From Flavobacteriales bacterium (lineage in GTDB: Bacteria > Bacteroidota > Bacteroidia > Flavobacteriales_E > Vicingaceae), in contig PALM01000016.1 of NCBI GenBank assembly GCA_002706365.1, positions 1 through 41,476 on the forward strand: a stretch of DNA of 41,476 nucleotides. The letters are read 5' to 3'. Each line of letters begins with the position of its first letter. The stretch's first letter is position 1. The notes beneath the pieces are model-generated. The model was not told the DNA's origin, ran no database searches, and was given only the letters and a program-made list of their open reading frames with translations. Both the position numbers and the translations under genes were made by a program. Of this stretch, positions 1-41,476 are shown one piece after another.

Positions 1-2
1 AG

Positions 3-143
3 CTAGCAAAGAAGGCAGAAGTGAATCGATTGAGAAAGGAGGGTGCGAAATACCTAGTGATCGATAAGCATGGGCAAGAGCAAATTGATTGGAATGGGGA
101 AATGGTCTTGGACAGAGAAGACTTTGTAGTAATAGAATTCTAA
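3..143 (+). CDS. C-terminal fragment of an unidentified protein
   Basis: The window opens inside a reading frame that runs from the left edge to a TAA at 141-143 and encodes about 46 residues. The fragment is charged, with a lysine/arginine-rich first third and an acidic, hydrophobic end (VVIEF at the C-terminus). I see no recognisable motif and cannot name the family. It is listed because the frame is open to the edge, reads as plausible protein, and is followed by a repeat-bearing intergenic region as expected after a gene end. The start lies outside the window. Confidence 0.5.
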   Translation, partial: LAKKAEVNRLRKEGAKYLVIDKHGQEQIDWNGEMVLDREDFVVIEF

Positions 144-277
144 TTTTTTTGCTGTTACGCAAGGGTTCTCTAAGGTATCACAAAGTAGCACAATGTCAGA
201 AACATGGTGAACCTTTGAGGAGTCTTTGTGCAGCCATTACACCCTCAGGTGGAATGGCCTTAGTGTAATAGCCAAAA

Positions 278-312
278 CATCTAAGTTCTAAAATCTAAAC
301 TCTAAGATCTTA
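278..312. repeat. Array of five 7-bp units (TCTAA type)
   Basis: Five consecutive heptamers can be read: CATCTAA, GTTCTAA, AATCTAA, ACTCTAA, GATCTTA. The array overlaps the 3' end of the minus-strand DinB-like gene. The CTA at 302-304 is that gene's TAG stop, and the last residues (LRS) are encoded by the repeat. It belongs to the same family as the arrays at 3712, 7880, 14192 and 14494. Confidence 0.7.
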
Positions 313-781
313 AATAATAGATCAAATCAGTAGCAGGAATCTCCTTTACTTCCAATTCCCTTAAGATCGTCACCACTTGTCCGCGATGGTAAGTAGCATG
401 ATTGAACACATGCATGAGGATTTGCCAGAAGGTCTGGGAGAATGAATTCCCTTTCAAGTCCTCATATGTGCATATGTTGTTCATTTCCTGTTCATTAAGT
501 CCTTCTACATAGGTCAATGTGTTCTCAGATTCCCATAAAAGCATATCCAATTCAAATACATCCAAAGTCTTGCTAGGCCAATTAGAAAGCACTGTCCCTC
601 CCAGCCTACTGATCCAGATCTTCTCCGCATCATAAATATGCGCGATTGTCAGTCGTAGAGTGGGAAAGCTACTTGCAACTTCTTTGTCGATCAGCTCCGG
701 ATCCAAGCCCTTGATCACATTCAGAATTCTTTGGTCTGCCCAGAGATTATAGCGGGCCATCATGAGGAAATTCTCTATCAT
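302..781 (-). CDS. DinB-family protein
   Basis: This 159-residue protein has the DinB/YfiT four-helix-bundle signature. It starts with a YNLWADQRIL helix and carries the usual triad of metal-ligand histidines: H48 (in AHIYDAEKIW) and H128/H132 (in FNHATYHRGQ). Family members are metal-dependent enzymes or thiol-transferase-like proteins; the substrate cannot be told from sequence. Length is normal for the family. The ATG at 781 is preceded by an AT-rich divergent region with an 11-bp dyad (809-838), shared with the plus-strand gene at 923. The C-terminus is unusual because the last codons and the stop come from a 7-bp repeat array. Confidence 0.88.
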   Translation of the reverse strand: MIENFLMMARYNLWADQRILNVIKGLDPELIDKEVASSFPTLRLTIAHIYDAEKIWISRLGGTVLSNWPSKTLDVFELDMLLWESENTLTYVEGLNEQEMNNICTYEDLKGNSFSQTFWQILMHVFNHATYHRGQVVTILRELEVKEIPATDLIYYLRS

Positions 782-808
782 AAGATTCTCAGTTTATGCA
801 CATTAAAC

Positions 809-838
809 TTATTAACAATTTTCAAATATTGTTAATAA
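809..838. promoter_or_regulatory. Perfect 11-bp inverted repeat between divergent genes (candidate operator)
   Basis: TTATTAACAAT at 809-819 and its exact complement ATTGTTAATAA at 828-838 flank an 8-bp spacer. The dyad lies 28 bp upstream of the DinB-like start and 85 bp upstream of the gene at 923. It is AT-rich and has no U-tract like a terminator, so a protein-binding operator is plausible. This is inference from symmetry and position only. Confidence 0.4.
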
Positions 839-890
839 CAATGTTGATAAGCATATTTACTAGGCTTCAATAGCCCTGCTAAATATGAAA

Positions 891-898
891 TACCTTTG
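891..898 (+). promoter_or_regulatory. Bacteroidota -7 element (TACCTTTG)
   Basis: TACCTTTG is an exact match to the TAnnTTTG -7 motif of Bacteroidota housekeeping promoters. It lies 24 bp before the ATG at 923, which would give a short leader. No clear TTG/TTTG -33 element is present at the usual spacing. Confidence 0.45.
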
Positions 899-922
899 AG
901 AAATCACTAGAAGCGCAATAAA

Positions 923-1465
923 ATGTTTACCAAGATCTTCGGAAAGAAGAAGTTAAAAGAAGACAAGCTCGCAAACATTTTCATCAACGCTAGCATGCAG
1001 GCCGTTGAAGACGGATTCGCCGACATCGAAGGTCTGATCAAAGATTCCCCGGAATTCATTAGAGAACCAAAGATCGAAGGAGGCGACAGCAAATTCCTTT
1101 TGATCGTGCTAGCTGCCAACTTAAAAGAGATTCCACGCCATTTACCGGCACATCAAGATAATCGTCTGATCAATATGATCATCACCAAGCTTTCGCATGT
1201 ATTCGATGTAGATTTCGATAAGTTGGAAGGCATTTTGCGTGAATATCAAAGTTATTTGAGCAGGGTAAATCATCCTTCAAATAACAACCTTTACGCAATG
1301 AGTAAGGCAGTATTCTACAAATACGATCTGGGACAGTATCAGGAAGATTACTTCCGCAATATGAATGTCCCAAACCCCATGTTCCTCAAACGCCTAGATG
1401 AAGCAATGTTGCTTTTCCTTTTTGATTGGAAGGCTTGCGCGGAGGAGTATTCCTTGATTCAATAG
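923..1465 (+). CDS. Conserved hypothetical protein, 180 aa
   Basis: This is a soluble, helix-rich 180-residue protein with no signal peptide or membrane segment. The N-terminus is basic (MFTKIFGKKKLKEDKLANIF) and is followed by an acidic helix and regions such as DNRLINMIITKLSHVFDVDF. I do not recognise a named domain. The ATG at 923 fits the -7 element at 891-898. The gene stands alone, divergent from the DinB-like gene, and ends just before a REP-like hairpin and a long repeat-filled gap. Codon use looks like that of its neighbours, so it is very likely a real gene. Confidence 0.75.
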   Translation: MFTKIFGKKKLKEDKLANIFINASMQAVEDGFADIEGLIKDSPEFIREPKIEGGDSKFLLIVLAANLKEIPRHLPAHQDNRLINMIITKLSHVFDVDFDKLEGILREYQSYLSRVNHPSNNNLYAMSKAVFYKYDLGQYQEDYFRNMNVPNPMFLKRLDEAMLLFLFDWKACAEEYSLIQ

Positions 1466-1472
1466 AGCCATT

Positions 1473-1495
1473 CCGCAGGATTGCAAATCCTGCGG
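1473..1495. repeat. REP-like palindrome with perfect 10-bp stem
   Basis: CCGCAGGATT (1473-1482) pairs perfectly with AATCCTGCGG (1486-1495) around the loop GCA. The core, GGATTGCAAATCC, has the same layout (GGAnTGCAAnTCC) as GGACTGCAAGTCC in the repeats downstream of the transposase at 24859. It lies 8 bp after the stop of the gene at 923, so it could also act as a transcript-end hairpin, but no U-tract follows. Confidence 0.7.
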
Positions 1496-1552
1496 TGCAC
1501 AGTAGTAACCTCTGTGAACCTCTGTGGTACAACTCATGATAGCCGATAGCCG

Positions 1553-1578
1553 TCCTCCTACGCCAAGGCTTCGGAGGA
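1553..1578. repeat. Imperfect palindrome, TCCTCC...GGAGGA
   Basis: TCCTCC (1553-1558) and GGAGGA (1573-1578) form the outer stem and GCC/GGC forms an inner stem. It is a second type of intergenic hairpin, flanked by duplicated AGCCGATAGCCG sequence on both sides (near 1540-1552 and 1584-1596). Confidence 0.5.
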
Positions 1579-1620
1579 TAAAATAGCCGATAGCCGAAAA
1601 ATATAATTTGGAACGCTCAG

Positions 1621-1637
1621 GCGGATATCTTGTCCGC
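1621..1637. repeat. REP-like palindrome, GCGGA...TCCGC
   Basis: The 17-bp element has a five-bp stem GCGGA/TCCGC. It differs at only two positions from the core of the hairpin upstream of the transposase gene (24737-24753), so it may be a distant member of that family. Confidence 0.5.
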
Positions 1638-1958
1638 TTGATAGGTTCACGCCAAGTACACAAAGGCATTAGGGATTAATATATCGCTGTGTCCTTTGTG
1701 CCTAGCGAAGCGACTCTGTGTAGCCGAAAAGCCATCAGGCTGAGAGGCTGCTGTGGTAGTAAAAGGAGGTAAATGAGGACGAGTTCGGCATTGCAAGGAG
1801 CGCAAAGAAAGTTTAGAAATGAAAAGCTTAAAGTTTCACATCTCAAATTTCATCCTTCGGCTGCGCTCAGGACAAGTATTTCACATTTGTCAAGGTTCTA
1901 AACTCTAGCTTCAATAATAAATCTTATTCCATAATTTAACCTCCGAATTCAAGCCAGG

Positions 1959-3026
1959 ATGACAAGCCTATCCATAACCTTAAGTATTCTCGCTATTCTG
2001 CTAAGCATACTCAGTATCTTACCTGAGATAAGGATAACCCATTGGTCTGTAAGAGCTCTTGACTTCATTAGGCTTCAACTTTTAGGGATACAGATCATTG
2101 TTTTTGTCCTGATCATTTCACTTCTTGATCTAGATGAATTATTGGTGGAGATAGCGCTTCTGCTCTTGAGCATATCTATCATCCGTCAACTCTGGATCAT
2201 TGCCCCTTATATAGCAATCAATAAGATTGTGGGTTATCCAAAGGATGCAGAACACAGCATTGAGTTGATCAGTATCAATGTATTGCAAAAGAATGAAGAC
2301 TATCAAAAGACCATTGAGCTTATTCGCGAATACCAGCCTGATCTTGTACTCACAATGGAGACCAATCGCAAATGGGAAAAGACATTGGAAGAGATCGAGG
2401 AAGACTATCCATATCAACACAAGGTCCCACTTGAAAATCGATATGGAATGCATCTTTACAGCAAGTTGAAAGTCGACAAGTTTGAGAGTCACTTTCTTAT
2501 CTCGGATGAGCGACCATCCATTCAAGCTCATTTAGTTGATAAAGCCGGCAATGAATTCATCTTTTGGGGAGTGCACCCTCCGCCACCCTCTCCGACGGAA
2601 TTGCCAACTTCCCGACAAAAAGATGCGGAATTAGTGAAGCTCGCCAAAATGATTCGCGAGAAGAAAGCCATGACCGTGGTAGCAGGTGATTTTAACAATG
2701 TATGCTGGTCGTTGAGCTCTCGATTATTTTCAAAGATCTCTCAATTGAAAGATGCTCGTTTTAGAAATGGAATCCACCCTTCCTTTCCGGTGCGACCAAG
2801 CTTGTTTCGCTTTCCACTAGATCTAATGTTCAATTCAAGGGGTATTGCAATCAATGAGATCAAAACCCTTAGAGACATTGGCTCAGACCACTTGCCAATC
2901 TATTCTAGATTTACCATCGAAAGTAATCGACCAAAGGAAAGGAAAGAAATTCCAAAAAATTTGAAAGAAGAGACTTCAGAGATCATTGAAGAAGGGAAAC
3001 AAGCTGCAAAGGAAGAGAATGTATAG
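1959..3026 (+). CDS. Endonuclease/exonuclease/phosphatase (EEP) family membrane protein
   Basis: The 355-residue protein begins with about three hydrophobic segments (roughly residues 4-22, 38-57, 60-88) and continues with an EEP (DNase I-like) domain from about residue 100. The catalytic set is intact: N107 (SINV), E134 (TMETN), H206 (GVHPPPP), D244 and N246 (GDFNN), D288 (PLDLMF), D310/H311 (GSDHLP). This arrangement resembles the YafD type of membrane-anchored EEP proteins, whose substrates are not established. The last about 35 residues are a charged, helical tail. It is transcribed just before the membrane protein at 3081, which has its own candidate promoter. Confidence 0.88.
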   Translation: MTSLSITLSILAILLSILSILPEIRITHWSVRALDFIRLQLLGIQIIVFVLIISLLDLDELLVEIALLLLSISIIRQLWIIAPYIAINKIVGYPKDAEHSIELISINVLQKNEDYQKTIELIREYQPDLVLTMETNRKWEKTLEEIEEDYPYQHKVPLENRYGMHLYSKLKVDKFESHFLISDERPSIQAHLVDKAGNEFIFWGVHPPPPSPTELPTSRQKDAELVKLAKMIREKKAMTVVAGDFNNVCWSLSSRLFSKISQLKDARFRNGIHPSFPVRPSLFRFPLDLMFNSRGIAINEIKTLRDIGSDHLPIYSRFTIESNRPKERKEIPKNLKEETSEIIEEGKQAAKEENV

Positions 3027-3030
3027 AGGA

Positions 3031-3060
3031 TTTGAGAGATAGGATAAATTTATACCTTTA
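3031..3060 (+). promoter_or_regulatory. Candidate Bacteroidota promoter for the gene at 3081
   Basis: TTTG at 3031-3034 is followed after 18 bp by TACCTTTA (3053-3060), one base off the TAnnTTTG consensus. The ATG at 3081 is 20 bp further on. Spacing fits Bacteroidota sigma-A promoters; the -7 element is imperfect. Confidence 0.4.
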
Positions 3061-3080
3061 GCAAAACCAAACATAAAATC

Positions 3081-3710
3081 ATGTTTATAGGACACTATGC
3101 TCTTGCATTTGGAGCAAAAAAGATCAACAAGCTTCCATCTTTAGCTTTAATGTTCATTGCTGTCCAACTGCTTGACCATCTTTGGCCCATTTTTGTCCTT
3201 CTCGGAATAGAATCCTTTACCATAGAAGCAGGGTATACAGAATTAACTCCCTTAAATTTTAGTCATTACCCATATTCCCATAGTTTGCTAGCAGCCATAT
3301 TCTGGGCTGTGATCTTTGGAGGTATTTACTTTTTGATCAAGAAGAATAAGAATAATGCCTTGCTTCTAGGAGCCTTGGTTATTAGTCATTGGGTGCTCGA
3401 CTTATTAACTCATGCTCCAGATCTTCCCCTTTCTCCTTTTGGAGACACCAAATTGGGATTGGGTCTGTGGAATTACCCTGTAGTTGAGGTCATTATCGAA
3501 TTCGGACTATTTATAGTTGGTGTGTTTTACTACAAGAAAGTCATGCAACCAAAGCGAAAATTTGCCTTTTGGTCATTGGTTGTTTTTCTAATGATAGTAT
3601 ACTTTATGAATGTTCTGGGCCCACCTCCCCCATCTATTGAAGCTGTAGCATGGTCGGCAAATGCCATGTGGTTAATGGTACTTTGGGCATGGTGGATAGA
3701 GAAGAATTAA
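3081..3710 (+). CDS. YdjM-like (PF04307-type) integral membrane protein
   Basis: This 209-residue, very hydrophobic protein has about five or six membrane segments. Histidine/aspartate motifs sit at segment ends: GHYALAFGAKK at the N-terminus, LLDHLWP, HYPYSHSLLAA near residue 66, and SHWVLDLLTHAPDLP near residue 108. This pattern matches the YdjM/DUF457-like family, often annotated as metal-dependent membrane hydrolases. The biochemical reaction is unproven. It ends 11 bp from the convergent flavoprotein gene, and the gap is filled by a 7-bp repeat array. Confidence 0.75.
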   Translation: MFIGHYALAFGAKKINKLPSLALMFIAVQLLDHLWPIFVLLGIESFTIEAGYTELTPLNFSHYPYSHSLLAAIFWAVIFGGIYFLIKKNKNNALLLGALVISHWVLDLLTHAPDLPLSPFGDTKLGLGLWNYPVVEVIIEFGLFIVGVFYYKKVMQPKRKFAFWSLVVFLMIVYFMNVLGPPPPSIEAVAWSANAMWLMVLWAWWIEKN

Positions 3711-3711
3711 A

Positions 3712-3746
3712 AGTCTCGGCTCTAAATTCTAGGTTCTAGACTCTGA
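3712..3746. repeat. Array of five 7-bp units (TCTAG type)
   Basis: Units are AGTCTCG, GCTCTAA, ATTCTAG, GTTCTAG, ACTCTGA. The array begins one base after the stop of the plus-strand gene and runs into the 3' end of the minus-strand flavoprotein gene. There it encodes the last residues (SLEPRI) and supplies the TAG stop (CTA at 3722-3724). Confidence 0.75.
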
Positions 3747-4939
3747 TTTATTGCGCTAGCCGCAATAAAGCCAGTAGTCCACGCCGCTTGAAAATTAAAT
3801 CCACCCGTCAAGCCATCCACATTGATCACTTCACCCGCAAAATAAAGCCCTTTCACCTTTTTGCTCTCCATGGTCTTCATATCGATCCCTTTGAGGTCTA
3901 CTCCACCGCAAGTGACAAACTCCTCTTTGAAAGTGGTCTTGCCTTCTGCATGATAGAGGTCTTTTTCCAAAACCTCTTCCAGTTTCATTAATTGCTGCTT
4001 GTTGAGATCTGCCCAATTTAGCTTTTCAGCAATCCCGGCTCTATCCAGCAAATAAGCCCAGAAACGCTTACTGAATTCTTCCGGCTTCAATAGATTCACT
4101 TGCTTATTGGCAGCATGCTTTCTTTGTTCATTGATAAAATCCCCTGCATTGGGGAGCCACTCTACCTCAAATTTGAATTTGTAATTCTTAGAATGCAAAT
4201 AATCTGCAGCTCTGGCTGATAGTTTTAGCACGGCCGGACCGCTCATTCCCCAATGGGTGAATAATAGTGGTCCATAAGCCTCTTCATTCGTTCCAAGGAT
4301 CTTGATATTGGCTTGCTGAGATAATCCCATCAACTCATTGCTAGGATGCTTTGGCAAATTGAAAGTAAATAATGATGGAATAGGATCTTTGATCTGATGT
4401 CCTAGTTTTTCAATCCACTCATATGCCTTTTTCTTGGGGTGTCCTCCTGCAGCGATGATCAAATAATCGGAGCTAATCACTTTACCATCAGCCAGACTAA
4501 TTTCAAAGCGATCTGTTCTACGCACCGATTTCACTTCAGCCTGCTTCCAGATTGAGATTCCCCTATTCTCAGCCTCATTCAAAAAGCAATCAATAATGGT
4601 TTGAGAAGAGTCTGTAGAGGGAAACATTCTACCATCCTCTTCTACTTTCAACTCAATATCTCTATCGGCAAACCAGCCAATGGTATCTGAAGTATAGAAT
4701 CTATGAAAGGGCCCCAAAAGTTCTTTTTCTCCTCTAGGGTAGTACTTGCTCAATTCTTTTTGCTCAAAACAGGCATGTGTGACATTACATCGTCCACCCC
4801 CACTCACCTTGACCTTAGAAAGAAGCTTATTGCTCTTTTCCAGGATCAGGATCTCAGTACCGGGAATACCATCAGCCAAATTCAGAGCTGCAAAAAATCC
4901 AGCTGCTCCCCCACCTACAATTACCACCTGCTTATGCAT
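3722..4939 (-). CDS. HI0933-family (YhiN/BaiN-type) FAD-dependent oxidoreductase
   Basis: The 405-residue protein has the family hallmarks: an N-terminal dinucleotide-binding GGGAAG (residues 9-14), the diagnostic SGGGRCN (46-52), and a C-terminal GEVINVDGLTGGFN stretch followed by AAWTTGFIAA. The ATG at 4939 places the Rossmann fold at the expected position. Family members are flavoproteins; some reduce unsaturated steroid acids, but the substrate of most is unknown. The gene is single, convergent with the YdjM-like gene. Its last six residues are encoded by a 7-bp repeat array and are unlikely to belong to the ancestral protein. Confidence 0.9.
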   Translation of the reverse strand: MHKQVVIVGGGAAGFFAALNLADGIPGTEILILEKSNKLLSKVKVSGGGRCNVTHACFEQKELSKYYPRGEKELLGPFHRFYTSDTIGWFADRDIELKVEEDGRMFPSTDSSQTIIDCFLNEAENRGISIWKQAEVKSVRRTDRFEISLADGKVISSDYLIIAAGGHPKKKAYEWIEKLGHQIKDPIPSLFTFNLPKHPSNELMGLSQQANIKILGTNEEAYGPLLFTHWGMSGPAVLKLSARAADYLHSKNYKFKFEVEWLPNAGDFINEQRKHAANKQVNLLKPEEFSKRFWAYLLDRAGIAEKLNWADLNKQQLMKLEEVLEKDLYHAEGKTTFKEEFVTCGGVDLKGIDMKTMESKKVKGLYFAGEVINVDGLTGGFNFQAAWTTGFIAASAINQSLEPRI

Positions 4940-5060
4940 GCTGCAAAATAAAGCTTTTAAGAGGAGAGCTTAAATTGTATATCTTAGGTGAGAATTGATT
5001 TATTAACTGAATGAAAGGATAGTCGTACCGACTGAATTTTATGTTTGGCGTTTTAAAAGC

Positions 5061-5501
5061 ATGAATACTGAAACAGAAGGAATAGAAAGCATTGATAAGG
5101 AATTTCCTAAGATCGGCGAGAGACTGAATGCCGCTACAGTTGATGGCATTATTATCGTAGGATTCATTATCCTTATTTCACTGCTCTTTTCCAATTTTGA
5201 AGAAGTTGCAAATTCTTGGAGGATTAGCGCTTTTGTTTTTGTCTTCTTTTTATACGACCCCATATTCACAAGTCTATTTGGTGGAACTCTAGGCCATATG
5301 ATGTTTAATCTAAGCGTTAGCAGGCTATCCAATGAAAAGAGAAAGCTCTCTTTTCCCTCAGCAATCTTAAGATTCATCATTAAAGCTTCTCTGGGTATAA
5401 TCTCACTATTCACCATAAATAACAATGAGAATAAAATGGCTATTCACGATATGGCAGTGGGATCGGTCATGGTGTATAGAAACACCAAATCGAAGGCTTA
5501 A
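5061..5501 (+). CDS. RDD-family membrane protein
   Basis: This 146-residue protein has two or three hydrophobic segments (about 30-45, 55-75 and 105-120). The RDD-type opening ERLNAATVDGIII has its arginine/aspartate pair at the start of the first segment, and the GGTLGHMMFNLSV loop and IHDMAVGSVMVY end are typical of the family. RDD proteins are small membrane proteins of mostly unknown, possibly transport-related, function. It appears monocistronic, with 119 bp upstream and 172 bp downstream. Confidence 0.82.
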   Translation: MNTETEGIESIDKEFPKIGERLNAATVDGIIIVGFIILISLLFSNFEEVANSWRISAFVFVFFLYDPIFTSLFGGTLGHMMFNLSVSRLSNEKRKLSFPSAILRFIIKASLGIISLFTINNNENKMAIHDMAVGSVMVYRNTKSKA

Positions 5502-5673
5502 TCTTTATCCGATTATTGTTTTCTATTGGTTCAAAAATGTCTTGAAAAAAGAACTAATCTTTTTTTTCAACTGATCTACAGATTGCGAAAATCTTCTAAT
5601 TTTAATGCCACAAAAGCCTGAGCCTTAATAGTTAAGAGCACTCAATTTCCTTTTGCTAAGCACCGCTATTTAA

Positions 5674-6282
5674 ATGATTCATCCAAACACTGAGCTAAAG
5701 TTCATTAGTAATGAAGTTGGCTATGGAGTTGTTGCTAAACAGTTCATTCCCGCAGGCACAATTACATGGGTTCTAGACAAACTAGACAGAGAATTCAGTC
5801 CATTGGAATTCCAGCAAATGGATCCAATCTATCAGGAAATTCTAGACACATACACTTTTAGAAACAATAACGGAAACTTGATCCTCTGCTGGGATAATGG
5901 CAGATATGTGAATCACAGTTTCAATTCGAATTGTCTTACCACAGCATATGATTTCGAGATCGCTATTCGCGATATTCAGCCAGGAGAGCAACTGACCGAT
6001 GATTATGGTTATCTAAACATTACAGCACCATTCCGAGGGATGGATGAGGGCACAAGAAGAAAAACGGTCTATCCTAACGACCTCACCAAATATTATAAGA
6101 GCTGGGATAACAAGATCAAAAAGGTCTTTCATAAGATCGCAAAGATTGAACAACCTTTGCAGCAGGTAGTGAGTCCAGAGACTTGGGAGAAAATTGAGAA
6201 GATCATTATGGGAGAGGAAGAATTAGATTCTATCTTAGCCAATTACTTTGACGACCAAAAACAGTTTAAGAAAGACTTATAA
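5674..6282 (+). CDS. SET-domain protein (putative protein-lysine methyltransferase)
   Basis: The 202-residue protein carries a compact SET domain: GYGVVAKQFIPAGT (16-29), the NHS signature in RYVNHSFNSNC (78-87), and GEQLTDDYGYL (104-114). These are the SAM- and catalysis-linked motifs of the SET family. No cysteine-rich post-SET segment is present; a charged tail of about 80 residues follows. Family knowledge suggests transfer of methyl groups to protein lysines, but the target is unknown. No secretion signal is seen. The gene is followed after 6 bp by a small membrane protein gene, so the two are probably co-transcribed. Confidence 0.82.
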   Translation: MIHPNTELKFISNEVGYGVVAKQFIPAGTITWVLDKLDREFSPLEFQQMDPIYQEILDTYTFRNNNGNLILCWDNGRYVNHSFNSNCLTTAYDFEIAIRDIQPGEQLTDDYGYLNITAPFRGMDEGTRRKTVYPNDLTKYYKSWDNKIKKVFHKIAKIEQPLQQVVSPETWEKIEKIIMGEEELDSILANYFDDQKQFKKDL

Positions 6283-6288
6283 GAAAAT

Positions 6289-6669
6289 ATGTCAAAAAGA
6301 ACTGCTCTACATATCATCCTTTTAATGCTAAGCGCATTGTTGATCTTTCACCTTTTGGTGATTGCCCAGATCATTTCCTTTGATCAAGTTTGGGGAGGAA
6401 GATTGAAGTCGGAAACTGAAATGTACCGTTTTGAGGGCTTCTCGGTTATTTTAACCACTTTCATGATGGTGATTCTGGGCATTAAAAACCGCCTCCTGAA
6501 GGCTGGAAAGAACAATAAGATCATCAACATTCTTATCTGGCTTTTTGCAGCCTTTTTCCTACTCAACACCTTCGGCAACTTAATGGCCGAAAGTAAGCTT
6601 GAGATGATCATTGGCTCTCTTTTTACCATCAGTGCTGGCCTGCTCTGCATCGTCATTGCTAAGAAATAG
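6289..6669 (+). CDS. Small four-helix membrane protein of unknown function
   Basis: This 126-residue protein is mostly hydrophobic with four predicted membrane segments (about 8-30, 48-64, 78-97, 103-123) joined by short charged loops. I do not recognise a family. It starts 6 bp after the SET-domain gene and probably shares its transcript. Length, codon use and clean segment periodicity support a real gene. Confidence 0.7.
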   Translation: MSKRTALHIILLMLSALLIFHLLVIAQIISFDQVWGGRLKSETEMYRFEGFSVILTTFMMVILGIKNRLLKAGKNNKIINILIWLFAAFFLLNTFGNLMAESKLEMIIGSLFTISAGLLCIVIAKK

Positions 6670-6717
6670 AGCAAAACTGCTTAATTTCATTGTCCATTAT
6701 CTACAATCACTCTCAAT

Positions 6718-7092
6718 ATGACTGATATCAAGGCAATTAATATCATGGAGAAATTCTCTCTCTTTGATAAGGAATGGACTCCACATATCATTGGCGAATT
6801 GAACGGACAGTATGTCAAGCTGTGCAAGCTAAAAGACGACTTCGTATGGCATAGTCATGAAAATGAAGATGAGCTCTTTCTAGTTTTCAAGGGTACTTTG
6901 CTGATCGACATCAAAGATGGCAAGACTGTTGAAGTAAAGGAAGGCGAGATGGTAATTATCCCCAAAGGTGTGGAGCACAGACCCCATACCAATGGTGAAA
7001 TTGTACTGAACTTACTTTTTGAACCTAAATCAACGCAGCATACAGGAGATGTGGAAGATGAACTCACAGTGAAGAAACTGGATTGGATTTAA
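6718..7092 (+). CDS. Cupin-domain protein
   Basis: The 124-residue protein is a single-domain cupin. Motif 1 is WHSHENEDELFLVFKG with metal-ligand candidates H45, H47 and E51; motif 2 is PKGVEHRPH with H87. The complete ligand set suggests a metal-binding beta-barrel. Small cupins serve as isomerases, dioxygenases or sensors, and the specific role is not readable here. It lies 48 bp after the small membrane protein gene and 72 bp before a secreted protein gene. Confidence 0.88.
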   Translation: MTDIKAINIMEKFSLFDKEWTPHIIGELNGQYVKLCKLKDDFVWHSHENEDELFLVFKGTLLIDIKDGKTVEVKEGEMVIIPKGVEHRPHTNGEIVLNLLFEPKSTQHTGDVEDELTVKKLDWI

Positions 7093-7164
7093 CATATCTA
7101 ATGATTTTAAATCCAATTCTCAGATCGACCTTCCCTATCTTTATTCTCTCAAACAAAAATTCCT

Positions 7165-7731
7165 ATGAAAGCAATTCTCAGTCTTTTAACTCTATTCATA
7201 TCCCTTAGTCTTTTCGCTCAAAAAGATCAAATCGAAAATACCTTCAACAACTATATTGAAGCTACTCATGCTGTAAATGTTGGTGATCAGCTGGATTATT
7301 TTTATCCACAGATGTTTGAATATTTCCCAAGAGAGAAAATGCTTGAAGGACTTACAAAGACTCGTGAAAATGGAAAGATCAGTCTGGAAAATGAGCGCTT
7401 GGTTTCCATTTCAGAGGTGCTGACGGAAGGAGGTAAGAAGTTTGCCCTACTCACCTATCAAGTAGACCTCAATCTCAATGTAGCTGAACTAAAAGGACAA
7501 GAAGGAGCCGACGAAGCTATTGCCAATATGACTAAAGACTATGTTGAGCAACATGGTGAGGAGAATGTAAGTTTCGACGGAGAGAACTATGTCTTTACCA
7601 TTACTTTCACCAATACCCTTTATGCCATCTTGGATAAGAAACTAGGTAGCTGGAAATTCCTGCCGAAGGATGAAACCTCAACGATGATAACTGAGCAAGT
7701 GATTCCTGAAGGGATTAGAGCAAGATTATAA
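7165..7731 (+). CDS. Secreted protein of unknown function, 188 aa
   Basis: An N-terminal signal peptide is clear (MKAILSLLTLFISLSLFAQ, cleavage probably after FA). The mature part is about 170 residues with a helix-rich start (IENTFNNYIEATHAVNVGD) and later beta-rich segments. The opening resembles NTF2-like/SnoaL-type folds, but no diagnostic motif confirms this. The protein should be periplasmic or exported. A 7-bp repeat array starts three bases after its stop. Confidence 0.72.
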   Translation: MKAILSLLTLFISLSLFAQKDQIENTFNNYIEATHAVNVGDQLDYFYPQMFEYFPREKMLEGLTKTRENGKISLENERLVSISEVLTEGGKKFALLTYQVDLNLNVAELKGQEGADEAIANMTKDYVEQHGEENVSFDGENYVFTITFTNTLYAILDKKLGSWKFLPKDETSTMITEQVIPEGIRARL

Positions 7732-7733
7732 TT

Positions 7734-7768
7734 GCTTGATGCTTGATGCCGGAAGCCAGAAGCTGGTC
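7734..7768. repeat. Array of five 7-bp units (GAAGC type)
   Basis: Units are GCTTGAT, GCTTGAT, GCCGGAA, GCCAGAA, GCTGGTC. A 16-base stretch (GGAAGCCAGAAGCTGG) is identical to part of the dnaX linker array at 23786-23801, linking the intergenic and coding arrays. A CCTTCGACTCCGCTCAG element follows directly. Confidence 0.65.
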
Positions 7769-7825
7769 CTTCGACTCCGCTCAGAATCCAAAGCTTTAAG
7801 CTAGATCTTTTATTTATACACGGAG

Positions 7826-7844
7826 ACCTCGACAAAGTCGAGGT
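7826..7844. repeat. Perfect 8-bp palindrome, ACCTCGAC/GTCGAGGT
   Basis: ACCTCGAC and GTCGAGGT flank AAA. The hairpin sits inside a phrase that otherwise reads CACGGAG...TAACACAGAG, as if a small palindrome had been inserted into a different repeat. Confidence 0.55.
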
Positions 7845-7879
7845 TAACACAGAGCTTTCTTCTAAAATAGAATCTAATT

Positions 7880-7914
7880 ATTCTAGACTCTAGGTTCTAG
7901 ATTCTAGGCTCTAA
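7880..7914. repeat. Array of five 7-bp units (TCTAG type)
   Basis: Units are ATTCTAG, ACTCTAG, GTTCTAG, ATTCTAG, GCTCTAA. The CTA at 7911-7913 in the last unit is the TAG stop of the minus-strand L-2-hydroxyglutarate oxidase gene. Confidence 0.8.
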
Positions 7915-9128
7915 GCAAAAAACTTTTGCTTTTCCGCCATCTCCAAAATATCCTCTCCAATTGCCAAGCAAGCCGTTGCAGCCGGTGAAGGAGCGTTGAG
8001 CACGTGTATGCTGTTATTCACCACTTCTATTTCGAAGTCATCGATCATTTCACCATCCGGTCCTAAGGCCATGGCTCTAACTCCAGAGCGACCTTCACGC
8101 AAGTCATCCATCGTAAGCGATGGGATCAATCTTTGAAGTCGTTCAAGGAATAACTTCTTACTGAAGGCTCTGCGATATTCATCCAATCCAAAACGCCAAT
8201 GCTTGTAGAATAACTTCCAGGTACCGGCAAAACCAAGGGCATCTGCGGTATCCTTTAAGTCGAAGTCGGTTTTGCCGTAACCCTCACGTTTAAAGGTAAA
8301 CACGGCGTTGGGGCCGCATTCTATATTGCCGTCGGTCATACGGGTGAAGTGCACCCCAAGAAATGGGAAAGCGGGATTAGGAACCGGATAGATCAAATGC
8401 TTCACCTTATGCAAAGCCTGATCGGTAAGCTCATAATAATCACCCCTGAACCCAACGATCTGCATTTCGCTTTTTACACCGTCTTTTTTTGCAAGACGGT
8501 CCGACTGCAAACCGCCGCAGAAGATCATATACTTTGCCTTGTAATTCTTCTTCTCTCCGCGAATATGGTTGGTACCATCTACAAATTCCGAATCTACAAA
8601 TGCCTCACCCAATACTACTTCACTCTCGGGATTCTTTGCTAGAGCAAGTTCAGCCATCTTATTGGTAGCGCCAACAAAATCGATGATTCCAGTTACCGGA
8701 ACTTTAATTCCTGCTATACCTGCACACTCCGGTTCTATCTCTCTGATCTGATCTCCATTGATCTTCTCTATGCCTTCAATTCCATTCTGCTGACCAATAC
8801 CGAAAATGCGCTCCATATGCGGCAATTCAGCTTCATCGGTAGCAACAACCACCTTTCCACAAACCTCGTGCTTTACATTGTGCTCTTGAGCGAATTTGAC
8901 CAATTCCTTTCGACCCTTCACACAATTGATGGCCTTTTTTGAGCCGGGTTTGTAGTACAATCCCGAATGGATCACACCCGAATTATGGCCCGTTTGATGT
9001 GCAGCTAGACTGTCTTCTTTCTCTAGAAGTAAGATCTTCTTATTCGGGTATTTCTGTTGAATTTGATATAGGGTGGCGGCTCCAACTATTCCTCCTCCGA
9101 TTATGGCAATATCGAATTCTTTCTCCAT
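7911..9128 (-). CDS. lhgO: L-2-hydroxyglutarate oxidase (LhgO family)
   Basis: The 405-residue FAD-dependent oxidoreductase starts MEKEFDIAIIGGGIVGAATL, with the dinucleotide-binding GGGIVG at 11-16. It has the family stretch HNSGVIHSGLYYKPGSKKA, the middle block GIKVPVTGIIDF, and a C-terminal GIGE-type FAD contact near ATACLAIGEDI. LhgO oxidises L-2-hydroxyglutarate to 2-oxoglutarate, a metabolite-repair role at the membrane. The ATG at 9128 is preferred over an upstream in-frame TTG at 9146, because it gives the usual short lead to the Rossmann fold. It lies 27 bp after the MFS gene and is probably co-transcribed. Its stop is provided by a repeat array. Confidence 0.9.
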   Translation of the reverse strand: MEKEFDIAIIGGGIVGAATLYQIQQKYPNKKILLLEKEDSLAAHQTGHNSGVIHSGLYYKPGSKKAINCVKGRKELVKFAQEHNVKHEVCGKVVVATDEAELPHMERIFGIGQQNGIEGIEKINGDQIREIEPECAGIAGIKVPVTGIIDFVGATNKMAELALAKNPESEVVLGEAFVDSEFVDGTNHIRGEKKNYKAKYMIFCGGLQSDRLAKKDGVKSEMQIVGFRGDYYELTDQALHKVKHLIYPVPNPAFPFLGVHFTRMTDGNIECGPNAVFTFKREGYGKTDFDLKDTADALGFAGTWKLFYKHWRFGLDEYRRAFSKKLFLERLQRLIPSLTMDDLREGRSGVRAMALGPDGEMIDDFEIEVVNNSIHVLNAPSPAATACLAIGEDILEMAEKQKFFA

Positions 9129-9155
9129 CTCAAAAATTTGCTTCAAAATTAAACA

Positions 9156-10460
9156 TTAGGCTGTTTTAGTAGCCTGGATCACCTCCTTTCTGGGCACTCT
9201 ATATAGGAAGAACAATCCCAGTATAAAAAAGGAGATCAATGCAATGATCGAATTGCGCATGCTACCGGTAACTCCTTCAATAAATCCATAGCTAAATGTG
9301 CCAATTACAATTCCCAATTTCTCCAATACATCGTAAAAGCTGAAAAAGGAAGCATAATCTTTGGTTTCGGGAATGAGTTTGGAATAGGTAGAGCGTGAAA
9401 GCGACTGTATCCCTCCCATCACCAAGCCAACCAAGGCCGCCGTAAAATAGAACTCAACTGGTGTGTGAATGAACCATGCGATCACACAAATGCCTATCCA
9501 AATAAATAGAGTCAATGACAATGCCTTGATATTTCCCCATCGGGCTGAAAGCCACGACAATAAATAAGCTCCTCCAATAGCCACAAACTGAATGATCAAT
9601 ACGGAAATGATCAAACCGCTCTTGGCCTGATCCTCTCCCCATTCGATCTCTTTAGCTGCAAAAAGGGTTGCCATCAACATCACCGTTTGTACACCCATGC
9701 TAAAGACAAAAAAGGAGATCAGATATCGGCGAATGGTCTTCATTTCTTTTAGCTGCAACCACACTTGCTTGACCTCTTTCCAACCTTTGGTGAATTTATT
9801 CTCCACCTTACGCTCTGCAACATATACTCTAGGCAATCTTCGATAGGTCACCTGAGCAAAAGCAATCCACCAAATGGCCACACTCACAAATGCCCATCGA
9901 GCATCCATCTCAAAACCCATGATCATTACCAGATTGGCAATAAGAAGAATAGAACTCCCTACATAACCTAAAGAATAACCCTTGGCCGAAATGCGATCGT
10001 GCTCTTCTGCGGGAGCGATCTGAGGTAAATAGGCGTTATAGAAAACAATACTGCCCCAAAATCCTACACTAGCCGTAAAAACCGGTAACATGCTCCATTC
10101 CAAATGCTCAACATCAAAGAAAAAGAGAGCCCCACAAGAGATAGCACCCAAATAACAGAAAAACTGCAAGAATTCCTTTTTGCTATCTGTATAATCGGCA
10201 ATCCCGGAAAGTAAAGGCGAGATCAAAGAAACTACTAGAAATGAAAAAGACGCTACATAGGAATAAAGCTCGGTATTCTTGAAGTTCATCCCCCAGAATG
10301 AAACCATATCTGAAGAAATACCTGCTACCTCAGTTGTAGTAATTGCCTCATAAAACATGGGAAAAATTGCGGTGGTAATTACCAGCGGATATGCAGAATT
10401 GGCCCAGTCGTAGAAGGCCCAGGCATTGACGACTTTGCGGTTGGAGCTCTTATCCATCAT
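9156..10460 (-). CDS. UMF1/Atg22-like MFS transporter
   Basis: This 434-residue polytopic protein has about 12 membrane segments. The N-terminal signature NAWAFYDWANSAYPLVITTAIFP and the central GGIQSLSRSTYSKLIPE motif are characteristic of the UMF1 (Atg22-like) branch of the major facilitator superfamily. Substrates of bacterial members are not established. The start codons MM at 10460/10457 are both plausible. The gene lies 40 bp downstream of the CAP-domain gene and just upstream of lhgO, which suggests a minus-strand operon. Confidence 0.87.
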   Translation of the reverse strand: MMDKSSNRKVVNAWAFYDWANSAYPLVITTAIFPMFYEAITTTEVAGISSDMVSFWGMNFKNTELYSYVASFSFLVVSLISPLLSGIADYTDSKKEFLQFFCYLGAISCGALFFFDVEHLEWSMLPVFTASVGFWGSIVFYNAYLPQIAPAEEHDRISAKGYSLGYVGSSILLIANLVMIMGFEMDARWAFVSVAIWWIAFAQVTYRRLPRVYVAERKVENKFTKGWKEVKQVWLQLKEMKTIRRYLISFFVFSMGVQTVMLMATLFAAKEIEWGEDQAKSGLIISVLIIQFVAIGGAYLLSWLSARWGNIKALSLTLFIWIGICVIAWFIHTPVEFYFTAALVGLVMGGIQSLSRSTYSKLIPETKDYASFFSFYDVLEKLGIVIGTFSYGFIEGVTGSMRNSIIALISFFILGLFFLYRVPRKEVIQATKTA

Positions 10461-10500
10461 TCAAAAATATAGCTTTTCACTAGCTCCTTATTAAATAGTT

Positions 10501-12858
10501 CTAGTTCTTACAACGCTTACAATATCGCTCTTTAATATCGTAATTCTTCAAGAGTTGAATACCCATGCGATCCTTACTGAACAGATCACAATACTTGTCT
10601 GGATACTGGGCTTCAGTTTTGTCGAGTATTTCAATGAATAACTTATCAGGCACCAATTCACTATCGTAAATGGCCAATTGCAAGAAATAGAATAGATGCT
10701 CCATTTCTACCTCATCTTTCTTGACTATAGGCAATAATGCCTCAATTGCACGAGACGACTGATCTTGGTAGGCCAGATATTTTGCTAGATGATAATGCTG
10801 TTCAGCAGTGAGCTTAGCTACTGGTATCAATTTCATGGCATCTTTGAATGCGCTTTCTCTCTCCTTGGGTTCGTTCTTATCGAAATAATAATCTGCTGCG
10901 ATCATTTTAAAGTTCAGCATGACTTTAGCATATAGATCTGAGCTTAAGAAAGAACGCAATTTTTCAAATGAAGACTCCCATTCATCTACTCTACTCACTT
11001 TAGCACTTCCACTGGCCCATCCTTTAAGTGTAGCAACCAGATAATTGTATCTTATTGTACGATCCGATTGGTCGACCAAGTGAATTTCAAGAAAGGCTGT
11101 TGCCATTGGATTCCCATCAAATACGATTTCTCCTTCTCTTACGGCCGCAACCATTAGATTATTGATCAATGGCAGGTCTGCTCTATCCTGATCCAAACGA
11201 TCCCTTTCAGATAAAACCGCTGCTAATCCTTCTTTATCCTTATTGGCAATCATCTGATTCAACAGCTCAAGAGCCATTTCAACTTCGCCTCTTTTTCTCA
11301 GAAAACGCATGAGCTTCAGTCGATCTTCTTGAGATATATCATCCTTAAACCTAATGCTTCCATACAATGCGATCTCAAGCTGGTTCAATCCATTCATGAA
11401 TTTGGCCAAGTCCTCATCTGTTTTTACCGTTTCCTTTAAATACCTCAGCTTGGCAATAGAGTCCATATCTCTGGTCTCTAACTGATAGATCTTGTTCTGT
11501 TCAAATTCTCTATAAGCTTCCCATGCTATTTCAGTATCCATTTTCTTCTCATCAAGCCAGTCAACTCCTCCAAGACTAGCCGAAAGGGCTTTAATAGCTT
11601 CATCAGTCGACACCTCCTCTGCAACTGGAGAGATCACCTTATGCAAGCCTGCACTATTGATCTCAAAATCCATATTGTTAAGCAATGCATTCAACTCCTC
11701 AACCTCTTGCTTGAAGACTTCGGGATTAGTCAATGAAAGCGAGAAATTCAATGTGTCTTCATTATACACACTATCCTTTTCAGCTTCTTCCAATTTGAAA
11801 GGAAGATCTAGCCATCGTTCATTCTCTACTTCAATTCGATTATAAGGTATAGTAGCGCATTTACAACCGTTTTGAACGATTATACCATTTACCTCATAGC
11901 CGCCTTTTAAAAGCTCTTGAGGCACATCACCCATATAAAGCTTCACATCTTCACGATCTGGTTCTTCAGAAGTCATATTGACAAAAACACCTTTTCGCAA
12001 AGGCTGAAAAAGATAGCCATCGGTCACTTCACCTGGAAAGAGTCGGTTACTGCCTCCACAGGCAAATTGCTCATCTACTACAATCTCTGCGCAGATCGCA
12101 CTTCCACCAAAACTCAATACTTTATCTACTACTTTCTTATTGTGGTATTTGAAATAAAGCTTTCCATCTTCTACGACAAAAGCATCTGAAAACATCTCAG
12201 ATGCAGTTGAGAACTCCTGGTTGAACTCTTTACACTTATCTTCTTGAAAGGGTTCAATTCCTCGGAAGTTGAATTTCTGCTTCACCCCTTTATACATTTC
12301 GTAAGGCATTGATGCAAGAACAGCAACGATCACAAACTCCTTTCGCTCTGTTTCATGCACTGCAATACCCACTTCATAGAAATTGGGATCATCTAAATTT
12401 AGTTTACTGTCTTCCTCCTCTATCCAAGAGTAAATAGCAGCTTTGATCAATAGCTCTTCACTACTTAGAACAACTCTCCCACTTTTCTCGTCAATTTCAC
12501 CCCTTGAATTTGGAGCGATCATCGCCAGATTCTCTCCTGCCTCTGCATTTAGTGCTTCATAATAGACCAGACGATCTACAAGAGTCTTCTTTTGATCTTT
12601 ATCTTGATCGTGAACCAACCTCCCTTTTTCGGCAATGTATTCCGCCTGATCGAATGCTACAGCATCCAAAACTTCAGATCGTTTGAGGGGAGGCAGATTA
12701 TTGGCCTCCCTATACTGATCAAGCTGAAACATGAGTTCCTGTTCTAGGTTGGGCAGCTGGAAATCATCCTGCGCTTGAATATTAGTGGCCGATAGGCATA
12801 AAAAAAGCCCTGTCATCAAAAGATGAAAGGGCTTTAAAGTGTTTGTTGTAATTGTCAT
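10501..12858 (-). CDS. Secreted CAP (SCP/PR-1)-domain protein with long helical C-terminal region
   Basis: The 785-residue protein has a signal peptide (about residues 1-30, ending NIQAQ), then a CAP domain at about 40-180 with its hallmarks: FQLDQYREANNLPPL, the conserved histidine in GRLVHDQD, and EAGENLAMI. The central part (about 200-340) is beta-rich and cysteine-containing. The remaining about 400 residues are helical and resemble a solenoid, without clear TPR consensus. CAP proteins in bacteria act at the envelope, often with unknown ligand. The ATG at 12858 lies 10 bp after the OmpA-family stop. A terminator-like hairpin with a U-tract is embedded in codons 8-20. Confidence 0.8.
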   Translation of the reverse strand: MTITTNTLKPFHLLMTGLFLCLSATNIQAQDDFQLPNLEQELMFQLDQYREANNLPPLKRSEVLDAVAFDQAEYIAEKGRLVHDQDKDQKKTLVDRLVYYEALNAEAGENLAMIAPNSRGEIDEKSGRVVLSSEELLIKAAIYSWIEEEDSKLNLDDPNFYEVGIAVHETERKEFVIVAVLASMPYEMYKGVKQKFNFRGIEPFQEDKCKEFNQEFSTASEMFSDAFVVEDGKLYFKYHNKKVVDKVLSFGGSAICAEIVVDEQFACGGSNRLFPGEVTDGYLFQPLRKGVFVNMTSEEPDREDVKLYMGDVPQELLKGGYEVNGIIVQNGCKCATIPYNRIEVENERWLDLPFKLEEAEKDSVYNEDTLNFSLSLTNPEVFKQEVEELNALLNNMDFEINSAGLHKVISPVAEEVSTDEAIKALSASLGGVDWLDEKKMDTEIAWEAYREFEQNKIYQLETRDMDSIAKLRYLKETVKTDEDLAKFMNGLNQLEIALYGSIRFKDDISQEDRLKLMRFLRKRGEVEMALELLNQMIANKDKEGLAAVLSERDRLDQDRADLPLINNLMVAAVREGEIVFDGNPMATAFLEIHLVDQSDRTIRYNYLVATLKGWASGSAKVSRVDEWESSFEKLRSFLSSDLYAKVMLNFKMIAADYYFDKNEPKERESAFKDAMKLIPVAKLTAEQHYHLAKYLAYQDQSSRAIEALLPIVKKDEVEMEHLFYFLQLAIYDSELVPDKLFIEILDKTEAQYPDKYCDLFSKDRMGIQLLKNYDIKERYCKRCKN
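12797..12840 (-). terminator. Strong intrinsic-terminator-like hairpin inside the CAP-gene signal-peptide codons
   Basis: Read on the minus strand, AAAGCCCT pairs perfectly with AGGGCTTT and CATC with GATG around a TTTT loop, followed by seven consecutive T. The hairpin covers 12804-12835 and the U-tract 12798-12806. It is placed to end OmpA-family transcripts but lies within the first 20 codons of the next gene, so it may act as an attenuator. Confidence 0.75.
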
Positions 12859-12868
12859 TCTCCTATGT

Positions 12869-14104
12869 TTAAAGGATCTGGAAACTTACTCTTTGATTTT
12901 GTGCAGGATCACTGCTCGACTTCATCATATCTGTCTCTTTGCTTTCATAAGGAATCCGCTCTTTGGCTATCCCAAGCTTGATAAGCTCCTTCTGAACATT
13001 AAATGCTCTTCGTTTGCCAATAAAGGCTACTTCCGACTCAGATGGATCGGCATGACCGATGATCTTGATCTTCACATTTGGATTGCTCTTCAAGTATTCT
13101 GCAATCTTTGTGAGTTTTGCCATTTCTGCTCCACCAGGAACAAATTTCTTTGATACGAACATGATCTCTTCAGATGCAGGATAAGGAGCTTTCTCCTCCT
13201 TCGCAGCAGTTTCTGTTGCGGCTGCAGTTGCAGTTGCTGCCTCAGCATTTTTCTTCGCACTCTCGGCAGCCTTAGTTCCGTCTGAATTCAATAAATGCGT
13301 TTTTTGAGCTTCTTCTCTTCGGGATTCATCAGTACTAAAGCTTTTGAATTCCACTTCCATGGCGCCGCCGGCGATCTTATCGCACTGACAATCGCCATCT
13401 AGAACATCCATTGGAATTACGGAAACATCATCAATAAAGTAATAGGCATTGTATTCCTGACGACCAGTGAACTCTCTCGACAGTCTTAAAGTTTCTAAAG
13501 CAGTTTCTTCATCAGTGGTGAAGTTTCCAATGGTAATGAATTGCTCGCCTCCACCTGCTTGATAAACTCTACAAATTGGTGTCCATAGATACTGTTGTTC
13601 AAAAGGCTTATTCACCACACTCTTGATCTGCGCATCGAATTCTAAATTCTTAGATGTACCATCCAAGACTGAATCTCTACTCACATACATGGCAAGGTTG
13701 TTTGCGGCGTATTTCGACATATCAGAAAGGCTCACATAAAAGCGCATGCAGTATTTTTTGCCTTTGCTTAATGGATTTGTGAGTTTAGTAGTTAGATAAG
13801 TTCTTGGCATCCTACCGCGATAACCGTAAAAAGATACTCCAACGTAATTTTTTCCTGTTCTGGCCGGCTCTTTACCGTATTTGTTCTCCGGTACTTCAAA
13901 GTCACCACTTCTGGCATCCTCACTGTAGAGGTCTACCGGATTCATGGTTGCCGACATCCAAGGAGAAGCCAACTCAATCTGTCCGCCTTCCTTAACTTTT
14001 CCATCAACTTCCTCAAAACTAGGGTTTGGCACTAAATTGTGTTCTTCCTGGGCTGATAAACCCACAGTAAGCAGCAAGCTGCAAGCAATAAGTAATGTTC
14101 TCAT
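12869..14104 (-). CDS. OmpA-family outer-membrane protein
   Basis: The 411-residue protein has a signal peptide (MRTLLIACSLLLTVGLSAQ). An N-terminal module begins NLVPNPSFEE, as in carbohydrate-binding-like modules of Bacteroidota secreted proteins. A low-complexity alanine/threonine/glutamate stretch follows (about 275-300), then a C-terminal OmpA peptidoglycan-binding domain (about 305-411) with IKIIGHADPSESEVAFIGKR and the arginine-ended NQRVSFQIL. It probably links the outer membrane to peptidoglycan. The terminator hairpin just downstream separates it partly from the CAP gene. Confidence 0.86.
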   Translation of the reverse strand: MRTLLIACSLLLTVGLSAQEEHNLVPNPSFEEVDGKVKEGGQIELASPWMSATMNPVDLYSEDARSGDFEVPENKYGKEPARTGKNYVGVSFYGYRGRMPRTYLTTKLTNPLSKGKKYCMRFYVSLSDMSKYAANNLAMYVSRDSVLDGTSKNLEFDAQIKSVVNKPFEQQYLWTPICRVYQAGGGEQFITIGNFTTDEETALETLRLSREFTGRQEYNAYYFIDDVSVIPMDVLDGDCQCDKIAGGAMEVEFKSFSTDESRREEAQKTHLLNSDGTKAAESAKKNAEAATATAAATETAAKEEKAPYPASEEIMFVSKKFVPGGAEMAKLTKIAEYLKSNPNVKIKIIGHADPSESEVAFIGKRRAFNVQKELIKLGIAKERIPYESKETDMMKSSSDPAQNQRVSFQIL

Positions 14105-14191
14105 AAATTTAGTTTGGTACTACTATTCAAAGATGATACCGAAATTATTAAAATATTGTTAGAATGTTAAAAAGCGAGGGGAATTGGGGTT

Positions 14192-14226
14192 CAGAACCTA
14201 GAGCCTAGAGTCTAGAATCTAGACAA
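14192..14226. repeat. Array of five 7-bp units, inverted orientation
   Basis: Units CAGAACC, TAGAGCC, TAGAGTC, TAGAATC, TAGACAA are the reverse complement of the TCTAG-type units at 3712 and 7880. It lies about 90 bp upstream of the OmpA-family gene and does not touch a coding end. Confidence 0.75.
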
Positions 14227-14252
14227 CGAAAACTTTTTTTAACCACGGCGAA

Positions 14253-14268
14253 CCTGCCTACAGGCAGG
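14253..14268. repeat. Small palindrome CCTGCC/GGCAGG nested in another repeat
   Basis: CCTGCC and GGCAGG flank TACA. Removing these 16 bp leaves a continuous phrase ACCACGGCGAA-CACAGCGAAGGCACGGCGA, so the palindrome looks inserted, like the one at 7826. Confidence 0.5.
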
Positions 14269-14330
14269 CACAGCGAAGGCACGGCGACATTTTAGTTCCC
14301 ATTCTATAAATTTTCAAAAAGCCAATGCCG

Positions 14331-14429
14331 CTTCTCGACTAATCCCTCATGCCTCGATACAATTCCGATTTTATCGGAATTAACGCGCAGCCTTTGGGAT
14401 TGTATCGAGAGAAAGGCATCGATTAGAAG
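14331..14429. repeat. Nested inverted-repeat structure of about 100 bp
   Basis: Three nested stems can be drawn: CTAATC/GATTAG (14339/14421), CTCGATACAAT/ATTGTATCGAG (14353-14363/14399-14409, perfect 11 bp), and AATTCCGAT/ATCGGAATT (14361-14369/14373-14381, perfect 9 bp). The middle and inner stems share bases, so they are alternatives or the result of one palindrome landing in another. Confidence 0.55.
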
Positions 14430-14442
14430 GTCTTCGGTCCCA

Positions 14443-14476
14443 ATAAAAAAAGCCCTCCCTATCAATCGAGAAGGCT
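14443..14476 (-). terminator. Intrinsic terminator of the aconitase gene
   Basis: On the minus strand AGCCTTCTC pairs with GGGAGGGCT (with G-U pairs) around an 8-base loop and is followed by seven T (14444-14450). It lies about 60 bp after the aconitase stop codon. Confidence 0.7.
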
Positions 14477-14493
14477 CATTTCTTAAACCGCTT

Positions 14494-14528
14494 CGTCTAG
14501 ACTCTAGGTTTTAGATTCTAGGATCTCG
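14494..14528. repeat. Array of five 7-bp units (TCTAG type)
   Basis: Units are CGTCTAG, ACTCTAG, GTTTTAG, ATTCTAG, GATCTCG. It lies between the aconitase stop codon (9 bp away) and its terminator, so it should be part of the aconitase 3' untranslated RNA. Confidence 0.75.
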
Positions 14529-14536
14529 CAAGCAGC

Positions 14537-16795
14537 TTACTGCTTGCGTATCATATTCAGCGCCGACCCTGCCTTAAACCATTCGATCTGTCCGGCATTG
14601 TAGGTATGATTCACCTTAATGGTATCTGAACTTCCGTCTTTGTGATTGATCTTGATCGTCAATTGCTTGTCTGGAGCAAAATCTTCAAGATCGATGAAAT
14701 CGAAAGTATCGTCTTCCTTGATCAGATCGTAATCAGCCGGATTGTCGAAAGTGATGCCCAACATTCCCTGCTTCTTCAGATTGGTTTCGTGAATACGGGC
14801 AAATGATCTCACCAATACAGCGAATACCCCAAGATGTCTTGGCTCCATTGCCGCATGCTCTCTAGATGATCCTTCACCATAATTCTCATCTCCTACTACG
14901 ATAGACTCAATGCCTTTGGCTTTGTAATCTCTCTGTACATCTGGCACTGAACCGTACTCACCTGTAAGTTGGTTCTTCACACTATCCGCTTTATCGTTGG
15001 CGAAGTTGATCGCACCGGTTAGCATATTGTTCGAGATATTATCGAGGTGACCTCTATATCTCAACCATGGTCCGGCCATTGAGATATGGTCGGTAGTACA
15101 TTTTCCTTTGGCTTTGATCAAGAGCTTCACGCCTTCTTTATTCTTACCATCCCATGGTTCAAATGGTGTTAGCAATTGTAGTCGGTCAGAAGATGGGTCA
15201 ACTTTCACTTCAATTCCGCTACCGTCTGCAGCTGGCTCTTGATAACCATTATCTTCAACTGCGTATCCTTTTATAGGATGCTCAATTCCTTTTGGCTCTT
15301 CCAACTTCACCTGCTCACCATCTTCATTGGTAAGTGTATCTGTAAGTGGATTAAAAGCCAGATCACCGGCAATAGCCATTGCAGTTACCAATTCAGGAGA
15401 AGCTACAAAACCATGCGTATTTGGGTTACCATCATTACGCTTAGCGAAGTTTCTGTTGAATGATGTGATGATGGAGTTCTTTTCTTTTTTCTCGGCACCA
15501 TGACGAGCCCACTGACCAATACACGGTCCGCAAGCGTTAGCCAATACAACACCTCCAATTTCTTCGAAAGTATCTAAGTAACCATCTCTTTCAACAGTGT
15601 AGCGCACCATTTCAGAACCTGGAGTAACGGTATATTCCGATTTCACTTTCAAATTCTTATCGATCGCCTGCTGAGCTACAGAAGCAGCTCTGGTGATATC
15701 TTCATAAGATGAGTTGGTACATGATCCGATCAAACCAACTTCTAATTTCTGTGGCCATCCATTCTCTTTCACCGCTTTCGCGAATTCTGAGATAGGAGTA
15801 GCAAGGTCTGGAGTAAACGGACCGTTAATATGTGGCTCTAGAGTCGATAGGTCGATCTCGATCACCTCATCAAAATACTTTTCCGGATTGGCATACACCT
15901 CAGCATCACCGGTCAAGTGTTCTTTCACATTTTCTGCAAGAGCAGCTACATCAGCACGCTCAGTACCTTCCAAATATTCTTTCATTTTCTGATCGTAACC
16001 GAAAGTTGAAGTGGTAGCTCCGATCTCAGCACCCATATTACAGATGGTTCCTTTTCCGGTACAAGAAAGACTTTCAGCACCCGGACCAAAATATTCTAGA
16101 ATTGCTCCGGTTCCACCTTTCACAGTTAGGATACCAGCTACCTTCAAGATCACATCTTTAGAGGCTGTCCATCCGCTCAATTTACCGGTCAATTTCACAC
16201 CGATCAGTTTTGGGAATTTCAATTCCCATGGCATACCTGCCATTACGTCTACTGCATCAGCACCACCAACTCCGATAGCTACCATTCCCAATCCACCTGC
16301 ATTCACAGTGTGAGAATCAGTACCGATCATCATACCTCCAGGGAAGGCATAATTTTCTAAAACCACTTGGTGAATAATACCGGCTCCCGGCTTCCAGAAT
16401 CCAACGCCGTATTTATTTGAAACAGATGAAAGGAAATCATACACCTCTTTATTGGTGTCGATTGCCGTTTCAAGATCTTTGTCAGCACCGACTTTCGCCT
16501 GGATCAAGTGGTCGCAGTGTACAGTTGAAGGTACAGCCACTTTCTTCTTACCAGCTTGCATGAACTGCAAAAGCGCCATCTGAGCGGTAGCATCTTGCAT
16601 TGCCACTCTGTCTGGTTTGAAGTCTACATAAGATTTACTGCGCTGAAATTCCTCAGTCGCATTGCCCTGATCCAAATGAGAATAAAGAATCTTCTCAGTA
16701 AGGGTCATCGGACGGTTCAACACTTTTCTGGCCGCATCAATGCGTTCTCCCATTGTTGCGTATACCTGCTTGATCATGTCTAAGTCGAATGCCAT
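14537..16795 (-). CDS. acn: Aconitate hydratase (mitochondrial-type)
   Basis: The 752-residue enzyme isomerises citrate to isocitrate through a [4Fe-4S] cluster. Cluster and active-site motifs are present: [21 protein letters not shown], the cysteine in [13 protein letters not shown], and the pair in [13 protein letters not shown]-terminal swivelling domain has [22 protein letters not shown]. Length and layout fit the eukaryotic mitochondrial type common in Bacteroidota. The ATG at 16795 ([16 protein letters not shown]) is preferred over an upstream in-frame TTG at 16843. The gene is monocistronic, with a -7 element 36 bp upstream and its own terminator. Isocitrate dehydrogenase, the next TCA enzyme, is encoded at 31149. 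Confidence 0.96.
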
Positions 16796-16830
16796 AGTTC
16801 TATATTTAAATTTTTTTGTTCGGTGGAGTG

Positions 16831-16838
16831 CAAAATTA
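16831..16838 (-). promoter_or_regulatory. -7 element TAATTTTG for the aconitase gene
   Basis: On the minus strand TAATTTTG matches TAnnTTTG exactly and lies 35 bp before the ATG at 16795. No TTG occurs at the usual -33 spacing, so the call rests on the -7 motif and position. Confidence 0.45.
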
Positions 16839-16924
16839 AGCAATCTGATGTAGAATTGCCACCGCTCAACACAAGGCTTGCGTTACTAATGCCTACATTT
16901 CGTATCCTTGTATTTACATAGGAA

Positions 16925-18163
16925 ATGAAGCTACTTCTAAAAGAAAATATCCGCGAAGCTGTCCGGTCGATCCGTTCACAAATGCTGCGAGCCATTCTCA
17001 CCATGCTGATCATTGCAGTGGGAATCACCGCCTTGGTTGGCATTCTCACCTCAATTGATGCCATCGCCAATTCACTGAGCTCAAACTTTAGCAGCATGGG
17101 TGCAAATACTTTCTCTATCCAAAATAGAGGAGCGAACATCCATGTGGGAAGAGGAGGTAAAAAAGCAAAAAGGTATCCCAGAATATCCTATGATCAAGCC
17201 ATTTCTTTTAAAGAGCGATTCAAATATCCGGCAACAGTCTCTATCTCAACTCGGGCCACTGCACTTGCCACCTTGAAGTATCGCAGAGAAAAGACCAATC
17301 CTAACATTTTTGTTTTTGGGATAGATGAAAATTACTTAGCTACCGGAGGCTATGAATTGGAATCTGGAAGGAATTTTAGTCCGGAAGAAATACGCTATGG
17401 CGCTCATCAAGTGATCATAGGCAAGGAGATTGCCAACAAACTCTTTCCGGATACCGATCCATTGAACAAACAGATCTCTATTGGTGCAGGAAAGTATTTG
17501 GTGATTGGCGTTTTGGAAAAGAAAGGAAGCGGCATGGGATTCAGTGGCGATAAGAATGCCTTTATTCCACTGACCAATGCACGGACCTACTTCCCCAGAT
17601 CCAATCCTACCTTCTTATTACAGGTGATGACTTCTGATCCCGAAGGACTGAATACAGCCATTGGAGAGGCTACTGCATTGATGCGCACCATTCGCAAGGA
17701 CCCTCCGGGCGAAGAGAGCAGTTTTGAAAGCATGAAGAGCGATAATATCTCGCAGATGCTAATGGAAAATCTCAGCATGATCACCATATCTGCAACCATT
17801 ATTGGCTTGATCACTTTACTAGGTGCAGCCATTGGTTTGATGAATATTATGCTGGTAAGTGTAACTGAACGAACGAGAGAAATTGGCGTGAGAAAAGCTA
17901 CCGGCGCTAGTGCAGGCATCATAAGGAATCAGTTTCTTATTGAAGCCGTAGTTATTTGTCAGCTCGGCGGCTTACTGGGCATCATTTTCGGATTGATCGT
18001 AGGAAATGTAGTTGCAGCCATCATTGGAAGTGGCTTCATTATCCCTTGGGCTTGGATGATCTTGGGTGTGGTGCTTTGCCTAGGTGTTGGATTACTTTCT
18101 GGTATCTATCCGGCCTATAAAGCTGCCAAATTGGATCCAATTGAATCTTTGAGATACGAATAA
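16925..18163 (+). CDS. MacB/FtsX-type ABC transporter permease
   Basis: This 412-residue protein has a MacB-like layout: one N-terminal membrane segment (about 23-45, LRAILTMLIIAVGITALVG), a large periplasmic domain (about 50-275), and three C-terminal membrane segments (about 285-310, 335-365, 372-395) ending in YPAYKAAKLDPIESLRYE. The FtsX motif ERTREIGVRKATGAS precedes the third segment. Such permeases work with an ATPase of the LolD/MacB type in mechanotransmission or export; none is encoded nearby. The stop overlaps the start of the next gene by one base (TAATG), so they are translationally coupled. TATCCTTG at 16903-16910 may be the -7 element. Confidence 0.92.
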   Translation: MKLLLKENIREAVRSIRSQMLRAILTMLIIAVGITALVGILTSIDAIANSLSSNFSSMGANTFSIQNRGANIHVGRGGKKAKRYPRISYDQAISFKERFKYPATVSISTRATALATLKYRREKTNPNIFVFGIDENYLATGGYELESGRNFSPEEIRYGAHQVIIGKEIANKLFPDTDPLNKQISIGAGKYLVIGVLEKKGSGMGFSGDKNAFIPLTNARTYFPRSNPTFLLQVMTSDPEGLNTAIGEATALMRTIRKDPPGEESSFESMKSDNISQMLMENLSMITISATIIGLITLLGAAIGLMNIMLVSVTERTREIGVRKATGASAGIIRNQFLIEAVVICQLGGLLGIIFGLIVGNVVAAIIGSGFIIPWAWMILGVVLCLGVGLLSGIYPAYKAAKLDPIESLRYE

Positions 18164-20229
18164 TGTCAAGCTCGCATATACCGAAGACTCACTGGATCCT
18201 GTTTATCAGCTCCGTCTTCGTCCTCTTCCTCCATCATGTAATAGGCAACATCGGTCATTACGGTTTCGACGATATGGAGTATGCTCGTATTGCTCATCAA
18301 TTGACTGATGGTCATCTCGATCAAGAATCGCACTTTGCCTACAGATGGGCTTTGATCATTCCATTGGCCTTAAGCTATCTTGTATTTGGCATCAACGACT
18401 TCACATCTGCATTACCTAGCTTAATTGCTGCCTCTTTGGTTCTTTACATTATAACACTGTTCTTTAAAAACAAAGGCTGGAAAACCCTCGCTCTCACGCT
18501 CACACTCACTCTTTTGAGCACTTGGTTTTTGAGGTATTCGGGACTCATCATGACCGACATCTTCGTCTTGTTGGCTTTTATTTGGGCGATCTTTTTAGTC
18601 TGGAAGGTTCAAAGCGAAGAAGTAAACCAAAGACTTTACGGACTCTACCTTTCTATTAGTCTTTTCTACGGATTTCAGGGCAAGGGAACCATTGTATTGA
18701 TCCTGCCGCTTTTGCTCTTTCTATTCATCCATGATCTCATCAAAAAAGAAAGATTGAAGTTTTGGATGTGGACCGCAATTTTTGGGATTTTATTCTTGGC
18801 CTTCTATCTATTATTGATTGCCGGCATTACAGGCAGTCCATGGACACGCTTCGAGCTGATTGCCGAGAACTCTTATTTGGGCAGATGCAGTTATGGGACC
18901 CAAGGTGCGGAGGTTTTGTGGAATCGATTGACCAGCGACTTCCTTTGGATGTTACAGATCGACTATCTCCTACCCTATTATTTGCTTCTACTCCCTCTTT
19001 TAGCCTACTGCCTGATCAGAAAGCAGATGAAACTAAATGATCCTCTTAATTTTAGTCTGAGCATGGCTTTTGTGCTACTCCTATCGGCCAATTTCATGAG
19101 CATTTCATTGAGCACATACAATCCCATGTGCTTAGATATCCGTCACTACCTCTTTCTAATTCCCATGATGGCAATCCCAACTGCCATTTTGCTTTTCAAT
19201 GAAGAAATGATCAAAAAACTAAGGTGGCCTTTGATATTAATGATGCTTTTCGCGATGGGAATTGGTATTGCGCTAGGCCATCCTGACTACCTAATGCAAA
19301 TTGCTCCGGCCTTTGCCATTCTGCTTATCGTCATTCAGAAAGGATTCGGCATTCAAAAGCTCAAATGGGCATGGATCCTTTTGCCTGTAGCGCTTCTACT
19401 AAAGCCGATTGATATGATCAGTTCAGCTCAAGCATTTGATTATCCATCACAAAGAGATTTTATCATTGAAGAATTGATCAAAGATGGGAAGTCAAAGACT
19501 GTGGTGACTGATCCCGTAATGAAAAGTTTGGGCGAATACTATTCGGGATTTAAAAATGATGAGATCCAATTTCTTTCTTATGCTGATGTTTCGCTAAGAG
19601 ATACAACTCTTGCAGTGCCGATCTACTATTTAAAGAATCAACATACTCAAGGACAGGCTTTCTACGATGAGAATGACTTGCAATTGGAACTTCAAGAAGC
19701 TCAAAAAACAAAACCGATTGCAAGAACTGAGAATGGCGGCATTCGAATTTTTGATCTTGCGGCGGAGATGGAACTAATGAAAAGTGCGAAGCTATTGGAT
19801 GCAAAAAGCTTTAGTTATAATGGAAACTATCAGCCTAAGCATCTCATCAAACAAGACCCCACGAATGCAGAGAATCTAGTTCGATTGATCGAGGAGTATT
19901 CCAATGCCTATTCTATAATGATAGATGATCTAGATTCAATTAAAGGAGATCTGATCGTTCTTGCAGAATGCAAACTATATGCGAAGATCAAAAGTCCTGC
20001 TCAGCTGGTGATCAGTCTCAACGATCCAAATGGAAACTACTATTGGGAGCCCCAAGATGTAGACCCTTATTTAAAATCCTATTCAAACTGGTGGAAAGTA
20101 AGTTTAGAAGATCTGATCGAAGCGGAAAATATTAGACCCAATAGTCAATTAAAGGTCTTTGTTTGGAATCCGGATAGAGAATATCTATTGATGGATGATC
20201 TAAGCGTAGAGATCTACCAAACGAAGTAA
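18163..20229 (+). CDS. GT-C-fold membrane glycosyltransferase-like protein (GT39/PMT type)
   Basis: The 688-residue protein has about 11 membrane segments in its first 420 residues and a soluble C-terminal part of about 270 residues. The acidic pair in the first periplasmic loop (YGFDDMEYARIAHQLTDG, residues 33-50) is the usual catalytic location in GT-C enzymes that use polyprenyl-phosphate sugars. Family assignment is by topology and this motif; donor and acceptor are unknown. The start overlaps the stop of the ABC permease gene by one base. Its stop is 6 bp from that of the convergent T9SS cargo gene. Confidence 0.75.
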   Translation: MSSSHIPKTHWILFISSVFVLFLHHVIGNIGHYGFDDMEYARIAHQLTDGHLDQESHFAYRWALIIPLALSYLVFGINDFTSALPSLIAASLVLYIITLFFKNKGWKTLALTLTLTLLSTWFLRYSGLIMTDIFVLLAFIWAIFLVWKVQSEEVNQRLYGLYLSISLFYGFQGKGTIVLILPLLLFLFIHDLIKKERLKFWMWTAIFGILFLAFYLLLIAGITGSPWTRFELIAENSYLGRCSYGTQGAEVLWNRLTSDFLWMLQIDYLLPYYLLLLPLLAYCLIRKQMKLNDPLNFSLSMAFVLLLSANFMSISLSTYNPMCLDIRHYLFLIPMMAIPTAILLFNEEMIKKLRWPLILMMLFAMGIGIALGHPDYLMQIAPAFAILLIVIQKGFGIQKLKWAWILLPVALLLKPIDMISSAQAFDYPSQRDFIIEELIKDGKSKTVVTDPVMKSLGEYYSGFKNDEIQFLSYADVSLRDTTLAVPIYYLKNQHTQGQAFYDENDLQLELQEAQKTKPIARTENGGIRIFDLAAEMELMKSAKLLDAKSFSYNGNYQPKHLIKQDPTNAENLVRLIEEYSNAYSIMIDDLDSIKGDLIVLAECKLYAKIKSPAQLVISLNDPNGNYYWEPQDVDPYLKSYSNWWKVSLEDLIEAENIRPNSQLKVFVWNPDREYLLMDDLSVEIYQTK

Positions 20230-20235
20230 TCAATC

Positions 20236-21177
20236 TTACTTCTTGATCACTTTGGTGCTTTCGATCTTTCCATCTGCAGTCTGCAACTGCAAGATGTAAA
20301 TTCCCGCTTTACTTTCAACTTGCAGAATGTTAGTTTGATTGGGCTTAATACTCTGCTCCAATACCAATTTGCCGCCTAAGGAATAGAGTCGAGCCCTTAT
20401 AAAGTTCTGTTTAGAGGTTAGCTCTATTCTACCATCAGTGGGGTTGGGATAAAGCCTCCAATCTTCAAAGGCTAAATTATCTTGAGACTTCGTTGAAGAA
20501 ATAAAATTACAGCTGCTTATTCCTTTTGGGTAGATGCCAGAGGAGTTTGTAAAGCAATCTAAAGTATCATTATTCACATAAATCGAATTATAGGTAAGTC
20601 CCCAATTACCTCCAATTCCCTCTATTAGGTTATGTGTTCTTCTAATTGCAAAAGTGGAGTCAATTCCAATGTAAAAGATCCTATGAATGCTTGACCCAAT
20701 GGTATCAAAGCCAATTGAATCAACAATAAAATCATTACTTCCTTGATAAAATCTATTGTAATATGTCGGAGCTAAAGTATCACCTAATGCCAAATCAAAA
20801 TCATAAAGCAAGGTATCCACTTGAATTTGTGGATCATAGAAATACACTTTCCTATTTACGATATCATCTCGAAGTCCAGCAACAAAATAGACTCGAATAC
20901 TGCATATACTATCTCTTTTACAACCCCCTCCCATCAAGCTTATATGGTAGTTCACCTCACTTTTGTATAGTTTTTTATAGGAAAAACTACCAATCAAAGT
21001 ATCTCCATCAATGTAATAAGTTGAGGACTGGCAGCTTGGAAAGCAAGGTCCTTGATTGGTTCTATAATTCCACTGATTCGTGCTATCCGTCATGCCGATA
21101 TATGGCTGAGCCTTAAAGTCGGTAGCAAAGGAAATAAAAAATACCAGCAGAAGGAGTTTAGTAAGCTTGTCGAGCAT
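20236..21177 (-). CDS. Secreted protein with T9SS type A sorting domain
   Basis: A 313-residue protein with a signal peptide (about residues 1-24, ending FKAQ) and a C-terminal T9SS sorting domain of about 75 residues: LYPNPTDGRIEL, then ARLYSLGGKLVLEQS, and the end GIYILQLQTADGKIESTKVIKK. The middle region is beta-rich with cysteine pairs (GPCFPSCQ, GGGCKRDSIC) and no domain I recognise. The protein should cross the outer membrane through the type IX system and be anchored or released at the surface. The rplI terminator separates it from the ribosomal operon upstream. Confidence 0.88.
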   Translation of the reverse strand: MLDKLTKLLLLVFFISFATDFKAQPYIGMTDSTNQWNYRTNQGPCFPSCQSSTYYIDGDTLIGSFSYKKLYKSEVNYHISLMGGGCKRDSICSIRVYFVAGLRDDIVNRKVYFYDPQIQVDTLLYDFDLALGDTLAPTYYNRFYQGSNDFIVDSIGFDTIGSSIHRIFYIGIDSTFAIRRTHNLIEGIGGNWGLTYNSIYVNNDTLDCFTNSSGIYPKGISSCNFISSTKSQDNLAFEDWRLYPNPTDGRIELTSKQNFIRARLYSLGGKLVLEQSIKPNQTNILQVESKAGIYILQLQTADGKIESTKVIKK

Positions 21178-21210
21178 GAGAAATGGCTAATAATTCATCC
21201 TAAGATAATC

Positions 21211-21250
21211 ATAAAAAGAAAAAGGGCCCCATCTTTCGAAAGGGCCCTCT
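21211..21250 (-). terminator. Intrinsic terminator of the rpsF-rpsR-rplI operon
   Basis: On the minus strand AGGGCCC (21242-21248) and GGGCCCT (21223-21229) form a stem followed by a T-rich tract (21212-21223). It is about 30 bp after the rplI stop. Confidence 0.85.
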
Positions 21251-21279
21251 AACCAATAACCTAAAAAAATTCAAAAAAA

Positions 21280-21729
21280 CTACTCTGCTACTACCTCAAA
21301 ATCGATAGTAAGATCCACTTCTTTATGCAAACGGATTTCAGCTTGATAAGTACCAATCTCCTTGATCTGCGATCCTAAGATTTTGATATTCTTCTTATCC
21401 ACTTGATGGCCTTTCGCTTGAATTGCATCGGCTAACTGAATAGTATTGACAGAACCAAAGATTTTCTTACCGGCTTCACCAACTTTAGCACCCACAGTGA
21501 TCTTCTCTGCTTTTAGTGCTTCTGCTGTTTTCTGAGCCGCATCTTTGATCTTAGCTTCTTTATGAGATCTCTGACGCATATTCTCTTCCCATACCTTGCG
21601 GTTTGAAGAAGTTGCAGCCAAAGCCTTACCTTGAGGAATTAGGAAGTTACGAGCATAACCCGGCTTCACACTTACCAATTCGTCTTTGAACCCTAGGTTC
21701 TCGATGTCCTCTTTTAATATAATGTCCAT
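21280..21729 (-). CDS. rplI: 50S ribosomal protein L9
   Basis: The 149-residue protein matches L9 in length and layout. The N-terminal rRNA-binding domain is MDIILKEDIENLGFKDELVSV and KPGYARNFLIPQGKALAAT, followed by a long connecting helix (about 45-75) and a C-terminal domain from GKKIFGSVN onwards. L9 binds 23S rRNA near the L1 stalk and supports reading-frame maintenance. It is the last gene of the conserved rpsF-rpsR-rplI operon, 14 bp after rpsR, and is followed by a clear terminator. Confidence 0.98.
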   Translation of the reverse strand: MDIILKEDIENLGFKDELVSVKPGYARNFLIPQGKALAATSSNRKVWEENMRQRSHKEAKIKDAAQKTAEALKAEKITVGAKVGEAGKKIFGSVNTIQLADAIQAKGHQVDKKNIKILGSQIKEIGTYQAEIRLHKEVDLTIDFEVVAE

Positions 21730-21743
21730 TTTCTTCCCTCCGC

Positions 21744-22013
21744 TTATTTAAGTAAGTCAGCAACGTAAGGCATAAGACCCAAATGACGGGCACGCTTTAC
21801 AGCTTGAGCTACTTTTCGTTGATACTTAAGAGAAGTTCCGGTAATTCTTCTTGGAAGAAGTTTTCCCTGCTCGTTCACGAACTGCAAAAGGAAATCCGGA
21901 TCCTTATAATCGATATACTTGATACGATTCTTCTTGAATCGACAGTACTTTTCTTTCTTTACGTCAATCGCTGGTGGATTGAGGTATCTGATTTCTGATG
22001 AATTCTCAGCCAT
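21744..22013 (-). CDS. rpsR: 30S ribosomal protein S18
   Basis: The 89-residue protein carries the S18 core: [20 protein letters not shown], then [34 protein letters not shown]18 pairs with S6 on the central domain of 16S rRNA. The N-terminal extension of about 20 residues is common in Bacteroidota. It lies 21 bp after rpsF and 14 bp before rplI, the usual operon order. Confidence 0.98.
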
Positions 22014-22034
22014 TTTTTCTAGTTTTTAAGATTC

Positions 22035-22388
22035 TTAACTTTCTTTCTTGGCAGTTGCCTTTCTCTTCTCAATTCTCTTAGCGGCATACTCAACTGCGTG
22101 CTTGTCTAGCTTCACAGTTAGGAAACGCATGATGCGCTCATCCCTTTTGAATGCCAACTCTAGCTTGCCGATCAAATCGCCATCAGCTTCGAATTGGAAT
22201 AGTTGATAAAAACCAGTTGACTTCTTCTGAATAGGATAAGCCAACTTTTTCAATCCCCAATGCTCTTCATTGACGATATTCGCTTTTTCCTTATTCAGCA
22301 TTTTTCTGAACTTCTCGACTGTTTCCTTTGCCTGCTCGGCAGACAAAACGGGAGTGATGATGAAAACAGTCTCATAATGATTACTCAT
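22035..22388 (-). CDS. rpsF: 30S ribosomal protein S6
   Basis: The 117-residue protein has the S6 ferredoxin-like fold pattern: [15 protein letters not shown], the [24 protein letters not shown] strands, and [20 protein letters not shown] basic tail (about 100-117) follows. S6 binds S18 and in several bacteria the S6:S18 complex represses its own operon through the leader. The operon's promoter (22427-22456) leaves a short leader with a GC-rich hairpin. It is the first gene of the operon and divergent from dnaX. Confidence 0.98.
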
Positions 22389-22426
22389 TGTAAAACGTAT
22401 TAATTAATTTCCCAAAATTGGGGCGG

Positions 22427-22456
22427 CAAAAATAAGAATAATCTAAATAATAGCAA
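22427..22456 (-). promoter_or_regulatory. Promoter of the rpsF operon
   Basis: On the minus strand TTG (22454-22456) is followed after 19 bp by TATTTTTG (22427-22434), an exact Bacteroidota -33/-7 pair. The start would fall near 22420, leaving a leader of about 30 bases that includes CCCAA/TTGGG (22411-22422), a possible short hairpin. Confidence 0.7.
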
Positions 22457-22544
22457 GAGAATGCTATTGAAAAATAGCGGGAAGAATATCCACAAATTTA
22501 AGTCCTTGTTCATAAATCGACTAGAGCTTGGACTGAATAAAATG

Positions 22545-22552
22545 TAAATTTG
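22545..22552 (+). promoter_or_regulatory. -7 element TAAATTTG for dnaX
   Basis: TAAATTTG matches TAnnTTTG exactly but is only 9 bp before the ATG at 22562. If used, the message would be leaderless or nearly so. No TTG at 19-bp spacing was found, so the call is tentative. Confidence 0.4.
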
Positions 22553-22561
22553 TTCTTTCGC

Positions 22562-24682
22562 ATGGAAAAATTCGTCGTCTCAGCCCGCAAATACCGTCCC
22601 AGCACTTTCGATAGTGTTGTTGGACAGCGCTCCATTACTGATACCCTTAAGAATGCCATCAAGACCAATCATTTGGCTCAGGCTTTTCTATTTTGTGGTT
22701 CTAGAGGTGTTGGAAAAACTACTTGTGCGCGAATTTTGGCCAAGACGATCAACTGCTCTAATCGAACCGACAATATTGAAGCTTGCAATGAATGCGATTC
22801 TTGCAAGTCGTTCAATGAAGGCAATTCCCTCAACATCCTGGAAATGGATGGAGCCTCCAATAATTCGGTCGACAATATCCGCGAGCTCACCGATCAGGTT
22901 CGTTTTGCTCCACAAATTGGCGATTATAAGGTTTATATCATCGATGAGGTGCACATGCTGTCACAAGCGGCCTTCAATGCTTTTCTAAAGACATTAGAAG
23001 AACCACCACCGCATGCGATCTTTATTCTAGCAACTACAGAGAAGCACAAGATCATACCAACCATACTCTCTCGTTGTCAGATCTTCGACTTCAACCGTAT
23101 TCGCGTAGAAGATATTTCCGCTCATTTGGCCTCAATCGCCCAGAAGGAAGGCATAGAAGCGGAAGAGGAAGCATTGCACATCATTGCTCAAAAAGCAGAT
23201 GGAGCATTGAGAGATGCGCTTTCCATCTTCGATCAATTGGTGAGTTTTAGTGGAATGAAGCTTACTTATCAGGATGTGATCACCAACCTCAACATCCTCG
23301 ATTACGACTACTATTTCAAATGCACCGACATACTCCATCAAGGCAATATCCCAGCAGCACTATTGCTTTTTGATGAGATCAGAAAGAGGGGTTTCGACGG
23401 ACATCTATTCATCAATGGACTAGCAGCTCATTTGAGAAATCTTTTGGTTTGTCAGGATGAACTAACCCTTGAATTACTAGAAGCAGCACCTTCAGTCAAA
23501 GACCGCTATCGCGAGCAAGCTGCAAATGTTTCTCCTGACTTCCTAATGAAAGGTTTAGACATCTGCGCACAAACAGATTCTCAATACAAAGGCAGCAAGA
23601 ACCAAAGACTTTTGGTAGAGCTAAGTTTGATGCAGTTAGCTTCGATCAATGGCGGTCTTGTGGCGAGCGTTGAAAAAAAAAAGCACCCGATAAAATCTGA
23701 AATCGGAAATCAGAAATCTGAAAAAGAAAAAATCCAAGCAGTTTCCAATTCACAGTCTCTATCCTCTTCTGAGAAGCTAGAAGCTGGAAGCCAGAAGCTG
23801 GACAGCAACAGTTTGAGTGAAGAGCAAGAGACTCATGATAAATCTGAGATCAGAAATCAGAAATCAGAAAATCTTGATTCAGATGTTCAGAATTCAAAAT
23901 TTCATACACAAGAAAATAGCTCGTCTGAAAACGACAGCCGGACTCGGACTCCGGACTCGGACTCTGACAGCAAGAGTGTAAGTGAGGAGCAAGAGGCTGA
24001 AACGAAATCGGAGATCAGAAATCAGAAATCTGAAATTGAGAGTTCAGACCTTGAGAATGATGAGAAAGTCAATCCTGAAGACGAAAACCGGACTCGTACC
24101 TCGAACTCGGACTTGCCAAAAGAAAGCTCCGAACCCCAAAAAGAAGCTCCAGAGTTAGAAAATTCTAAGAAATCTGCTCCTGCAAAACCTATCGTTACCG
24201 ACATCCAGCCCGATCGCACTAGATCACTTTCTATTCACTCGCTCACTTCAGAGCATGCGAAGGCAGAAGAAAAGAAAGCTGCTGAAGCATATACCAGTGA
24301 TGATCGAGAACATTTCGATCGCGAGAAATTGATGCCGGTTTGGAACGAACTCATCAAAAAGATCGATACTGAACAATGGGAAGGCGCTTCTATGATCACT
24401 TCTGCATTGAGTATTCGAGAGCCAAAGCTCTTAGATGATTATAAACTTGAAGTGCTGGTCGATAATAAGAGTCAGGCTGAAGAACTCATGCTCAGAAGAA
24501 CTGATCTGCACGACTTCCTTAGAAAAAAACTCTCCAATGGCGGCATAGAAGTACTTGTGGAAGTCAATAAGAACGAAAAGCTTCGCAAGGCCTACACCGA
24601 CGAAGAGAAGTTTAAGGAAATGGTGGAAGAAAATCCGAATATTCTTAAGCTTCGTCAGCAGTTCGATCTGGATTTTCTTTAA
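22562..24682 (+). CDS. dnaX: DNA polymerase III subunits gamma and tau
   Basis: The 706-residue protein is the clamp-loader ATPase of the replisome. Motifs: Walker A GSRGVGKT (46-53), the zinc-binding cysteines C65, C75, C78 and C81, Walker B VYIIDEVHML, and sensor-1/SRC box TILSRCQIFDF. Clamp-loader domains end near residue 370. A run of ten A follows at codons 371-374 (23673-23682), with stops close by in both other frames. Then comes a low-complexity linker (about 375-565) built from 7-bp repeats, and a C-terminal tau-specific region (about 590-706). The ATG at 22562 (MEKFVVSARKYRP) is preferred over an upstream TTG at 22550. It probably yields both a long and a short product. Confidence 0.96.
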   Translation: MEKFVVSARKYRPSTFDSVVGQRSITDTLKNAIKTNHLAQAFLFCGSRGVGKTTCARILAKTINCSNRTDNIEACNECDSCKSFNEGNSLNILEMDGASNNSVDNIRELTDQVRFAPQIGDYKVYIIDEVHMLSQAAFNAFLKTLEEPPPHAIFILATTEKHKIIPTILSRCQIFDFNRIRVEDISAHLASIAQKEGIEAEEEALHIIAQKADGALRDALSIFDQLVSFSGMKLTYQDVITNLNILDYDYYFKCTDILHQGNIPAALLLFDEIRKRGFDGHLFINGLAAHLRNLLVCQDELTLELLEAAPSVKDRYREQAANVSPDFLMKGLDICAQTDSQYKGSKNQRLLVELSLMQLASINGGLVASVEKKKHPIKSEIGNQKSEKEKIQAVSNSQSLSSSEKLEAGSQKLDSNSLSEEQETHDKSEIRNQKSENLDSDVQNSKFHTQENSSSENDSRTRTPDSDSDSKSVSEEQEAETKSEIRNQKSEIESSDLENDEKVNPEDENRTRTSNSDLPKESSEPQKEAPELENSKKSAPAKPIVTDIQPDRTRSLSIHSLTSEHAKAEEKKAAEAYTSDDREHFDREKLMPVWNELIKKIDTEQWEGASMITSALSIREPKLLDDYKLEVLVDNKSQAEELMLRRTDLHDFLRKKLSNGGIEVLVEVNKNEKLRKAYTDEEKFKEMVEENPNILKLRQQFDLDFL
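23673..23700 (+). other. Probable programmed slippage site in dnaX (A10 run with nearby stops)
   Basis: Ten A occupy 23673-23682 in the context gaA AAA AAA AAG, which includes the A-AAA-AAG heptamer used for -1 frameshifting in Escherichia coli dnaX. The -1 frame reads KAPDKI and stops at TGA 23698-23700; the +1 frame reads STR and stops at TAA 23691-23693. Slippage of either sign would make a product of about 375-380 residues, ending right after the clamp-loader core. Confidence 0.7.
23693..24039 (+). repeat. 7-bp repeat arrays inside the dnaX linker
   Basis: Four short arrays lie in frame. Array A (23693-23720) reads AAATCTG, AAATCGG, AAATCAG, AAATCTG. A GAAGC-type array (23773-23800) reads GAAGCTA, GAAGCTG, GAAGCCA, GAAGCTG. 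Array B (23840-23867) and array C (24005-24032) repeat the AAATCAG type. Because three units make 21 bp, each translates as a 7-residue period (KSEIRNQ-KSE, KLEAGSQ-KLD). Arrays A, B and C head three larger repeats of 49-55 codons that also share LSEEQE/VSEEQE and RTRT-SD segments. Confidence 0.75.
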
Positions 24683-24734
24683 TCTTTTATTAGGACACGC
24701 TTGCTCGGAAATACTAATTTTTATCGTGACGCTA

Positions 24735-24755
24735 GCGCGGACATGTTGTCCGCGC
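24735..24755. repeat. REP-like hairpin upstream of the transposase gene
   Basis: GCGCGGACA (24735-24743) and TGTCCGCGC (24747-24755) pair perfectly around TGT. A near copy follows the transposase gene at 25694-25716, so the gene is flanked by related palindromes. No U-tract is present. Confidence 0.7.
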
Positions 24756-24858
24756 GATTACTTTCATTTACAAAAAGGCCTTTCAAAAGAACACAGTCCG
24801 CGCGACAAACTTCTACTCCACTATTGCAATTCATTCCTATTCGCCGTAACTTCAATAG

Positions 24859-25431
24859 ATGTCGGATCAATATCGAGTTCGCAACAATGAATTACCCCAT
24901 TTTATCACTACAACTATTGTTGGTTGGGTTGATGTGTTTGGTAGAAGGATCCAAAAAGAAAGCTTGGTTGACTCGCTAGCCTATTGTCAGAGAAACAAAG
25001 GTTTGATCATTTACGCTTGGTGTTTGATGTCGAATCATCTGCATATGATCTGTCAAAGTGATGATGAAAACAGATCACTGGCATCTATCATCCGTGACTT
25101 CAAAACCTATAGCAGTAAACAGATCCTTCGTATCATAAAAAAGGATCGAGAAAGCAGACGAGAATGGATGCTGCCGCTTTTTCGAGAAGCTTGTGTCCAC
25201 TTAAAACGAAATCAACGATACAAAGTCTGGCAAAATGGCTACCATTCTGTTGAAATATATTCTCAAGCTGTTTTAGAGCAGAAACTAAGGTATATCCATA
25301 TGAATCCTGTAAAAGACAAGATTGTTGAAAGACCAGAAGACTACATATTCTCAAGTGCAAGGAATTATGCGGATTTGAAGGGGTTATTGGATGTGGAGAT
25401 TGTGACAAGGAAATGGTATTATGAGACTTGA
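24859..25431 (+). CDS. REP-associated tyrosine transposase (RAYT, IS200/IS605-like Y1 family)
   Basis: The 190-residue protein has the HUH motif as HLH (residues 60-62, in WCLMSNHLHMI) and the RAYT-type C-terminal block with RYIHMNPVKDKIVERPEDY followed by IFSSARNY. A tyrosine near 145 is the candidate nucleophile. RAYTs are single-copy, domesticated relatives of IS200/IS605 transposases that act on palindromic REP sequences. The surroundings fit: hairpins on both sides and a cluster of direct repeats downstream (25465-25640). It begins 176 bp after dnaX and has no terminal structure of a standard IS element. Confidence 0.88.
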   Translation: MSDQYRVRNNELPHFITTTIVGWVDVFGRRIQKESLVDSLAYCQRNKGLIIYAWCLMSNHLHMICQSDDENRSLASIIRDFKTYSSKQILRIIKKDRESRREWMLPLFREACVHLKRNQRYKVWQNGYHSVEIYSQAVLEQKLRYIHMNPVKDKIVERPEDYIFSSARNYADLKGLLDVEIVTRKWYYET

Positions 25432-25464
25432 GAGGCTTTTCGCACGGACAAAAGATCTTCGCAC

Positions 25465-25640
25465 GGACTGCAAGTCCGCGCGAGCGTTTTTGAAAGGGTA
25501 TTGCTGCAAGTCCGAGCGTTAATAAAAGGGCGTTAGACTACAATCCGCGCGAGCGTTCCTAAAGAGAGGAGTTGGACTACATTCCGCGCGAGCGTTCCTA
25601 AAGATAGGTAGGACTACATTCCGAGCGAGCGTTATTGAAG
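25465..25640. repeat. Five degenerate direct repeats, period 35-39 bp
   Basis: Copies start near 25466, 25501, 25536, 25575 and 25612. The clearest read GACTACAnTCCGCGCGAGCG followed by TTCCTAAAG. The first copy contains the palindrome core GGACTGCAAGTCC; later ones have lost one arm, so the array looks like decaying REP units. Confidence 0.7.
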
Positions 25641-25693
25641 GGCATCTTTTTAGGTTACGTTAGCGCGGATCACGCTACTTTTTTCATGAAGCT

Positions 25694-25716
25694 CGCGCGG
25701 ACATGCTGTCCGTGCG
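25694..25716. repeat. REP-like hairpin downstream of the transposase gene
   Basis: CGCGCGGACA and TGTCCGTGCG pair around TGC with one G-T mismatch. It shares its left arm and loop start with the hairpin at 24735. Confidence 0.65.
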
Positions 25717-25834
25717 TTGGTTGTCCGCGCTTTACCATTCACCGACCTAAAAAGCCATTCCTCACACAGAAACTACTGCAATACAAGCATTTGCTTATAT
25801 TCGTCGCTTGTTGTTTAACTAACTCTTATTAATA

Positions 25835-28768
25835 ATGTCTAAATCATTGAAAAGATTCGGAGTATTGCTCCTTATCTCATCATTTGCGCTATTTCAAATA
25901 GCCTGTGGTCCTAAAGGTGAAACAAACACCTCTAAAGACTACGAAACAGTAGAGGGCGACCCTACGAACACTAGAATTTACACTCTAGATAATGGACTTA
26001 AAGTCTATCTATCAGTAAACGAGGAAGCACCTCGAGTGCACACTTCTATCGCCGTGAGAGCGGGAAGTAAGAACGATCCTGCTACTGCAACCGGTCTTGC
26101 TCACTATCTTGAGCATATGCTCTTCAAAGGCACAGATAAATACGGTACTACAGACTTTTCGAAAGAAGGTCCAATGCTGGATGAGATTGACAGTCTATAT
26201 GAAGTTTACAGAGGCACAAGCGATGCTGAAGCGAGAACCATGATCTATGCAATGATCGATAGCATCTCTCTTGAGGCATCTAAATTGGCCATTGCCAATG
26301 AGTACGATAAAATGGTGTCTGAAATGGGTGCTAAAGGAACCAACGCTTATACCTCTCAAGAGCGCACTGTGTATATCAATGATATTCCTACCAATCAATT
26401 GGAGAAATGGATCAAAGTTGAAGCAGAACGTTTCAGAAATCCTCAAATCCGTCTTTTCCACACGGAATTGGAAGCTGTTTATGAAGAAAAGAATAGAAGT
26501 CTCGATAGCGATGGAAGCAAAGCTTTCACTTCTCTTATGGATAATTTGTTCCCAAATCACCAATACGGACAACAAACCACCATTGGTACGATCGATCACC
26601 TAAAGAACCCTTCAATTACAGAGATCAAGAAGTACTATAACAACTACTATGTGCCTAATAATATGGCCATCATTCTAGCTGGTGATTTCAATCCTGACTC
26701 AGTGATCAAAATGGTAAGAGAAAACTTTTCTTCTATGGAGCCTGCAGATGTACCTGAATTCGCAGTAACCAAAGAAGAGCCGATCAAATCTATTGTAAGA
26801 GATTCAGTTGTTGGTCCGGATGCTGAGCTTATGTATATGGCTTATCGTTTCGACGGAGCACATAGTAAAGATGCTGAGTTGATTCAAATGTGTGATATGA
26901 TCCTCGCAAATTCAACTGCTGGATTGATCGACCTAAACCTCAACCAGCAGCAAAAAGTATTGAGAGCTTCATCATTCACTTATATTCTAAGTGATTATTC
27001 AGCTCATATGATGTATGGTAGTCCTAAACAAGGTCAAAGCTTAAGAGAAGTTGAGCAATTGTTGCTAGACCAGATCGATAGCCTAAAAGCTGGGAATTTC
27101 CCAGACTGGTTGCCACAAGCTGTGATCAACGATCTTAAATTATCAAGGATCAAGACTTACGAAAACAATCGCGGTCGTACAAATATGATGGTGAATGCCT
27201 TCATCCAAAAAACAGATTGGGAAGAAGAGATCAAAGAGATCGAAGCATTAGAAAAGTACACTAAGCAAGATATCATCGAATTCGCTAAAAAGCGTTACGG
27301 TGACAACTATGTGGTGGTTTACAAGCAAACCGGAGTTGACAGCACGAAAAAATCGGTTGAAAAACCAAATATCACTCCTATCCAGGTAAACCGCGATACT
27401 GCTTCTCCATTCCTTACAAACATCACTAAGATGGAAACCAAAATGATTGAGCCACGCTTCTTGAATTATTCAGAAGATGTGACAGAAACCACTTTGGATA
27501 ATGGTATTGTCGTAAGATCAGTTAAAAATGAGAACAACGACCTCTTCACACTATATTATCTATTCGATATGGGTAAGAACAACAATGTGAAGTTAGACAT
27601 GGCAGTTGACTATCTTCCATTCTTAGGTACAGACAAATACAGTCCTTCTGAAATTCAGCAAGAGTTCTATAAGATCGGCTGCAGCTTTGATGTATTTGCA
27701 AGTGATGATAGAGTGTATGTAACGCTAAGTGGCTTGAATGAAAACTTCGATGAGGGTGTTAAGCTATTCGAGCATCTTTTGGCCAATGCAAAACCGAATC
27801 AAGAAGCATATGACAATCTAGTATCGAACACTTTGAAAGGAAGATCAGATGCAAAGCTTTCAAAAGGAACTATTCTTTTTAGCGGAATGATGAGTTATGC
27901 GATGTACGGAAATGACAATCCGTTCAAGAATATCCTTAGCGAAGAAGAGCTTAAGGCAATGGATCCATCAGAGCTTACTAAGATGATCAATGGTTTGAGC
28001 AATTATGAGCATAGAGTATTGTATTACGGCCCACTTAATGAAGAAGAACTTTCTGCAAAGCTTGTTAAGATGCACAATGCACCTGAAAAAATGACAGCGC
28101 TACCAGAAGGAAAGAACTTCATGGAAGTTGCCAATGAAGGCAATTCTGTTTATGTAGTGGATTACGATATGGAGCAAGCAGAGATCCTAATGCTTTCTAA
28201 AAAGAAGCTTTACGATCCTAAGAATGTTGCTGCTGCTGCAATCTACAATGAATACTTCGGAGGTGGAATGGGATCAATTGTATTCCAGGAAATGAGAGAG
28301 TCTAAAGCCTTGGCTTATTCTGTGTATTCCGTATACACTTCTCCTTCTGATTCTGCTAAGTCGCACTATGTACTAGCTTACATAGGAACGCAAGCTGATA
28401 AGCTTCCTGAGGCAATGGCAGGTATGACTGAGCTATTGAATGATATGCCGGAATCTGAAAAGAGCTTTGAATTAGCTAAGAAAGCGGCTATAGAAAAGAT
28501 CAGAACAGAGCGTATCACCAAGTCTTCTAAATTGTGGAACTACGAGTCTGCATTGAAGCGCGGTGTTGATTACGATCTTCGTAAAGATATTTACGAGCAA
28601 GTGCCAAACATGACAATGGCAGATCTTAAGGCATTCCATGAAGAATTCATCAAAAACAGCGATTACAACATCATGGTAATTGGCGATAAGAAGAAATTGG
28701 ATATGGCTGCATTGAAGTCGTACGGACCGGTAAATTACTTGAGTCTAGAAGAAGTATTCGGCTATTAA
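25835..28768 (+). CDS. M16-family (pitrilysin-like) zinc metallopeptidase lipoprotein
   Basis: The 977-residue protein has a lipoprotein signal (lipobox ending QIAC, Cys24) and two M16 halves. The first has the inverted zinc motif HYLEH (H90, E93, H94) and the downstream glutamate near 217 in ELEAVYEEKNR. The second half (about 545-977) lacks the HxxEH motif, as usual for the inactive partner domain. An insertion of about 45 helical residues (about 115-160) lies between HxxEH and the distal glutamate. It should act as a peptide-degrading or processing enzyme at the envelope. A bidirectional terminator follows. Confidence 0.93.
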   Translation: MSKSLKRFGVLLLISSFALFQIACGPKGETNTSKDYETVEGDPTNTRIYTLDNGLKVYLSVNEEAPRVHTSIAVRAGSKNDPATATGLAHYLEHMLFKGTDKYGTTDFSKEGPMLDEIDSLYEVYRGTSDAEARTMIYAMIDSISLEASKLAIANEYDKMVSEMGAKGTNAYTSQERTVYINDIPTNQLEKWIKVEAERFRNPQIRLFHTELEAVYEEKNRSLDSDGSKAFTSLMDNLFPNHQYGQQTTIGTIDHLKNPSITEIKKYYNNYYVPNNMAIILAGDFNPDSVIKMVRENFSSMEPADVPEFAVTKEEPIKSIVRDSVVGPDAELMYMAYRFDGAHSKDAELIQMCDMILANSTAGLIDLNLNQQQKVLRASSFTYILSDYSAHMMYGSPKQGQSLREVEQLLLDQIDSLKAGNFPDWLPQAVINDLKLSRIKTYENNRGRTNMMVNAFIQKTDWEEEIKEIEALEKYTKQDIIEFAKKRYGDNYVVVYKQTGVDSTKKSVEKPNITPIQVNRDTASPFLTNITKMETKMIEPRFLNYSEDVTETTLDNGIVVRSVKNENNDLFTLYYLFDMGKNNNVKLDMAVDYLPFLGTDKYSPSEIQQEFYKIGCSFDVFASDDRVYVTLSGLNENFDEGVKLFEHLLANAKPNQEAYDNLVSNTLKGRSDAKLSKGTILFSGMMSYAMYGNDNPFKNILSEEELKAMDPSELTKMINGLSNYEHRVLYYGPLNEEELSAKLVKMHNAPEKMTALPEGKNFMEVANEGNSVYVVDYDMEQAEILMLSKKKLYDPKNVAAAAIYNEYFGGGMGSIVFQEMRESKALAYSVYSVYTSPSDSAKSHYVLAYIGTQADKLPEAMAGMTELLNDMPESEKSFELAKKAAIEKIRTERITKSSKLWNYESALKRGVDYDLRKDIYEQVPNMTMADLKAFHEEFIKNSDYNIMVIGDKKKLDMAALKSYGPVNYLSLEEVFGY

Positions 28769-28786
28769 TATCTGAGTCTCTTAATA

Positions 28787-28828
28787 AAAGAAGCCCTGCC
28801 CGATCAATCGGCGCAGGGCTTTTCTTTT
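28787..28828. terminator. Bidirectional intrinsic terminator
   Basis: AGCCCTGC (28792-28799) pairs with GCAGGGCT (28813-28820), with an inner CCGA/TCGG stem around TCAA. T-rich tracts lie on both sides, serving the plus-strand M16 gene and the convergent minus-strand gene at 28842. Confidence 0.85.
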
Positions 28829-28841
28829 GACTTGATCTTAT

Positions 28842-29912
28842 TTATCTGATCTTGGTTGAACCGAAAGAGTTGGTCACTTTCAGTACAGGAAGGGATGAGC
28901 CATCTCCTCCAATTGCGCCTTGAAAGGATTTATTATTTCCCACATCTGAACTTTTAACCACCTTGTAGCCGGATGGAAGTTGCAGATCGGCCATGCTAGT
29001 TTCAGCATCTAACTTAAGTTTTGAGCCTTGCTCGATACCGATTTCCACCGGTCCGAACTTGCTGTCGATCTCAAGGCCTTCAAAATTCTTGCTCAATTCT
29101 TCTATTATGAGCTTTCCATAGCCGGCATCTATACTTCCGCCTTTTTCCAGACGTTCGATCTTAATGGTAGACATGGATGATTTTAGATCAATTTTCTCGA
29201 TAGTGGCGGCAGTAAAACCTCCATGGCTCACTTTCACTTTGCTATCTCCCATATCACTGGCATTGGTAGTAGACATTTCAGAAGTAAGGTCGATATTGCC
29301 GCAATCTCCCAACTCTAGCTTTGAGAATTTAACCACGAGCTCTCCTCCACCAAGACCATCGATGATCACTGGATCCGAGAACTTAAAGGTGAGGTCATTC
29401 TCCATATGCTCCAATTTCCCAATCTTAGCCGATCCAAACTGCAATTCGATCATTGTCTTGGCAGTTCTGCTGTCCAAAGAAATGTCTCCAAACTTGTTCT
29501 TTAATTCTAAAGGCATATTAGCCGGCATGCTGATGGTGTAATTGATCTCCATCTTTTCATTCTTGCTGATACTGGCATCTCCTTTATTATCAATATCGGT
29601 TTTGATACTCAGCTTCTTATCTCCATTCTCAATTTTGATCTGAATCTTATCGAGCTGTTCTTGCCCTTTCTCCTGATTCTTATAGTCGACAATTACTTCG
29701 ATCTCAACTTTGACTTCTTGTTTGTCCCAATGAGTGATCTCCACATCACCAAATTGATTGGAAATGGCCAGGATCTGACCCGACTTGACTTTATAGCTCT
29801 CATTGATCTTTTTTACTAGTCCTTCAGATGCACTTGCAAGTTGAGATGCGAGCAGTAAAGCCGCAATTAAGAGCATGCTTGTATATCTAGGCATTCTTAT
29901 TAGACTCTTCAT
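28842..29912 (-). CDS. DUF4097-like secreted beta-repeat (adhesin-like) protein
   Basis: The 356-residue protein has a signal peptide (about 1-28, ending ASA) and then a beta-strand solenoid pattern with repeated NQFGDVEI, NKFGDISLDSRT, SKFGPVEIG and NSFGSTKI segments. This matches DUF4097/DUF2807-type putative adhesin folds. The protein is probably periplasmic or outer-membrane-associated. The ATG at 29912 overlaps the anti-sigma-like gene by 26 bp; the ATG at 29894 would cut the overlap to 8 bp. Co-transcription with an ECF sigma factor suggests it is part of that regulon or a sensor input. Confidence 0.82.
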   Translation of the reverse strand: MKSLIRMPRYTSMLLIAALLLASQLASASEGLVKKINESYKVKSGQILAISNQFGDVEITHWDKQEVKVEIEVIVDYKNQEKGQEQLDKIQIKIENGDKKLSIKTDIDNKGDASISKNEKMEINYTISMPANMPLELKNKFGDISLDSRTAKTMIELQFGSAKIGKLEHMENDLTFKFSDPVIIDGLGGGELVVKFSKLELGDCGNIDLTSEMSTTNASDMGDSKVKVSHGGFTAATIEKIDLKSSMSTIKIERLEKGGSIDAGYGKLIIEELSKNFEGLEIDSKFGPVEIGIEQGSKLKLDAETSMADLQLPSGYKVVKSSDVGNNKSFQGAIGGDGSSLPVLKVTNSFGSTKIR

Positions 29913-30459
29913 GATTTGATTGTTTAAGGTGTTTGATATAAGTTAATTTCTGCACCAATTCCTCGAGCAAACTGATACGTTGTTGGTAATTCTGGATCAT
30001 AGCCAGCACTACCCTTTCATCACCGGTAGATTCAAGTTCTTTTTCAAGCTCTTTATAGTCTTCTCTGAGCTTGGCGATTAAATTCTTTGTTTCTTCAATT
30101 AAGGTCTTACTATCATCATCTGCATAGAATTCCTCCAGAGCAGTGAACTGTTGGTCAAGCGTTTGCTCGTAATACTTAGAAGCCTCTTCAATCTCCAATT
30201 CCTCGGGCAATTGACGTTCAAGTTCCAGGTCGGCAACAGTTTCCACTGATGAATTAAGTTCTGACGAATCATTATCCCATAAAAGGGCTCCGGTGGCTAT
30301 AAGGATTACTGCCGCTGCTGCGATTTTGAGCCAGTTTCTACCTGGCTTTCGATTCATTTTCTTTAATCGATTCTGAAAACGAGCTTCATGTCCAAATGGC
30401 AATTCTTGCTCATCGAATTCGCTCTTGTTCTCTTTTATTCTATTTCTAAGATCTGACAT
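29887..30459 (-). CDS. Putative anti-sigma factor, single-pass membrane protein
   Basis: This 190-residue protein has a cytoplasmic, charged N-terminus (residues 1-43), one membrane segment (about 44-61, LKIAAAAVILIATGALLW) and a glutamate-rich, coiled-coil-like outer region (about 80-170). I see no zinc-binding HxxxCxxC motif. Position, topology and overlap with the ECF sigma gene support an anti-sigma role. The ATG at 30459 (MSDLRNRIKEN) is preferred over a TTG at 30471. It overlaps the sigma gene by 14 bp. Confidence 0.75.
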   Translation of the reverse strand: MSDLRNRIKENKSEFDEQELPFGHEARFQNRLKKMNRKPGRNWLKIAAAAVILIATGALLWDNDSSELNSSVETVADLELERQLPEELEIEEASKYYEQTLDQQFTALEEFYADDDSKTLIEETKNLIAKLREDYKELEKELESTGDERVVLAMIQNYQQRISLLEELVQKLTYIKHLKQSNHEESNKNA

Positions 30460-31021
30460 TGCTCTTTTCAAATTGATTGATCAATATTTCTTTTAAATTC
30501 CTTTTTGCTCTGCTAAGCTGAGACCTTGAGGTACTGGCAGATATGTTCATGATCTCTGCGATCTCTTCATGATCGTAACCTTCAATCATGTATAGATCAA
30601 ATACCATCTTATGGTTCTTGGCCAATTGATTAGCGGCTGCTTTGATATCATCTATACTGTATTTTGCAGACCAATCTTCTCCTCCATGCTCTTGCTCTTG
30701 CTCAAAACTGTAATCTTCTTCTTTCTCTTTTATCAGCTTTTCCCTTCTCAGTTGGTTCAAGCTGCGATTGATCACGATCTTTTTCAACCAATAGCCAAAG
30801 GTGGAATCGAAATTGAATCGTTCTAAAGCTTGAAAAGCTTGGATAAAGGATTCTTGCATTACATCTTCAGCCGTTGAAGGGTTTTGCAGCATTCTGTATG
30901 CAGTATTATACATAGCTCTGCTATACAGTCGATACAGCTCCGTTTGAGCTCTAGAATCCCCCTTAGCGGCTTTCTCAACCAATTGCTGATGAATGTGTGT
31001 TTGGCTAGCTTCCAATTCCAT
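30446..31021 (-). CDS. ECF-type RNA polymerase sigma factor
   Basis: The 191-residue protein has region 2 (about 30-95: RMLQNPSTAEDVMQESFIQAF, then FGYWLKKIVINRSLNQLRREK) and region 4 (about 130-185: MIEGYDHEEIAEIMNISASTSRSQLSRAKRNLKEIL), separated by an acidic linker. It is a typical extracytoplasmic-function sigma factor. It is divergent from the isocitrate dehydrogenase gene and heads the operon with the anti-sigma-like and DUF4097-like genes. I see no clear promoter of either the housekeeping or an autoregulated type. Confidence 0.93.
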   Translation of the reverse strand: MELEASQTHIHQQLVEKAAKGDSRAQTELYRLYSRAMYNTAYRMLQNPSTAEDVMQESFIQAFQALERFNFDSTFGYWLKKIVINRSLNQLRREKLIKEKEEDYSFEQEQEHGGEDWSAKYSIDDIKAAANQLAKNHKMVFDLYMIEGYDHEEIAEIMNISASTSRSQLSRAKRNLKEILINQFEKSNVRS

Positions 31022-31102
31022 GTACTGAACTATAGAACACCCAAAAAATGAAGTGCTGCTTTTGGATACAATTTATCTCTTTTTTATGGCTAGATAAAGG
31101 TA

Positions 31103-31110
31103 TATCTTTG
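31103..31110 (+). promoter_or_regulatory. -7 element TATCTTTG for isocitrate dehydrogenase
   Basis: TATCTTTG matches TAnnTTTG exactly and lies 38 bp before the ATG at 31149. A T-rich segment is found at the -33 distance but no clean TTTG. Confidence 0.5.
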
Positions 31111-31148
31111 CGCCCCCAAACACATAAGAATCACAACAACGCTTTAGA

Positions 31149-33362
31149 ATGTCACAAAAGATCATTTACACGAAAACCGACGAAGCTCCTTATCTAGCAA
31201 CCCATTCACTACTTCCTATCGTGAGAAGATTTGCCGCTTCGGCAAACATTGATGTGGAAGAAAGAGACATTTCTCTTGCTGCAAGGATTTTAGCGGTATT
31301 TCCTGATTATTTGAAAGAAGATCAAAGAGTAAATGATGCACTTGCCGAATTGGGTGAATTGGCCAAGAAGCCGGAAGCCAATATCATTAAGCTTCCAAAT
31401 ATCTCCGCCTCATTGCCTCAATTGAATGCGGCTATAAAAGAACTACAAGCTAAGGGTTATGCCCTTCCAGATTATCCAGAAAATCCTCAAAGTGAAGAGG
31501 AAAAAAAGATTCAACAAACCTATGACAAGGTTAAAGGAAGTGCGGTTAATCCAGTCTTGCGAGAGGGAAATTCAGATCGAAGAGCACCAATGGCTGTGAA
31601 GGAATTCGCGAAAAAACATCCTCACTCTATGGGCGAATGGAGCAAAGACTCCAAATCACATGTAGCTACAATGGGAGCAAATGATTTCAGAGCCAACGAG
31701 AAATCACACACTGTTGAAAAGGCCGGAAGTGTTGACATAATTCTCAAGAAAAAAGATGGCAGCGATCAAACATTGAAGTCGGGCATTACTGTGCAAGAAG
31801 GCGAAGTGATCGATGGCACATTCATGAGTACTAAAGCATTGGTTGAATTCCTTAAGGCTGAAATTGCCGATGCAAAAGCTAAAGGGGTATTGTTCTCTGT
31901 GCATATGAAGGCTACCATGATGAAGGTTTCTGATCCTATCATCTTCGGATATGCCATAAAAAGCTTTTTTGCTGAACTATACGAGAAGTATGGCGACAAG
32001 CTGGCTGAAGCCGATGCCAATGCAAATGATGGCTTGGGCAAGATGATCGAACAGATCAAAGAAAAACTAGATCCGGAAGAACAAAAAGCTGTACTTGCTG
32101 AGATCGATCGAATTCTAAATGAAAAAGCGGATATGGCTATGGTGAATTCCGATAAGGGAATTACCAACCTTCATGTGCCATCTGATGTGATCATTGACGC
32201 TTCTATGCCGGCTATGATCAGAAATGGCGGAAAAATGTGGGATAAAGAAGGTAAAACACAGGATACTAAAGCCGTGATTCCTGATAGCTCTTATGCCGAT
32301 GTGTATGCTGAGACTATTGATTTCTGCAGAGAAAATGGCGCTTTTGATCCTACCACTATGGGAACTGTTCCTAATGTGGGACTAATGGCTCAAAAGGCTG
32401 AAGAGTATGGCTCTCACGACAAAACATTTGAGCTTGCAGATGGCGGGACAGTTGAAATAAGGGATCAAGATGGCAATGTGTTGATCTCTCATGAAGTTGA
32501 GGCAGGCGATATCTGGAGAATGTGCATGGTAAAAGATGCCCCAATCCAAAACTGGGTGAAGCTTGCAGTAGATCGTGCTAGAGCTACTGGCTGGCCTGCA
32601 GTATTTTGGCTGGATGTGAATAGAGCTCATGATGCTCAATTGATCAGAAAGGTGAACACTTACCTTAAAGACCACGACACCAAGGGATTGGAGATCTTGA
32701 TCAAATCGCCAAAAGACGCTACTCGATACACTTTGGAGCGAGTAAAGAAAGGTGAGAACACCATTTCAGTTACCGGTAATGTATTGCGTGATTATCTAAC
32801 TGACCTCTTCCCTATTCTTGAATTGGGAACATCAGCAAAAATGCTTTCCATTGTTCCCTTAATGAATGGAGGTGGATTATTTGAAACAGGTGCCGGTGGA
32901 TCTGCTCCAAAACATGTGGATCAATTCGTGGAAGAAAATCATCTGCGGTGGGATTCATTGGGAGAATTCCTTGCTATTGCAGTTTCTTTAGAACATCTAG
33001 CTGAAAAAGAAAATAATCCAAAGGCAAAGATCCTTTCACATTGCTTGGATCTGGCTACAACAAGATTGTTAATGGAAGGAAAGTCGCCAAGTAGAAAAGT
33101 AGGCGAGCCCGATAACCGTAGCAGTCATTTTTATCTTGCCCTATTCTGGGCACAGGAAATTGCCAAACAATCTGAAGACACTGAGCTTAAGGAAGAGTAT
33201 GCCGAACTGGCTAGAGAACTAGAAAGAGAGGCGAATTTCATCGAAAACTTCCTCAATGAGATCCAAGGCAAAGCGGTTGAATTGAACGGTTATTACTGGC
33301 CGGATGAAGCTTTGGTAACCAGAGCTATGCGTCCGTGTGATCGTTTGAATGAGTTACTCTAA
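31149..33362 (+). CDS. icd: NADP-dependent isocitrate dehydrogenase, monomeric type
   Basis: The 737-residue enzyme has the size and motifs of monomeric IDH: the N-terminal [19 protein letters not shown], the substrate loop near [34 protein letters not shown], and the C-terminal [19 protein letters not shown] and [10 protein letters not shown]. It converts isocitrate to 2-oxoglutarate with formation of NADPH. It shares no sequence similarity with the dimeric form. It is followed after 13 bp by an alpha/beta hydrolase gene that is probably on the same transcript. The NADPH made could supply peroxide-defence enzymes encoded nearby. Confidence 0.97.
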
Positions 33363-33375
33363 TAGCTCGAAATAA

Positions 33376-34032
33376 ATGGCCGAGGAAAAGAAAATAATTT
33401 ATTGCATCCCGGGCCTAGGTCAGGATCATCGAGTTTTCAAAGGCTTGAAGATCGACGATGCCGAATTGCGATTCATCGATTGGGTTGAGGCAAAAGAGGA
33501 TGAAGATATTCCTACCTATGCCAAGCGTTTAGCAGAAAAGATCGAGCAAGGACCAAATCTGTATTTACTCGGAGTATCCCTTGGCGGGATGATGTCGGTA
33601 GAAATTGCCAAACATCTTTCAGTAGAGAAGCTCATACTGATTTCTACAGTGAAGAATCGGGATGAGATGCCGGCTACTTTCGATTGGATGGGCAAAATTC
33701 CCATGAAGAGCAATTCTTTGCCAAAGTTTGTGATTGATGCTCAGGTTTTACTCAAACCTTTCTACGGAAAGGCTAATCAAAAGGGAATCGATCTTTTTGA
33801 AAAGATGTTGAAGTCGGCCAGTCTCAACTTCATCCGCTGGGCCTGGAATCAGATTCCAGAATGGGAATCAAAAGGACTTCCAAAAGCTCCCTTCATCCAC
33901 CTTCATGGAACAGCTGATCTGGTATTTCCCATCAAACACATTGATCAGGCAATTACCTTAAAAGGAGCGACTCATTTTGCCATTTTCAACGATAAAAAAA
34001 AGCTCAATCAATTGATCGAGCTTTTTCTGTAG
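33376..34032 (+). CDS. Small alpha/beta hydrolase
   Basis: The 218-residue protein has the alpha/beta-hydrolase core: oxyanion-region CIPGLGQDHRVF, nucleophile elbow GVSLGG with S68, the acid candidate in HGTADLVFP, and the histidine in GATHFAIF. The substrate is unknown. It lies 13 bp downstream of isocitrate dehydrogenase. The last 13 codons coincide with a bidirectional terminator hairpin, which constrains the C-terminus (KKKLNQLIELFL). Confidence 0.85.
   Translation: MAEEKKIIYCIPGLGQDHRVFKGLKIDDAELRFIDWVEAKEDEDIPTYAKRLAEKIEQGPNLYLLGVSLGGMMSVEIAKHLSVEKLILISTVKNRDEMPATFDWMGKIPMKSNSLPKFVIDAQVLLKPFYGKANQKGIDLFEKMLKSASLNFIRWAWNQIPEWESKGLPKAPFIHLHGTADLVFPIKHIDQAITLKGATHFAIFNDKKKLNQLIELFL
33994..34026. 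terminator. Bidirectional terminator inside the hydrolase C-terminal codons
   Basis: AAAAAGCTC (33997-34005) pairs with GAGCTTTTT (34018-34026) and ATCA pairs with TGAT inside. The A-run before (to 33994) and T-run after provide U-tracts on both strands. It serves the plus-strand hydrolase and the convergent tpx gene, although it lies before the hydrolase stop at 34030. Confidence 0.7.
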
Positions 34033-34048
34033 CAATAGTCTCTATTTC

Positions 34049-34555
34049 TTAAAGAGACTTCAAAGCCTCTATGGCCTTATCGTAATTAGGTTCGTGAGTA
34101 ATGTCATCCACTTCCTCTACATACTTTACTTCATTGTTCTCATCTAGAATGTAGATCATTCTGGCGTAAAGTCCTTTTAGAGGAGAGTTCTGCATTTCTA
34201 CACCTGTCTGACTTCCAAAGTCGTTGTATCTAAAATCTGAAGCCGGAATAATGGTCTCAATGCCCTCAGCAGCACAAAAACGCTTCATAGCCATTGGTAA
34301 ATCCTTTGAGATTACCAAACCTACCGTATCACCTTGTCCATCTAATTTTTGATTGAATGCTCTAGCTTCTTTTTGACAAATACCGGTATCTAAACTCGGC
34401 AATACCATTAAAACTTTCTTCTTGCCATCATAATCTGACAGACTAGCTTCTGATAGATCTGTTTTTACGAAAGTAAAGTCTTCGATCTTACTTCCTACTT
34501 GAGGTGTATTTCCGCTTAACTCTACCGGATCACCATTGAATTTTATATTGCTCAT
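34049..34555 (-). CDS. tpx: Thiol peroxidase (Tpx-type peroxiredoxin)
   Basis: The 168-residue protein matches atypical 2-Cys Tpx: the N-terminal FNGDPVELSGNTPQVG, the peroxidatic Cys60 in SLDTGICQKE, and the resolving Cys94 in MKRFCAAEG. It reduces peroxides with electrons from thioredoxin. The ATG at 34555 (MSNIKFNG) gives the usual length; an in-frame TTG at 34627 would add 24 atypical residues. It is monocistronic, divergent from the OsmC-fusion gene, and shares a terminator with the upstream hydrolase. Confidence 0.96.
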   Translation of the reverse strand: MSNIKFNGDPVELSGNTPQVGSKIEDFTFVKTDLSEASLSDYDGKKKVLMVLPSLDTGICQKEARAFNQKLDGQGDTVGLVISKDLPMAMKRFCAAEGIETIIPASDFRYNDFGSQTGVEMQNSPLKGLYARMIYILDENNEVKYVEEVDDITHEPNYDKAIEALKSL

Positions 34556-34700
34556 AATTGGGTTTGATTTAGAATTTGAATGGACTAATCTAACAGCAAT
34601 ATTCGCATTCAGTTTAATTCCCGACAAATAAATTTTTTGATTTCCCTATTGCTTTACTGTCCGAAAAGAAGACAGTATCTTCAAAGTCTAAATAAATCAG

Positions 34701-35915
34701 ATGAAGTCGAAAAAGATACAGTTTGAAAACCGAAGTGGTCATAAGCTAAGTGCGAGAATAGAATTACCTCTTGAAGATCAACCATTGGCCTTTGTGATCT
34801 TCGCCCATTGTTTTACCTGCAATAAAGACCTAACGGCAGTGAGGAATATAAGCAGAGCGTTGAGTTCGGAAGGTATAGGGGTTATGCTCTTCGACTTCAC
34901 CGGCTTGGGAGAAAGTGAAGGTGATTTCTCAGAAACCGACTTCAGCTCGAACATCAGTGATCTGGTCTCTGCCTCTGATTGGCTAAAGCGCGAATATGAT
35001 GTTGACCAATACCTTATCGGGCATTCACTTGGAGGAGCCGCAGTCTTAGCAACCGCCGGTAAAATTGAAGCGGTTAAGGCAGTGGTGAGTATTGCCGCCC
35101 CTTTTGACCCATTTCATGTGAGCAATCTTTTCAAGGAGCATATAGATGAGATCAAAGCTCAGGGAAAAGCAGAAGTAAATATTGGTGGACGACCATTCAA
35201 ACTTTCAAAGGAATTCATTGAGGATCTTAAAGACCAAGATCCTAAAAAGACCATTGCAGAGCTTAGAAAGCCATTAATGGTAATGCATTCGCCACAAGAT
35301 AATATTGTAAGCATAAAAAATGCGGCTAAGATCTATGTAGCAGCCATGCATCCTAAGAATTTCCTGAGTTTGGATGGAGCAGATCACCTCTTGAGCAATA
35401 AAAGTGATTCTTCCTATGCCGGATTGATGATTGCTCATTGGATCAAAGCACAAATAAATACAGATAGCAAAAGAGAAAGTGAAAAAGAAGAAGATCTTGA
35501 AGAGGGATTTGTTAGATCAAAGACCTCCGATAATGGTTTTGCCACCCCAATTAAAACGGGTAATCACCACTTGCTCGCAGACGAACCGACTTCTGTAGGC
35601 GGAAGCGATCTTGGCCCTAGTCCGTACAACCTCTTAGCCGCAGCATTGGCATCTTGCACCAGCATGACTGTGCAGATGTATGCCAGAAGAAAAGAATGGA
35701 AGCTGGAAGAGGTAATGGTTGAGATCAAACATGAGAAAAAACACAAAGAAGATTGCGAGAATGAAGCCAAGATCGATCATTTCTTCAAGCGTATTCGATT
35801 AGAGGGAGAATTGGACGAGAGTCAGCGAAAGCGACTTCTAGAAATTGCAGCTAAATGCCCTGTCCATCGAACCTTGGAAGGTGATATTCAGATAGAGAGT
35901 GAGCTTATGGACTAA
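34701..35915 (+). CDS. Bifunctional alpha/beta hydrolase-OsmC protein
   Basis: The 404-residue protein is a fusion. Residues 1-255 form an alpha/beta hydrolase (GHSLGG with S109, acid/histidine region MHSPQDNIVS and LDGADHLLSN). Residues about 265-404 form an OsmC/Ohr-type domain with both catalytic cysteines, Cys319 (LASCTSMT) and Cys386 (AKCPVHR). OsmC proteins reduce organic hydroperoxides; the hydrolase half may act on esters or lipid products. The fusion is known in several bacterial groups. It is divergent from tpx, which supports an oxidative-stress role. Its last 11 bp overlap the convergent helicase gene. Confidence 0.93.
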   Translation: MKSKKIQFENRSGHKLSARIELPLEDQPLAFVIFAHCFTCNKDLTAVRNISRALSSEGIGVMLFDFTGLGESEGDFSETDFSSNISDLVSASDWLKREYDVDQYLIGHSLGGAAVLATAGKIEAVKAVVSIAAPFDPFHVSNLFKEHIDEIKAQGKAEVNIGGRPFKLSKEFIEDLKDQDPKKTIAELRKPLMVMHSPQDNIVSIKNAAKIYVAAMHPKNFLSLDGADHLLSNKSDSSYAGLMIAHWIKAQINTDSKRESEKEEDLEEGFVRSKTSDNGFATPIKTGNHHLLADEPTSVGGSDLGPSPYNLLAAALASCTSMTVQMYARRKEWKLEEVMVEIKHEKKHKEDCENEAKIDHFFKRIRLEGELDESQRKRLLEIAAKCPVHRTLEGDIQIESELMD

Positions 35916-37311
35916 AAAAATGCTCGCTGAAATTCAATAAATAAAGTTGCTCGCTGGCCCTACTAATTGCAGTATACAGCCATCTTGCATATTGCTGATC
36001 GATCATCTCCTCAGTGAGATATCCTTGATCAACAATCACATTCTTCCATTGACCACCCTGCGACTTATGAGCAGTAACCGCATATGCGAATTTGATCTGT
36101 AAAGCATTGAAATATGGATCCGTCTTGATCGCCTCCATGCGCTCCCTCTTGGTGCTCAAATCCTGATACTCTTCGGCAACCGAATCAAAGAGATGTTGTT
36201 GCAGTTCTGCTGGTAATGAAGGGCCATCTACTTCCAAGACATCCAACATCACCTTCAACTGCAAAGGAGGCTGCTGAGGATAATCTAGCAAGCGCAATTG
36301 CACATCCACGAAAGTGAATCCATAGCGTTCTTCCCAATTTCCTATGCTAAGCACCTCGCCTATATCTCCATTAGCGATGAATCCAATTGGAGAATCGGCC
36401 TCTATCCAATGATAATTGTTCTTTACTACCATCACATAGTCACCGCTAGCTAGGCGCTCATCCAAGCCTTTGATCCTCACTCTGATCTGCTGATTAAAGA
36501 GGTTCGCCCTTTTGTTAGAGCGACAAACAACCATACTTTCATCAACCCCTTTGTAGCGATAACACTGCTCCAAAACATCTTCAAGTTCTTCACCATTGAT
36601 TCGATGTATATCATTGAAGCCATCCAAGTAAAACTTGATCTTGGGATATTCATGTTGAATCTGTTCTCGCAGCCTACTGGCATTGAAAAGGATTCCCGAC
36701 TCATGCGCTTGTCGCAACACCTGCTTTAATTCAACCCCTTTTAACTGCAAATGATAGAAATTCTTCAATGGCTTTGGGTCTAGAGCAGGAGAAAGATCAC
36801 TTCCAACGGGCGGAAGCTGGGCGATATCGCCAATGAACACTAGTCGGCAATTCTTTCCTTGAAATACATAGTCAATTAGATCTTCTAATAGGTTTCTACC
36901 TACTCCAGAACGATCACCCGAGATCATCGATGCCTCATCCACAATGAAAATTGTGTTTTTATGTCGGTTATTTCCCAACTTCATCCGAATACTACCATCG
37001 CTGTTTTTCTGACTTTGATAGATTTTCTTGTGAATGGTGAAGGCCATTTTTGAAGAGAAAGAAGACATCACCTTTGCTGCTCTACCGGTTGGTGCCAGCA
37101 GTACAGACTTGATCTTGAAGGCTGGAAGAGTTTTCACCAAAGCCGCCACGGAAGTGGTTTTACCTGTCCCTGCATAACCGCGAACAATAAAGCTTGCACG
37201 TTCATAGTTTCCAAATAGAAAACGCTGCATACGCTCCGCCAAATCCCTTTGATCTTTGGTAGGCTCATCGGGTAAATGCGAATAGAAGGTATGGAGAAAA
37301 TCAGCGCTCAT
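35905..37311 (-). CDS. RecD2-like SF1 DNA helicase
   Basis: The 468-residue protein has a Walker A at 45-53 (GYAGTGKTT), motif II TIFIVDEASMI, and the C-terminal UvrD_C_2 signature FAYAVTAHKSQGGQW. It lacks the long N-terminal region of RecD2 and RecD, so it is a short stand-alone member, common in Bacteroidota and often annotated as AAA-family ATPase. It probably unwinds DNA in repair or recombination. The gene is monocistronic; TAAATTTG at 37331-37338 is a candidate -7 element. Its 3' end overlaps the OsmC fusion gene by 11 bp on the opposite strand. Confidence 0.9.
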   Translation of the reverse strand: MSADFLHTFYSHLPDEPTKDQRDLAERMQRFLFGNYERASFIVRGYAGTGKTTSVAALVKTLPAFKIKSVLLAPTGRAAKVMSSFSSKMAFTIHKKIYQSQKNSDGSIRMKLGNNRHKNTIFIVDEASMISGDRSGVGRNLLEDLIDYVFQGKNCRLVFIGDIAQLPPVGSDLSPALDPKPLKNFYHLQLKGVELKQVLRQAHESGILFNASRLREQIQHEYPKIKFYLDGFNDIHRINGEELEDVLEQCYRYKGVDESMVVCRSNKRANLFNQQIRVRIKGLDERLASGDYVMVVKNNYHWIEADSPIGFIANGDIGEVLSIGNWEERYGFTFVDVQLRLLDYPQQPPLQLKVMLDVLEVDGPSLPAELQQHLFDSVAEEYQDLSTKRERMEAIKTDPYFNALQIKFAYAVTAHKSQGGQWKNVIVDQGYLTEEMIDQQYARWLYTAISRASEQLYLLNFSEHFFSP

Positions 37312-37330
37312 TCAGAGGAAGATAGGAAAT

Positions 37331-37338
37331 CAAATTTA
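37331..37338 (-). promoter_or_regulatory. -7 element TAAATTTG for the helicase gene
   Basis: On the minus strand TAAATTTG matches the consensus exactly, 19 bp before the ATG at 37311. No -33 TTG occurs at the usual spacing. Confidence 0.4.
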
Positions 37339-37386
37339 ACCTAAAGCACTGCCAATTTCAGGCTTTATTGACGATAAAAAATATTG

Positions 37387-37394
37387 TAGATTTG
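37387..37394 (+). promoter_or_regulatory. -7 element TAGATTTG for the operon starting at 37426
   Basis: TAGATTTG matches TAnnTTTG exactly, with TTTATTG 16 bp upstream (37364-37370) as a possible -33 element. The ATG at 37426 is 31 bp downstream. It would drive the membrane protein-DUF3822-rsmD-coaD operon. Confidence 0.5.
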
Positions 37395-37425
37395 TGAACC
37401 TAAGAAATCAAAAAAATCAAGCTCG

Positions 37426-38007
37426 ATGAAAATCGTTATTAACATAGTACTTGTAGTTGCAGCCCTAGTTTTGGCATATTTTATCTACGATGGTGTTAAT
37501 CAAAAAATTGAATTCCAAAAAAAGGCAGAAAGTCGACGATTAGTCGTTCAGGAGCGCCTTTTGAATATAGTGACTGCACAAAAGGAATTCAAAACTCAAA
37601 AGGGAAGATACGCAGGTAACTTCGCAGAGCTTGAGCACTTTTTGAAAACCGATTCACTTCGCATTATCAAAGCAATTGGTACGGTTCCGGATTCATTGAC
37701 AGAAGCAGAAGCTGTTGAGCGTGGTATTGTGATCAGAGATACCAACTTAGTTCCTGCCATCTCAATCTTCGAGGGAATGGATATAAGTGTAGATTCATTG
37801 AAATACATTCCTTTCAGTGAAGGCAATACCTTCAAAATGCAGGCTGATGTGATCGAAAAGAACAAGGTGAACGTGAATGTTTTCGAAGCTTCTGCAAAAT
37901 TTGCAGATGTCTACAACGGCTTGAAGACCAGAAATGAGGATGTTGATCTAGAAGAAGTTCTCAAAGTTGGTTCAATGACTGAGCCAATCACCACAGGTAA
38001 CTGGTAA
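37426..38007 (+). CDS. Single-pass membrane protein of unknown function
   Basis: The 193-residue protein has an N-terminal membrane anchor (about 3-22, VINIVLVVAALVLAYFIYDG) and a periplasmic part with a helical start (LLNIVTAQKEFKTQKGRYAG) and beta-rich end. The segment after the anchor vaguely resembles pseudopilin-like proteins, but there is no prepilin cleavage site. I do not assign a family. It heads a tightly packed operon: the next gene starts 10 bp downstream. Confidence 0.7.
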   Translation: MKIVINIVLVVAALVLAYFIYDGVNQKIEFQKKAESRRLVVQERLLNIVTAQKEFKTQKGRYAGNFAELEHFLKTDSLRIIKAIGTVPDSLTEAEAVERGIVIRDTNLVPAISIFEGMDISVDSLKYIPFSEGNTFKMQADVIEKNKVNVNVFEASAKFADVYNGLKTRNEDVDLEEVLKVGSMTEPITTGNW

Positions 38008-38017
38008 TCCATTTTTC

Positions 38018-38878
38018 ATGTCAGCGGTAAAATCGCCTGCTAAGCAGTTTTTCGACGAATCTTATCGTGGGAGAATGGGCGATTTACAATTGTTTGTCCA
38101 GGCTGGTCAGGCACAATTCCAATTTGCCTTCTTCGACCCTTACATCCAACAGATGGTGGGTTTGGAAAGCTGGAATCTGGATGGTCATCAAAATTGGCAT
38201 CAGATCAGCGAACAACTAGCTGATATTCTAGGGCAAGAGCAATTCAAAGCCGATTTCAAATCCGTTTCTTTCGCTCTTGTGGATTCTTCATATACATTGG
38301 TTCCTTCCACTCTTTTCGAGGATGCTAAAAAGGCCGATTATCTGAAACTGAATCACCGATTGAATGATCCCTCTGAATTGGTTTTTCTCTCAGAAGAGAT
38401 TTCAGGTATCAATTCTCATTTGGTTTATGCCTTTCCGCAGATCTTACATAAATTCTTAAGTGGACGATTTCAAAAATTACAATTACACCATTCTTTGGTG
38501 CCTTGTTTAGAATCCTTTTCCCTTCAGAAGAAGAAGGGTGAAAGCATGCATCTACATGTGCATTCAGATCGCTTCGACTTGATCTACTACGCAGATATGA
38601 AGTTGCAAATGGTGAATACTTTCCTTTATCAAACTGTTGAAGACTTCATCTACTATTTGCTATATGTGATGGAGCAAAAAGAGGTAGATAGAGATCATAT
38701 TGAGCTGAGTATGTATGGTGAATTTGAAAAAAGATGTACTCTACACGATCTCATTTACAAGTATGTTCGTCAGCCCGAGATCAAAGAACGAAGCAAGGAG
38801 ATCAAATATTCCAAGCCACTTGATCAGCTTGAAAGACATCAATTTGTAAATCTTTTCAATCAGTATTTGTGCGGATAG
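38018..38878 (+). CDS. DUF3822-family protein
   Basis: The 286-residue soluble protein fits DUF3822 in size, context and pattern: FALVDSSYTLVPSTLFED near residue 90 and a central FDLIYYADMKLQMVNTFLYQ. The family is largely confined to Bacteroidota and commonly precedes rsmD and coaD. Its fold is thought to resemble actin/ASKHA-type ATPases, but no function is known. The next gene, rsmD, overlaps it by 10 bp and begins with GTG, suggesting translational coupling. Confidence 0.85.
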   Translation: MSAVKSPAKQFFDESYRGRMGDLQLFVQAGQAQFQFAFFDPYIQQMVGLESWNLDGHQNWHQISEQLADILGQEQFKADFKSVSFALVDSSYTLVPSTLFEDAKKADYLKLNHRLNDPSELVFLSEEISGINSHLVYAFPQILHKFLSGRFQKLQLHHSLVPCLESFSLQKKKGESMHLHVHSDRFDLIYYADMKLQMVNTFLYQTVEDFIYYLLYVMEQKEVDRDHIELSMYGEFEKRCTLHDLIYKYVRQPEIKERSKEIKYSKPLDQLERHQFVNLFNQYLCG

Positions 38879-39408
38879 TATCTGGCAAATACAAAGGCCG
38901 AAGATTTAATCCCCCAAAGAACCTTCCCGTAAGACCTACAACTGATTTCGCCAAGGAAGGTCTCTTCAATATTCTGCGAAATAGAATGCAGATCGAAGGA
39001 AGCAATGTACTCGACTTATTTGCCGGAACCGGAAATATGAGCCTTGAATTTGCCTCAAGAGAAGCGAATAGAGTTGTAAGTGTGGATCAGAACCGCAAAT
39101 GCATACAATTCATTGAGCAGATCAGCAAACAGCTGGAAATTGATGTGATTCAAAGCTACAGCTCAGATGCGGAAAAGTATCTGGAAAAGTGCAGCAGTCG
39201 CTTCGACCTTATTTTCGCAGATCCTCCATATGCTTATACAAATGGTTTAAAACTCTGGAATCTGATCACTGAAAAAGAACTATTAGAGCCAGATGGCTAC
39301 TTTATTCTAGAGCATGGGAAGGATCAAGATTTTGAAGGCGAAGAAGGCTTTCTATTTAGCAGGAAGTTTGGAAATGTTAACTTTACTTTCTTTCAGTCTG
39401 AATCATGA
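38869..39408 (+). CDS. rsmD: 16S rRNA (guanine(966)-N(2))-methyltransferase
   Basis: The 179-residue protein has the RsmD layout: N-terminal MRIVSGKYKGRRFNPP and RPTTDFAKEGLFNIL, the SAM-binding VLDLFAGTGNMSLEFASR (47-64), and the catalytic DPPY (118-121). It methylates guanine in the 30S head near the P site. The start is GTG at 38869, 10 bp inside the DUF3822 gene. The stop overlaps the coaD start in an ATGA (39405-39408), so the genes are translationally coupled. Confidence 0.96.
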   Translation: MRIVSGKYKGRRFNPPKNLPVRPTTDFAKEGLFNILRNRMQIEGSNVLDLFAGTGNMSLEFASREANRVVSVDQNRKCIQFIEQISKQLEIDVIQSYSSDAEKYLEKCSSRFDLIFADPPYAYTNGLKLWNLITEKELLEPDGYFILEHGKDQDFEGEEGFLFSRKFGNVNFTFFQSES

Positions 39409-39866
39409 AGAAAATCGCCGTATTCCCGGGATCATTCGATCCAATTACCCTCGGACATGAATCTGTGGTAAAAAGAGCATTGCCTCTTTTTGATGAGATC
39501 ATTGTAGCTATTGGCAACAATTCCCAAAAGCAATACATGTTTGACTTGAAGCAGAGAGAAAAGTGGATCAAAGACACTTTCAAAGGAATCGATCAGATTA
39601 GGGTTGATATCTATGAAAAACTCACGGTTGAATACTGTGAGGAAGTAGGCGCAAAATTCCTGCTTAGAGGACTTAGAAATCACGCAGATTTTGAGTTTGA
39701 ACGTTCTATTGCTCAGATGAACAGGGAGCTGAACGATGAGATTGAAACCTTCTTTTTGTTCACAGACCCGAAGTATTCTGCAATAAATTCAACAATTGTA
39801 CGTGAGATATACCGTCTTGGCGGGGAAGTTGCTCAGTTCCTTCCCAAAAACATCCACATACAATGA
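39405..39866 (+). CDS. coaD: Phosphopantetheine adenylyltransferase
   Basis: The 153-residue enzyme has the nucleotidyltransferase start PGSFDPITLGHESVVKRA with the TxGH motif, the RGLRNHADFEFE block, and YSAINSTIVREI near the C-terminus. It makes dephospho-CoA from phosphopantetheine and ATP, the penultimate step of coenzyme A synthesis. The length is near the family norm. It overlaps rsmD and the next gene by 4 bp each (ATGA). Confidence 0.97.
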   Translation: MKKIAVFPGSFDPITLGHESVVKRALPLFDEIIVAIGNNSQKQYMFDLKQREKWIKDTFKGIDQIRVDIYEKLTVEYCEEVGAKFLLRGLRNHADFEFERSIAQMNRELNDEIETFFLFTDPKYSAINSTIVREIYRLGGEVAQFLPKNIHIQ

Positions 39867-41248
39867 AATTGATTCGCTCTATTATCACCCTTTGTTTCTG
39901 TAGCCTTTTCATTAGTCAAAGTTTTGGCTTAGAGACATTGATTCAAGGAAATGTCAAAGGATTTGATGGAGAGCAAGTTCGCTTGGGCTATTATCAAGAT
40001 TACATCACCTTTAAGAAGGTGTTCGTAGAAACGGATATTATTGAAAATGGTCAATTTCAACTGAATATCGATCTGCAAGATGTAAAGCAATTGATCTTAA
40101 TGATAGAGGATAAACAAACATCCCTATTTGCCGAGCCAGGTCAGGTTTATAACCTATCCATAAGTTACAGCATTGAAAACAATGCTAAAAGAGCATTCGA
40201 GAAATATCTGGATCTTAAATTCAGCTTTCCAAAGGCAGATGAATTGAATCAGCGCATCAAGCAATTCAATTCTGAGTACCAGGCATTCTTTGCAGAGCAT
40301 TATGAAAAGTTCGTAGTGAATGAGGCCGGTAAAGAGATCGAAGAGTTTGTAAAGAAGGAAAAAGCGAAAACCGAATATCATTCGCCGGCATTTCTAAAGA
40401 ATTATGTGCGTTACGCGCTGGCCAATTTGGAGGACATCAATAAAAAACCCACAGATAAACTAGAGGCGGAATATCTAAAAGGACAAAAGGTTTTGCTCGA
40501 TCATAAGGAGTATATGAACTTTTTCCGACAGCTTTATGCAGAGGATTTTGAGCAATTATTGATCAAGAAAGACGCTCAACCTCTGATGAAAGCCATCATG
40601 TTTGAAGAGGACCTCAATCATAGCCTGGAACTTTTGAAGGGACTCAAGAAATTCGAAAGTCAGGAACTAACAGAACTGTATTTCATCAATGGCCTTTTTG
40701 AAGTATATCACAAGAAGACGGTGAATCAAAAAAGCAACCTTGCTCTTTTAAAAGCACTAAGTAAGAATGCGAGCAATGAAGGCTTGAAGAAGCTTGCTTC
40801 TGCTGTTGCAGAGCGACTAGAATTGCTTGCAGAAGATAAGACTGCACCAGCATTTGCATTGAAAAATGCAGAAGGTGTGGAAGTAAAGCTAAGCGATCTA
40901 AAAGGGAAGCCTATATACCTGGGATTCTGGGCCAATTGGTCGATCATATCCCTGAAAGAACTCCGACTGATTCAGGAATTGAAGGAAGAGTACGGCGATA
41001 AGATCCACTTTGTGAGCATCAATATTGATGAAGATGAGGAGGCAAATAAAATGGTGAAGGCCCAATTCAACTACGACTGGGAATTCCTATATGGAGGAAA
41101 AGACTACCTGCTTCGCGAGCAATACGAGGTAAATACTGTACCTGTATATTTTTTGATCGACGAGGAAGGCAAGCTGATCAGAAGATATGCACCTGCTCCC
41201 CATCAGATCGAACCTCAGCTGAAAAAAATGCTTGGAACAGGAAGCTAA
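39863..41248 (+). CDS. TlpA/thioredoxin-like protein lacking the CxxC cysteines
   Basis: The 461-residue protein has a signal peptide (about 1-22), an N-terminal DUF4369-like beta domain (about 25-110), a helical middle, and a C-terminal thioredoxin/AhpC-TSA fold (about 325-461; DKTAPAFALKNAEGVEVKLSDLKGKPIYLGFW). The usual CxxC is replaced by SIIS at 360-363 (WANWSIISLKEL), and no other cysteine exists in the domain; the cis-proline loop is intact (NTVPVYFLI). It therefore cannot be a dithiol oxidoreductase. A structural, chaperone or ligand-binding role is more likely. Its ATG overlaps coaD by 4 bp. Confidence 0.85.
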   Translation: MKLIRSIITLCFCSLFISQSFGLETLIQGNVKGFDGEQVRLGYYQDYITFKKVFVETDIIENGQFQLNIDLQDVKQLILMIEDKQTSLFAEPGQVYNLSISYSIENNAKRAFEKYLDLKFSFPKADELNQRIKQFNSEYQAFFAEHYEKFVVNEAGKEIEEFVKKEKAKTEYHSPAFLKNYVRYALANLEDINKKPTDKLEAEYLKGQKVLLDHKEYMNFFRQLYAEDFEQLLIKKDAQPLMKAIMFEEDLNHSLELLKGLKKFESQELTELYFINGLFEVYHKKTVNQKSNLALLKALSKNASNEGLKKLASAVAERLELLAEDKTAPAFALKNAEGVEVKLSDLKGKPIYLGFWANWSIISLKELRLIQELKEEYGDKIHFVSINIDEDEEANKMVKAQFNYDWEFLYGGKDYLLREQYEVNTVPVYFLIDEEGKLIRRYAPAPHQIEPQLKKMLGTGS

Positions 41249-41282
41249 AAGCAGATTGATTACGTCTGCATCATACAAGAGT

Positions 41283-41476
41283 ATGAACATGCGCATTGAG
41301 AAATACCTGCTATCAATACTGTTAATCCTATTTAGCTGCATTTCATACAATCTAAGTGCTCAGAGTGTTGAAGTTGAAGGTAGGATCATTGATAGTCAGA
41401 CAAAAAAAGCACTTCCATTTGCCCATATCTATTTAAAAAATCGCCAGGGCACGATCAGTACATCCAACCTATCCGG
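41283..41476 (+). CDS. N-terminal fragment of a carboxypeptidase-regulatory-domain protein
   Basis: Starting at ATG 41283, the frame stays open to the window edge (about 64 residues). A signal peptide (about 1-27, ending LSAQ) is followed by VEVEGRIIDSQTKKALPFAHIYLKN, the usual opening of a carboxypeptidase-regulatory-like (CarboxypepD_reg-like) beta-sandwich in Bacteroidota outer-membrane proteins. The remaining domains, such as a TonB-dependent receptor or DUF5686 region, are outside the window. It lies 34 bp after the TlpA-like gene. Confidence 0.75.
   Translation, partial: MNMRIEKYLLSILLILFSCISYNLSAQSVEVEGRIIDSQTKKALPFAHIYLKNRQGTISTSNLS

Follow-up and report, generated by a model that had tools for sequence, protein, structure and literature searches.

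A hairpin lying within the signal-peptide codons of a CAP-domain gene was analyzed in a 41,476-nucleotide stretch of DNA from a Flavobacteriales bacterium (GenBank contig PALM01000016.1, hereafter the window). We consider it likely, with a probability of roughly 0.72, that the OmpA-family gene directly upstream has its own intrinsic terminator in this hairpin, that the terminator is partly read through, that its letters also serve the CAP signal peptide, and that it lowers expression of the CAP gene and of the genes downstream. At the level of sequence, the hairpin itself, the conservation of its stem over its loop and its link to the OmpA gene are evident. The CAP gene is probably made only when the terminator leaks or is overridden, and relief of termination by translation from the CAP start appears plausible.

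Anatomy and genomic context of the hairpin

Four genes are arranged on the minus strand of the window in the order OmpA-family gene (12869-14104, 411 aa; Pfam PF00691, E 1.9e-8), CAP-domain gene (10501-12858, 785 aa; Pfam PF00188, E 1.1e-11), MFS/ATG22-type transporter gene (9156-10460; Pfam PF11700 and PF07690) and FAD-dependent, lhgO-like oxidoreductase gene (7911-9146; Pfam PF01266). The OmpA stop and the CAP start are separated by a gap of 10 nt, and both the order and the gap are compatible with co-transcription. The CAP start codon lies upstream of the hairpin, the OmpA gene is the presumed owner of the terminator, and the transporter and oxidoreductase genes lie downstream, the former within reach of read-through.

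The hairpin occupies positions 12804-12835 of the minus strand, that is, CAP codons 8-20, where the first-pass annotation, made from the letters alone, had placed it; both the sequence and its folding agree with that placement, and the distance given there to the OmpA stop was also right (33 nt lie between stop and hairpin). An outer stem of 8 bp (AAAGCCCT/AGGGCTTT, 12828-12835 with 12804-12811) is followed by a U/C mismatch (12827/12812), an inner stem (12822-12826 with 12813-12817) and a TTTT loop (12818-12821). The outer stem is as first described, but the inner one has 5 bp rather than the 4 bp originally assigned to it. Likewise, the U tract does contain seven T (12800-12806), but pairing with the A tract is open to those at 12804-12806, three in number, which are shared with the 8-bp stem, so the element may be read either as 8 bp with a free tail of four T or as 5 bp with seven T. 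A G+C-rich stem at 12804-12835 is followed directly by a U run, the arrangement by which intrinsic terminators are recognized. An 81-nt stretch folded with a dG of -21.9, whereas 200 shuffles averaged -8.3 and none of them was as good (z -5.3). A simple consensus terminator scan returned six terminator-like sites, among which the hairpin at 12804-12835 was absent. An Rfam scan of the window at gathering score gave no match to any curated family, be it riboswitch, leader or thermometer, and a known RNA element was accordingly dropped as the identity of the hairpin.

A sample of 441,344 bases (about 15% of the genome), made up of the window and 20 other stretches and containing 363 ORFs with a length of 100 aa or above, was surveyed for hairpins with dG of -16 or lower and at least five T in eight. 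The CAP hairpin was the sole one found in the sense strand of a gene, while the others above the cut-off were located within 150 nt after a stop codon (21), elsewhere between genes (13) or antisense within genes (3). At a looser limit of -14, five sense and 11 antisense in-gene hairpins were recorded. With one strong sense case in the 441-kb sample, in-gene terminators as a general habit of this genome are unsupported. This genome has another, weaker hairpin within a gene (L043:5103-5138, dG -13.7), which lies close to the beginning of a membrane-protein-like reading frame.

The pattern AAGCC-N8-30-GGCTTTTT was matched 57 times genome-wide, compared with two matches for the reversed pattern, and the CAP hairpin, which carries it, thus follows the same grammar as the terminators of the genome. 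Classification covered 58 matches, one above 57 because of nested matches, among which 31 were found after a stop codon and 19 at other intergenic positions; of the rest, 2 were antisense and 6 fell within an ORF in sense orientation. The last group comprised four matches in ORFs of 91-97 aa, one that barely folds (-6.7) and the CAP hairpin, which is consequently the only well-folding match on the sense strand of an ORF that exceeds 100 aa. Twenty of the 31 after-stop terminators begin 19-43 nt past the stop; the corresponding value for the CAP hairpin is 34 by the same measure. One terminator sequence was also observed in identical form at two sites of this genome, L113:1482 and 1762, which are separated by 280 bases.

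Junctions of OmpA-type and CAP genes across the family

A total of 30 CAP loci were inspected (L025, L027, L029 and L030 fall outside this number), and 19 of them, all from the family and immediately preceded by an OmpA-type gene, were taken as the junction set. The other 11 were excluded, ten since no OmpA-type gene was seen directly upstream and one (L026) since it lies outside the family; L026 has an OmpA-like neighbour, with no hairpin listed. A hairpin with a T run was found at 8 of the 19 junctions, representing five genera, with dG from -13.9 to -24.8, and its onset lies 13-36 nt past the OmpA stop (the core stem of the congener being counted by eye), a range that includes the 33-nt spacing in the window. 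The remaining 11 junctions have no hairpin better than -8.9. Among 228 control windows inside CAP genes, none reached -14 and the best gave -13.9, a value equal to that of the weakest of the eight junctions.

In five of the eight junctions (G006, G010, G019, G011 and G020) the hairpin is intergenic and ends 9-35 nt ahead of the CAP start, and in three (G000, G001 and G009) it falls within the signal-peptide codons. The hairpin of G009 (locus L022, CAP codons 5-13) is a different one in another genus, and 6 of 20,000 synonymous recodings were as stable. Changes within the stems were noted by eye, namely a paired change from T-A to C-G for G010 and G019 and a change from G-T to G-C for G020 and G011.

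The hairpin accompanies a longer OmpA type of about 400 aa, whereas the 11 junctions without it have a different, shorter OmpA gene, so the presence of the hairpin is inseparable from the type of OmpA gene. When mapped on trees of the same 18 genomes, hairpin presence required one change on the OmpA tree versus four on the CAP tree (L033, with a short neighbour of 129 aa, was excluded from the OmpA tree). Since presence tracks the OmpA tree, the hairpin is best regarded as the OmpA gene's 3' end rather than as a device of the CAP gene. The embedded state took three changes on the OmpA tree, since the order of G000, G001 and G006 lacks resolution there; in a larger CAP tree that also includes two rows without an OmpA neighbour, G000 and G001 were joined at 100. 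Three loci with the shorter OmpA type and no hairpin (L004, L005 and L006, from G002, G015 and G003, respectively) have OmpA and CAP frames that overlap by 4 nt, and the coupling of the two genes therefore varies inside one family.

These junctions also bear on the best-surviving alternative, by which the hairpin, without ending transcription, modulates initiation on the CAP gene or shields a processed OmpA mRNA at its 3' end. Its location 24 nt past the CAP start codon favours this alternative, and protection of 3' ends by stem-loops is known (PMC9045158). All eight hairpin-bearing junctions, however, have a T run behind the stem, although neither role needs one, and in five of the eight the hairpin lies outside the CAP gene, and we regard this alternative as unlikely.

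Constraint on the hairpin letters and the CAP reading frame

The CAP frame, read from codon 1, crosses the terminator stem, and its first 30 codons (12769-12858, minus strand) encode a signal peptide, MTITTNTLKPFHLLMTGLFLCLSATNIQAQ, assigned by eye from the translation. The hairpin encodes residues K9-P10 and G17-L18-F19-L20 (AAG CCC ... GGG CTT TTT TTA, read as K-P ... G-L-F-L), the A tract giving a basic residue and the T tract part of the hydrophobic core, and its letters thereby serve both the n- and the h-region. It might accordingly be supposed that the hairpin is an idle by-product of the signal peptide, whose Lys-rich start and Leu/Phe-rich core would yield A- and T-rich arms. Terminator letters do resemble signal peptides: when 51 terminators of the window's genome were read in frame, 37 of 153 frames were open with an early K or R and a hydrophobic end, compared with 193 among 5,000 frames drawn at random from the window. 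Against this explanation, 20,000 synonymous versions of the 14-codon segment were generated, with codons weighted as in the genome sample, and none was as stable as the native hairpin (mean -4.9, z -5.7). The peptide alone is insufficient to explain the CAP hairpin. In the congener G001, 34 of 20,000 recodings were as stable (z -3.2), which indicates that the peptide accounts for more of the hairpin there than in the window's genome.

The first-pass annotation had proposed a comparison of CAP orthologues, and recoding, the stem and loop contrast and the control junctions support conservation of the hairpin beyond the needs of the signal peptide. The window's genus comprises two genomes, so this conservation test consists of one genome pair. 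The two genomes are collinear across the region, and their CAP genes share 56% DNA identity over 614 codons, while identity reaches 77% in the hairpin codons and 45% in the remaining 17 aligned signal-peptide codons. Since 39 of 602 windows of the CAP gene are at least as similar in DNA as the hairpin, its similarity is by itself unremarkable; what is striking is the distribution of the substitutions, with 0 of 24 in stem positions versus 5 of 8 in loop or mismatch positions (Fisher p 0.0003). Degenerate residues shared by both proteins use the identical codon in 6 of 6 cases within the hairpin versus 47.6% of 271 gene-wide. No compensatory stem change was seen within the window's genus in this one genome pair. 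A chance origin of the hairpin was ruled out by the shuffles, the synonymous recoding and the stem versus loop contrast. The by-product explanation is further opposed by the congener, in which the stem is kept and the loop changed, and by three further genera that have an intergenic hairpin at this junction; it is rated slightly below the translation or processing role.

At three control junctions with a clear terminator in both genomes (after aconitase, after the gene at 21280-21729 and after the gene at 25835-28768), the position was kept and the stem letters were changed. To keep the place and change the letters is the normal mode of terminator evolution, and the fact that the letters of the CAP hairpin are kept as well fits a second constraint from the protein reading. 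For the L043 hairpin, the core stem is kept in the congener with a broken T tract (protein 60% identical), and kept letters alone are thus no proof of a terminator. A weak intergenic hairpin-like stretch on the plus strand of the window (21974-22013, dG -10.6) is nearly unchanged in letters in the congener; clear terminators near it were rewritten between the two genomes, and it corresponds to no Rfam match in the window.

The position of the CAP start was also considered. The window's genome and its congener both have an ATG 10 nt past the OmpA stop, with a frame open through the hairpin. A further in-frame ATG, a possible internal start, lies inside the hairpin at codon 15 (12814-12816, minus strand), and no in-frame ATG, GTG or TTG was found between codons 15 and 43. 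A CAP start at codon 15 or later, which would turn the hairpin into an intergenic terminator of the ordinary kind, is the least probable explanation: the codon-15 ATG is kept in the congener and the hairpin ends ahead of the start used in the five intergenic cases, but the shorter product, MTGLFLCL..., would have no basic residue, both genomes keep the upstream ATG with its open frame, and a start at codon 15 would still precede the U tract. Given the lack of in-frame starts between codons 15 and 43, an independent promoter with a start beyond the hairpin, named in the first-pass annotation as what would speak against its proposal, is unlikely for a secreted product. Bacteroidota promoters carry the motif TTG-N17-23-TAnnTTTG, and a scan for it with one mismatch, from the OmpA upstream region to the MFS start, gave two weak sites (12401 and 11353), both inside the CAP gene. 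A promoter of the CAP gene's own after the hairpin was excluded by the position of the start codon.

Proposed mechanism and relation to known systems

In the preferred reading, that of a partly read-through OmpA terminator, RNA polymerase leaving the OmpA gene would meet the terminator at the usual distance after the stop, and since the CAP start lies upstream of the hairpin, the terminator letters would double as the n- and h-region of the signal peptide. Polymerase would stop on a good part of the transcripts, so that more OmpA is made than its neighbours' products, and read-through would supply the CAP, MFS and oxidoreductase genes. A ribosome finishing at the OmpA stop would fall short of the stem, whereas one in the CAP frame, some codons into the 5' arm, could prevent termination. 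A ribosome waiting at a start codon has a footprint that extends to about +15. The earlier suggestion that a ribosome at the start codon (12856-12858) would itself cover the hairpin did not hold, as the first base of the stem is +24 (1-based), and a ribosome would have to elongate through several codons to disturb it. A new CAP ribosome would have to advance by these codons before polymerase adds the next 60 nt, for which polymerase takes roughly a second or two, and termination is therefore expected as the default.

It can be suggested, tentatively and at low probability, that terminators are ready-made signal peptides and that a gene for a secreted protein can capture its neighbour's terminator and with it a brake released solely by its own translation; expression would then depend on a ribosome that starts quickly behind polymerase. 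Within the family, such capture may have happened twice, in the window's genus and in G009. Two genomes with an intergenic hairpin, G011 and G020, have a frame that runs open across it as far as the OmpA stop yet lacks an ATG, and from such a state a new upstream start could capture the hairpin; the window's genus may have gone through a capture of this kind. If the preferred reading is true, about 36 bases carry two separately constrained messages, an RNA shape and the amino acids for export, of which gene finders and terminator finders each see one. The arrangement would be a compact tie between the transcription of a secreted protein and its own translation, and would give a simple rule for where in-gene terminators are tolerated, namely in signal-peptide codons.

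Several systems resemble parts of this arrangement. In E. coli, the frd terminator acts as the ampC attenuator and an attenuator lies between rplL and rpoB; in these as in the window, the terminator of an upstream gene would serve as the attenuator of the next, but both E. coli elements are intergenic. Internal partial terminators set the operon stoichiometry of ABC importers in Ruminiclostridium (PMC9045158). As there, the hairpin in the window follows the first gene, which would be produced in excess, but the Ruminiclostridium terminators are intergenic and the one in the window lies within the coding sequence of the next gene; intergenic placement is found in five of the eight hairpin-bearing junctions. 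In the pil1 locus of S. gallolyticus, translation into the stem blocks termination, and a stop at least 28 nt ahead of the stem leaves the terminator working, while a frame ending beside the stem or running through it opens the terminator (PMC3894217). By this rule the OmpA stop, 33 nt ahead of the stem, would leave the terminator active, and in both systems a reading frame crosses the stem. The frame in pil1 is a phase-variable leader peptide that opens the stem, with pilA starting downstream (PMC3894217), whereas the frame across the stem in the window is the regulated CAP gene itself; the sequence around the hairpin showed neither a repeat nor a leader, the gap between the OmpA and CAP genes being 10 nt. 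ORF-internal 3' ends have also been mapped by Term-seq in E. coli, some of them arising from intrinsic termination (aceK int); these likewise lie within coding sequence, and the excerpted text of the report (PMC7815308) draws no link to signal peptides. No description of a terminator inside signal-peptide codons was found in full-text literature searches, as judged from the result listings. Internal partial terminators and terminators relieved by ribosomes are thus already known, and the dual use of a terminator as a signal peptide is the unusual part of the arrangement reported here.
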